47,055 nucleotides of DNA, from the NCBI GenBank assembly GCA_015523465.1, contig WAKF01000089.1, positions 1 to 47,055 of the forward strand. The letters run 5' to 3'. This document shows, piece after piece, positions 1 through 47,055 of this stretch; the first letter of the stretch is position 1, and each line of letters begins with the position of its first letter. A model generated the notes under the pieces. It saw only the letters and a program-made list of their open reading frames with translations, had not been told where the DNA came from and searched no databases. This stretch comes from Aeropyrum sp. (lineage in GTDB: Archaea; Thermoproteota; Thermoprotei_A; Sulfolobales; Acidilobaceae). A program made the translations under genes and the position numbers.

Positions 1-3
1 GGC

Positions 4-423
4 TTGGGGAGGGTCGTCTACGAGGCTTCTGAGTGCATCTGTAAGGCTGTAAGGCTCATAGTAGAGTCCTGCCCCCACCTCTTCCCCCACGTGGATTTGG
101 ATAGAGTGTACTGCGTGTCAAGCAGGGGAGCCTCCACGCTGGCAATAGCCAGGATATACGGTCTAGGCGGCCCTTGGAGGGCTGTAGGCTTTAAACCCTC
201 GTACCTCATAGAAGTCGTATACGAGAAGTTCTCGCGGCTGACGCCCCGGGGTAAAGTGGAGGTCCTAGCCCACGAGCTACTACACATACCATCAACATTC
301 AGTGGCGCCCTCAGGCCTCACGGAAAGCTAGTGAACGGGAGAATGGTTAGAGGCATCGTCAAGTGCCTAGAATCTAAGGGGGCCCTAAGGAGGGTAGAAG
401 AAGCTGTAAGAGGGTGCCCCTAG
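4..423 (+). CDS. Small HExxH putative metalloprotease (possibly 5' partial)
   Basis: The frame opens with TTG at base 4, so it may continue upstream of the window. The 139-residue product carries HELLH at residues 90-94, the zinc-binding and catalytic motif of metalloproteases, followed by a third possible ligand at His106 within RPHG. It resembles the small archaeal putative metallopeptidases that are little more than the zinc site plus a few helices. Five cysteines lie in the first 40 residues and one near the C terminus. There is no signal peptide, so a cytoplasmic protein is likely. The substrate is unknown. The zinc motif is clear; calling it an active peptidase is inference. The gene stops 51 bases before the tRNA-Thr on the same strand. 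Confidence 0.6.
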   Translation: MGRVVYEASECICKAVRLIVESCPHLFPHVDLDRVYCVSSRGASTLAIARIYGLGGPWRAVGFKPSYLIEVVYEKFSRLTPRGKVEVLAHELLHIPSTFSGALRPHGKLVNGRMVRGIVKCLESKGALRRVEEAVRGCP

Positions 424-474
424 CCGAGACAGGTATTTACCCTCCCGCCCCATTACAATGTATAGCCTGGAGGT

Positions 475-586
475 GCCGCCGTAGCTCAGCCCGGTAGAGC
501 GCCGGCCTCGTACGGCCTAGAGCGCCGAAGTCGCCGGGGACCGGGTAAGCCGGTGGTCGCGGGTTCGAATCCCGCCGGCGGCTCCA
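475..586 (+). tRNA. tRNA-Thr (CGU) with a 35-nt intron
   Basis: The acceptor stem pairs GCCGCCG (475-481) with CGGCGGC (576-582), followed by discriminator T and an encoded CCA. The T arm is GCGGG-TTCGAAT-CCCGC at 559-575. The anticodon stem is CCGGC (502-506) with GCCGG (549-553), and the anticodon CGT is at 509-511. An intron of about 35 nt (513-547) sits at the canonical 37/38 position. The splice site forms a bulge-helix-bulge: a four-pair central helix CTCG (507-510) with CGGG (542-545), using one T-G wobble, flanked by the three-base bulges TAC and TAA. That is the substrate of the archaeal splicing endonuclease. The U73 discriminator suits an archaeal threonine tRNA. Confidence 0.93.
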
Positions 587-966
587 CGCTTTTCCATCAG
601 ACTTACACATCATGCAGAATATAGCCTCTTAAGGCGTCAATAACCTCCGACATCTCCCCACCCTAAAGGGCAGGAACTCTTAGCATGGTTAGAGCAGAGA
701 GGGGATCGGGTGACACAGGGTTAACAGGTGCACTGCTAGCGCAATCCTCATAGTTATGAGGAGAGCTGAGCGCCAAAAACTCGTTATAAGGCGCACAGAC
801 CCAGAACTGACGTTTTGCTTTCCGCGAATCTTGACGGAGTAGTGTTAGACTAGACTATAGTAATTTTGTCGAATGAAATGTCTAATTTAACTTTAAAAAG
901 AGTGCTGGAGTCCTAAACGTTAAATTTAATTTATTACAGGTAAGGCGTGATTGGCTTCGCTCCCCA
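587..966. other. 380-base spacer, no gene recognised
   Basis: This stretch between the tRNA-Thr and the end of the peroxiredoxin gene has no open frame of useful length on either strand (the best is 22 codons from an ATG near 684) and no tRNA-like fold. The part from about 840 to 945 is strongly AT-rich. Read on the minus strand, it follows the peroxiredoxin stop codon with runs of T and A, so it probably serves as that gene's transcription terminator. The middle part (660-800) is GC-balanced and could hold a small RNA, but I see no C/D or H/ACA boxes. Confidence 0.5.
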
Positions 967-1452
967 TTAAGCCTTTCTTTCTAGCGCTATCTCGTTAGCC
1001 TTCCTTATCACTTCGTCGTAGTCTGGCTCTACTGTGGGGTCGTCGGAGACCCATTTGTACTTTACTGTGCCGTCTGGGGCTATTATGAATACTGCTCTTT
1101 TAGCAAGCATCTTCAGTCCCTTGACTTCTTCGTGGTACACGTTGTAGAGCTTTATGACCTCTCTGTTATAGTCACTTAGTAGGGTGAAGCCTAGCCTATT
1201 CTCCTCCTTGAACTTCTTGAGGCACCAGGGGCTATCTACACTTATGGCTACGACTTCAGCGTTTGCCTTCTCGAGTTGAGCCATCCTATCCCTGAATGTG
1301 CACAGCTCCTTTGTACATACTGGGCTGAAGGCTGCGGGGAAGAATAGGAGGACTACGGGCCTCCCCTTGGCTAGGACGTCGCTTAGCCTCACTGGGTTGA
1401 AGTCTTGGTCTGGTAACTGAAAGTCTGGTGCCTTCTCGCCTAGCTCTACCAT
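967..1452 (-). CDS. Peroxiredoxin (AhpC/TSA family)
   Basis: This 161-residue thiol peroxidase reduces hydrogen peroxide and organic peroxides in the cytoplasm. The thioredoxin-fold core carries the peroxidatic site PAAFSPVCT with Cys46. Further cysteines at 51 and 77 could act as resolving thiols, as in Bcp/AhpE-like enzymes, but which one does is not decided by sequence alone. The length is typical of the short 1-Cys or atypical 2-Cys group. The ATG start is preceded by a GGGGTG ribosome site, and GATTTATGT about 65 bases upstream (1513-1521) is a possible TATA box. It is transcribed divergently from the ferredoxin oxidoreductase genes, whose oxygen-sensitive iron-sulfur enzyme would benefit from peroxide removal. 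That functional link is inference. Confidence 0.92.
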   Translation of the reverse strand: MVELGEKAPDFQLPDQDFNPVRLSDVLAKGRPVVLLFFPAAFSPVCTKELCTFRDRMAQLEKANAEVVAISVDSPWCLKKFKEENRLGFTLLSDYNREVIKLYNVYHEEVKGLKMLAKRAVFIIAPDGTVKYKWVSDDPTVEPDYDEVIRKANEIALERKA

Positions 1453-1557
1453 ACAGGCCCACCCCTAATACTCCGCTCAAGCTGGGGTGGGAGGGGCGTA
1501 TTATCTAGCCATACATAAATCCTGGCATGTAGAATCTGGAGGCGTGGGCTCATTAGT

Positions 1558-1572
1558 AGCTTTTAAATATAC
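1558..1572 (+). promoter_or_regulatory. TATA-type promoter of the oxidoreductase operon
   Basis: TTTAAATAT at 1562-1570 matches an archaeal TATA box, with purine-rich AGTAGC just upstream in the position of a BRE. Transcription would start near 1592, giving a leader of about 50 bases that includes a GAGGGTG ribosome site at 1628-1634, ten bases before the ATG at 1645. Prediction from sequence only. Confidence 0.5.
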
Positions 1573-1644
1573 CTTTTAGGCCGAATATACTAGTGAAAGG
1601 CTAGCCCCCGGACTATGGATGGCATGTGAGGGTGCGCTGTAGCC

Positions 1645-4551
<2,907 letters not shown>

Positions 4552-4574
4552 TGACGTCAACGCAACCTGTTACT

Positions 4575-5012
4575 TTAAGCCACAGCCTCTATAGCGCCCT
4601 CCTCATAGAATCCTATATCAGGGATATCTTCGGGGTTTGAAGATAAAACCTTTAACACTTCCTCTACGGGGGTGCCAGGCTCTGCAAGGATGATTTTGAC
4701 ACCGTCGTTTACAAAGACTGTTACACTGGTAGGGCATGCACCGCCAGCAACAACAACGTCTACGTCCGGTAGGACCTCACGCCTAAGGAACATGTACTTC
4801 TGAGGCCCATGCATGCCGTGAGCATGAACTATAGCCTCGAGATCGGCTTCGGCTCCAGGGTAGTCCAAATCGGGCACATCGCCGAGAGGGTTTTTCCTCT
4901 CCTCTAATAGAGACCAAGAACCCTTTTCAACCTTGTATACCAGGAAGCGTGGTGCATGGGCGAAGTGGCCTCCAACTATCATGCCGTCGAGGGCGGCTAC
5001 TGCAACTCTCAA
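4575..5012 (-). CDS. NifX/NifB-type FeMo-cofactor biosynthesis family protein
   Basis: This 145-residue protein is of the dinitrogenase iron-molybdenum cofactor biosynthesis family (NifX/NafY/NifB C-terminal fold). It starts with the typical beta strand RVAVAALDGMIVGGHFAHAP and contains the family segment VAGGACPTSVTVFVNDGVKI, followed by AEPGTPVEEVL. In nitrogen fixers such proteins bind FeS or FeMo-cofactor precursors. In archaea with no nitrogenase genes nearby, as here, they are general small metal-cluster-binding proteins of unknown partner. It starts at TTG after GGGGTAAG. It is the last of a minus-strand run with the HD protein, 69 bases upstream. The family call is sound; the role is unknown. 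Confidence 0.75.
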   Translation of the reverse strand: MRVAVAALDGMIVGGHFAHAPRFLVYKVEKGSWSLLEERKNPLGDVPDLDYPGAEADLEAIVHAHGMHGPQKYMFLRREVLPDVDVVVAGGACPTSVTVFVNDGVKIILAEPGTPVEEVLKVLSSNPEDIPDIGFYEEGAIEAVA

Positions 5013-5081
5013 GGTCTTACCCCGGCATATGTCTATAGCCTGGGAAGTGTTAGCTAGCTAGCATTATTGTAACGTTTCAAA

Positions 5082-5894
5082 CTAGGGATGTATTAGTGGT
5101 AGGGGCTCCGTAGCCCCATCAGGCTTTATAATGTATGGGGCAACCTCCACGTACTCCCTGATAACAGTAGTCTTGACTTTAGGTAGGAGAACCCTTTCCA
5201 CCTGGAAGAATCCTGCGAAGCTAGTCATATACACGTTTATCCTCACAGGCCTCATACTACCTGTCTCTAACTCGACCCTCTTTATGCTTAGGGCGCTGAG
5301 GCTGTGCATGTCCATCTTACCCTTAAGGTAGGGAATACGCGCCCTACCCTCAGCCATGTCAGTAGCGTCGGCGACCTTAACTACGCCTGCCTCAACAGTT
5401 AATGCTTGAACTCCAGGTGCTGTAGCATAGATGGAGTGTAGGACCTCGGACTTAAGCCTAACCCTCTTATCAAGCCCCCACTCGGGAGCTATCTCTGGGA
5501 GAAGCCTATCTAGCAACCTATCAGCTATGTAGACTCCTATAAGCTCGTGGTTCTCCCTGTGAACACTATTACCTATATCATGTAGATAAGCGCCTAACAG
5601 TACAACTAGCCTAGCCTCCTCCGGGTCTTCAAGGGTCTCATCCATTAAAGTTGAAGGCGTGACCCCACTCTCATAAAGCATATCAAAGATCTCTAGGGCC
5701 GAGCCAGTCACGATCGCCGCGTGAACAGGACCGTGATCATTGTAAAGCAGCCTCCCCACAGCCATCACATTACTCATCCTAAGAAGCTCCCTAACCTCAG
5801 GATCCCTTGAGACTACCTGGTATGCCCTCGAGAGTAGAGGGCTCTCCCTAACCTTCTCCTCCACCAGCTTCGGAGACACTACTACTGTCAACAT
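5082..5894 (-). CDS. HD-domain metal-dependent phosphohydrolase
   Basis: This 270-residue protein has an HD-superfamily core: His54 or His58 in NDHGPVH, the HD doublet His104-Asp105 in AYLHDIGNSVHRENH, and the later Asp in VVKVADATDMAEGRAR. Together these form the metal site of HD phosphohydrolases, which act on nucleotides or phosphodiesters. The C-terminal 80 residues (from about 190) form a separate small domain with no motif I recognise. The ATG at 5894 lies four bases after AGGAGGTG (5899-5906), a near-perfect ribosome site, so this start is well supported even though it places 47 bases inside the end of cutA. The substrate is not known. It is probably co-transcribed with cutA. Confidence 0.85.
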   Translation of the reverse strand: MLTVVVSPKLVEEKVRESPLLSRAYQVVSRDPEVRELLRMSNVMAVGRLLYNDHGPVHAAIVTGSALEIFDMLYESGVTPSTLMDETLEDPEEARLVVLLGAYLHDIGNSVHRENHELIGVYIADRLLDRLLPEIAPEWGLDKRVRLKSEVLHSIYATAPGVQALTVEAGVVKVADATDMAEGRARIPYLKGKMDMHSLSALSIKRVELETGSMRPVRINVYMTSFAGFFQVERVLLPKVKTTVIREYVEVAPYIIKPDGATEPLPLIHP

Positions 5895-6207
5895 TCTTCA
5901 CCTCCTCAACCACCCACTTAATATAGTCCTCATTCCCCTCTGAGACATCTAGAGCGATTACTTCGGGTACCGTATACGGATGCACCTCCTTAACCCTCTT
6001 TACAAGCTTCCCTACGGCCTCACCCCTAGTCTTAACTACTAGTAGCTCCTCGTCGTCAACATTAACCTTGCCCTCCCACCAGTAGAAACTCCTTATACCC
6101 TTTACAACGTTAACGCAGGCTGCTAGCCTTTCCTCCACTAGAAGCCTAGCTATCTCCTCGCCCTTCCCGGGCGGGGTGGTTATGAGTATGACCTTTACCC
6201 TAGCCAT
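5848..6207 (-). CDS. cutA: CutA1-type divalent cation tolerance protein
   Basis: This 119-residue protein is a small trimeric ferredoxin-like-fold protein of the CutA1 family. Diagnostic segments are LVEERLAACVNVV, the SFYWWEGKV strand, DEELLVVKT and HPYTVPEVIALDV. CutA1 binds copper and other divalent ions in vitro. Its physiological role outside Escherichia coli is uncertain, and many hyperthermophiles keep it as an extremely stable trimer. The last 15 or so residues are a hydrophilic tail (SSSVSEAGGGEG), and their coding sequence overlaps the start of the HD gene. The ATG is preceded by GGGGTGG. Confidence 0.93.
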   Translation of the reverse strand: MARVKVILITTPPGKGEEIARLLVEERLAACVNVVKGIRSFYWWEGKVNVDDEELLVVKTRGEAVGKLVKRVKEVHPYTVPEVIALDVSEGNEDYIKWVVEEVKNVDSSSVSEAGGGEG

Positions 6208-6270
6208 TCAACCACCCCTTAATCACTTGACCTGTGAAGAGGGATATCAGTATCTTTTGACTCCTAGCCT

Positions 6271-7422
6271 TTACGAAAGCTTAATGACTGGCTTCCTCCT
6301 AGTAAGCCCTATGATCCAGTGAGAAGCTACTTTAACTCTATGCTTAGGACCTCTAGCCACAGCATATATCCTTGTCTTGCCAACCTCGATCTTTAGAGGC
6401 TTAAGCCCAAGGTTCTCTAGAAGCCATGCAACATCGTTTTCATCGACTTCGGGGAGCATGTCTAGGTCGCCGCATGGCCCCATATTGCATGCTGCGCAGG
6501 CTTGTGAATGACTGGCTATGTTGGCTGAGCAGCTAGCGGGTAGGACCTTCAGTCCGTACTCTCTAGCTATCTTCTCGGCCCTTCTCTTCAAGTCAGCTCC
6601 CCTAATAGGAACTTGCTCTCCCCGCTTCGACGGCATCCTCACGATCCTAGATTCCAGCTCAGCCATATCTACAACGCCAGTAGCCCTTAGCCTCCTAACG
6701 ATCCTCCAAGTAACCCTTAATGTCCCGGGGACGACGGCCTTGACGCCAGCATCGGCAGCCTTCGCTATGATCCTCTCCATCTCCCTATCGGTAACGCCCG
6801 GAATTATCGGTCTTAGGAAGAGGGTCACGTGTATCCCCTTGGATGATAGTTGCCTCATAAACTCAAACCTATCCTCCGGGCTGCTTGCTCCGGGTTCGAG
6901 CTTTCTCCACATGCTTATAGTCGTCATTGATACTAGCACGTCTATCTTAGGGTCTACGGACCTGATAAACTCTTCCAGCCTCTCACCCTTCAAGGCAGTC
7001 TTAGTCGAGATCTGCTGAGGGTTCCCCAGATAATCCCTAGTAGCCCTTAAATATTCTATAGCCCTCGAGAAAGTTTCGCTCATGAACGGCTCCGTAACGC
7101 TGCCAAAAGCTAGCAACGTGCCCTGAGGCCCCGGGACAAAGTAGGGGTTTACCGCAAGGGCGTAGACTAGCTGGAGGCCTGTGAGGGGGTAGGGTCTTGG
7201 CTTGGAAGTGAAGCCCATATCGTAGATGTAACAATATGCACAACCATAGCTACACCCCACCCCCGTATGTATCGTCATACCACACGGTATAGGGGCCCTC
7301 CGGGCATGCCAATCGCTCTCAGCACTCCTAACCTCATCTTCCCTCAAAGCCTCCCTAAGCTTAGAGGCAAGCTTAACCTTCTCCCTAAACACACTCCTAA
7401 CATCAACTCTGCAAGCCTGCAT
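6271..7422 (-). CDS. Radical SAM protein (COG1533/SPL-like) with a C-terminal cysteine cluster
   Basis: This 383-residue protein binds a [4Fe-4S] cluster through Cys57, Cys61 and Cys64 in CSYGCAYCYIYD, the radical SAM signature. The order of later segments (KTALKGERLEEFI, then SMTTISMWRKLEPGASSPEDR, then FLRPIIPGVTD) matches the COG1533 group related to spore photoproduct lyase, found widely in archaea and of unknown substrate. Near the C terminus Cys309, Cys312 and Cys317 (CAACNMGPCG), with another Cys a little before, could bind a second cluster or zinc. It starts at ATG. It stands 63 bases upstream of cutA on the same strand. The radical SAM call is certain; the reaction is not. Confidence 0.85.
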   Translation of the reverse strand: MQACRVDVRSVFREKVKLASKLREALREDEVRSAESDWHARRAPIPCGMTIHTGVGCSYGCAYCYIYDMGFTSKPRPYPLTGLQLVYALAVNPYFVPGPQGTLLAFGSVTEPFMSETFSRAIEYLRATRDYLGNPQQISTKTALKGERLEEFIRSVDPKIDVLVSMTTISMWRKLEPGASSPEDRFEFMRQLSSKGIHVTLFLRPIIPGVTDREMERIIAKAADAGVKAVVPGTLRVTWRIVRRLRATGVVDMAELESRIVRMPSKRGEQVPIRGADLKRRAEKIAREYGLKVLPASCSANIASHSQACAACNMGPCGDLDMLPEVDENDVAWLLENLGLKPLKIEVGKTRIYAVARGPKHRVKVASHWIIGLTRRKPVIKLS

Positions 7423-7506
7423 AAGCTAAACCAGCCCCCAAGGCTATAGAGGGGACTTCAACCCTTAATACCCCCAAAAGTCAACACGCTCCGAGAGGGG
7501 CTGTGT

Positions 7507-7800
7507 ATGGCTAGGAAGAGAAAGGAAGAATCTGGAGGCGGTAGTAGGGCTTCCGAGGAGGCCATTATAGTAGATATCACCCCTAGCCTCATGGAACAAG
7601 CACGACGAGAGCTGGTTAGAGAGAAGTGGATAACGCCCTATAAGGTAGCTTCACGCTACGGCATCAAAGTGAGCCTCGCAAAGAAGCTACTGAGGACCTT
7701 GGAGCGAGAGGGACTAATAGTACTCTTCTCGAAGAATAGAAGGAGCCCGGTATACGTGCCTAAGGAAAGAGCCCCTATATCACCGCCTAAAGGCCTTTAG
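7507..7800 (+). CDS. rps25e: 30S ribosomal protein S25e
   Basis: This 97-residue protein of the small ribosomal subunit is found in archaea and eukaryotes only. After a short basic tail it has the winged-helix body: ITPYKVASRYGIKVSLAKKLL, LEREGLIVLFSKNRRSPVYV. These segments are highly characteristic of S25e (WITPY, SKNRRSPVYVP). Length is typical. The ATG follows GAGGGG at a suitable distance. It is alone on its strand, with an 84-base gap to the divergent radical SAM gene. Confidence 0.93.
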   Translation: MARKRKEESGGGSRASEEAIIVDITPSLMEQARRELVREKWITPYKVASRYGIKVSLAKKLLRTLEREGLIVLFSKNRRSPVYVPKERAPISPPKGL

Positions 7801-8084
7801 CCGCTGAGGGTCCTCAACACCATATACTCCAACAAGATAATTGGATACTATTCATGGTAGACTCCCCTTAAATCTAGAGCCACATGCAATAAGCTGGGAG
7901 GGAGACTAGGAGAAACGTTCAATGTAGTCATTGGCAGGGTAGTGCTAATCTAGTTGAGGAGGAGTTAATTTAGGCCTATAGGGAGGGATCTACTTTCCCG
8001 CGCCTAGCCTCAATAGGTCCTACCGGCAAGCCCTTAACGCTGAAGGTTTCAGCCAGACTATCTTTTCTTTGGGGGTCCTCGCCC

Positions 8085-9005
8085 ATGACCCTAGTGCTTG
8101 TTGTGGGGGTGGGCGAGGACTCTGGGAAGACTACGTTAGCGGCTAGTATAGCGTCTAGGCTTAGGGAGAGGGGGTTTAGGGTTTCCGTATCTAAGCCTGT
8201 GGGGGCTAGCGAGGTTTGGCTTAGGCCTTGGGTTCTCAGGGAGAGCGAGAGGATGGGCTACGTGGTTACAGGCGACTCCCTGATACTCTCCAAGTCTGTG
8301 GGGCTCCCTGAGGATAGGGTTGAGGAGGTTAACCCCGTCGCGGCCCTCCTAGCCCCTATAGACTATGTTAGACTCCCGCCTAGGAGTAGTGAGGCCGAGG
8401 CGGCCTCCATAATCCCCTTCTTTAGGACGGCTCTTCTAAGGATCTCGGAGTGCATTGAAGGCAGTGTTAGGAGGCTTCATCTAGCTGGTAAGGAGGCTTT
8501 CGACAGGTCTCCTAGGCTCGTGGCTGAGGCTTTGAGGGAGGTTGCTGAGGGTTTGAAGCCTAGGCCGCTAACTGTTAACTCGGACTTCATATCCCGCGTC
8601 GTGGCTGAAGCTGGAGTCAAAGCTGCCGATACCTGCCTCTCTAAGATGGAGTCTGAGAGTGAAGTCGTTGTTGTAGAGTCTAACAGCGACGTTGCAGTTC
8701 CTACGCCATTATCATTCTCGAGGGCCTCTGCCGTTATAGTAGCGTCGCCAGGCTCAGCGGCGATATATAAGGGTGAGAAGTGGAAGATGGCTGTAAGCAT
8801 ACAAGCTAGTATAGGGAGCCCCTGGAGGACCTCTGTTAGGGATATATTAGGATTAGTTAAGCCGGAGGGGGTAGTTGAGGTACCCTTAGTGAGCGATCCT
8901 CTAGAAGGTATCCCGGGTGAGTACGTGGACGAGATAGTAGACCTCTTACAGCAGCTTAAAGTCTTGGGGAGGGAACACTCTAACAATCCTCTTATTGAGA
9001 GGTAA
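8085..9005 (+). CDS. BioD/CbiA-like P-loop NTPase of unknown role
   Basis: This 306-residue cytoplasmic protein starts with a SIMIBI-type P-loop, GVGEDSGKTTLAASIA (residues 8-23), very close to the GTDTxxGKT form of dethiobiotin synthetase and cobyrinate amidases. A switch-like KPVGASEVW follows at about 40. VVVVESNSDVAVP near 200 fits the Walker B strand, and VIVASPGSAA the next strand. These are features of small ATPases that phosphorylate or carboxylate a metabolite, but none of the biotin-specific residues is recognisable, so no substrate is assigned. The ATG is chosen because the P-loop strand begins at residue 3. Its 3' end overlaps the convergent phosphoesterase gene by 60 bases. Confidence 0.7.
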   Translation: MTLVLVVGVGEDSGKTTLAASIASRLRERGFRVSVSKPVGASEVWLRPWVLRESERMGYVVTGDSLILSKSVGLPEDRVEEVNPVAALLAPIDYVRLPPRSSEAEAASIIPFFRTALLRISECIEGSVRRLHLAGKEAFDRSPRLVAEALREVAEGLKPRPLTVNSDFISRVVAEAGVKAADTCLSKMESESEVVVVESNSDVAVPTPLSFSRASAVIVASPGSAAIYKGEKWKMAVSIQASIGSPWRTSVRDILGLVKPEGVVEVPLVSDPLEGIPGEYVDEIVDLLQQLKVLGREHSNNPLIER

Positions 9006-9710
9006 CGCAACGTTGAACACGGGCACCCCTGAGACGATGGCGAAGGGGCTACCTTTGTGAGCGTGGCCGTGAATGGCTATGTGAGGCTTAGCCTCAGCAA
9101 CTACTCTCTCCATCAAGCCGCTGTAGAGGTAAGGCCATACCCTCGGGTCCTCCCCCTTGACGGTCTCTCGGGATAAGGCGTAGTGTGAGGCTAACACTAC
9201 AATGTCAGACTCCCTCTTAGCATGAGATATTAGTGACGCTATCGCGCGAGGCCTCTCCCTATAGACTTTAAAGAGGTGTGGCATGTTTCGAGCCTGCCAC
9301 TTAGTAGGCTTCTCAAGCGCTCCCTGAGTGCCGACGATAGCAACTCTTAAATCTCCACACTCATACACTCTAAACTCGTCGTCTAGCCAGTCAACCTCAT
9401 TATAGCTTCTCCGCAGCGCTCCCCTCACACTCTCATATTCCTCATTTCCGAAGACGGCTACGAGCTTCGCCCCAGGGAATCTGCTCTTAACCAGCTTTAA
9501 TAGAGGATTCATCATCAAGTACTTACCCTTATCCACTAGGTCGCCCGCCATGACTACTATACAGGGATCAGGTCCTTGATACCCTTGAAGAGCCTTAGAT
9601 AACAGAGGAAGATAGCGCGGGGCGTGTACATCGCTGAAAGCCACTATAACCGTCTTCTCGAGATCCCGGCCCTTCCAGGGAAGGCGGGGGTCGCCGCTTT
9701 GGCCCCACAT
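8946..9710 (-). CDS. Calcineurin-like metallophosphoesterase
   Basis: This 254-residue protein contains the dimetal phosphoesterase motifs in order: FSDVHA (Asp27, His29), MAGDLVD (Asp57), FGNEEYE (Asn89, with Glu90 where most family members have His), SHYALS and HGHAHKG. Such enzymes hydrolyse phosphomonoesters or diesters in the cytoplasm. The GNE variant occurs in other archaeal members, so loss of activity is not implied. The ATG at 9710 is the longest start. The conserved strand begins at about residue 20, so a slightly shorter protein is possible. The coding end overlaps the convergent P-loop gene, leaving no room for a terminator between them. Confidence 0.85.
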   Translation of the reverse strand: MWGQSGDPRLPWKGRDLEKTVIVAFSDVHAPRYLPLLSKALQGYQGPDPCIVVMAGDLVDKGKYLMMNPLLKLVKSRFPGAKLVAVFGNEEYESVRGALRRSYNEVDWLDDEFRVYECGDLRVAIVGTQGALEKPTKWQARNMPHLFKVYRERPRAIASLISHAKRESDIVVLASHYALSRETVKGEDPRVWPYLYSGLMERVVAEAKPHIAIHGHAHKGSPFAIVSGVPVFNVALPLNKRIVRVFPPQDFKLL

Positions 9711-9809
9711 CAGCGGCCCCCGTAGGACCTCAGAGACGCCACCCCTACAGGCTTAGGGGTTAAGGACCTCCATCCCCCCGCCCGGGATAAAAGTGGCAAG
9801 GGAGGGGCT

Positions 9810-10067
9810 TTAGCCTCTCGGCCTATACACTATAATTCTCTCCCTCCACCCGCTGCTAGCTACCCTAACATACCCTAGAGTCTCCAGTACTATAAGGGCC
9901 TTAACCACGTCGGTCCTCCCAGCATTAACCCCCACTAGGACCTTATCAATGTATGAAAGCAGGTCTGACTCCTTAACAGGCACCTTTCCATTCTCCGAGA
10001 GCTTCTCGAGCGCCTCCCTAACAGCATTTACAACAGTAACGGGCCCCCACACTCCATCCCCCGCCAC
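9810..10067 (-). CDS. 85-residue winged-helix-like protein co-transcribed with cdc48
   Basis: This 85-residue basic-acidic protein of unknown function starts at GTG 10067. GAGGTGG immediately upstream overlaps the stop codon of cdc48, and the gene follows cdc48 by 12 bases, so the two almost certainly share a transcript. The pattern of helices (VNAVREALEKL, ESDLLSYIDKVL, RTDVVKALIVLETLGYV) followed by a hairpin (VRVASSGWRERIIVYRP) fits a compact winged helix with a wing rather than an enzyme. It could be a regulator or an adaptor for the CDC48 unfoldase. Both are inference from position only. Confidence 0.65.
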   Translation of the reverse strand: MAGDGVWGPVTVVNAVREALEKLSENGKVPVKESDLLSYIDKVLVGVNAGRTDVVKALIVLETLGYVRVASSGWRERIIVYRPRG

Positions 10068-10079
10068 CGGTCTCCACCT

Positions 10080-12329
<2,250 letters not shown>

Positions 12330-12465
12330 TTATCTAAGGCGGCAACCCGATAAAGAGGGCCCAGCATCAACTATTTTGTTATAAGGCTAAAAGGTGTTGA
12401 TAAGCTATCAACCGTTAAGAGCCTAAAACACTGTTTAACAAGTAATGCCTAGAAGATGCACGTCC

Positions 12466-12738
12466 TCACTGCATCCTAGATACACTCTCAACCTCAACCT
12501 CATCAACACCCTCAACACTCTTAATGGCCTCCTCCAGCTTCTCGGTGCCCCCCTCCATGTCCTCAGGCATAGCAACTACAAGCTTCAAGGCCTTGAGGCC
12601 AAAGGCTATAGGCTCTTCCCCCTCAGCAAGCACCTCAAACTCCCCTGGAAGACTCTTCTTAATCCTAGAAGCTAGCTCTGAAGGCTGCAACGACACATCG
12701 CTCGGGAAGACCCTAAGAACCACTGCAACCCTAGCCAA
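12466..12738 (-). CDS. ef1b: Translation elongation factor 1-beta (aEF-1 beta)
   Basis: This 90-residue guanine nucleotide exchange factor of EF-1 alpha has a ferredoxin-like alpha/beta sandwich. Recognisable segments are ARVAVVLRVFPSDVS at the start, PIAFGLKALKLVVAMPED in the middle and EEAIKSVEGVDEVEVES near the end. Length is typical for archaea, which keep only the catalytic domain. It starts at TTG after GGTGAGG. The zinc-ribbon gene ends 15 bases upstream on the same strand, a pairing also known in haloarchaea, so the two form a translation-related operon. Confidence 0.95.
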   Translation of the reverse strand: MARVAVVLRVFPSDVSLQPSELASRIKKSLPGEFEVLAEGEEPIAFGLKALKLVVAMPEDMEGGTEKLEEAIKSVEGVDEVEVESVSRMQ

Positions 12739-12753
12739 CTCGCCCTCACCCCC

Positions 12754-12969
12754 CTAGGGCCCCGTGAAGCCGCAGTTAGGGCACGTGTATGGGGAGCCCT
12801 GCCTCCTACACTTTGCGCATCTCCATATAGTTACTTCGCCGCAGCTAGGGCACGGGAAGCTTACTGCTATAGAGCCTGGCTCTATGAGCCTTCCGCAGCT
12901 AGTACACCTGGGTGGCTTGACGTTATCGTACATGTCTATCTTGCGGGCTACAGACACCACCCAGACCAC
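12754..12969 (-). CDS. Small zinc-ribbon protein (DUF1610-like, HVO_2753 type)
   Basis: This protein of up to 71 residues has four CxxC knuckles (Cys22/25, 40/43, 51/54, 63/66) and ends in [11 protein letters not shown], the hallmark of the two-zinc archaeal mini-proteins typified by HVO_2753. The first GTG (12969) lies only two bases after AGGAGG, so the in-frame GTG at 12960 is a better spaced start and would remove three residues. Its position directly upstream of EF-1 beta mirrors the haloarchaeal operon. The molecular role is not established; the context suggests translation. Confidence 0.88.
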
Positions 12970-13021
12970 CCCCTCCTAGACTCCCCATAGGGCCTTAATA
13001 AGTGAAGCGGGGCTCGACGCC

Positions 13022-14212
13022 TTAGAGGCGACAATATCTAAACTCCGCCTTCAAAGCTTCAACAACATCCCTATCCAACATGACATGGTCAAATATGCTA
13101 CCCTGCGATTCTTTAAGCCTAAGTGCTTCAACCAACCACTTAAACCTTCCTCCAGCTAGCCCGCTAGCTATCAACGCGGCCCCTGTAGCCCCCTCTTTAG
13201 TCCTAGAACCCAGCCTGGGAGTCTCCACAACCTCGCCTCCGCCCAACAATCCTAGGGCCTCTCTTAGCCTCTTCCTAACTTCGCTCCCCACCCTGTCAAG
13301 CCTGAAGATCCGGCCTGAGACATAGACTCTCTCTGGAGCGTCCCCAAGGCTTGGCACAAGGCTCATGACAGCCTTAACCATAGACTCGGCCATCATGTTC
13401 ACAGCCTCAACAGCGCTTGGATGACCCTCACCATATAGTTTCTCAAGCATCTCTAGCGAGCTTACCTCGGCGAGGCTAGACGCACCCCCCTGGAATAACC
13501 TCGCCTTGCTGAAGCCGGGTTCTACATGGGAAAGAGCGTAGGCTAGCTCAGCATCCATAAACCCCATGCCCAGAAAGCCTGGAGGACCTGAAGTCCCCCC
13601 CACGCCATCCACAATAGCGCCACCCTTAACCGCCAAAGCAGCATTATAAGCTAGCCCAGCTTCAACAACAATGATTCTCACGTCACCTAAAGGGGTGCCT
13701 CTCTCGTCTACTTCCCCCCACAAGGCGGCTGCAACACTGTAAACCTTATCGGCGGTACCCAAGTCAATTTTGTTCGCCTTCCGCCATCTAGGCACAGTAG
13801 GTAGGTGTATTACACCTGGAGTAAACCATGCTGGAAGACTCGAATGCTTAAACATCTTCATAAGCTCTCGTAGCCCGACGATCCTAAGCCTAGCAACCCA
13901 GTCTCGTCCGTGTATGAATGTAGCCTCGCATATTTCCTCATAGCTAGCCTCACTAACAGGCTTAAGAGGTATTCCGTAGCCGCTTGGAGCGACTATAGCA
14001 TCAAGTCCTACATCATTGTCTACCTTCCTAACAACATCTATTATGATTGAGGGGTCTCGAGTGACTGCATCCCTGGGAACTGATTCCTCAAATAAAACTT
14101 TCATACTCTCATCATCGATAGCAAGAATATCCATAGAACCCGTGCCCGGGTCGATACCTAAAGCCCTAACCAAGGGCCGCCGCCCACAAGGAACGGCTCT
14201 AGACCTAGGCAC
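13022..14212 (-). CDS. DUF1464 family ASKHA-type protein (kinase-like)
   Basis: This protein of up to 396 residues has an actin/acetate-kinase/hydantoinase-like fold and matches the archaeal DUF1464 family, sometimes annotated as predicted butyrate kinase. The phosphate-1 loop is LGIDPGTGSMDILAID at residues 19-34. Later GGTSGPPGFLGMGFMDAELAY and the ERVYVSGRIFRLDRV strand fit the second half of the fold, and ATGAALIASGLAGG near 355 fits the adenosine motif. The longest start is GTG 14212 without a ribosome site. TTG at 14173 would give MVRALGIDPG, which looks more like the family N terminus. Activity and substrate are unproven in the family. Confidence 0.75.
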   Translation of the reverse strand: MPRSRAVPCGRRPLVRALGIDPGTGSMDILAIDDESMKVLFEESVPRDAVTRDPSIIIDVVRKVDNDVGLDAIVAPSGYGIPLKPVSEASYEEICEATFIHGRDWVARLRIVGLRELMKMFKHSSLPAWFTPGVIHLPTVPRWRKANKIDLGTADKVYSVAAALWGEVDERGTPLGDVRIIVVEAGLAYNAALAVKGGAIVDGVGGTSGPPGFLGMGFMDAELAYALSHVEPGFSKARLFQGGASSLAEVSSLEMLEKLYGEGHPSAVEAVNMMAESMVKAVMSLVPSLGDAPERVYVSGRIFRLDRVGSEVRKRLREALGLLGGGEVVETPRLGSRTKEGATGAALIASGLAGGRFKWLVEALRLKESQGSIFDHVMLDRDVVEALKAEFRYCRL

Positions 14213-14232
14213 TTCAACTTAAACTAATAAGC

Positions 14233-14871
14233 CTAGTCGTACCCGTAGGTCCTACCCTCTCCTACTCTCAACGGCCCTTTATATGCTATCCATGCAAAGA
14301 CAAGCGCTAATAACAGGGAGACCGTGAACCCTATGAAATAGTTTATCGAGAGGACTACTCTCAACGAATCCGCCTCTATAACCCTAAGCACCGCTATCCT
14401 TATTACTAGAAATAACGTGATGAGCGCAAACGAGGCTATAGCCCCCTTCATGCCCCCTCCTAGCCCATAAGCTAGTAGCGGTAGCGACACTAGCATGATT
14501 AGGAAGTATACCCGCGCCAAGCTAATCATGACTTTTGGGTCATCAGGCAGCAGCCACGCCAGAAATGAGATGTGATAGTTAGTTGCTAAACCATGTAGGT
14601 TTAGAAGGCCGCTTATTAGCACCCCTATAACGAACAAGACAGCCGCCACTTTAAACCTAGTATCCAGAACTGCAAGGGCTATAAGCCCGCCCAACACAGC
14701 TAAAGGCGTAACTATCAACAAGCGAAAGAGACTATAAACACCTAAAACAGTCCTGGGATGGTGAACACCTAAGAGCACTAAGGCCGCTAGAACGAGGCTA
14801 GCCATAGAGCCCGCTATGAAAGATAATGCCAACAATGCTGCGGATGCTCGATGCGACAAGCTCGGCCCCAA
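14233..14871 (-). CDS. Multi-pass membrane protein, unknown
   Basis: This protein of up to 212 residues is made of about six hydrophobic segments: roughly residues 10-35, 45-70, 74-95, 118-135, 142-165 and 178-198. Charged loops are short and the C terminus is hydrophilic (GPLRVGEGRTYGYD). I recognise no family motif. The longest start is TTG 14871, but AT-rich promoter-like sequence sits right before it, so a start slightly downstream is possible. It lies between the peptide importer genes and DUF1464 on the same strand, within 20 to 61 bases of each, so it may be transcribed with them. No function can be assigned. Confidence 0.6.
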   Translation of the reverse strand: MGPSLSHRASAALLALSFIAGSMASLVLAALVLLGVHHPRTVLGVYSLFRLLIVTPLAVLGGLIALAVLDTRFKVAAVLFVIGVLISGLLNLHGLATNYHISFLAWLLPDDPKVMISLARVYFLIMLVSLPLLAYGLGGGMKGAIASFALITLFLVIRIAVLRVIEADSLRVVLSINYFIGFTVSLLLALVFAWIAYKGPLRVGEGRTYGYD

Positions 14872-14932
14872 AGATTAAATTAGTAAACATCATGCTACTT
14901 ATTAGAGTTTCCTGTGGCACAGATTAACAATT

Positions 14933-15949
14933 CTACTTAACCTCCACGCCACGCCAAAGAGACCCGGGTTCCAAGGGGTGAATACAGGCATACCTCCTAC
15001 CTCCTACCTCAGAATACCCTGGCTCTCGAATAGAGCACTCACGCGTTGCTAGAGGGCACCGAGGGTGGAATCGACAGCCTGTAGGGGGGCTCGCTGGATC
15101 TCCTATTTCACCCTTAACCGGAAACCTAGGCGGCCTCCTCTTACTTATGCTTGGAGCTGCTGTTAGCAGCGCCGCAGTATAGGGGTGCCTAGGCGACTCT
15201 ATAACTTCGTCAACAGGGCCCTCCTCAACTATCTTGCCTAAGTACATGACAGCAACTCTATCTGCAACAAGCCTAGCAGTCGCTATATCATGAGTTATAA
15301 GTATTATGGACGAATCCATCTCCCTCCTAGCAGATGCTAATAGTTCTAGTATTGACGCCCTCAACGACACATCTATCATAGAGACTGGCTCGTCAGCCAC
15401 TATAAGGTCTGGCTCGCTTATCAAAGCCCTAGCCACAGCAACCCTCTGCCTTTGACCGCCACTTAGCTGGTAGGGCTTCCTCCAGTAGAACTCTCTAGCC
15501 GGCGTAAGCCCTACCCTCTCCAGCATTTCGAATGCCCTACGCCTAGCCTCTTCCTTACCCGCTACCCCATGAACTAGTAGAGGCTCCGCTACCTGCTCGC
15601 CTACGGGCATTAGAGGGTCTAGGCTCTTATAGGGATCCTGAAATACTATCGACATCCTCCTCCTTATCCTCCTCAACTCCCCGCCCCGGGCTTTAGTCAC
15701 GTCTAGGCCGTCAAACACTATCCTCCCCGAGGTAGGTTTTACAAGGCCGAGAATAGCCCTCCCTAGAGTAGTCTTACCGCTACCAGACTCTCCTACAAGG
15801 GCTAGGACCTCCCTCCTACCCAGCTTTAGGCTCACACCATCTACAGCCCTAACCACCTTATAAGGTCTCCCTAGAATCCTCTCAACAAGGCTTCTATAAA
15901 TGGGGAAGTACACCTTCAGGTCTTCAACTCTTAGAAGCTCATCCACCAT
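14933..15949 (-). CDS. Peptide-type ABC importer ATP-binding protein, OppF/DppF family
   Basis: This is the second ATPase subunit of an Opp/Dpp importer. It has Walker A GESGSGKTT, Q-loop FQDPYKSLDP, signature LSGGQRQRVAVARAL, Walker B LIVADEPVSMID and switch His in LITHD. The C-terminal oligopeptide-transporter extension has cysteines in GCRFHPRCPLATREC, known in this group. The frame stays open to 15985, but the ATG at 15949 follows GGGGATGG and gives VDELLRVEDLKVYFP, the usual N terminus. This start overlaps the oppD-type gene by 11 bases. It acts on the inner face of the membrane with the OppD partner, two permeases and the lipid-side binding protein encoded upstream. Confidence 0.92.
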   Translation of the reverse strand: MVDELLRVEDLKVYFPIYRSLVERILGRPYKVVRAVDGVSLKLGRREVLALVGESGSGKTTLGRAILGLVKPTSGRIVFDGLDVTKARGGELRRIRRRMSIVFQDPYKSLDPLMPVGEQVAEPLLVHGVAGKEEARRRAFEMLERVGLTPAREFYWRKPYQLSGGQRQRVAVARALISEPDLIVADEPVSMIDVSLRASILELLASARREMDSSIILITHDIATARLVADRVAVMYLGKIVEEGPVDEVIESPRHPYTAALLTAAPSISKRRPPRFPVKGEIGDPASPPTGCRFHPRCPLATRECSIREPGYSEVGGRRYACIHPLEPGSLWRGVEVK

Positions 15950-16913
15950 ACTCCATCCCCGCCAAGAAGCATTCAGCCCAGCCACCTCCAGGCATTGGAA
16001 CCCTTGGGGGCTGCTTGCTGCGGCACTCTTCCAAGGCTAGAGGGCACCGGGGATGGAATCGGCAGCCCCTGGGCGGCCTCCTAAGGTCTGGAGGGTCGCC
16101 CGGTATGCTCCTAACTGGTTTCTTAACCCACACATCCGGTACGCTCTCAACAAGCATCCGAGTATACGGGTGGGAAGGACTTTCGACTATCCTCCTAGAG
16201 CCTCCCACCTCGACTATCCTCCCAGCGTACATAACTGCTACTCTATCGCTCACCTCGCTGGCTAGAGCTATATCGTGAGTAACCATTAATATGGTGAGGC
16301 CCTTCTTTCTCCTCAAATCCTCTAGTAACTCCATTATCTTTGCTTGGACTATTACGTCCAAAGCGGTCGTGGGCTCATCAGCTACTAGCAGCTCGGGCTC
16401 GAGGGCTATAGCGGCTGCTATGGCAACCCTCTGTTTTTGACCTCCACTCAACTGATGCGGGTAGGACCTAGCCCTTGAGGCTGGAACGCCCACAAGCTCC
16501 AGGGCTTCTTCAGCCTTTACCCAAGCCTCATCCCAGCTAGAAGCTAGTCTGTGCTCTATGACGGCCTCTGCTATCTGGCTACCTACGGTCCGAAGAGGGT
16601 CCAAGTAAGCCCCTGGGTCCTGGAAGATGACGCCGATCCTCCTACCCCTAATTCTCCTTAGCTCCTCAATTCCAGCTTTAGCAATGTCTACGCCATCAAA
16701 CAATATAGAGCCCTCCACGACCCTGCCGGGAGGCAGTATTAAGCCTAGTACGCTCATGGCTAGAGTGCTTTTACCGCTCCCCGACTCGCCAACGATAGTA
16801 ATCCACTCTCCCGAGTAAACGTCAAGGTCCACCCCGTCTACAGCTCTTACGATCCCCGAGAGCGTATAATAGTATATCTTAAGGTTGCGTATGCTGAGTA
16901 GGACCTCCCCCAC
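15939..16913 (-). CDS. Peptide-type ABC importer ATP-binding protein, OppD/DppD family
   Basis: This 324-residue ATPase starts MGEVLLSIRNLKIYYYTLSGIV. Walker A is GESGSGKST, the Q-loop FQDPGAYLDP, the signature LSGGQKQRVAIAAAI, Walker B LLVADEPTTALD, and the switch His lies in MVTHD. The C-terminal peptide-transporter extension contains GCRFHPRCPLALEEC and a final cysteine, as in its OppF partner. The GTG at 16913 follows GAGGTGA at good spacing, and that ribosome site overlaps the end of the permease gene. Overlaps and two- to eleven-base junctions show one operon with genes B, C and F. Confidence 0.93.
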   Translation of the reverse strand: MGEVLLSIRNLKIYYYTLSGIVRAVDGVDLDVYSGEWITIVGESGSGKSTLAMSVLGLILPPGRVVEGSILFDGVDIAKAGIEELRRIRGRRIGVIFQDPGAYLDPLRTVGSQIAEAVIEHRLASSWDEAWVKAEEALELVGVPASRARSYPHQLSGGQKQRVAIAAAIALEPELLVADEPTTALDVIVQAKIMELLEDLRRKKGLTILMVTHDIALASEVSDRVAVMYAGRIVEVGGSRRIVESPSHPYTRMLVESVPDVWVKKPVRSIPGDPPDLRRPPRGCRFHPRCPLALEECRSKQPPRVPMPGGGWAECFLAGMEYGG

Positions 16914-16915
16914 CG

Positions 16916-17776
16916 CTATTCACCTCTGACCTTAAACCTCTCAGAAAGGCCTTCCCCGAGCAGGGCGAAGCCGAGGGCTAAGGTTAGAATAGCTGCTCCA
17001 GGGAAGAATACTAGCCACCAAGCCCCGTTGAGGAGATAGTTCTTACCGTAATATAAGTCTAGGCCCCAGTCGGGTGTGGGGTAGACTGTGACCAAGCCGA
17101 AGAAGCTGAGGCCCGCCTCCGTAAGTATAGCGTCAGCGCCTGCCAAGCCAAACACTACTAGTATAGTGGGGGCGACATTAGGCAGTATGTGCCTGGCAAG
17201 TATTAGCCTGTCGGGAGTTCCCATAGCCTGTAAGGCTTCTATGAAGGGCTCTGACTTAAGTTCCAGGACTCGAGCCCTAGTCATCCTATAGTAGGTGGGT
17301 ACGTAGATCACCATTAATGCTATAGCAGCGTTGATCACACTAGGTCCTAGCACGCTCGCCACTGCAATAGCAAGTATTATCCCGGGAAACGCGTATAGGC
17401 TATCCATGACCATGCTTAGGAGCCTGTCAATAGGTCCTCCATAGTAGCCGCTAACCAGCCCCAAAGGAACCCCTACAAGTAGACTTATTATACTAGATAA
17501 CACGACCACCTGGAGGACGACCCTAGCACCCCACACAACCCTAGAGAACACATCGTATCCAAGCTCGTTAGTCCCGAAAGGATTCTTTAAGCTGGGAGGC
17601 TCTAACACGCCCACGCCAGGCGGATTAACGTCGGGCGGGTAAGGAGCTATAAAGGGGGCTGCTAAAGCTACAGCCGTGAAAAAGACTATAATAGAAGCAC
17701 CCGCAACCGTCATAAACCCTCCGGGCGCACGTAAGAGGCCTTCAATCAACTTAAGAGCCACTTCCCCCCACCTCAA
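16916..17776 (-). CDS. Peptide-type ABC importer permease, DppC/OppC family
   Basis: This 286-residue membrane subunit has an N-terminal anchor helix at about 20-45 and five further segments. The LPNVAPTILV stretch within ARHILPNVAPTI, preceded by EALQAMGTPD, is the EAA loop that contacts the ATPases. PPSLKNPFGTNELGYDVFSRVVWG is the typical periplasm-facing region of DppC proteins. It starts at TTG, overlapping the stop of the DppB-type gene by four bases. Function is translocation of small peptides or similar solutes; the real ligand is unknown. Confidence 0.93.
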   Translation of the reverse strand: MRWGEVALKLIEGLLRAPGGFMTVAGASIIVFFTAVALAAPFIAPYPPDVNPPGVGVLEPPSLKNPFGTNELGYDVFSRVVWGARVVLQVVVLSSIISLLVGVPLGLVSGYYGGPIDRLLSMVMDSLYAFPGIILAIAVASVLGPSVINAAIALMVIYVPTYYRMTRARVLELKSEPFIEALQAMGTPDRLILARHILPNVAPTILVVFGLAGADAILTEAGLSFFGLVTVYPTPDWGLDLYYGKNYLLNGAWWLVFFPGAAILTLALGFALLGEGLSERFKVRGE

Positions 17777-18780
17777 TACCTTATCCTCGGGTCTATGATG
17801 GCGTAGATCACGTCAACCACCATACTCACAACACTAACGATCACTGCGAAGAAGACCACAGCACCTTGAACGGCCGTGTAATCTCTATACATCACCCTTT
17901 CTACCAAGAAGCTACCAAGACCGGGCCACGAAAAAGTAGTCTCAGTAAGTATAGCGCCTCCAAGGAGAAGCGCAAACTGTAGACCCATTAGAGTGACTAT
18001 CGGCACTAGAGAGTTCCTGAGAGCATGGATGAAAACTGCGCTTTCCCTCAAGCCGCGAGCCCTATATGCAATAGAAAACTCGCTCCTCAACGCCTCAGAA
18101 AGGTGGACCCTCACTATCCTAGTATAAGCACCACTCAAAACTATTCCCAGAGTCAGTGAGGGCAGTATTAGGTGCTCCAGCGTACTCACAAAAGCATGCG
18201 GATTACCGGTTATTATAGAGTCGACCAGGTAAAACCCCGTAACCTCCTCGAGACCCACTCTAGGATCAATCCTACCTCCAGAGGGGAGGAGACCTAACCT
18301 GATCGAAAATATGTATTGTAGCATTAGGCCTAGCCACGGTATGAAGAGGGTATAGGCTATAATCCCGTAGACCCTCATTAACCTATCTACGATTCCTCCC
18401 TTGAGAGCCGCTAAGCCTCCGGTTATGAAGCCTATAGCTATGCTTACCAGCGACCCGGCCAAGGCTAGCTCTAGTGTCGCTGGAAACCTGTCAATTATGT
18501 CGGACCACACGCTACGCCCCTCGAAAACCAGGCTTTCTCCTAGGTCTCCTCGGAGAATGCCCGCAAGATACTCGAAATACTGGATGTAGAGGGGCTCGTC
18601 GAGGCCTAGCCTAGACCTGATCTCCTCCAGCTCCTCGGGCGGTATGTAATGGACTCCTAATGCAGCCCTTACAGGATCCCCTGGTAGGACTCTCATTACT
18701 ATGAAGACTACCGTATAAAGAACTAGCACGGTAGGAATTATCAATGCGCTTCTCACAGCTACATAGCGAAGTAAGCTCAT
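17773..18780 (-). CDS. Peptide-type ABC importer permease, DppB/OppB family
   Basis: This 335-residue membrane subunit has about six helices. It starts MSLLRYVAVRSALIIPTVLVLY, the usual DppB N terminus, with VIMRVLPGDPVRAALG next. The EAA loop is seen as AYRARGLRESAVFIHALRNSL. The sequence FSWPGLGSFLVERVMYRDYTAVQG near the C terminus is family-typical. The ATG lies 94 bases downstream of the binding-protein gene. Partner of the DppC-type subunit encoded next. Confidence 0.94.
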   Translation of the reverse strand: MSLLRYVAVRSALIIPTVLVLYTVVFIVMRVLPGDPVRAALGVHYIPPEELEEIRSRLGLDEPLYIQYFEYLAGILRGDLGESLVFEGRSVWSDIIDRFPATLELALAGSLVSIAIGFITGGLAALKGGIVDRLMRVYGIIAYTLFIPWLGLMLQYIFSIRLGLLPSGGRIDPRVGLEEVTGFYLVDSIITGNPHAFVSTLEHLILPSLTLGIVLSGAYTRIVRVHLSEALRSEFSIAYRARGLRESAVFIHALRNSLVPIVTLMGLQFALLLGGAILTETTFSWPGLGSFLVERVMYRDYTAVQGAVVFFAVIVSVVSMVVDVIYAIIDPRIRY

Positions 18781-18874
18781 AACCCTAAACCCACCTCATA
18801 ACCATAACTCCACAGCTAGAGGCAAAGCCTACAGCGTCTATAAAAAAGCGTAGTTTTGACGCTCGACCTAGAGA

Positions 18875-20455
18875 TTACCCTGAAACCTCTATACTACTAT
18901 AGATTAGGAATTGAAGCGGGCTTACCTGTATGCTAACGACTTTTTCGCTAGTCACCACAAACAACTTACCCTGAATTAATGGTATATAGGGTACCTCATC
19001 CGCTAGGATTTCTTGTACCATCCTATAATACCTCTCCCTTGTAGCCTTGTCGAGTTCTATCTGGGCTTCATTCAATAGCTGGTCTACTCTGGGGTTCGCG
19101 TAGCCTGTGCCCGTCCACGTGTTAGCGGTTGATAGTAGGAATGGCGTGAGGAAGTTATCTGGGTCTAGGTAGTCTGGGTACCAGCCGAGAAGGTTCAACA
19201 TCATCTTACCCTGGCTTAGAAGGTCAACATACGTACCCCATTCAGCGCTTTTTAGCTCAACCTCTATTAGCCCTGTCCTCTCCCATTGCTCCTTTATAAG
19301 GGCTGCTAGAGCCGCCTCTGTATCGCCGTAGTGAGTTGGCGTATACCATAATACAACCTTGAGTTTATTATCCTCGGTAATGCCTGCCTCCCTCAACAGC
19401 TTTATAGCTAGCTCCAGGTTCCCATCGCCATACTTCTCCTTAAAGACGGGCACATGGCTCCACAGCGTTGAAGGCACCATGCTATAGAGCGGCTCGACAG
19501 TGCCTCTGAAGACCTTCTCAGCTATCTCTTCCCTGTCGATCGCCGCCGCCAGAGCCTGCCTTATCTTCTTGCTGTCAAGCGGCGGCTGGTCCACCTTGAC
19601 TACTATATACCTTATAAAGTTGCCCGGCACCTCGATCACATTGAAACCTTTACCCTTTAAAGCCTCAATGTCATCAGGGTTTAAGGTCCTCCATGCAACG
19701 TCTATCTCACCATTTTCTAGCGCTATTCTGAGCGCCTCACTATTCTTATAGAACCTAATTATCACTCTATCATTCTTAGGCTTCTCCCCGTGATAGTTGG
19801 GGTTCGGCTCTAATATGATGTACTCGTCCCTCTTAAAATCTACTATCTTGTAGGGTCCGCAGCCTCCATAAGTGGCGTCGGGGGCCGCTTCATTCTCAGG
19901 GTAATCGGGATGCACTATAAAGTAGGGGGGAGTGGCTAGGACTGAGAGGAAGAAGCTTACAGGCTTCTTGAGCGTGATGACAACGGTATAGTCATCTGGA
20001 GCTTCAACGTTCTCCACGAACTCCGTCACTAGCCACGAAGGATCGCCCTTTATAGCCATAACTCTCTTTATGCTCCTCACAAAGTCCTTTGCAGTACACG
20101 GGGTGCCGTCTGGGAATGCGGCGTCGGTCCTAAGCTTGAAGATCCACTTCTTGCCGCCTTCCTCTACAGTCCAAGTCTCTGCTATGTCACCCACGATCTC
20201 CCCTGTCTCGGGATCGTATTTGACAAGGCCTGCCATGACGTTGCTCAGGACCTCCCAGGTGAAGAAGTCATAGCTTGTAGCAGGGTCTAACTCTGTTATC
20301 TTATCGGTTGTGCCGATAACTACGACGCGCTCTGCCTCCCTACCAGGTGCCAACATGAGGTATGCAGCCACTCCTATGATAAGTATGATGACTATGGCTA
20401 CAAGCGCTATTAAAGCTCTACTCCTACCCGCCGCCAAGGCCCCCACCATGCACAC
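18875..20455 (-). CDS. Extracellular solute-binding protein, family 5 (DppA/OppA-like)
   Basis: This protein of up to 526 residues is the peptide-type binding protein of the importer. A positively charged N terminus and a hydrophobic helix (about residues 14-35) anchor it to the membrane, as usual for archaea without a lipobox. The mature part contains TTDKITELDPATSYDFFTWEVL, AETWTVEEGGKKWIFKLRTD and FPDGTPCTAKDFVRSIKRV, which are SBP_bac_5 signatures. The longest start is GTG 20455. An AT-rich box at 20464-20474 suggests transcription starts almost at the coding region, so GTG 20455, ATG 20449 or GTG 20446 may be used without a leader. First gene of the importer operon, likely the most abundant product. 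Confidence 0.93.
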   Translation of the reverse strand: MCMVGALAAGRSRALIALVAIVIILIIGVAAYLMLAPGREAERVVVIGTTDKITELDPATSYDFFTWEVLSNVMAGLVKYDPETGEIVGDIAETWTVEEGGKKWIFKLRTDAAFPDGTPCTAKDFVRSIKRVMAIKGDPSWLVTEFVENVEAPDDYTVVITLKKPVSFFLSVLATPPYFIVHPDYPENEAAPDATYGGCGPYKIVDFKRDEYIILEPNPNYHGEKPKNDRVIIRFYKNSEALRIALENGEIDVAWRTLNPDDIEALKGKGFNVIEVPGNFIRYIVVKVDQPPLDSKKIRQALAAAIDREEIAEKVFRGTVEPLYSMVPSTLWSHVPVFKEKYGDGNLELAIKLLREAGITEDNKLKVVLWYTPTHYGDTEAALAALIKEQWERTGLIEVELKSAEWGTYVDLLSQGKMMLNLLGWYPDYLDPDNFLTPFLLSTANTWTGTGYANPRVDQLLNEAQIELDKATRERYYRMVQEILADEVPYIPLIQGKLFVVTSEKVVSIQVSPLQFLIYSSIEVSG

Positions 20456-20461
20456 AGCCAG

Positions 20462-20476
20462 TCATTAAATATTGTT
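20462..20476 (-). promoter_or_regulatory. TATA-type promoter of the peptide importer
   Basis: On the minus strand CAATATTTAAT (about 20464-20474) resembles a TATA box. Transcription beginning 25 bases downstream would start near the first codons of the binding protein, consistent with a leaderless message. Prediction only. Confidence 0.4.
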
Positions 20477-20548
20477 ATCTAGTTAGGCTACTATATAAGC
20501 TCTCTATAATAGCGTGTCCCTTTTAACCCTAGGTTCTTTGCTCCAAAG

Positions 20549-21457
20549 TCATTCTTTTATGTAAGGCCTCCCGATCCACCGGGGTATTCGGACCCTTCTA
20601 CGAGCTACTACAGCCACAGCCGCTAACGTCGCCAGGTATGGTATAGTGTTTATGATGCTGCTCAAAGCCTCTTCCTGAAGAGCTATATTGAGGCTAATAG
20701 CTAGTGCTTGGAAGAAGCCGAAGAGGTAGCCTCCTAGGAGGGCTAAGAGGGGATCCCACCCGCTGAATGCTACATTAGCCAACGCTATAAACCCCCTCCC
20801 CGCAGTCATGTTCTTAGCAAATACTCCCTGGTAGTCTATGCTCAGGTAGGCTCCCGCAAGCCCTGCTGTCAAGCCTGAGAAGCCTGCTGCCATAACCTGG
20901 TAGAGTAGCACGTTGACCCCCATAGCCTCGGCGCTCCTAGGATCCTCACCGCAAGCCCTTAAACGCAGGCCGATCACAGTCTTTTGTAGAAACGCCCAGA
21001 GGACTATACCTAGAGCTATGGTAGCAGGTACTAGAGGACTTATCTTAACACCTGACACGACTATAAGCCCCGGCATGGGGTCAAATGAGGGGCTATTAGA
21101 GAATACCCCCCAGAGAGCGTAGGTTCCCAGTATGGTTGCACCTACAGCGAATATGTTGAGTCCTATACCCATCACTATCTGGTCGCCCTTTAGGTAGACT
21201 GAGAGTACCCCGTGTATAAGGCCTAGAGCGAGGCCTACAATGGCTCCTAGTACGTAGGCCCCTATGTAGCCCACTCCAGCCTCGAGGTACGACGCTGCCG
21301 CTACCCATGCTGCAAGGAGCATTATTCCTTCAAGCCCTATGTTTACTATCCCTGCTTTCTCCGAAACTATCTCTCCTAGAGCGGCCAAGGTTATGGGTAC
21401 CATAGTAGCTAGTGCTAGCACAGCGACTGTCGCAGCGTCTCCTACAACTTCCACCAT
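20549..21457 (-). CDS. BMP/nucleoside-type ABC importer permease (COG1079)
   Basis: This 302-residue membrane subunit has eight or more hydrophobic segments. The N-terminal ALGEIVSEKAGIVNIGLEGIML is the hallmark of the COG1079 permeases of BMP-linked transporters. GLRLRACGEDPRSAEAMGVNV is the cytoplasmic coupling loop, and SGLTAGLAGAYLSI follows. The ATG is preceded by GGGGTGAG. It follows the other permease gene by six bases. Relatives import purine nucleosides or ribose-containing compounds. Confidence 0.93.
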   Translation of the reverse strand: MVEVVGDAATVAVLALATMVPITLAALGEIVSEKAGIVNIGLEGIMLLAAWVAAASYLEAGVGYIGAYVLGAIVGLALGLIHGVLSVYLKGDQIVMGIGLNIFAVGATILGTYALWGVFSNSPSFDPMPGLIVVSGVKISPLVPATIALGIVLWAFLQKTVIGLRLRACGEDPRSAEAMGVNVLLYQVMAAGFSGLTAGLAGAYLSIDYQGVFAKNMTAGRGFIALANVAFSGWDPLLALLGGYLFGFFQALAISLNIALQEEALSSIINTIPYLATLAAVAVVARRRVRIPRWIGRPYIKE

Positions 21458-21463
21458 AGAGGC

Positions 21464-22528
21464 TCACCCCTCAGACTTGACGCCTAGGAGTCTAGGAGCC
21501 ACGTACTTTAGGCCTGAGAGAGCTGCTAGCACGAATATTATGGCACCGCTTACAACCTCTGCTAGCTCTGCAGGCACGTTCGCCTCAACCTGGATCCTCT
21601 CGCTACCCGCAGCTAGCTCCCCCAGGAAAACGCTCGCAGCAATGATGCCCAAAGGATGGTTCCTTCCTATAAGTGCGGCCCCTATACCCTCAAACCCGTA
21701 GCCCGCAAGTCCTGAGAGGCCCGTGTCAACCCTATAACTATATCCTAGTATCAACAATGCCCCGGCAAGCCCCGAGAGACCCCCCGCCACAGTCATGGAG
21801 GCTAGTTTCACATAGTCTACGTTGACGCCTCGAGATAGGGCTGCATATTCGTTTGCACCCACAAACCTATACCTCAAACCAGGCACAGTCAAGTACATGG
21901 CCGCCCAGGCGGCGAGCGCCACCGCGATACTTATGAATGGTATAATAGGCACGCCGCCTGGGAGGACCTCTGAGAGGGGTCCTAGAAGGCTTGATGGTAT
22001 CCAGGGTATTCTGGCTGCTTCGGGGACCTGCCTAGTTAAGTGTGGATAAATGGGGTCTGCTAAGACGTCTATAACTAGGTAAGTTGAAGTCCAATATATA
22101 GCCCAGTTCAACATTATAGTGCTTAAGACCTCGTTGACGCCCAGCCTGACTCTCAGGAACCCTGCGATGAAGCCTAAAATAGCCCCAGCGGTGAAGCCCG
22201 CAAGGAGTCCCGGAAAGGGGGTATATGGCGCAACGAGAGATACCATCAGTGATACTATGGCTCCCGCGTAGAGTTGCCCCTCACCACCTATATTGAAGAA
22301 GCCGACTCTTAACGGTATGGCGAAGGCTAGGCCCGTGAGCATCGTGATCGAAGCGCCTACTAGGAGTATTTCCGGGTAGTATGTGAAGCTTGTAAGTAGT
22401 ACGTAAATGCCCTTCAAAGGGTCGGCGCCGCCAGCAGCTAGTACCAGGGCGCCCGCAGCCAGACCCACAAGTATGGATGCTAAAGTTAAGAGCAGCTCCC
22501 TGCTAGCTGCCACCCATAAGCACCCCAA
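21464..22528 (-). CDS. BMP/nucleoside-type ABC importer permease (COG4603)
   Basis: This permease of up to 354 residues is the larger partner of the COG1079 protein. RVGFFNIGGEGQLYAGAIVS is the family hallmark, followed by RVRLGVNEVLSTIMLNW and the coupling loop YRFVGANEYAALSRGVNVDYV. The TTG at 22528 gives a 26-base overlap with the ATPase gene. GTG at 22510, after GGGGTG, would shorten the overlap to eight bases and may be the real start. About ten membrane segments are visible. Confidence 0.92.
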   Translation of the reverse strand: MGCLWVAASRELLLTLASILVGLAAGALVLAAGGADPLKGIYVLLTSFTYYPEILLVGASITMLTGLAFAIPLRVGFFNIGGEGQLYAGAIVSLMVSLVAPYTPFPGLLAGFTAGAILGFIAGFLRVRLGVNEVLSTIMLNWAIYWTSTYLVIDVLADPIYPHLTRQVPEAARIPWIPSSLLGPLSEVLPGGVPIIPFISIAVALAAWAAMYLTVPGLRYRFVGANEYAALSRGVNVDYVKLASMTVAGGLSGLAGALLILGYSYRVDTGLSGLAGYGFEGIGAALIGRNHPLGIIAASVFLGELAAGSERIQVEANVPAELAEVVSGAIIFVLAALSGLKYVAPRLLGVKSEG

Positions 22529-23996
22529 CCCTTTCAGGGCTAGCCTCTCCCCTCCTAAGCTCCCCTACGACCCTCCCCCCTGACATTACTAATATCCTGT
22601 GACTGAGCTCCAGTACTTCATCAAGGTCTGTGGAGACCAGCAGAACGCCTACACCCTCGCGTGAAGCCTTCACTATTAAGTCTCTTACGAACGCCGTCGT
22701 AGCCACGTCCAAGCCCTGAGTAGGGTTGACTGCGACCAGAACCCTGAAGCCCCTGAGGAACTCCGAGCCCACAAGGACCTTCTGCTGGTTACCGCCGCTA
22801 AGCCTCCCCACCGGCGTCGAGGGACTCATAGCCTTCAATCCGAACTCTCTGACTAGCCTATGGAATAATTGTTTTACCCTTGAAGGAGTCATGAGGATTG
22901 CGCGAGAGCCGGTATAATATATAAATGCTGCGTTATCCGCCACGCTCAGCTCGTGGGCTAGAGCCCTAACCCTATCGCCAGGAATGAAGCCACCCCCTGC
23001 CCTGTAGAAGTCCCTAGCACTCCTAACCCTCACACCGTTAACGTAAACGCTACCCTTAGAAGGCTTTCTCACCCCGATTATAGCCTCAACAAGCTCTTCC
23101 TGACCATTACCAGCAACTCCCGCTACTCCAACTATCTCGCCCGCCACAACCTTGAAGCTCACATCCCTAACCCTAATTACCCCCTCTCCGCTCTCAACGG
23201 TTAGGGACTCGACTCTCAGGACCTCATCTTTGCCGGGCTCTCCTAAGCTCCTCTGAGGGGCTAGGACCTCTCCTACCATAAGCGACGCTAACTTCTCCTC
23301 GGAGAAGAATCTATCGCCCCTGACACTCCTACCAACAACCCTCCCCTTCCTTAATACAGTAACTCTATCAGCAATACTCATGACCTCCCTAAGCTTGTGG
23401 GTGATGTAGACTATACCGACTCCACGCTTTTTAAGCTTCTCTATAAGCCGGAAGAGGCCTTCAGCCTCCAACGGGGTCAAATTGCTCGTAGGCTCGTCAA
23501 GGATTAAAACCCTAGCGCCTCCACTAAGAGCTTTTACGATCTCAACCCTCTGCCTAACACCCATAGGCAGGTCCTCCACCCTAGCCTCCATAGGTATTGA
23601 TAGCCCCAGGTCTTCAGCCACACTCATAATCCTAGACTCAGCTTCACTCCTAGATACTCCAAGGCTTGACAGGTAGATCAGAAGGTTCTCTCTCACAGTG
23701 AGAGCATCAACCAGCCTGAAGTTCTGATACACCATAGCTATCCCAGCCTTTATGGCGTCCCAAGGGCCCCTCCACCTAGCTTCTTTGCCCCTAACTATTA
23801 TCATCCCGGAGGTAGGCCTGATCTCACCATATAGTATCCTCATGAGAGTCGTCTTCCCAGCGCCATTCTCTCCCAGTAACGCATGAACCTCCCCTTCAGC
23901 AAGGTCAAAGTCAACCTTATCTAGAGCCTTAACACCGTCAGGGTAAACCTTCACTATACCCCTCATCTCAACGAGCTTTCTACTACCCTTGCTCAA
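22503..23996 (-). CDS. BMP/nucleoside-type ABC importer ATPase with two ABC domains (COG3845)
   Basis: This 497-residue protein carries two ABC modules. The first has Walker A GENGAGKTT, a signature-like LPMGVRQRVEIVKAL and Walker B VLILDEPTSNLTP. The second has the degenerate GVAGNGQEE in place of Walker A, a good signature, LSGGNQQKVLVG, and NPTQGLD at Walker B. This asymmetry is normal for the family: the second nucleotide site is usually poor. It energises the two permeases encoded next. It starts at TTG 23996, 74 bases after the binding-protein gene ends. Confidence 0.94.
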   Translation of the reverse strand: MSKGSRKLVEMRGIVKVYPDGVKALDKVDFDLAEGEVHALLGENGAGKTTLMRILYGEIRPTSGMIIVRGKEARWRGPWDAIKAGIAMVYQNFRLVDALTVRENLLIYLSSLGVSRSEAESRIMSVAEDLGLSIPMEARVEDLPMGVRQRVEIVKALSGGARVLILDEPTSNLTPLEAEGLFRLIEKLKKRGVGIVYITHKLREVMSIADRVTVLRKGRVVGRSVRGDRFFSEEKLASLMVGEVLAPQRSLGEPGKDEVLRVESLTVESGEGVIRVRDVSFKVVAGEIVGVAGVAGNGQEELVEAIIGVRKPSKGSVYVNGVRVRSARDFYRAGGGFIPGDRVRALAHELSVADNAAFIYYTGSRAILMTPSRVKQLFHRLVREFGLKAMSPSTPVGRLSGGNQQKVLVGSEFLRGFRVLVAVNPTQGLDVATTAFVRDLIVKASREGVGVLLVSTDLDEVLELSHRILVMSGGRVVGELRRGEASPERVGVLMGGS

Positions 23997-24070
23997 TGAC
24001 GCTCAAACCCCCTATGCCTAGCAAGCGTTAGAGGTGAAAAAGTAGGGAGTGAATTGCTTGGGTACCTCGA

Positions 24071-25408
24071 TTATCCCTTCTTAACCGCCACTTCTAGGTT
24101 ACCTCTTTCAAGCTCCTCTACTATCTTCTGATACTCATCCTGCGACATGGGGGTCACGAAGGTTATTTCACCCTTAATTATCCTCTCCTCTAACTCCTTT
24201 ACTAGCCTCCAGGCATCGTCGCTTATCCACTCCTTCCTCTTCTCCAAGACAACTCTTACAACGTCATCAGGCGTCATACCCTGAGGTAGTCTACCCTGCT
24301 CTGCAGCTATCTCTGCAAAATACCTTATCATCTCTTCATCGCTAAGACCTAGACCGCCCTCTTTCAAACCTAGACTTATTATGCCTCCGCTGAATTTACC
24401 CTCTACTACGTCCTTTATGGCTGTGTAGACTGCTACGTCAACTCTCTTAAGCCCGCTAATGATTATGGTGTATGGGTCATACCATTCCTGGCTTGCGTCT
24501 TGGCCTATGCTAAAGGCTAATACGCCTCTAGACGCCGCCTCCTTAACGGCATTGAACATGCCTACGTGCGTTAGCCCTGCTACCCCGTAGAATACTCTGA
24601 CTCCTTCCTGGAGCATTTGCTCGGTGTAGGTCTTACCGAGGGTGGGGTCGTCGAACCTGCCTGTGTATACCCACACCATGTCTATGTTAGTACCCATAAC
24701 TCTATTATAATATTGGACTCCGTAGAGGTAGCCTATATGGAACTTCCAGAGGGGCGGTATGTTCATTCCTGCGACTGCTCCAGCCTTAGCCTCTTCCCCT
24801 GTCTTCTCAGCTATATTCTTAGCTATATCTGCTGCTATGATCCCGACGAGGCTTGCGACTTCCTGCTCCCTGAATACATAGCATGCCACGTTATCGTATA
24901 CCTTACTCGTCGCTGCATCTATCAAAGCATACTTCTGCTGGGGATATTTCGGAGCCACTTTCTCCACAGGCTCAAGCCACAGGAAGCCGACTAGCACGAT
25001 CAAGTCATAATCGCCGCTCCTACTAGCAGCGTCAAGCACACTAACCATAACGTCTAGGCTCTTAGGTGTCTGGTATACAACCTCTACCCCCAGCTCCTCC
25101 GCAGCCCTATCGGCCCCGAGAGCAGCCATGTCGTTGAAGCTCAAATCGCCCCTACCACCTACGTCGAAGAGTACTAGAACCTTGACCTTCTCCCCGCCAG
25201 GTCCCTCAGCCTCCGCACCCTCCTTCTCTTCACGCTCCTCTATAGTAGCTGTAGGAGTAGCTTCCTGCGGAGCCTCCCTAGCCTCCTCGGCTCCTCCTAC
25301 CTCTTCTCCTCCCTCCCCCCTACCCATCATGTAAACCGCCGCCAAGGCCACTACAATGACGACTACGAGAGCAACGGCTAGGAGAAGCCTGTTCTGCTGG
25401 AGCCCCAT
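24071..25408 (-). CDS. BMP family solute-binding protein (Med/PnrA-like)
   Basis: This 445-residue extracellular binding protein is anchored by an N-terminal helix (about residues 6-28). A long acidic, Glu/Ala/Thr-rich linker (about 30-75) separates it from the ligand-binding body. The body starts VKVLVLFDVGGRGDLSFNDMAALG, the BMP family signature. QQKYALIDAATSKVYDNVACYVFREQEVASLVGIIA and the C-terminal SGLKRVDVAVYTAIKDV are also family-typical. Relatives bind purine nucleosides. The frame is open to 25441, but the ATG at 25408 follows GGAGGGA at six bases and puts the charged residues right before the helix. First gene of the importer operon. Confidence 0.92.
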   Translation of the reverse strand: MGLQQNRLLLAVALVVVIVVALAAVYMMGRGEGGEEVGGAEEAREAPQEATPTATIEEREEKEGAEAEGPGGEKVKVLVLFDVGGRGDLSFNDMAALGADRAAEELGVEVVYQTPKSLDVMVSVLDAASRSGDYDLIVLVGFLWLEPVEKVAPKYPQQKYALIDAATSKVYDNVACYVFREQEVASLVGIIAADIAKNIAEKTGEEAKAGAVAGMNIPPLWKFHIGYLYGVQYYNRVMGTNIDMVWVYTGRFDDPTLGKTYTEQMLQEGVRVFYGVAGLTHVGMFNAVKEAASRGVLAFSIGQDASQEWYDPYTIIISGLKRVDVAVYTAIKDVVEGKFSGGIISLGLKEGGLGLSDEEMIRYFAEIAAEQGRLPQGMTPDDVVRVVLEKRKEWISDDAWRLVKELEERIIKGEITFVTPMSQDEYQKIVEELERGNLEVAVKKG

Positions 25409-25484
25409 AGCGTTCCCTCCGCGAGGACGGGCTCCGGTCAACGGTTAAATAGTATCACATCCACTTTTTACAACATTATGTTAA

Positions 25485-25655
25485 CTAACGCTGACTATGA
25501 ACCCTGAAACCACGCCTACCCTCCAAGACCTCCGAAGCAACTCCCAGAGCCAGCGATATTACGCCGAGTAAGAGTACTAGAACAACATCCGCCTCCAACC
25601 TGATACCTCCTCCCAGCCTCTCCTCCCTCACTACATCGCTCATAGCTAGTAACAT
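25485..25655 (-). CDS. Candidate 56-residue single-pass membrane protein
   Basis: An open frame of 56 codons starts at ATG 25655, with a second ATG at 25643. It encodes a charged N-terminal part, one strongly hydrophobic segment (DVVLVLLLGVISLALGV) and a basic C-terminal tail ending in RVHSQR. This is a reasonable layout for a small inner-membrane protein. It lies in an otherwise empty 316-base gap upstream of the BMP operon and is divergent from the ThiL-like gene. There is no clear ribosome site before either ATG, and I know no homologue, so this is only a candidate. Confidence 0.33.
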   Translation of the reverse strand: MLLAMSDVVREERLGGGIRLEADVVLVLLLGVISLALGVASEVLEGRRGFRVHSQR

Positions 25656-25724
25656 AACGGTTAGATCGTATAGGATAATGCGCCGCCACCCAATAATAAG
25701 TCGAGGGGGAGGGGCGGTTTATAA

Positions 25725-26645
25725 ATGAGGGATTACGTGGATAAACTCAAAGAACTCGCTAGAAGATCCGGCTCCAACTGGTGTTGGGGTTTCGATTCAT
25801 GCCCCCTACCGGGGGGTCTCGTAGCCTCTATAGACGGCTACTCCCTCGAGGAAAGCCTGCTTCCATGGATGACCCTGGAGGACTGGGGGTGGAAGGCTGT
25901 AGTAGCTGCTGCAATGGATGTTGTAGCCTCGGGGGGTAAGCCCGTTCAAGTAATGTATAGTGTCGGTGTTAAAAGCTTCGAGGACGCCCTGAAGGTTGCG
26001 AGCGGCGTGGGCCTAGCGTCTAGGTGGATGGGGGTGCGTGTGGGTAAAAGCGACGTTAATAGGTCTGTAGGGGGTGAGGGATGGATTGACGTTGCAGTCG
26101 TGGGAGAAGCCCCGAAGCCCATCCCGCGCTACGGCGTGAGGCCGGGACACCTGATAGTGCAGGTGGGCTACCTAGGCTTCGGTGCCGTCGCACGGCTAGC
26201 TCTAGAGGGTGCATTGAAGCCTAGTCAAATGCCACGAGAGGTCCTAGACTATACTAGGAGGCCTAAACCCCCCGTAACCCTAGGCCCCTCGCTCTCCCAT
26301 TGCAGGGTCTCAGCGGCGTCAGATAATAGTGATGGGTGGAGCGTCACACTCTACACACTAGCAGTCGAGAGCGGAGTTAAGATTGAGATCGATAAGATGG
26401 AAGTGCCCAAATACATTGTAAAGACGCTCGAGCCCCTAACCCGCAAGGTACAACAGCTTCTCCTAGAAAGCTGGGAGGACTATAACCTAGCGGTAGCCGG
26501 CGACCCAGGCTCGGTGGAGTGTTTATTAAAAGAGTGTAGACTACAAGGCATACCATGCACCATAGTAGGTAGGGCCCTAGAAGGAGAGCCGAGCATATAC
26601 TATAAAGGGGTTAAAGTTGAAGCGGAGGGTTGGACTAGCATTTAG
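25725..26645 (+). CDS. ThiL-like AIR synthase-related protein
   Basis: This 306-residue protein is of the AIR synthase/ThiL superfamily, whose members bind ATP and a phosphorylated substrate at a dimer interface. GFDSCPLPGGLVASIDGYS at the N terminus replaces the usual GDDAA motif. WGWKAVVAAAMDVVASGGKPVQVMYSVGV matches the central glycine-rich segment, and AASDNSDGWSVTL resembles the ISDGL motif of thiamine-monophosphate kinase. Key acidic residues seem altered compared with ThiL, so it may be a paralogue rather than the true kinase. The ATG comes shortly after GAGGGGGAGGGG. It is alone on this strand, with tRNA-Gln convergent 11 bases after its end. Confidence 0.7.
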   Translation: MRDYVDKLKELARRSGSNWCWGFDSCPLPGGLVASIDGYSLEESLLPWMTLEDWGWKAVVAAAMDVVASGGKPVQVMYSVGVKSFEDALKVASGVGLASRWMGVRVGKSDVNRSVGGEGWIDVAVVGEAPKPIPRYGVRPGHLIVQVGYLGFGAVARLALEGALKPSQMPREVLDYTRRPKPPVTLGPSLSHCRVSAASDNSDGWSVTLYTLAVESGVKIEIDKMEVPKYIVKTLEPLTRKVQQLLLESWEDYNLAVAGDPGSVECLLKECRLQGIPCTIVGRALEGEPSIYYKGVKVEAEGWTSI

Positions 26646-26656
26646 AGCCTCAAAGG

Positions 26657-26732
26657 TGGTAGCCGGGCGGGGATTCGAACCCCGGTCACGGGGGCCAGAG
26701 CCCCGCATCCTGGGCCGCTAGACGACCCGGCT
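26657..26732 (-). tRNA. tRNA-Gln (CUG)
   Basis: On the minus strand the acceptor AGCCGGG (26726-26732) pairs with CCCGGCT (26661-26667), followed by A73 and an encoded CCA at 26657-26659. The T arm reads CGGGG-TTCGAAT-CCCCG. The anticodon loop is CTCTGGC within a CGGGG/CCCCG stem, with anticodon CTG at 26696-26698. No intron is present. In archaea this tRNA is charged through glutamyl-tRNA amidation. Confidence 0.93.
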
Positions 26733-26786
26733 ACCGGCTCACTCCCGGCCATTCTAGCTTTTGAGCTAGTGGGGGTTAAAGGGTTT

Positions 26787-27254
26787 ATGGTGGCTGTTGT
26801 GGGTAGTGAGTGGCTTAAGGTCGTAGACGAGTGTTCGAGGAATGTGGAGGCTTGCAGAAGGGCTGTCAAAGAGTTCATGGATAAAATGTGCGTTGAGAGT
26901 GGAGCTTGCCGTAGAGCTAAGAAATGGGATAGGGAGTATGAGTGGGTTGAGAGGTTAATTGAGAGTGGGGTGCCTGATGGAAGGTCGAGGCTGATACTCT
27001 ACGTTATAAGCCGCTACCTCCTCAACGTGCGTGGGTTTAGCCCCGAGGAGGCCGAAGCCATTATAGACTCCTTCATAGAGGCTAGCTGCCGCAACCACGG
27101 GAACTGCGGGAAGATATACAAGTCTTGGATAAGACATGTAGTTAGGAGAGTAAAGGAGGGTGGGTGGAAGCCCTGGAGCCTTGAGAGGCTTAAGCGTGAG
27201 GACCCAGAGCTTTACTCCATAGTGTTAAAGGTTGTGGGCGAGGCAGAGAGCTAA
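26787..27254 (+). CDS. PriX-like non-catalytic primase subunit (candidate)
   Basis: This protein of about 155 residues resembles PriX, the third, crenarchaeal subunit of the DNA primase, which is related to the C-terminal domain of PriL but lacks its iron-sulfur cluster. The match is by pattern: PDGRSRLILYVISRYLLN (from residue 63), then FSPEEAEAIIDSFIEASC, and KIYKSWIRHVVRRVKEGGWKP. The PDGR-R core and the SWI helix are what I rely on, and the length agrees with the roughly 150 residues of Sulfolobus PriX. The frame extends to GTG 26769, but ATG 26787 is preceded by GGGGGTT. The alternative is an unrelated helical protein. It ends at a sharp inverted repeat upstream of atpK. Confidence 0.6.
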   Translation: MVAVVGSEWLKVVDECSRNVEACRRAVKEFMDKMCVESGACRRAKKWDREYEWVERLIESGVPDGRSRLILYVISRYLLNVRGFSPEEAEAIIDSFIEASCRNHGNCGKIYKSWIRHVVRRVKEGGWKPWSLERLKREDPELYSIVLKVVGEAES

Positions 27255-27256
27255 GT

Positions 27257-27274
27257 TACCACTCTTTAGTGGTA
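27257..27274. repeat. Perfect inverted repeat TACCACT-CTTT-AGTGGTA
   Basis: Seven-base arms with a four-base loop lie two bases after the stop codon of the PriX-like gene and 80 bases before the atpK start. This could be a hairpin ending the upstream message, though no T-run follows directly, or an operator. The arm sequence recurs after atpK (27688-27715). Confidence 0.6.
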
Positions 27275-27353
27275 TAACCCCTCTTCTAGACCGGCTGACG
27301 GCGGTAAGCTAGAATAACATCTAGTGTAGCCGCGACTTCCCGGTGGAGAGACG

Positions 27354-27671
27354 ATGGCCCCGGCAGCCACTAGCCTACCGAAGATACTGCTTCTACTCGC
27401 AGCCGCTCTAACACTAACAGCCGCTACTGCAAGCGCTCAGATAACAGATGAAGCCGTAATCGAGCTTAGCAAGTATATAGGGGCGGGCCTCGCTGTAGGA
27501 CTCGCCGGGATTGGCGGAGGCTATGCGGTCGGCGTGAGTGGGGCTTCCGCTATAAGCGCTATAGTAGAGAGGGAGGAAGTGTTCGGCAGGGCTATACTAA
27601 TAGTTGTGCTCGGAGAAGGAATCGCCATCTACGGCCTGCTAATAGCCCTCATACTACTCTTCGTTATATAG
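27354..27671 (+). CDS. atpK: A-type ATP synthase proteolipid subunit K (c ring)
   Basis: This 105-residue rotor-ring subunit of the archaeal ATP synthase starts with a cleavable signal-like helix (residues 10-28, ending ATASA-Q). Two membrane hairpin helices follow: about 42-62 (GAGLAVGLAGIGGGYAVGV, the glycine-rich packing helix) and 78-105. The ion-binding carboxylate is Glu88 in LGEGIAIYG. A leader peptide before the hairpin is usual for crenarchaeal proteolipids. The ATG follows GGTGGAG by five bases. No other ATP synthase genes lie in the window, so this subunit is expressed from its own locus. Confidence 0.95.
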   Translation: MAPAATSLPKILLLLAAALTLTAATASAQITDEAVIELSKYIGAGLAVGLAGIGGGYAVGVSGASAISAIVEREEVFGRAILIVVLGEGIAIYGLLIALILLFVI

Positions 27672-27687
27672 CTACGCACTTAATAAG

Positions 27688-27723
27688 GTGGTAGGGCGCA
27701 ATCCTGCCATACCACAGATTTTT
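27688..27723 (+). terminator. Hairpin plus T-run after atpK
   Basis: GTGGTA (27688-27693) pairs with TACCAC (27710-27715) around a 16-base loop that can fold further. The sequence GATTTTTAA follows. The layout is that of an intrinsic terminator, 17 bases after the atpK stop, and would match high expression of this single gene. Confidence 0.55.
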
Positions 27724-27843
27724 AACACACTATTCAGCCACCCATACACTAAATCCCATTAACCATAATTGGAGTTGATCGTGGAGGTTCGCTCCCTATC
27801 TTTTTAGCCCTTCTTGCACTTAACCATCACGGTGTGGGGGGTT

Positions 27844-29298
27844 ATGGCTAACACTCCTTCCAGGGAAAAGTGGCAAAGCGATTTTCCTAGGTGGTTTGAC
27901 TGGATCATTGAGGAGGCCGAAGTCTACGATTACGGGCGGTATCCTGTGAAGGGTATGGGCGTCTGGATGCCCTATGGATTCCAGATTAGACGTAGGGTGC
28001 TCGATATCCTTAGGGATATACTGGATTCTACGGGCCACGAAGAGGTCCTATTTCCCCTACTCATACCGGACCACTTGCTTAGGAGAGAGTCGGAGCATAT
28101 TAGGGGTTTCGAGGGTGAGGTTTACTGGGTGACGCATGGCGGTTTTGAGGAGTTAGATGTAAAGCTTGCTCTCAGACCTACAAGCGAGACTAGTATAACA
28201 TACATGGAGACCTTCTGGATTAAGAGCTACAAGCAGCTACCTAAAAAGTATTATCAGGTAGTTAGCGTATTCAGGTATGAGACTAAGGCTACTAGACCTA
28301 TGATAAGGCTTAGGGAAGTTACCACCTTCAAGGAGGCTCATACCGTTCACGATAGCTTTGAGGATGCCGAGAGACAGGTGTTAGAAGCTATAGACGCTTA
28401 TAAGAAACTGTTCGATTCTCTCGGCATACCCTACATGATCTCTAGGAGGCCTGACTGGGACAAGTTCGCAGGAGCCCTCTATACAATCGCCTTCGACACC
28501 ATAATGCCCGATGGGAGGGCGCTACAGATAGGCACTGTGCACCTGCTTGGCCAGAACTTCACTAAAGCCTTCGACTTTAGGATACAGCTTGCCGACGAGA
28601 GCCTAGACTATCCCTGGCAGACTAGCTATGGTGTCAGCGACAGAGTCATAGCAACCCTCATAGCGGTTCACGGAGACGATAGGGGGCTAGCATTGCCGCC
28701 TACAGTCGCTCCTATACAGGTAGTCATAGTACCTATACCCTCAGGCAGCGATGAGGACCGGAGAGCTGTAATCGAGGCTGCCAGGCAGGTGGCTGGCGAG
28801 CTAGAGGCTAGCGGGGTTAGAGTTAGAGTTGACGATAGAGAAGAGGAGAGGCCTGGAGCCAAGTTCTACTACTGGGAGAAGAAGGGGGTGCCCCTCAGGA
28901 TAGAGGTGGGCGTTAGGGAGGCTAGGGAGGGTTACTTGACGGTAGCTAGAAGGGATACTCTCGAGAAGGTTAAAGTCCCTAGGAGCGGCGTAGTGGAGGC
29001 TGTAAAGAGGCTTCTCGACGACGTCGAGAAGAGGCTAGAGGAGAGGGCAAAAAGCTTCTTCCGTGAGAGGGTTGTGAGGACTCACAGCCTTGAAGAGGCT
29101 AGGGAGTGGGTTGAGGCTAGGAGGGGCATAGCGGAGGTGCCTTGGTGCGGGGTGGAGGAGTGCGGTTTGAAGATGGAGGAGGAGACTGGGGCTAAGGCCT
29201 TAGGGTCCCCTTGGCCTAGAGAGCCTGTAGAGGGTGCTAAGTGTCCTGTCTGCGGCAGGGATGCAGTTACCTGGCTTAGACTAGCCAGGACCTACTAA
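27844..29298 (+). CDS. proS: Prolyl-tRNA synthetase, archaeal/eukaryotic type
   Basis: This 484-residue class II enzyme charges tRNA-Pro. It begins [19 protein letters not shown] and has the motif 2 segment [23 protein letters not shown], and [15 protein letters not shown] as motif 3 surroundings. The anticodon-binding domain follows (about 285-400). The C-terminal zinc domain has four cysteines (CGVEECG and CPVCGRD) and ends in the conserved final tyrosine, all features of the archaeal form, which lacks the bacterial editing insertion. The frame extends ten codons upstream to a TTG, but the ATG at 27844 has GGTGTGGGGGG just before it and gives the usual N terminus. Confidence 0.96.
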
Positions 29299-29323
29299 GT
29301 AGGGTAGGACCTAGATGGGACCT

Positions 29324-30634
29324 CTAGGATCTACATGCTGGTAAAAGCTTTTCGATGGTGCTAGTTACAGCTCTAGCCTTATTCTCTACCTCCTCAGCAT
29401 GCTCCTCTAGCTCCACAAGCTTTGATTCGATCCTGCGCCGGCTGCATCCCGTAGCCCTCGCTTTGAACACCTTCTCCGGGCTCCACAGGCTGACTATGCC
29501 TTGTGATGCTATTTTAGAGTAGGCATTTCTGAATGGCATGCCCTCTTCTAGGCTTAGCCTTTCAGCCTCCTCAGCGCTATACGGTTTAGCCTCCTCCAGG
29601 ATCTTTAAGGACCTGCTCCTTCGGGGCTTTATGCTGGATGCTAGGGATACTAGTATCTCGGCTGCTTTCAGAGCAGCATCTAGGACCTCGCTATAAGCCC
29701 TGTTAGCTTCCTGGAGGTCTAGGTTGTATGAGTATCTCAACTTACCGGTTATGACGTGTGGAGTGATCGACTTAACTATGCATTCCGAGGCCGTAGCTCT
29801 CAGTATCTCCAGGGTGACAGGGTTCTCTTTGTGGGGCATGAAGCTACTCGTAGCTAAGTGGCTTGACGGCAGGCCTATCAGCCTTAGCTCGTGGAGCTGT
29901 ATGAGGTCCTCTGCTATCCTAGACATCTCAGTGCATGCTACGCCTAAGGCCGAAGAGGCTAGGGTTAAGAAGGCCCTGGAGGCTACAGCGTAGTAGGGGG
30001 AGGCGTAAACTCCCTTGAAGCCTAGGTGAGAGGCTATCTTCTCTTCGTTAATAGGGGCGAGGCTACCAGCCCCTGCCGCCGCTCCAAGGGGGCTTTTAGA
30101 GAGGGCGAGTCCCGCAGAATACAGTAGAGTCTCTGCTGCTTCTAGCAAGCTCTCTGAGTAGGCTAGCGTGATGCACGCCCAAGAAAGAACATACGCTACT
30201 TCACCGTGGGTAAAGCCCGGCATAGGGTCCCATGTCGCTGTTGAGAGGAAGGACCTACTGGCTTCTGCCAGCTTCAACGCTAGGTTGGATGCTGTGTATG
30301 CTATGTAGAGTCTGAGGGCCGCTGCCACATGGTCATTCCTGCTTCTTCCGAGGGGAAACCATGCCCCTTGTGGTGAGGCTTCAAGCATTGCCTCCTCTAT
30401 CGCCTCCCATAGGTCTTCGTAGCCCTCGTTGGGCGGATTGCATGATACCCTCTCTACGGCTTCCGTCAGAGTCTTCACATCAACGTCTGCGATGTAGCCT
30501 AGCCTGGCAAGCTCTCCTAAGTGGGCTTTAACTACTGCAGCTATGAAACGCGATATTCTGGCATCGTGGCTGAGGCTTGATGTGTACTTGTATACCTCGT
30601 CTCCGCCTAGCCCCTTGATCTCCCTATACCTCAC
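29324..30634 (-). CDS. argH: Argininosuccinate lyase
   Basis: This 436-residue enzyme of the fumarase/aspartase superfamily splits argininosuccinate to arginine and fumarate, the last step of arginine synthesis. The signature loop is TSSFMPHKENPVTLE (around 262-276), carrying the catalytic serine; most relatives have GSS rather than TSS. PLGRSRNDHVAAALRLY near 90-110 is the second conserved segment. FTHGEVAYVL stands where many enzymes have the HTHLQ motif, a noticeable divergence. The GTG at 30634 lies inside the end of argG, giving an 11-base overlap. Length is near the usual 450-470. Confidence 0.92.
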   Translation of the reverse strand: MRYREIKGLGGDEVYKYTSSLSHDARISRFIAAVVKAHLGELARLGYIADVDVKTLTEAVERVSCNPPNEGYEDLWEAIEEAMLEASPQGAWFPLGRSRNDHVAAALRLYIAYTASNLALKLAEASRSFLSTATWDPMPGFTHGEVAYVLSWACITLAYSESLLEAAETLLYSAGLALSKSPLGAAAGAGSLAPINEEKIASHLGFKGVYASPYYAVASRAFLTLASSALGVACTEMSRIAEDLIQLHELRLIGLPSSHLATSSFMPHKENPVTLEILRATASECIVKSITPHVITGKLRYSYNLDLQEANRAYSEVLDAALKAAEILVSLASSIKPRRSRSLKILEEAKPYSAEEAERLSLEEGMPFRNAYSKIASQGIVSLWSPEKVFKARATGCSRRRIESKLVELEEHAEEVENKARAVTSTIEKLLPACRS

Positions 30635-31835
30635 CGCCAGCTAGCCCCCGCGCCTTAGCCGCAGCTATGCTGTGCATCGTATAGATCTTGACGAACCCTT
30701 CAGCCTCCATTCCTTCAGGGTACCATCCCTTATTATAGTCTATGGCTTCATGGGAATAGCTAGTATACCACGCCTCTCTCCCCACGACTTGGAGAGAGCC
30801 CTTGTACACCTTCAGCTTTACCAAGCCAGCTACAAACCTGTTCATAGAGTCTATAGCCGCTTCTAAGTGGAGCCTTAGGGGCTCCACCCATAATCCATTA
30901 TAGACTAAGTCGCTCCACGCCTGGTCAAGCGTTCTCTTAAACCTATACTCTAGGGGTGTGTAAACCGTCTTCTCTAGGTCCCTATGAGCTTCTATGAGCG
31001 TTAGAGCGGCTGGAGCCTCGTAAACCTCCCTAGACTTTAACCCCACGACCCTATTCTCAATATGGTCTATCCTGCCGAAGCCGTGAGCCCCCACAGCCCT
31101 GTTAAGGTATGATATTATCTTTTCAGGCTGCATTCGCTCGCCGTTAACGGCGACAGGAACTCCCCCTCTAAACTCGATCTCCAAGTAGAGGGGGTCGTCT
31201 GGAGCCTTCCGGGGGTCTATAGTCCAAGCAAAGACCTCCTCTGGAGGCTCTTTGGAGGGGTCGTCTAACACTCCCCCTTCAATACTCCTTGTCCACAGGT
31301 TTTCATCTATACTATACTTATCGTGGCCCCCTTCTACCTTGAATCCCTTGCTCCTAAGCATCTCCAGAGACTTAGACCTTGTGAGTTTGAGGCTCCTTAC
31401 AGGCGCTAGAATCCCTATATCATCTCCAAGGTAGTATCTTAGCGTGGAGTCAAACCTAACCTGATCGTTACCTTTCCCCGTGCACCCATGAGCTACCGCG
31501 TCGGCCCCAACCTTCTTGGCGATCTCAGCCACCTTTAAGGCGATAAGTGGTCTAGCCAGCGCAGTGCCTAGAGGGTACTTGTCCTCATAGAGGGCGTTAG
31601 CCTTTACAGCCTTGAAGGCGTACTTGGAGGCAAATTCCTCCTTGGCGTTTATAGTGTAGTGCTCTGTCGCCCCCAGCTTGTAGGCTCTCTCCTCTACTCC
31701 CTCGAGGACGTCTTCTTGCCCCACATCAACCGTAACAGTCACTACTTCATATCCTTCCTCTTTTAGTAGTAAGAGGACTGCTGAGGTATCGAGGCCTCCA
31801 GAGTATGCAAGGACGACCCTACCCTTGCCCGCCAA
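30624..31835 (-). CDS. argG: Argininosuccinate synthase
   Basis: This 403-residue ATP-dependent enzyme joins citrulline and aspartate. The ATP-pyrophosphatase loop is LAYSGGLDTSAVLLLL, with SGGLDTS at 12-18. Further conserved segments are VAHGCTGKGNDQVRFD, GILAPVRSLKLTRSKSLEML and DENLWTRSIEGGVLDDPSKEPPEE. Length is standard. The start is TTG at 31835. A TATA box (31863-31869) places transcription start only a few bases upstream, so the message is nearly leaderless. It is followed by argH with an overlap, giving a two-gene arginine operon. The usual lysine/arginine LysW genes are not here. Confidence 0.97.
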   Translation of the reverse strand: MAGKGRVVLAYSGGLDTSAVLLLLKEEGYEVVTVTVDVGQEDVLEGVEERAYKLGATEHYTINAKEEFASKYAFKAVKANALYEDKYPLGTALARPLIALKVAEIAKKVGADAVAHGCTGKGNDQVRFDSTLRYYLGDDIGILAPVRSLKLTRSKSLEMLRSKGFKVEGGHDKYSIDENLWTRSIEGGVLDDPSKEPPEEVFAWTIDPRKAPDDPLYLEIEFRGGVPVAVNGERMQPEKIISYLNRAVGAHGFGRIDHIENRVVGLKSREVYEAPAALTLIEAHRDLEKTVYTPLEYRFKRTLDQAWSDLVYNGLWVEPLRLHLEAAIDSMNRFVAGLVKLKVYKGSLQVVGREAWYTSYSHEAIDYNKGWYPEGMEAEGFVKIYTMHSIAAAKARGLAGGEV

Positions 31836-31860
31836 CCTACAGCCCTAGACTGTATTTACG

Positions 31861-31870
31861 TTGTATAACT
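31861..31870 (-). promoter_or_regulatory. TATA box of argGH
   Basis: AGTTATACAA on the minus strand lies 26-35 bases before the TTG start of argG. With the normal 25-base spacing, transcription starts within a few bases of the coding region. Confidence 0.5.
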
Positions 31871-31930
31871 AGGGTAGAGATAGATGGAATCCCTCGTTAC
31901 ATTGTAATGGGTGGAATGATACGTATGTGA

Positions 31931-34519
31931 CTATATGGTCCTTTCAGCCCTTGCCTCAGGGTCTATGCTCCTAGCAGCCTCTAAAGCCTTGCCAGTAACG
32001 GTCCTGTTGCCATCGGCTATAGTTAGTGATACACGTGATACAAGCCCCTTAAGCTCTAAGTCCTCGAGTATCTTTAAGGCCCATAGAGCCTCTCCGTCGA
32101 AGCTGACCATTAGCTTGCCTGAGGGGCTTTCGCTTCCCGCGTAACCCCAGGCTAGGACTCTCACCTTCACCCTACCCGGTATCACGCTTAAAGCTGCGAT
32201 AACAGCTTCGGGAGAGGCTTCTATAACTATACCTTTACCCTCGCCTTCCCGAGCCTTCTTAGCCTCTTCAAGTACCTCTTCCTCTCTACCTGGAAGGCAG
32301 AGTGCGAATTTCAACGCTTTAATGCCTCCAGGTGGAGGAGAACAGTAGGTCCTACCCTGAGATACTACTCCGACTACCCCCGATGCGAGGAGAGCCTTCA
32401 AAACATTCTCTAGACCTTGCTCTCCAGCTTCAATCATTGGCATTGAAGGGTTAGCTGTGAAGTATTCTAGTATCTTGCTGAAATGTACTGGCTCTCTCGA
32501 AGCTAGAGTCTTAACTGCCTCTTCAACAAGCCTTGGAGGCGGCTGCCTTAACAGTTTACCCCTCTCTGCTAGCTTATATCTAACTACAGCCCATAATCCG
32601 CCTTCTCCAGCGGGGCTTAAGGGTGCCGAGGCTAACTTTATCCCTCCATTACTTCTTTCCACGGGGTACCAGGCCTCGTAGTAGAGACTAGCTGAGTCCC
32701 TAGCTAAGATGATGCTAGCAGCCTCTTCTACTTCCCTCAGCTTAGACCTAGCTTCGCCTCCCACATTGGGGCTAGAGAGTAGTTCCCTAGAAGCTATGTA
32801 TAATGCTGCGGCCTCGAGGAGCCTCTCGTAAACTCTTTTTTCCGGTTTTAGAAGTATTATTGTGTTTACGTGCCTTCTCCAACCTCCACCCCTATAAGTC
32901 TCGAAGATAGACCGAGCATACCTATCAAACTCTAAGTCCTCCGAGTATGAGGGGTTAGCTAGGACTAGCTTTAACTCTGGTGTATCTGGCACTGCTTGAG
33001 GTTCCCGGGGCCATAGTACTACTTTTAGGGTAGGCGGAGCCTTGATTATTGCCTTCACCCGTTCGGCTACAAGTGATGCTGCTTCTCCTCTTCTAGTCGA
33101 TAAAATCTCTCGGGCCTTCCTCCGTGCTAGGAGGTATGCGTTGACTTCACTCTTAACATGATACATCTTATCCTTCCCTGAAGACTCAACGTGAACGTAC
33201 ATGGCTGTGTCCTCTATTATCTTTAGTGCATCCTCCACGTCGTTTCTAGTATGACCCCTGAGGGGAGTTATAGTTGAGAGTAGGACCTCTCTCGTGGAGA
33301 TCCCGCTTCCCGTTATGCTTGCTAGCGTTATTGCTGAGTAGACTTTTAGAGCTAGTTCTGATCCATGCCTTAGTATAGAACTTGTATCTGCTGCTACCGC
33401 AGTTCTAAGCCTAGGCGATATCGAGAGAAGTCTATCAGCAACTCTAGGATTGCTCACGTCAATGTCTGACGGCAATATGTAGTCTAGCCCTTCCCCGACA
33501 TTAGAGGCTACCTCCGCCATGAGTGAGAGAGTCCACGAAAGACTAGATTCTGCAGTGATCCTCTCAAGTATGTCAGCAAGCTGTGGGTGAAGAGGATATA
33601 GTGACTCCATCCTCTTAGGATAATCCTGTGGAGGAGATATTGAGGACCTGCGATACTCCTCGAGGTACATTGATGCCGCTGTTGAGGCCGCCTCAGGCCT
33701 TATATCCTTAAAGAGCGCTCTTCTCACTATCTCAGGCACTTCTGAAGGCGAAGTTGGAGCTAGGGGTCTAGCCCAGCGTAGAGCCGGCATCACGCTTGAT
33801 TCAGGTCCTACGGTCATCATACCTGTAGACACGGTAAACACTGCTATAGAGCGCGTCCTAGAGGTAAGCGCCTCTCCCAGGCTCTCCATGAACGCATATA
33901 CCCCCTCTAGCTCCCTTACAGCGTCTTGTGAGCCTGCAGACCTCAGTCTGGAAACGTAGATGTCAACTCCGTCGAAGAGCAGTACTGCAGAACCTCCTTC
34001 CTCTTCAGCAATGTCAAGGGCCTCGCCTAATGACTCTCCCCCTGGAGGACCTCCGGAGGACCTTACCTTACCGTCTGTTAAAGAGGATAATATATAGTCC
34101 CAGGCACTCCTCCACCCCATCGACCTTAAGTCTTCTGGTCCCACGCTTACCGCATCGAGTACGACTATCCTCGCAGCGCCTTCAGGCCTTGGGGTGTTTG
34201 AGTATGCAAGGGCTGCTTCAACTCTCGAGTCTTCAAGGCTAGCTTTAGGGTTTGAGGCTAGATGATAGAGTGCTATGAGAGTGTGGGTTTTACCCCAACC
34301 GCTAGGCGAGTATAAGAGCAGGCCTGGAGGACCTCCCTTGCCCTCCATTCTAGAGGCGAGCCAGCTTAGCGCTTGGGACAAACCTCTCGTCATATACGTC
34401 CTCTCGAAGAATAGCCTAGTGTCTACATAGGACCTATGCCCTAACCCCCGTACTACAGGCCAAAGGGAAGGCGAGAAGCTACTGTCGAGATCACGCCTAA
34501 GGCTCCATCCCTTAACCAA
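31931..34519 (-). CDS. DUF499-like P-loop ATPase, partner of the DUF1156-like protein
   Basis: This 862-residue protein resembles the archaeal DUF499/COG1483 ATPases. The N-terminal AAA-like core has Walker A YSPSGWGKTHTLIALYHLA with Lys77, the GKTHT-ALYH pattern typical of the family. SAVLLFDGVDIYVSRL is the Walker B strand, with Asp183 followed by Gly184 where the catalytic Glu is expected. An SIAVFTVSTG strand follows. The middle (about 280-420) is helical with winged-helix-like pieces, and the C-terminal 350 residues are alpha/beta with no motif I know. DUF499 proteins are usually encoded next to DUF1156 methylase-like genes in archaeal defence loci, as here. TTG start after GGGGGG. Its role is inferred from context only. 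Confidence 0.7.
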   Translation of the reverse strand: MVKGWSLRRDLDSSFSPSLWPVVRGLGHRSYVDTRLFFERTYMTRGLSQALSWLASRMEGKGGPPGLLLYSPSGWGKTHTLIALYHLASNPKASLEDSRVEAALAYSNTPRPEGAARIVVLDAVSVGPEDLRSMGWRSAWDYILSSLTDGKVRSSGGPPGGESLGEALDIAEEEGGSAVLLFDGVDIYVSRLRSAGSQDAVRELEGVYAFMESLGEALTSRTRSIAVFTVSTGMMTVGPESSVMPALRWARPLAPTSPSEVPEIVRRALFKDIRPEAASTAASMYLEEYRRSSISPPQDYPKRMESLYPLHPQLADILERITAESSLSWTLSLMAEVASNVGEGLDYILPSDIDVSNPRVADRLLSISPRLRTAVAADTSSILRHGSELALKVYSAITLASITGSGISTREVLLSTITPLRGHTRNDVEDALKIIEDTAMYVHVESSGKDKMYHVKSEVNAYLLARRKAREILSTRRGEAASLVAERVKAIIKAPPTLKVVLWPREPQAVPDTPELKLVLANPSYSEDLEFDRYARSIFETYRGGGWRRHVNTIILLKPEKRVYERLLEAAALYIASRELLSSPNVGGEARSKLREVEEAASIILARDSASLYYEAWYPVERSNGGIKLASAPLSPAGEGGLWAVVRYKLAERGKLLRQPPPRLVEEAVKTLASREPVHFSKILEYFTANPSMPMIEAGEQGLENVLKALLASGVVGVVSQGRTYCSPPPGGIKALKFALCLPGREEEVLEEAKKAREGEGKGIVIEASPEAVIAALSVIPGRVKVRVLAWGYAGSESPSGKLMVSFDGEALWALKILEDLELKGLVSRVSLTIADGNRTVTGKALEAARSIDPEARAERTI

Positions 34520-34547
34520 AGCCTAACCCCCCATTCCGGGATTAGCC

Positions 34548-36653
34548 TTAAGTGGCCCCTTGAAGGGGTAGGGGTGCACTGCAAGCGGGTTGGCTTGGAA
34601 GGGCGAAGCCCATCCTTTCTAGGGCCTTGATTATAATACACTCTGTGTGGCCTTCTCCGCCCTTTAACCTTCTAAGGAGGGACTCTTTGGGAGGCGTAGC
34701 CTCTTTAATATTAACAGGCCTTACCAGGCCTCCCTTCTCTCTAAAGCAGCATCTAAGCCCCGACTCCGGCTCCACACCCAACAGCTTCGATAGAAGGGAA
34801 TATGCTTCCCTAGATACAGGCCCCTCCGATATTAATGATAAATAGAGCAGTGTGAGGCCATCGAGGGGTGGTAGCCTAATTGCCAGCGTCTCTGATAGAG
34901 TAGATGCTATGACTTCCCCGATGATCCTAGAAGCTATATGACCTGTTGAGAGTCTAGCGCCAGTATACGAGGTTATGGGCCAGCATTTACTCGCTACTAC
35001 TCCAATAGCTTCAATAACAGAAGATACCGCTGCCGACGCCGCTCCGAGCCCCTGTTTGACCTTCAACGCAGCCCTTCTCGAAGCTTCTTCGGACAGCTTA
35101 GACCACACGCTAGGGTTCTCTAGGCATTCTCTAGGCTCAACCTTTACAGTTTCTAGCACCATGTTCCATAGTCTATATTGAACGCCCACGATCCTAGGGG
35201 ACCATCCCCTTTCTAGCAGCTCGTCAACTATGTACAATAGCCTGCGAGGTCCTCCTTCAACCGCGACAACTAGTCTCTCAACGCCTCTAATCCTTACTAG
35301 CGAAGCTATGCTGGTCAAAGCCTCTAGGCTAGGCCGGTATCCTATAGGGGGTGTGCCCGCGCTAAGCGCTCTTAAAGCCCACGAGCTATACGGAACAGCG
35401 CCGTAGAGAGGAACGTCAACCCTTATGTAGGCTACAGCTAGGCTAGCTTGTTTCGAAGTAACCGAGTCTCCATTAGATAAGGTTGTCCTTCTCGCAAGCA
35501 TTACAGCGTTCCTCGCCACACTCTCTAGAATTAAGGGTAGATGTGCTTCCCCGTGAATCCTAGGAAGGCCGGTAAGGCCCCTTACTCCCATCTTAAGCCT
35601 TCCGGGAGCCCCCCTCCTTTGATCCCAGGGAGTGAAAGCTGTTGATGCCGCTAGAGCCTCTAGGTAGGCAAGCACTATGTATGTGGCTGCAGCTTCGCCT
35701 GCGTTACTGCCGTAGCTTGCTTCAACCTCCTTTCTGGCTCTCCTTAAGGCTTTAATAGCTTCTGCGTGGGCTAGGAGCTGCCTTGCAGTGAACATCTTGT
35801 AAGCCACGTCAACGCCATAGTATTTGAGGGGGGAGTAGGGTAGGGGGTCTGATGGTATTAAGCCCCTCGAAGCTAGGTAAGGCCACTCCTTAGCCAGGGC
35901 TCTGAGTAAACTCTCACTGCTATCTTCAAGGCCTCCAGCGTCTTCAAAGCCCCTAGAAGTCTTGACGGCTGCAAGCTTTAGAGGATGTAACCCCCACTTG
36001 CCTTCGCTCCACGAGTCCAACACTCTCTTATAAGCCTTCCTAGCGTCATCGACGGTCATCACAGAGCCGTCAGGGCATCTTACTACTCTACCTCTTACAG
36101 TAGCTAGCTCCCTTCTAGCCTTTTCAAGCGACGACACCCTTACGACTCGAAACACTTCACCCTCATAGTATAGCGCTAGCCTGCGTTCTTCCCAGACGAT
36201 GGGATCCCCTATTACAGGTGCTTCAGAGCCTCCGGGGCACTTAACGACCCGCACCCACACGTACCCTTCAATGTCGTCGCCCGGGTAAAGCTTCTTCAAA
36301 GGAGTCCTTAATGCCTCTAAGAATATTGATGCTGCCTCCTCAACTATACGCTCCAGCTTAGGACCTAGCAGTCTAGGATACGATAACCTAGCCTTCAACT
36401 CCAGCTCTCTCACGGGCTCTAAGGCCGTTGCTTCGACTTCAACGCCTGAAGAGGCTAGGACCTCGCTTACCCCCCAAACTCCATATTCGAATACATAAGC
36501 TTTATCCTTCTTAGCTGCCTTAGGAGGAGTACAAGCTCGACCACCTAAAGAATCTCTAAACCTACCCCAGGCCCCTGTTACTAAGGAGGCTACGGCCGCC
36601 GCCAAGCACTTATCACAGTAGAAGCCTTCTAGAAGCGTTTGGACGGGCTGCAA
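34548..36653 (-). CDS. DUF1156/COG1743-like protein, methyltransferase motifs degenerate
   Basis: This 701-residue protein lines up with COG1743 adenine-specific DNA methylase-like proteins: GVEVEATALEPVRELELKA and LSYPRLLG, then YVWVRVVKCPGG, DSWSEGKWGLHP, VDVAYKMFTARQLLAHAEAI, and the TYIVLAYLEALAASTAF region. In the family the SAM site is DPFAGGG and the catalytic site DPPYYD. Here the equivalents are FEYGVWG (55-61) and VDVPLYG (Asp413 onward), so both look lost. The usual N-terminal WWARRP segment is also missing; a single CxxC (Cys13/16) stands there. The start is an unsupported TTG, so the N terminus is unsure. It lies 28 bases before the DUF499-like gene, a probable two-gene operon. 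DNA binding without methylation is a reasonable guess. Confidence 0.65.
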   Translation of the reverse strand: MQPVQTLLEGFYCDKCLAAAVASLVTGAWGRFRDSLGGRACTPPKAAKKDKAYVFEYGVWGVSEVLASSGVEVEATALEPVRELELKARLSYPRLLGPKLERIVEEAASIFLEALRTPLKKLYPGDDIEGYVWVRVVKCPGGSEAPVIGDPIVWEERRLALYYEGEVFRVVRVSSLEKARRELATVRGRVVRCPDGSVMTVDDARKAYKRVLDSWSEGKWGLHPLKLAAVKTSRGFEDAGGLEDSSESLLRALAKEWPYLASRGLIPSDPLPYSPLKYYGVDVAYKMFTARQLLAHAEAIKALRRARKEVEASYGSNAGEAAATYIVLAYLEALAASTAFTPWDQRRGAPGRLKMGVRGLTGLPRIHGEAHLPLILESVARNAVMLARRTTLSNGDSVTSKQASLAVAYIRVDVPLYGAVPYSSWALRALSAGTPPIGYRPSLEALTSIASLVRIRGVERLVVAVEGGPRRLLYIVDELLERGWSPRIVGVQYRLWNMVLETVKVEPRECLENPSVWSKLSEEASRRAALKVKQGLGAASAAVSSVIEAIGVVASKCWPITSYTGARLSTGHIASRIIGEVIASTLSETLAIRLPPLDGLTLLYLSLISEGPVSREAYSLLSKLLGVEPESGLRCCFREKGGLVRPVNIKEATPPKESLLRRLKGGEGHTECIIIKALERMGFALPSQPACSAPLPLQGAT

Positions 36654-36767
36654 GTCTAGAAACCCTAGGAGGACTATTGGCGGATTCGTTAAGAGGGGTT
36701 GACCCCCTAACTTCTAACAGGCTAATAAAGCCTGATTCTCCTACACGCTAGGTAGGGCTGGAGCATA

Positions 36768-37772
36768 TTGAGTCGTAGCTACTCGGATCTCCTAGAGGAG
36801 GCTTCTAAGCTAGCTAGGGTTGTAGACCACTATGTCCTAGACACTGCTCAGACTTACCCACAGAAGCTAGCTGATGCTAGCCTACACCTCTTCAAGGCTG
36901 GAGGTAAGAGGTTGAGACCCACTATAACCCTGTTAGCCGCCAGAATGTTGGGGGGCTTGGAGGCAGAGATGAGAGCCGTTCCGTTGGCTAGCGCTGTAGA
37001 GGTGGCCCACACTTTCACGCTTATACACGACGATATAATGGATAAAGATGAAATGAGGAGGGGAGTGCCTACTACCCATGTAGTATATGGTGAGGACTGG
37101 GCCATACTCGCGGGGGACCTGCTACACGCCCTATCATTCCATTACATAGCCCGGGGGGTTGAGAGGGGTCTCACCCACGAGCAGGTCTATAGGGCTCTTA
37201 AGGCTCTCAGCGACGCCGCAATATACGTTTCCCGGGGTCAAGCTCTGGATATGCTATTCGAGGGAACGTGGAACGTCGGAGTTAGTGATTACCTTAACAT
37301 GGTTAGGCTGAAGACGGGGGCTATGATAGAAGCCGCTGCAAGGCTTGGAGCAATAGCAGCCGGCTCTCCGAAGGAAGCTGAAGACGCTCTAGGCCTTTAC
37401 GGGTGTTTTACTGGGGTGGCCTTCCAGATTAAAGATGATATACTAGGTGTATTTGGCGACCCTAGAGTCACGGGCAAGCCTGTATACAGCGACCTGAGGA
37501 GGGGGAAGAAGACGTTACTCGTCATATATGCCGTGAGCGAGGCCGGTAGAAAGGAGCTCGTAGAGCTTATAGGCCCTGAGGCTGGGGAGGACGACCTCAG
37601 GCGTGCCGCTAAAATCATAGAGGAGTCTGGCGCCCTAGATTATGCCTTAAAGACTGCATTCAGATACGCCGAGAAGGCTAGAGAAGTCCTAAGTGGCGTT
37701 GACGCAGTTGATAGCAAGGCTAAGAAGCTGCTAGCCGACTTAGCATTATACTCTGTAGAAAGAGATAGGTGA
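36768..37772 (+). CDS. Polyprenyl (geranylgeranyl or farnesylgeranyl) diphosphate synthase
   Basis: This 334-residue trans-prenyltransferase makes the C20 or C25 chain of archaeal membrane lipids. GGKRLRPTITLLAARM is the first conserved region. The first aspartate-rich motif is DDIMD at 88-92 with RRGVPTTH after it, and LKTGAMIEAAARLGA follows. The second motif is FQIKDDILGVFGD with Asp223-Asp224, the DDxxG form common in archaea. Chain length is not decided from sequence. The start is TTG 36768 after GGAG. It heads an apparent operon with an unknown gene (seven-base gap) and the CYTH gene. It is divergent from the DUF1156-like gene. Confidence 0.95.
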   Translation: MSRSYSDLLEEASKLARVVDHYVLDTAQTYPQKLADASLHLFKAGGKRLRPTITLLAARMLGGLEAEMRAVPLASAVEVAHTFTLIHDDIMDKDEMRRGVPTTHVVYGEDWAILAGDLLHALSFHYIARGVERGLTHEQVYRALKALSDAAIYVSRGQALDMLFEGTWNVGVSDYLNMVRLKTGAMIEAAARLGAIAAGSPKEAEDALGLYGCFTGVAFQIKDDILGVFGDPRVTGKPVYSDLRRGKKTLLVIYAVSEAGRKELVELIGPEAGEDDLRRAAKIIEESGALDYALKTAFRYAEKAREVLSGVDAVDSKAKKLLADLALYSVERDR

Positions 37773-37779
37773 AGCCATT

Positions 37780-38298
37780 ATGACTGTATCAGAGCCGAGC
37801 GGGTATGGCCCTGAGGACTACAGGTTTCCTGAGCTATATGTTGAGGGCGGTGAGTCATCAAAGTGTGTGTGGGTTGACGAGGCTAGGGGACGCTACCTTC
37901 GAAGACCTTGTGAAGGCTGCGTGAAGCTATGCTTAATACCATACGAGGAAGCTTGGATGAAGGTCGTTGACCCCCTTCGAGCGGAGATTGTTAGGCGTGC
38001 TGCAGTAGTTATACCCTGGGAAGACTATAGAGCCCTATATCTTAGGCCCGGTGTTAAAGTGAAGCTTGTAGAAGCGCGTGGAGTTGACGTTAGCCATGTA
38101 GGCTTTGAGGGCGAGAGGGTAAGGGAGAGGAGTGTACTAGCCTACATACTTACTGGCAAGGGAGAAACTAGGACTTTAAGGGCGGGGGAAAAGGGCATAG
38201 TAGCCCTCATACTAACAGACTTCTCCGTAGCACCGCCCCGATATACATATACATTAATCCCGGAAGAGGATGCAGTATGGTTGGAGCCGGGGCAGTGA
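37780..38298 (+). CDS. Unknown 172-residue protein in the isoprenoid operon
   Basis: I do not recognise a family. The first 60 residues are acidic and contain three cysteines in RRPCEGCVKLCLIPYEEAW, a possible metal or cluster site. The rest looks like beta-rich soluble protein (VVIPWEDYRALYLRPGVKV, SVLAYILTGKGETRTL, VALILTDFSVAPPRYTYTLIPEEDAVWLEPGQ). There is no membrane segment or signal. The ATG follows the synthase stop by seven bases, so it is translated from the same message. A role in lipid metabolism is suggested only by position. The stop codon overlaps a possible C box of a small RNA. Confidence 0.75.
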   Translation: MTVSEPSGYGPEDYRFPELYVEGGESSKCVWVDEARGRYLRRPCEGCVKLCLIPYEEAWMKVVDPLRAEIVRRAAVVIPWEDYRALYLRPGVKVKLVEARGVDVSHVGFEGERVRERSVLAYILTGKGETRTLRAGEKGIVALILTDFSVAPPRYTYTLIPEEDAVWLEPGQ

Positions 38299-38358
38299 TG
38301 AGTGGTGACGGCTGTGAGCCCTCAGGGGGCTGTGAGCATATGTCACCCTCGCTGAGCC
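38291..38358 (+). ncRNA. Candidate C/D-box-like RNA or structured leader
   Basis: GTGATGA (38295-38301) fits the C box and CTGA (38352-38355) the D box of an archaeal guide RNA. Both are flanked by GGC and GCC, able to close the terminal stem, at the usual 60-base size. The middle shows the direct repeat GGCTGTGAGC at 38310-38319 and 38328-38337, and paired arms AGCCC/GGGCT inside GTGAC/GTCAC. No clean D' or C' boxes are seen, so it could equally be a structured leader of the CYTH gene. Confidence 0.3.
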
Positions 38359-38376
38359 TTCACACGGGTGTACATT

Positions 38377-38937
38377 ATGGGCCTGCCTGAAAGGGAGGTT
38401 AAGGTTAGAATCGAATGCAGGCTACTTCATCCTCTACGCTCCGACCTTGAGAAGCTAGGCTTCAAGTGCAAAGGCCCGATCGCCGAGACGGACATATACT
38501 ACTCCCATCCCTGCAAGGACTTCATAGAGTCGGATGAAGCCCTACGGCTGCGGTTCATTAGTGAAAGGGTAGCTAAGCTCACATACAAGGGCCCCCGAAG
38601 ATTCCTTGGAAAAAATGTTAAGGAGAGGGAAGAGATAGAGATAGAGGTCGGCAACCCTGCAGCCTTAGAGAGCATTCTCTCAAAGCTTGGTTTCAAGCCT
38701 GCTTTGAGAGTAGAGAAGAGTAGGACCTACTGTAATAAAGATGACATCACGGTGACTCTCGACAGAGTAGAGGGGCTTGGTTGCTTTCTAGAGGTTGAGG
38801 CGCCAGATGAAACAACTATAGATGAAGTACTAGAATCCGTAGGCCTCAGCAACGCAGAGAAGATCGAACTCACATACGCTGAAATGATAGGAGGCTTTAA
38901 AGCGGGGAAAAGAACGGCGAGCATTGAAGAGTCCTAG
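38377..38937 (+). CDS. CYTH-domain protein (class IV adenylate cyclase/thiamine triphosphatase type)
   Basis: This 186-residue protein has the CYTH tunnel fold. It starts with the EREVKVRIE strand, giving the ExExK metal/triphosphate signature at residues 5-9. Later strands include LRLRFISERVAKLTYKGP, REEIEIEVG, VEKSRTYC, DDITVTLDRVEGLGCFLEVEA. Family members hydrolyse inorganic triphosphate or thiamine triphosphate, or cyclise ATP (CyaB). Which applies here is not decided, but hydrolysis of triphosphates is commonest in archaea. The frame extends three codons to GTG; ATG 38377 puts the ExExK motif at the normal place. It lies downstream of the isoprenoid operon genes. Confidence 0.88.
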   Translation: MGLPEREVKVRIECRLLHPLRSDLEKLGFKCKGPIAETDIYYSHPCKDFIESDEALRLRFISERVAKLTYKGPRRFLGKNVKEREEIEIEVGNPAALESILSKLGFKPALRVEKSRTYCNKDDITVTLDRVEGLGCFLEVEAPDETTIDEVLESVGLSNAEKIELTYAEMIGGFKAGKRTASIEES

Positions 38938-38960
38938 AAAAGCTTATCTTCAAATAACAA

Positions 38961-38970
38961 ATATTATAAA
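38961..38970 (+). promoter_or_regulatory. TATA box of the secreted PNGase A-like gene
   Basis: ATATTATAAA lies 27-36 bases upstream of the TTG start at 38997, inside an AT-rich spacer that follows the CYTH stop. Prediction from sequence only. Confidence 0.45.
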
Positions 38971-38996
38971 TTGAGAATTGTGCGGGGTGGGGCTAC

Positions 38997-40760
38997 TTGC
39001 CCCTTCACAAGGTAGTTACAAGTGTATTGATAATATTGGCCTTAGCAGCCGCAATAATAGCACCATCTCCTAGTAGCGCAGAGGCTTTATCAAGCGGTAA
39101 AGACCCCAGGCCCGGCCTATCTACCGAAGGTGCTTGGAGCTGGCAAGACTACCCCTACTGGGTTCCCCACTCAGAGCCGCTCACCGTCGTAGCCGTTGAA
39201 GGATTTCTCGCAGAAAACTTTCAGGGTCCTGTGAGCTTTGAATTCGACACCCCCGAGGGCGAGTTTTCTAGGATAATACTGAGGGTTGACATCGAGCTTG
39301 TAAGCGTCGTTGAGGGTAGGCCTGCAGTACAATATGATAGGCCCCTGTGGATCTGGATTAACAGTGTCCCTGCTTTTGTAGGCACTACGACGCAGAGGTA
39401 TAACTATGTTGCGTTTTCCGATGTAACCCATCTCTATCCTCTCTTAGTAGGAGGGCGTAAAGCTACCCTAACTATAGCCCTTCCGAATTGGGTGATACCC
39501 GACTTAGGGTTAACTGGTGCCTTTAGAGTTAACGTGACCCTACTCTACTATCCAGGGCCTAAGCCTTCATGGACTCCGGACCTAGTCATACCCTTATTCA
39601 CAGGTAGCGAGAGAACCCCTTGGCCGGGCCTAGCAGTTCTTAGGCTAACTAGCTCCGACAACGTGGCTTCTGATAGCATTAAACTGCCGGTTAAGGCTGC
39701 TAGGGCGTTCCTTCTACTATACTCTGAAGGAGCTAGTTACGATGAATTCTGGTATGCTTCCATACCCGCGCCGAGACTCTTCGTCTTTAAGGCCGGTGAC
39801 AATCCATTCGTGATCGCCCCACCCCTCCCCATGATGTATACTGGCAGTCTAAACCCGCTGCTCTGGAGGCCCATACCTGGGGTACGAACCCTCTCCTTCG
39901 AACCCATACTCATTGACGTGACGCCAGCAATACCACTACTACTAGAATATGGTAGCATCGAGGTTGAAGCTATAGGTATAAACGACTACTGGATGATCTT
40001 CCCGGCGCTATTAGTATACCTAGACGAGGGGATCGTTGGTCACGAGCTAGTATACGTCAAACCCATGATACCCTCCGTTAAGGCTGAGGGTTTGCAGGGG
40101 GATACTAGGGGTAACTATAGGTTCCTCTATAACGCCTCTCTAGAGATAGAATCCAAGACTTACGTAGTGAAGGGAGGCATGGTTCTCGAAGCTCATAGTA
40201 GGTCCTACATGGAAGCTAGCATTGAAGGATCGCAGAACTTCACTGAAGATACAATGCTGCTCAACCTCTATGTGAGCGCCTCGTACACCTCCACAGCTTC
40301 AAACTTGCTCCCAGGACCCTCATCATGGTGGAGGAGCCTTTACATGCAGACTACCATAGACTATAAGTTCGTCGTGGAGCCACAAGGCGATCCCTCTCAG
40401 GCAACTCCAGATAACCCGGTACCTGCATTATTCACCTTATACACTAAGGTATCACAGAGCCTCGAAGTCGATGGCATATGGCCCTTCACAGCAACTTATA
40501 GGGCTTCTAGTGAAGCGTCCGACGCCGAAGCTAAGATAGCAGGCGAGCTGATATTCATAGGTCCTACAGCGGCGATAATAACTGGAATAACCGAGGCTTG
40601 GGGGCTTAACGCAAAGGATGTGTGGGGAAGCGAGTCGCCTGTATCGAGGGAAGGAGAAGTAGGCCCAGCTATAATACAGTTCTATAGGAAAACTGTAGGC
40701 TCCAACGAGTGGCCCGAATGGAGTGTTGAAAGCGATGATATACTAGTAGTGTGGCTCTAG
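38997..40760 (+). CDS. Secreted PNGase A-like protein
   Basis: This 587-residue extracellular protein has a signal peptide (residues 5-28, VVTSVLIILALAAAIIAPSP, then SSAEA). Its first half fits peptide-N-glycosidase A (peptide-N4-(N-acetyl-beta-glucosaminyl)asparagine amidase A): FEFDTPEGEFSRIILRVDIE, then DRPLWIWINSVPAFVGTTT, then FSDVTHLYPLL, then GLTGAFRVNVTLLYYPG, which is the double beta-sandwich order of that family. The second half, with ASIPAPRLFVFKAGD, LFEP-type strands and many beta segments, also fits. Such enzymes remove N-glycans from proteins, and archaeal members are few. The start is TTG 38997, after GGGGTGGGG. No anchor is seen at the C terminus, so it is likely released or held in the pseudo-periplasm. 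Confidence 0.72.
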   Translation: MPLHKVVTSVLIILALAAAIIAPSPSSAEALSSGKDPRPGLSTEGAWSWQDYPYWVPHSEPLTVVAVEGFLAENFQGPVSFEFDTPEGEFSRIILRVDIELVSVVEGRPAVQYDRPLWIWINSVPAFVGTTTQRYNYVAFSDVTHLYPLLVGGRKATLTIALPNWVIPDLGLTGAFRVNVTLLYYPGPKPSWTPDLVIPLFTGSERTPWPGLAVLRLTSSDNVASDSIKLPVKAARAFLLLYSEGASYDEFWYASIPAPRLFVFKAGDNPFVIAPPLPMMYTGSLNPLLWRPIPGVRTLSFEPILIDVTPAIPLLLEYGSIEVEAIGINDYWMIFPALLVYLDEGIVGHELVYVKPMIPSVKAEGLQGDTRGNYRFLYNASLEIESKTYVVKGGMVLEAHSRSYMEASIEGSQNFTEDTMLLNLYVSASYTSTASNLLPGPSSWWRSLYMQTTIDYKFVVEPQGDPSQATPDNPVPALFTLYTKVSQSLEVDGIWPFTATYRASSEASDAEAKIAGELIFIGPTAAIITGITEAWGLNAKDVWGSESPVSREGEVGPAIIQFYRKTVGSNEWPEWSVESDDILVVWL

Positions 40761-40830
40761 AGGATAGGCTAATACAGTTAACCCTATAACTCCCCTCTTC
40801 TCTTTTACCTTACCCGGGGATGACGCCCTG

Positions 40831-41313
40831 GTGGCGGCTGAGGAAACCTTACGGAAGCCTCAAGAACTTTACAGGGAGTCACTTAAAACAATAATCCTGA
40901 GGATATTAGCTGAGAAGCCTAGGCACGGCTACGAGATTATAAAGAGGATCGAAGAGGTCACAAGGGGTAGATGGAGGCCTGCCGCCGGCACCCTCTATCC
41001 TCTCCTAGAGCAAATGGTTCGTGAGGGGTTGATAGAAGTAGAGAGAGTTGAGAGTGAGGGCGTTAAGGGGGGGAAAAGAGTTATCTATGCTCTCACGGGG
41101 AAGGGCTGGAAGACTCTAATAGAACTTCTTGAGAAGAAGATCCCTGCTAAGATAGACATGATGATATACTACTTCGCGGAGACTTGTATCCTACTTAGGC
41201 TTAAGGGTTATAGGGAAGAGGCGGAAAAGCTATGCTCACAACTAAGGAACGGGATTGAAAAGCTCTCAATGGCCGTCGAGAGAAATTGCGAGTTGGACGT
41301 GCTAAAATGGTGA
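40831..41313 (+). CDS. PadR family transcriptional regulator
   Basis: This 160-residue winged-helix DNA-binding protein has the family core LKTIILRILAEKPRHGYEIIKRI, then WRPAAGTLYPLLEQMVREGLIEVE, and the wing GGKRVIYALTGKG. The last 70 residues form the helical dimerisation tail typical of the shorter PadR type. PadR proteins repress transporter or stress genes in response to small hydrophobic molecules. Nothing here shows the target; the upstream PNGase A-like gene on the same strand is the nearest candidate. The start is GTG 40831, after GGGGATGA. It is convergent with the helicase gene, only 21 bases apart. Confidence 0.92.
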   Translation: MAAEETLRKPQELYRESLKTIILRILAEKPRHGYEIIKRIEEVTRGRWRPAAGTLYPLLEQMVREGLIEVERVESEGVKGGKRVIYALTGKGWKTLIELLEKKIPAKIDMMIYYFAETCILLRLKGYREEAEKLCSQLRNGIEKLSMAVERNCELDVLKW

Positions 41314-41334
41314 TGAAGTTGCCGGCTCAACCGC

Positions 41335-44300
41335 CTAGATTCTAGTTACGTAAAGCCTGGCGTAAGGATATTCTTTCAACGCTTTTAAAGCCCTGGATGC
41401 TATTCTACTACGCTCGCACACAGCCACAATATAACCCAGGTCCATTAACTTAGCCCACTCGCCCTTCTCAGCTAGCCTTACAATCCTCAAAAGACTCCCA
41501 CTCCTAGCTTTAAACGGCTTACCCCACATGCTCCTATAAGCCTCTGCAACCTCCTTGAGGAGCCTTTCACTCGAGACCGCTAGATAAACGCCCTCAGGCC
41601 CTAGCAGATCCTCTAGCACTCCTAGGAGCTCTGCTAGCTCCCTACATCCCCTGACACTAGAGCATTCAATCGAGCCTCCCGGAGGTAAGGTGCCTTTTAG
41701 AGACTTCATGGGTGTTGAGAAGTACTTCCTTATAGCGTCCTTAAAGGCTCTGTCAACCTCCTTTACACCCTTTGAAGCTAGGGATAGTGAAACTTCTATG
41801 GCGTCCCTTAGCGCTTCAAGCCTGCGTATTTCTATGCTCCTTCTGGTGTGTAGCGCGGAGAAAAGCTCTCTCCCTAGTATGTCAACTTCTATAGGCTCGT
41901 ATCCTGGAGCCCACTCAACTATGACATAGTGGCTCCCGGGCTCTACCTGCCTCCACTCGCCACTACAGGCTCCAGCCGAGAAGACCTCTTCACCGTCGGC
42001 TACTAGCCTTAATCCTCCGTTACACGATTCAAACCTAAACTTTAGGGGCCTTAGACCTTCAACCCTAGGCAGCCCTGGGGTGGAGAATGCTAGGTCTCCA
42101 GGTAGCCTGACAGCCCATCCAGCCTCCTCTTCTAGGGGGATGTCGCTTCTAGCCTCATACAACTGGGCCTTACCCACCAGCCAGTAATCTAAGACCCCCG
42201 AGGACCTAAGGAAGTCTAGGCTCCTCAGGGCTATCCTACCCCTGGGAAGGGCCTTGAGCGGTACCAGTATCCTCCGAATCCCCAGGCTTTTAGACGTGGC
42301 AGCTAGTATGTTATTGACTGCCACTACCTCGCTGGGCTTAGGAAGCTCGGATAGAGTCTCTACCGCTTTAACCTTAAAATCTTCCGGGTTATAGAGTATG
42401 GCTGCTATCGATCTCAACCCATCTCTCCCAGCCCTCCCAGCTTCTTGTACATAGTCCTCCAGGCTATCGCTAGGACTTACATGTATTATCCACCTTATGT
42501 TAGGTATGTCTACTCCCATGCCGAAAGCCTTAGTAGCCACTATAACCCTTCTCCCGCCACCCTCAATAACCTCTCTTTCAACTTTCCTCCTCATAGACTC
42601 TGCCATTTGCCCGTGATAAACATAGACCTTCTCAACCCCAGAGGATTTCAAGCTACCTGCAATTTCCTCGGCGTTAAGCCTAGGCCTTCTCCTACTCTTA
42701 ACGTAGCCCGTAAATACTACGCCCACCCACCCGTCCTCCGAGACCCCATCAGCCCATTTAGAGAGATCCGAGACCAGCCGAGCTACGGTCTCGACCCTAG
42801 CCTTATCATCCCTAGGAGCAGGGACTATGTGAAACTCTATGTTATCCCTTACAGGATCGCCTCTGACAATAACATCCCCGCTCGAAGCAGCCCTCCACGC
42901 CTCATCCCACCCTACATCCCACCCCACTTCAACTCTATTCTGTGAGCCCAGCGCCAACATTACAGAGTCTGCTACGTCCGGCGTTGCAGTGGCTGTAAGG
43001 GCTAGTATTGGGGGCCACAGCCTGCTACTCCTTATTTCTAGTAGTCTCTTAGCCATGTAGAGGTAACTCGGCCTGAAAGTTACGCCCCACCTAGCCAGGC
43101 TATGAGCCTCGTCTAGCACTGCTAGAGAAGGAGGAGTAGTTTCCAGCAGGGACTCTAAGTCGTTATCGCCGAACCTCTCGGGGGCTACGTACACTAGGTC
43201 TAGGAGCCCCCTACGAGCAGCGTCTACTACAAGCCTCTTAAGCCTAGCCGGGACGCTGGAGTCTATGTAAGCCGCCGCCAGCCCTCTCTTAGCTGCAGAC
43301 CGAGCCTGATCCCGCATAAGAGCCTTTAAGGGACTCACAACGAGGGTATAAACTCCCCATCCCATAAGGGAACCAGCCCTACCTGCAGCCTGGAATATAG
43401 CTGATTTCCCGTAGCCTGTTGGCAGTATAGCCATAGTAGTTAGAGGCCTACCTTCTAGGTAGCTCCTCGACACTGCCGCTAGAGCAGTTTCTTGGCCCTT
43501 CCTAGGCCTAGCACCCCTCATTATACTCGTGAACGCCAATAGGACCTCGTCCTTCACTAGCTCGTTACCAATCCTCCCTCGAGGCCTTTTCCATCCTTTA
43601 GGCTCGGAGAGAGAGTATGATACCGCTCTCCCCCCTAGTTTCGCTACAAGCTCCTTGACTTTGTCGAGCCAATAGTCCCTCAAGTAATATTCCTCTTCCT
43701 CTCCCCTAAGCGCAGCTACTATCCTAGAAGCCTTTCGACCCCCCCGTACTAGCACTTCTGGGAGCACTAGCACGATGCTAGTAGCAGGTCCTAGGACCTC
43801 TGGCGTTGAGATTACCATCTCCCACCATGCTACAGCAATGCCACCCGAAGCCAGCCATTCCTCCGCGCTTTCAGGACGTTCTAGTAACCTCGCTCTGACA
43901 GCCTTCGAGATCTCTATGGCTAGGGCCCTAGAGGGAGCTACTATGAGAGGCCTTTCCCCAGAAGCAAGACTAAGCGCCTTACCCGCTAAGTCCTCGGGCC
44001 CTGGAGACTCGGGAGTCAATGCTACTATCCTAGGCTCCCCACCCCCACTTTCAACCCCTAGCCTGGAGGCGTATGAGGATGGGAGCCAGGTCCTAACCCT
44101 AACCCTTCCCGGCCTTGAGGGCGGCGGAGGCAGAGGAAGGTTAAACCCCCTTCTCAGAGCCCCTTCAACCCAAGGCCCGTGACCCTCAGGCTCCAAGCAG
44201 TCCTCGAGAGGCCTCAAACAGTCAACCTCAGCCACCCCATCACTAGCTCCTCCATTAACCAGCCCTGTATCCCAAGGCTCCACTTGAGGCGCTATGGCAG

Positions 44301-45249
44301 TACCCTTCTCTATGGACGAAGAGACTATGTTTTCTAGGAGACTCCAGAATCGCCCTCCAAGACTCTGAGGGTCTCTGTATAGTATCCTGGCTATGTCTCC
44401 CTTCCTCAAAGCTATGGAGGCTGCTGCAGCCCAGGCTGCATAAGCAAGCCCCTCGCCTCTGGGAGGTCCTGGATCGAGACGGTACGGCTTTGTTACGCCA
44501 TAGACTAGTCTAGGCTTATCTGTGAGAACGAGCCCACCCTCTAGTGGTTCTGGATGTGAAGCCTTTATTGCGCTTGCCCTCGAGACGCTCTGAGGCATCC
44601 TTCTCCAGTCAACCCCCAGCCTTTCAAGTATCCAGACGCTCCTCTCAGCCACGCCTTTAACAGCCTCTACAGGCCTTCTATAGGATACTCCAAGGTGGTA
44701 CGCTGTGGAATACAGCATGCCGCCTCCCTCGGGGATGGCTATAGAGGCTAGCATCCTAACGTCAACGCTCCAAGGGTATGTGGGCCTGCATCCCCAGTAG
44801 GCTAGGACCTCTGCGCCCAGCGCTAGAGCCGCCGAGGATATGGCGTCCCCGCCTACAATCCTCCATGAAGCTGAGGCTGGAAGCGATGAAGTGGAGAAGA
44901 GGATGTCCCCCGCTAGGACCTCCACAGACTCGCCACTACAATAGGCATAGACAACGCCTCCCTTCGGGAGAGGTTTTCCAAGGAGCCTTGAAGCCTCCCA
45001 AGCCCACTTTCCCTCGCCGGCAAGCACTGTGAAAGCCAAAGCCTCTTCCAGGTACTCGAGGGAAACCTTGCAACCCATTCTGGCAGCCTCGATAATTAGC
45101 TCGTAAACACCCAGAACCCTAGCCTCCCTTACAACCCTCTCAGCGACCCTGCATCCCTCAATCCTCAAAGCCTCCCTTAGAGATATTGGATCGCCTAATT
45201 CACGCCCAGCTAGAAGCTCCCTAGCTCTCCCCCAAATCCTACCCAGCAA
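41335..45249 (-). CDS. Large RecQ-like superfamily 2 helicase with an unknown N-terminal half
   Basis: This 1304-residue protein has a complete RecQ-type core at about 580-1000. KGQETALAAVSRSYLEGRP is the start of the core, PTGYGKS (610-616) is motif I, DEAH (713-716) motif II, LALTATATPDV motif III, KAFGMGVDIPNIRWIIHVSPS motif V and QEAGRAGRDG (935-944) motif VI. No RecQ-Ct zinc ligands or HRDC are recognisable in the last 300 residues. The first 560 residues are not part of RecQ. Around 430-540 the segments PLIVAPSRALAIEISKAV and VAWWEMVISTPEVLGPATSIVLVLPEVL faintly recall the second motor domain of XPD/DinG helicases, which is inference only. TTG start after AGGGGCG. Confidence 0.85.
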   Translation of the reverse strand: MLGRIWGRARELLAGRELGDPISLREALRIEGCRVAERVVREARVLGVYELIIEAARMGCKVSLEYLEEALAFTVLAGEGKWAWEASRLLGKPLPKGGVVYAYCSGESVEVLAGDILFSTSSLPASASWRIVGGDAISSAALALGAEVLAYWGCRPTYPWSVDVRMLASIAIPEGGGMLYSTAYHLGVSYRRPVEAVKGVAERSVWILERLGVDWRRMPQSVSRASAIKASHPEPLEGGLVLTDKPRLVYGVTKPYRLDPGPPRGEGLAYAAWAAAASIALRKGDIARILYRDPQSLGGRFWSLLENIVSSSIEKGTAIAPQVEPWDTGLVNGGASDGVAEVDCLRPLEDCLEPEGHGPWVEGALRRGFNLPLPPPPSRPGRVRVRTWLPSSYASRLGVESGGGEPRIVALTPESPGPEDLAGKALSLASGERPLIVAPSRALAIEISKAVRARLLERPESAEEWLASGGIAVAWWEMVISTPEVLGPATSIVLVLPEVLVRGGRKASRIVAALRGEEEEYYLRDYWLDKVKELVAKLGGRAVSYSLSEPKGWKRPRGRIGNELVKDEVLLAFTSIMRGARPRKGQETALAAVSRSYLEGRPLTTMAILPTGYGKSAIFQAAGRAGSLMGWGVYTLVVSPLKALMRDQARSAAKRGLAAAYIDSSVPARLKRLVVDAARRGLLDLVYVAPERFGDNDLESLLETTPPSLAVLDEAHSLARWGVTFRPSYLYMAKRLLEIRSSRLWPPILALTATATPDVADSVMLALGSQNRVEVGWDVGWDEAWRAASSGDVIVRGDPVRDNIEFHIVPAPRDDKARVETVARLVSDLSKWADGVSEDGWVGVVFTGYVKSRRRPRLNAEEIAGSLKSSGVEKVYVYHGQMAESMRRKVEREVIEGGGRRVIVATKAFGMGVDIPNIRWIIHVSPSDSLEDYVQEAGRAGRDGLRSIAAILYNPEDFKVKAVETLSELPKPSEVVAVNNILAATSKSLGIRRILVPLKALPRGRIALRSLDFLRSSGVLDYWLVGKAQLYEARSDIPLEEEAGWAVRLPGDLAFSTPGLPRVEGLRPLKFRFESCNGGLRLVADGEEVFSAGACSGEWRQVEPGSHYVIVEWAPGYEPIEVDILGRELFSALHTRRSIEIRRLEALRDAIEVSLSLASKGVKEVDRAFKDAIRKYFSTPMKSLKGTLPPGGSIECSSVRGCRELAELLGVLEDLLGPEGVYLAVSSERLLKEVAEAYRSMWGKPFKARSGSLLRIVRLAEKGEWAKLMDLGYIVAVCERSRIASRALKALKEYPYARLYVTRI
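43786..43799. repeat. 14-base perfect palindrome AGGTCCTAGGACCT
   Basis: Two copies of the window-wide heptamer AGGWCCT (AGGTCCT and AGGACCT) abut exactly here, making a perfect 14-base palindrome inside the helicase gene. It encodes Glu-Val-Leu-Gly-Pro-Ala in the minus frame, so it costs nothing in the protein. Confidence 0.8.
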
Positions 45250-45583
45250 TCTACGCCCCTAGAGTAAGTAGGCACCAGGGAGTTAGGGGGGAGAGGCTGT
45301 TACACCTAACAATACAGACATTTTTATATTAAAAGCTAACCCGTCGCTAGAAATCTGGGGGAAATACTTAGCCTCTACTTAAAGCTAGATAAACCTTAGC
45401 GGAGAGGCTTTGCCATAACCACGATATTTGCGGGGATTCAAAGGAAACGAAATCGTGCCCCTTCTTCATAGGGCTAGCAGTTGCCGCTGGCACTAGCTAA
45501 CTCTTTACTTGCTTACTGCTCCCCATGCGCTTCGAGGCGATGTATTTTATTATCACGTAGAGGCAACATTTTTGCTCGGGAGG
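45250..45583. other. 334-base divergent promoter region
   Basis: This gap separates the helicase (-) from the P-loop gene (+). No gene is recognised in it. On the minus strand TTTTAATATAAAAA (45321-45334) is a strong TATA box for the helicase, giving a leader of about 50 bases. On the plus strand TGTATTTTATTATC (45541-45554) is a TATA box for the P-loop gene, placing its transcription start near 45572. The middle (45350-45500) holds nothing I can interpret; a lone GATTCAAAGGAAACG-type segment near 45434 recalls CRISPR repeats but is single copy. Confidence 0.5.
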
Positions 45584-46819
45584 GTGTCTAGGGTGACCTT
45601 ATCTTTTGAAGCTAGGGAGATCAGAGGCATCAACGGCTCTATATTACTTAATAGAGTTGAAGTAGCTGATGAACCAGGCTTCCGGCTGCTACCTGGAACC
45701 GCCTTGACAGTACTCGGCGTTTCGGGTTCTGGTAAAACCCTGTTAGCATGGCTTGCACATTCACTCCCTCTCATCATAGCCAGTAAATTCGCGTGGTACA
45801 TGGACCTTGGAGAGCTACCGAAAAATATCATGAAGTTTGTAAGACTGGTTGCAGGCCGCGTCGGTATGCTACCTGTAGTTAAAGCATTTGAGAGGGGAAT
45901 GACCTTAGCTTGCCTTGATGGCCGGGAAGTGAAGGAGCTAGAGGAACTAGGCTACATGCCGTATAAAGTTGAAAGGGCTTGTGTGGGGGTTGATGAGGGG
46001 AGGCTGATGGCTAGGATAGAGATGACGAATGGGAGGCTCGTTAAGCTGGCTGGCAGAGAAGTTGTAGGTAGGGCTAGAGGGCTTGTAGAGTCTATTTTAG
46101 CTGCTACGTCAATTACATATTCATTACCATCTCAGCTTGTATGGCTGCCATACTACGTTGATGACCCTAACTGGCTTTGGAAAGTCTATGAGGTAGCTAG
46201 TAAAATAGTCAACGATGCTTTAAGGCTTGAAGGTGCCTATAGCTTCATGTTAAAGTGTCTAACCCTCACAAGGTTACCGCCGATCTACCCTGGGGATAGC
46301 ATGCCAGATGACTTAGTCGAGTTAGCTCAGAAGGCATATGGATTTAAGCCCGGCTTCCCCACGATAGAGTGGGATGACTCTCTCAAAACCCACTACACCT
46401 TCCATTCTTTAGGAGAGTTACTAGCAACTTCTGTTAAAGCGTCCTTTGACCTAGTGGCTAGATGTGAAAAAGAGGTGCCTAAGGATGGGGCAACGTCTGC
46501 TCCTTCATTGATAATAGATGACGCCTTTGACAACCTAGCTTTACGCCATGCTACTGATAAAGTGGGAGCGGCCGTTAAGGAGAAGGTCGTGGAAGGCTAC
46601 TCAGTAGCCCTGCTTACTCGTAAGCCTGAGCCCATGATTGAGGCAGCGGGCGATAAATTAGAGGAGCTAGTTAACATACTAATAATAACTTATAATATAC
46701 CTGCGCTCGCGAAGAAGGCAACAGTGCCGTTAACTTTCAGACTTAAATTGCTAAAGTACTCGCAACTCGATGATAAGGAGGCAGAGGTTGTGCATAGGAT
46801 TTTCATAGGTGAGTCCTAG
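45584..46819 (+). CDS. Unrecognised P-loop ATPase
   Basis: This protein of about 411 residues has a Walker A, LGVSGSGKTLLAW, with Lys51, and a Walker B-like strand, PSLIIDDAFDNLALRHATD, with Asp312-Asp313. The 260 residues between them are mostly helical. After Walker B, VVEGYSVALLTRKPEPMIE and VNILIITYNIPA look like the last core strands. This order (P-loop, large helical insert, hhhhDD) recalls ABC/SMC-like or STAND-type ATPases, but no signature motif is present, so no family is assigned. The frame is open to TTG 45509, but the TATA box at 45541-45554 rules that out. GTG 45584, or GTG 45593 nine bases after GGGAGG, is the likely start. Base use is more AT-rich than in neighbouring genes. 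Confidence 0.6.
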   Translation: MSRVTLSFEAREIRGINGSILLNRVEVADEPGFRLLPGTALTVLGVSGSGKTLLAWLAHSLPLIIASKFAWYMDLGELPKNIMKFVRLVAGRVGMLPVVKAFERGMTLACLDGREVKELEELGYMPYKVERACVGVDEGRLMARIEMTNGRLVKLAGREVVGRARGLVESILAATSITYSLPSQLVWLPYYVDDPNWLWKVYEVASKIVNDALRLEGAYSFMLKCLTLTRLPPIYPGDSMPDDLVELAQKAYGFKPGFPTIEWDDSLKTHYTFHSLGELLATSVKASFDLVARCEKEVPKDGATSAPSLIIDDAFDNLALRHATDKVGAAVKEKVVEGYSVALLTRKPEPMIEAAGDKLEELVNILIITYNIPALAKKATVPLTFRLKLLKYSQLDDKEAEVVHRIFIGES

Positions 46820-46834
46820 CGGGTGCGTTAATCC

Positions 46835-47055
46835 ATGAGTGGTAGTGAAAAGTTTGGAAAGGTAAAAGTTAGAGTTAAGTTATGGCCGCCTACTGAAGCT
46901 GCCATCGAGGTAAACAGTGACGACTGCCATGAAGCTGCGAACACTCTTAAAGAGTGCCTTTCAGTCCTACCTAGGGAAGTAGTTAAACCGGTCTTAAAGC
47001 CCGCTCAGAGACTACTCCACGCTACTCTCAGGAAAGTACAAGGAACCATTAATAA
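46835..47055 (+). CDS. Unknown protein, 3' end outside the window
   Basis: An ATG at 46835, 15 bases after the P-loop gene stop, opens a frame that runs to the window end (at least 73 codons). The visible protein is basic: MSGSEKFGKVKVRVKLWPP, then EAAIEVNSDDCHEAANTLKECLSVLP, and REVVKPVLKPAQRLLHATL. The short spacing suggests a shared transcript with the P-loop ATPase. No family is recognisable from this part. Confidence 0.65.
   Translation, partial: MSGSEKFGKVKVRVKLWPPTEAAIEVNSDDCHEAANTLKECLSVLPREVVKPVLKPAQRLLHATLRKVQGTIN

What the first reader, a model, noticed from the sequence alone, without database searches (positions are those of the whole stretch)
34548..36653. Methylase-like DUF1156 protein with both methyltransferase motifs lost
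The protein follows the COG1743 layout closely, yet the SAM-binding DPFAGGG is replaced by FEYGVWG and the catalytic DPPYYD by DVPLYG, and the WWARRP segment at the N terminus is missing. DUF1156-DUF499 pairs are known from archaeal defence islands. A paired, catalytically dead version on a chromosome beside housekeeping genes suggests either a DNA-reading complex without modification or domestication of a defence system for a host role.
Basis: partly seen in the sequence, partly recalled or inferred. Interest (0 to 1): 0.65.

Follow-up and report, generated by a model that had tools for sequence, protein, structure and literature searches.

The report
Dead methylase–ATPase pair, still maintained
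An archaeon of the Aeropyrum lineage keeps, next to ordinary metabolic genes, an old copy of the two DNA-reading proteins of an anti-virus system in which the methyl-transfer machinery has gone but the DNA-reading part is still preserved by selection, which suggests a defence module turned into a reader or switch that does not mark DNA.

Summary
Minus-strand ORF 34548-36653 (701 aa) is homologous to COG1743/HmaB-type DNA methyltransferases. It lacks motif I (DPFAGGG→FEYGVWG), motif IV (DPPYYD→DVPLYG) and the N-terminal DUF1156/WWARRP segment; no copy of them exists elsewhere in the protein. Its operon partner (31931-34519) is a DUF499/HmaC-like ATPase with its P-loop kept but the Walker B Glu replaced (DE→DG). 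The loss is not a one-off. A sister genome (G003) carries both genes with the same losses, and a third (G001) carries a deeper, similarly dead pair; together they form one old clade, not a recent copy of the intact 5-gene system elsewhere in this genome. In G003 an inversion cut the operon between the two genes, clipping the methylase tail and leaving a scar, yet both ORFs stayed open. Codon positions show purifying selection. The conservation profile is inverted: residues invariant in active enzymes survive in the target-recognition insert (40/95) but not in the catalytic lobes (15/137). Most likely this is a non-methylating DNA reader/ATP switch derived from a DUF499-centred BREX-related (Hma) system. 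Whether it serves immunity, as an accessory or decoy, or the host is open. AlphaFold was uninformative.

The parts
34548..36653 (-). degenerate COG1743/HmaB-like methylase (701 aa), motifs I and IV and the DUF1156 segment lost
36471..36491 (-). FEYGVWG (aa 55-61), in the place of SAM-binding DPFAGGG
   Evidence: alignment; coordinates computed from aa number
35616..36299 (-). target-recognition (TRD) insert, aa 119-346: the best conserved part, with the two CP-G cysteine motifs (C139, C193)
   Evidence: TRD position by analogy with PMC12839542
35400..35417 (-). DVPLYG (aa 413-418), in the place of catalytic DPPYYD
34659..35093 (-). C-terminal segment aa 521-665, equivalent to the HTH triad of active enzymes
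   Evidence: alignment; HTH assignment from PMC12839542, not tested here
31931..34519 (-). DUF499/HmaC-like ORC/STAND-type ATPase (862 aa), partner gene 28 bp downstream
   Evidence: PF04465 9.9e-22; PADLOC HmaC 4.8e-35
34286..34309 (-). Walker A SPSGWGKT (aa 71-78), kept; GGGK changed to GWGK in all three degenerate copies
33962..33976 (-). Walker B FDGVD (aa 182-186): the catalytic Glu of D-E is Gly; DG-x-D resembles the NACHT form
   Evidence: NACHT comparison from own knowledge
34520..34547 (-). 28-bp gene junction near which the inversion in sister genome G003 broke the operon

Best explanation
The two genes are an old, methylation-dead offshoot of an HmaB/HmaC (DUF499-centred BREX-related, 'BR') pair. 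The methylase half has become a DNA reader: it keeps the target-recognition insert and the C-terminal DNA-binding region but cannot transfer methyl groups. With no nuclease or helicase of its own, the complex most likely works in trans beside the intact BR-type system, as an accessory sensor or second specificity unit that does not mark DNA. Shown: homology, motif losses, conservation in sister genomes, purifying selection, preferential retention of the recognition insert. Inferred: DNA binding, complex formation in G003 after the split, ATP-switch behaviour, and the immune role.
For: Same losses in G003 (44% identity MTase, 53% DUF499) and in a deeper pair in G001; concatenated tree 100/98 for the three degenerate pairs, with shared GWGK and no Walker B Glu. 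Purifying selection: identity at codon positions 1/2/3 is .57/.62/.32 and .62/.72/.35, synonymous sites saturated; neutral decay would give 18-33 in-frame stops. Inverted profile: active-invariant residues kept in TRD 40/95 against 15/137 in catalytic lobes, Fisher p=1e-7. Both ORFs survived separation by inversion. All three genomes also hold an intact HmaC-type locus.
Against: No experiment; the structure model is unusable (pLDDT 41.6). The genes sit among housekeeping genes, not in a defence island. G001 lacks the 5-gene subtype in its 76% complete assembly, so a fixed partner system is not shown. Both genes evolve 2-3 times faster (in dN) than the active pair.
Confidence: 0.5

Rival explanations
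1. Domesticated host factor: the dead pair has left immunity and acts in chromosome biology (gene regulation, nucleoid or replication-associated ATP-dependent DNA binding).
For: Both known chromosomal settings are housekeeping (argH-argG / GGPP synthase; subtilase / Cbf5 / cytidylate kinase); DUF499 is ORC/Cdc6-related (PMC7641849, PMC12839542); the module was kept through an inversion.
Against: Absent from A. pernix-like, A. camini-like and G005 genomes of the same genus, so not essential; different loci in G001 and G000/G003; fast evolution.
Confidence: 0.22
2. Decoy: the dead MTase/ATPase bind viral inhibitors (DNA mimics or anti-BR proteins) that would otherwise block the intact system.
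For: Keeps the DNA-binding face (TRD) while catalytic lobes decay; fast evolution; intact BR-type loci in the same genomes; decoy roles are proposed for inactive domains in these systems (PMC12839542).
Against: Does not explain retention of a P-loop ATPase partner; no inhibitor known in these archaea; TRD only about 35% identical to that of the intact enzyme.
Confidence: 0.13
3. Relic in slow decay: a dead defence operon with no present function.
For: Motif losses, N-terminal truncation, faster dN than the active pair, clipped C terminus in G003.
Against: Two ORFs of 701 and 862 codons stay open in two lineages with saturated synonymous divergence; codon-position signal; inverted, domain-specific conservation.
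Confidence: 0.08
4. Enzyme with a changed chemistry: the remodelled E-x-G-x-x-G Rossmann start still binds SAM or another nucleotide and modifies something other than adenine N6.
For: Both orthologues keep E-[YW]-G-x-x-G and an acidic residue at the end of strand 2.
Against: The catalytic lobe around motif IV is not conserved between the orthologues (DVPLYG against GGWRIS; 38% identity).
Confidence: 0.07

Closest known systems
DUF499-centred BREX-related (BR) systems, types 1-3 (PMC12839542)
   Same: Adjacent COG1743-type MTase with TRD insert and C-terminal HTH region, and DUF499 AAA+ ATPase
   Different: No helicase or nuclease gene; DUF1156 segment, motif I, motif IV and Walker B Glu absent
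Hma system (HmaA helicase, HmaB methylase, HmaC ATPase; PADLOC, PMC8565338)
   Same: DUF499 partner matches HmaC (4.8e-35); the intact paralogue of the methylase matches HmaB (4.9e-50)
   Different: No HmaA; the methylase itself matches no HmaB model and lacks the catalytic motifs
COG1743-DUF499-SWI2/SNF2 helicase-nuclease operon of archaea (PMC7641849)
   Same: Two of the three gene families, same order and archaeal setting
   Different: No SWI2/SNF2 gene, no EVE gene; dead methylase
Inactive MTase + TRD inside DndH (PMC10853773)
   Same: Precedent for a dead methylase fold with a TRD kept in a defence protein (TRD + iMTase + REase triad)
   Different: There a domain fused to a nuclease and a HerA/FtsK ATPase; here a stand-alone two-gene unit from another family

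Membership tests
COG1743 / HmaB N6-adenine methyltransferase | homology over the TRD and the MTase lobes | tested here: met
   E=2e-37 to the intact paralogue; 64-605 of 701 aa align with G041
COG1743 / HmaB N6-adenine methyltransferase | motif I DPFAGGG and motif IV DPPY | tested here: not met
   absent in this protein, its orthologue and the G001 relative
COG1743 / HmaB N6-adenine methyltransferase | N-terminal DUF1156 (PF06634) with WWARRP | tested here: not met
DUF499 / HmaC ATPase (partner gene) | PF04465 / HmaC profile match | tested here: met
   9.9e-22, 4.8e-35
DUF499 / HmaC ATPase (partner gene) | Walker A | tested here: met
   SPSGWGKTH
DUF499 / HmaC ATPase (partner gene) | Walker B D-E | tested here: not met
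   DG (window, G003), DD (G001); DE in 12 of 12 active rows
BR / Hma defence system | helicase and/or nuclease gene in the locus | tested here: not met
   immediate neighbours are argG, argH, proS, GGPP synthase, DUF2118, CYTH
BR / Hma defence system | protection against viruses | not testable with these tools
   needs a genetic assay
Pseudogene | broken frame or neutral codon pattern | tested here: not met

The most novel reading that the evidence does not exclude
A BREX-related MTase/ATPase pair has turned, as a unit, into a stable DNA-reading ATP switch: methylation lost, Walker B changed to a NACHT-like DG-x-D form, target recognition kept. It forms a distinct two-gene class in the Aeropyrum lineage that works without modification and without an effector of its own.
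Probability: 0.4. Interest if true: 0.72.

Novelty: new variant of a known kind. Interest (0 to 1): 0.55.

Why it matters
BREX and BR systems are thought to read DNA with the methylase TRD and to restrict what is unmarked. A naturally separated, selectively maintained pair with the chemistry removed would show that the MTase-ATPase complex has a function that does not need methylation, and gives a natural separation-of-function variant for testing how these complexes recognise DNA and whether dead copies serve as accessory sensors, decoys or host regulators.

Tried and rejected
Recent local duplication of the intact C17 pair: rejected (AU p=1.7e-7, with a long-branch caveat). Pseudogene: rejected. 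Viral origin or viral carriage: scans of viral contigs with degenerate and active alignments found nothing. Wider spread: no further degenerate copy recognised in 229 genomes of the class (DUF499 profile) or 214 of the order (methylase profile); in a 398-genome phylum draw the full-length hit G276 has intact motifs. Structure: AlphaFold with the only two admissible sequences gave pLDDT 41.6, so no fold search was made. PDB sequence search: no useful hit. I did not hand genome-search loci to the folding tool, since its rule does not list them. A weak match at G000:C20 was not accepted as kin: that stretch is covered by ordinary 483- and 319-aa ORFs.

Full report
THE OBJECT. The ORF of the finding lies on the minus strand, 34548-36653, 701 codons. 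28 bp downstream, in the same direction, is 31931-34519 (862 aa), a DUF499 protein (PF04465 9.9e-22; PADLOC HmaC 4.8e-35). Around them are argG and argH, proS, GGPP synthase (divergent), DUF2118 and CYTH genes: no helicase or nuclease is adjacent. The genome is an archaeal assembly of 1.8 Mb. A same-genus genome with the orthologue is the MAG 'Acidilobaceae archaeon S141_metabat2_scaf2bin.228' (JALUAM01). Two other genomes of the genus have the sizes of A. pernix K1 and A. camini SY1 (identification from memory), so the genus is probably Aeropyrum.

THE LOSS IS REAL. The protein is homologous to intact COG1743/HmaB-type methylases (E=2e-37 to the paralogue on contig C17 of the same genome), yet FEYGVWG stands for DPFAGGG and DVPLYG for DPPYYD, and the DUF1156/WWARRP start is missing. 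No alternative motif exists in it. In the sister genome G003 the same protein has VEWGLHG and GLGGWRIS at these places, so motif IV is under no common constraint. The first region keeps E-[YW]-G-x-x-G and an acidic residue after strand 2, so a Rossmann-like start may persist.

THE PARTNER IS CHANGED TOO. Walker A is kept (SPSGWGKTH) but the Walker B glutamate, present in all 12 active relatives aligned, is Gly in the window and G003 and Asp in G001. The DG-x-D form resembles Walker B of NACHT ATPases (own knowledge), so ATP binding with slow hydrolysis is my inference.

IT IS OLD AND SHARED. G003 (44% and 53% identity) and G001 (645 + 935 aa, vestigial motifs) carry homologous pairs. In a tree of concatenated MTase+DUF499 the three form a clade (100/98), sister to the intact subtype; grouping the window/G003 copies with the intact Aeropyrum pair is rejected (AU p=1.7e-7). 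Long branches call for caution, but the shared GWGK Walker A supports the grouping. No further copy was recognised in 229 genomes of the class (DUF499 profile) or 214 of the order (methylase profile).

AN INVERSION GIVES A NATURAL TEST. In G003 the DUF499 gene lies beside argG-argH and the methylase beside GGPP synthase on two contigs. Gene order is explained by one inversion of the segment corresponding to window ~14.2-34.5 kb, with a breakpoint at the boundary of the two genes. Upstream of G003's DUF499 the DNA still encodes SAPLPLKGA, matching the window methylase's C-terminal SAPLPLQGA (0 of 2000 shuffles score as high): the window order is therefore taken as ancestral, and G003's methylase lost about its last 35 residues. 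Both genes nonetheless remain open.

SELECTION. Between window and G003, identity at codon positions 1/2/3 is .57/.62/.32 (methylase) and .62/.72/.35 (DUF499); dN is .59 and .42 against .18 and .22 for the intact pair, with saturated synonymous sites. Simulated neutral decay gives 18-33 stops per gene. Selection is purifying but weaker or redirected.

WHAT IS KEPT. Of residues invariant in seven active enzymes, both degenerate proteins keep 40/95 in the TRD insert, 15/137 in the catalytic lobes (Fisher p=1e-7), and 9/40 in the C-terminal part; in the active pair the catalytic lobes are the most conserved parts. TRD insert and HTH triad are as described for BR methylases in PMC12839542. This is the main reason to call it a reader.

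CONTEXT IN THE SAME GENOME. Contig C17 (and G003 C64) holds an intact DUF499 + methylase pair, divergent from a PD-(D/E)XK protein, an AAA_11/AAA_12 (SF1-type) helicase and a D12-like methylase. All three genomes with a degenerate pair also carry an intact HmaC-type gene; of the three others in the genus one does. With six genomes this is only a hint.

VERDICT. A methylation-dead, selectively maintained BR/Hma-derived MTase-ATPase pair. Homology, losses, age, selection and domain-specific constraint are shown. DNA binding, switching and the immune or host role are inferred. Not a member of Hma/BR as defined (no effector, no active motifs), though derived from it.

Noticed in passing
L030:7104-17768 (G000:C17); also L032, L038, L037, L151: Intact DUF499+COG1743 pair, divergent from a PD-(D/E)XK protein and an AAA_11/AAA_12 SF1-type helicase, in most of them with a D12-like methylase; no Swi2/Snf2 helicase, unlike the published BR types 1-3. 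Possibly an undescribed BR subtype of Desulfurococcales (L152 and L153 show ORFs of matching size).
   Followed up: partly
L040:4709-15841 (G053): The same nuclease/SF1-helicase gene pair also lies near a DUF499/MTase pair of another subclade, which suggests the effector module is exchanged between BR lineages.
   Followed up: no
window 41335-45249 (-): 1304-aa RecQ/DpdF-like helicase with a long N-terminal region without a Pfam match.
   Followed up: no
window 14233-14871 (-): 212-aa hydrophobic, probably membrane protein of unknown family at the other breakpoint of the G003 inversion; no homologue on the G003 contigs read.
   Followed up: no
window 29324-31835 (-): Of the genus genomes included in that search, argG was found only in the two with the window-type pair; its neighbour argH diverges fast (56% identity against 79% for argG).
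   Followed up: no
L036:4365-9179 (G001:C17): Third degenerate pair, beside a subtilase gene and tRNA-modification/nucleotide kinase genes, with vestigial EPPVRGGS for motif I.
   Followed up: yes
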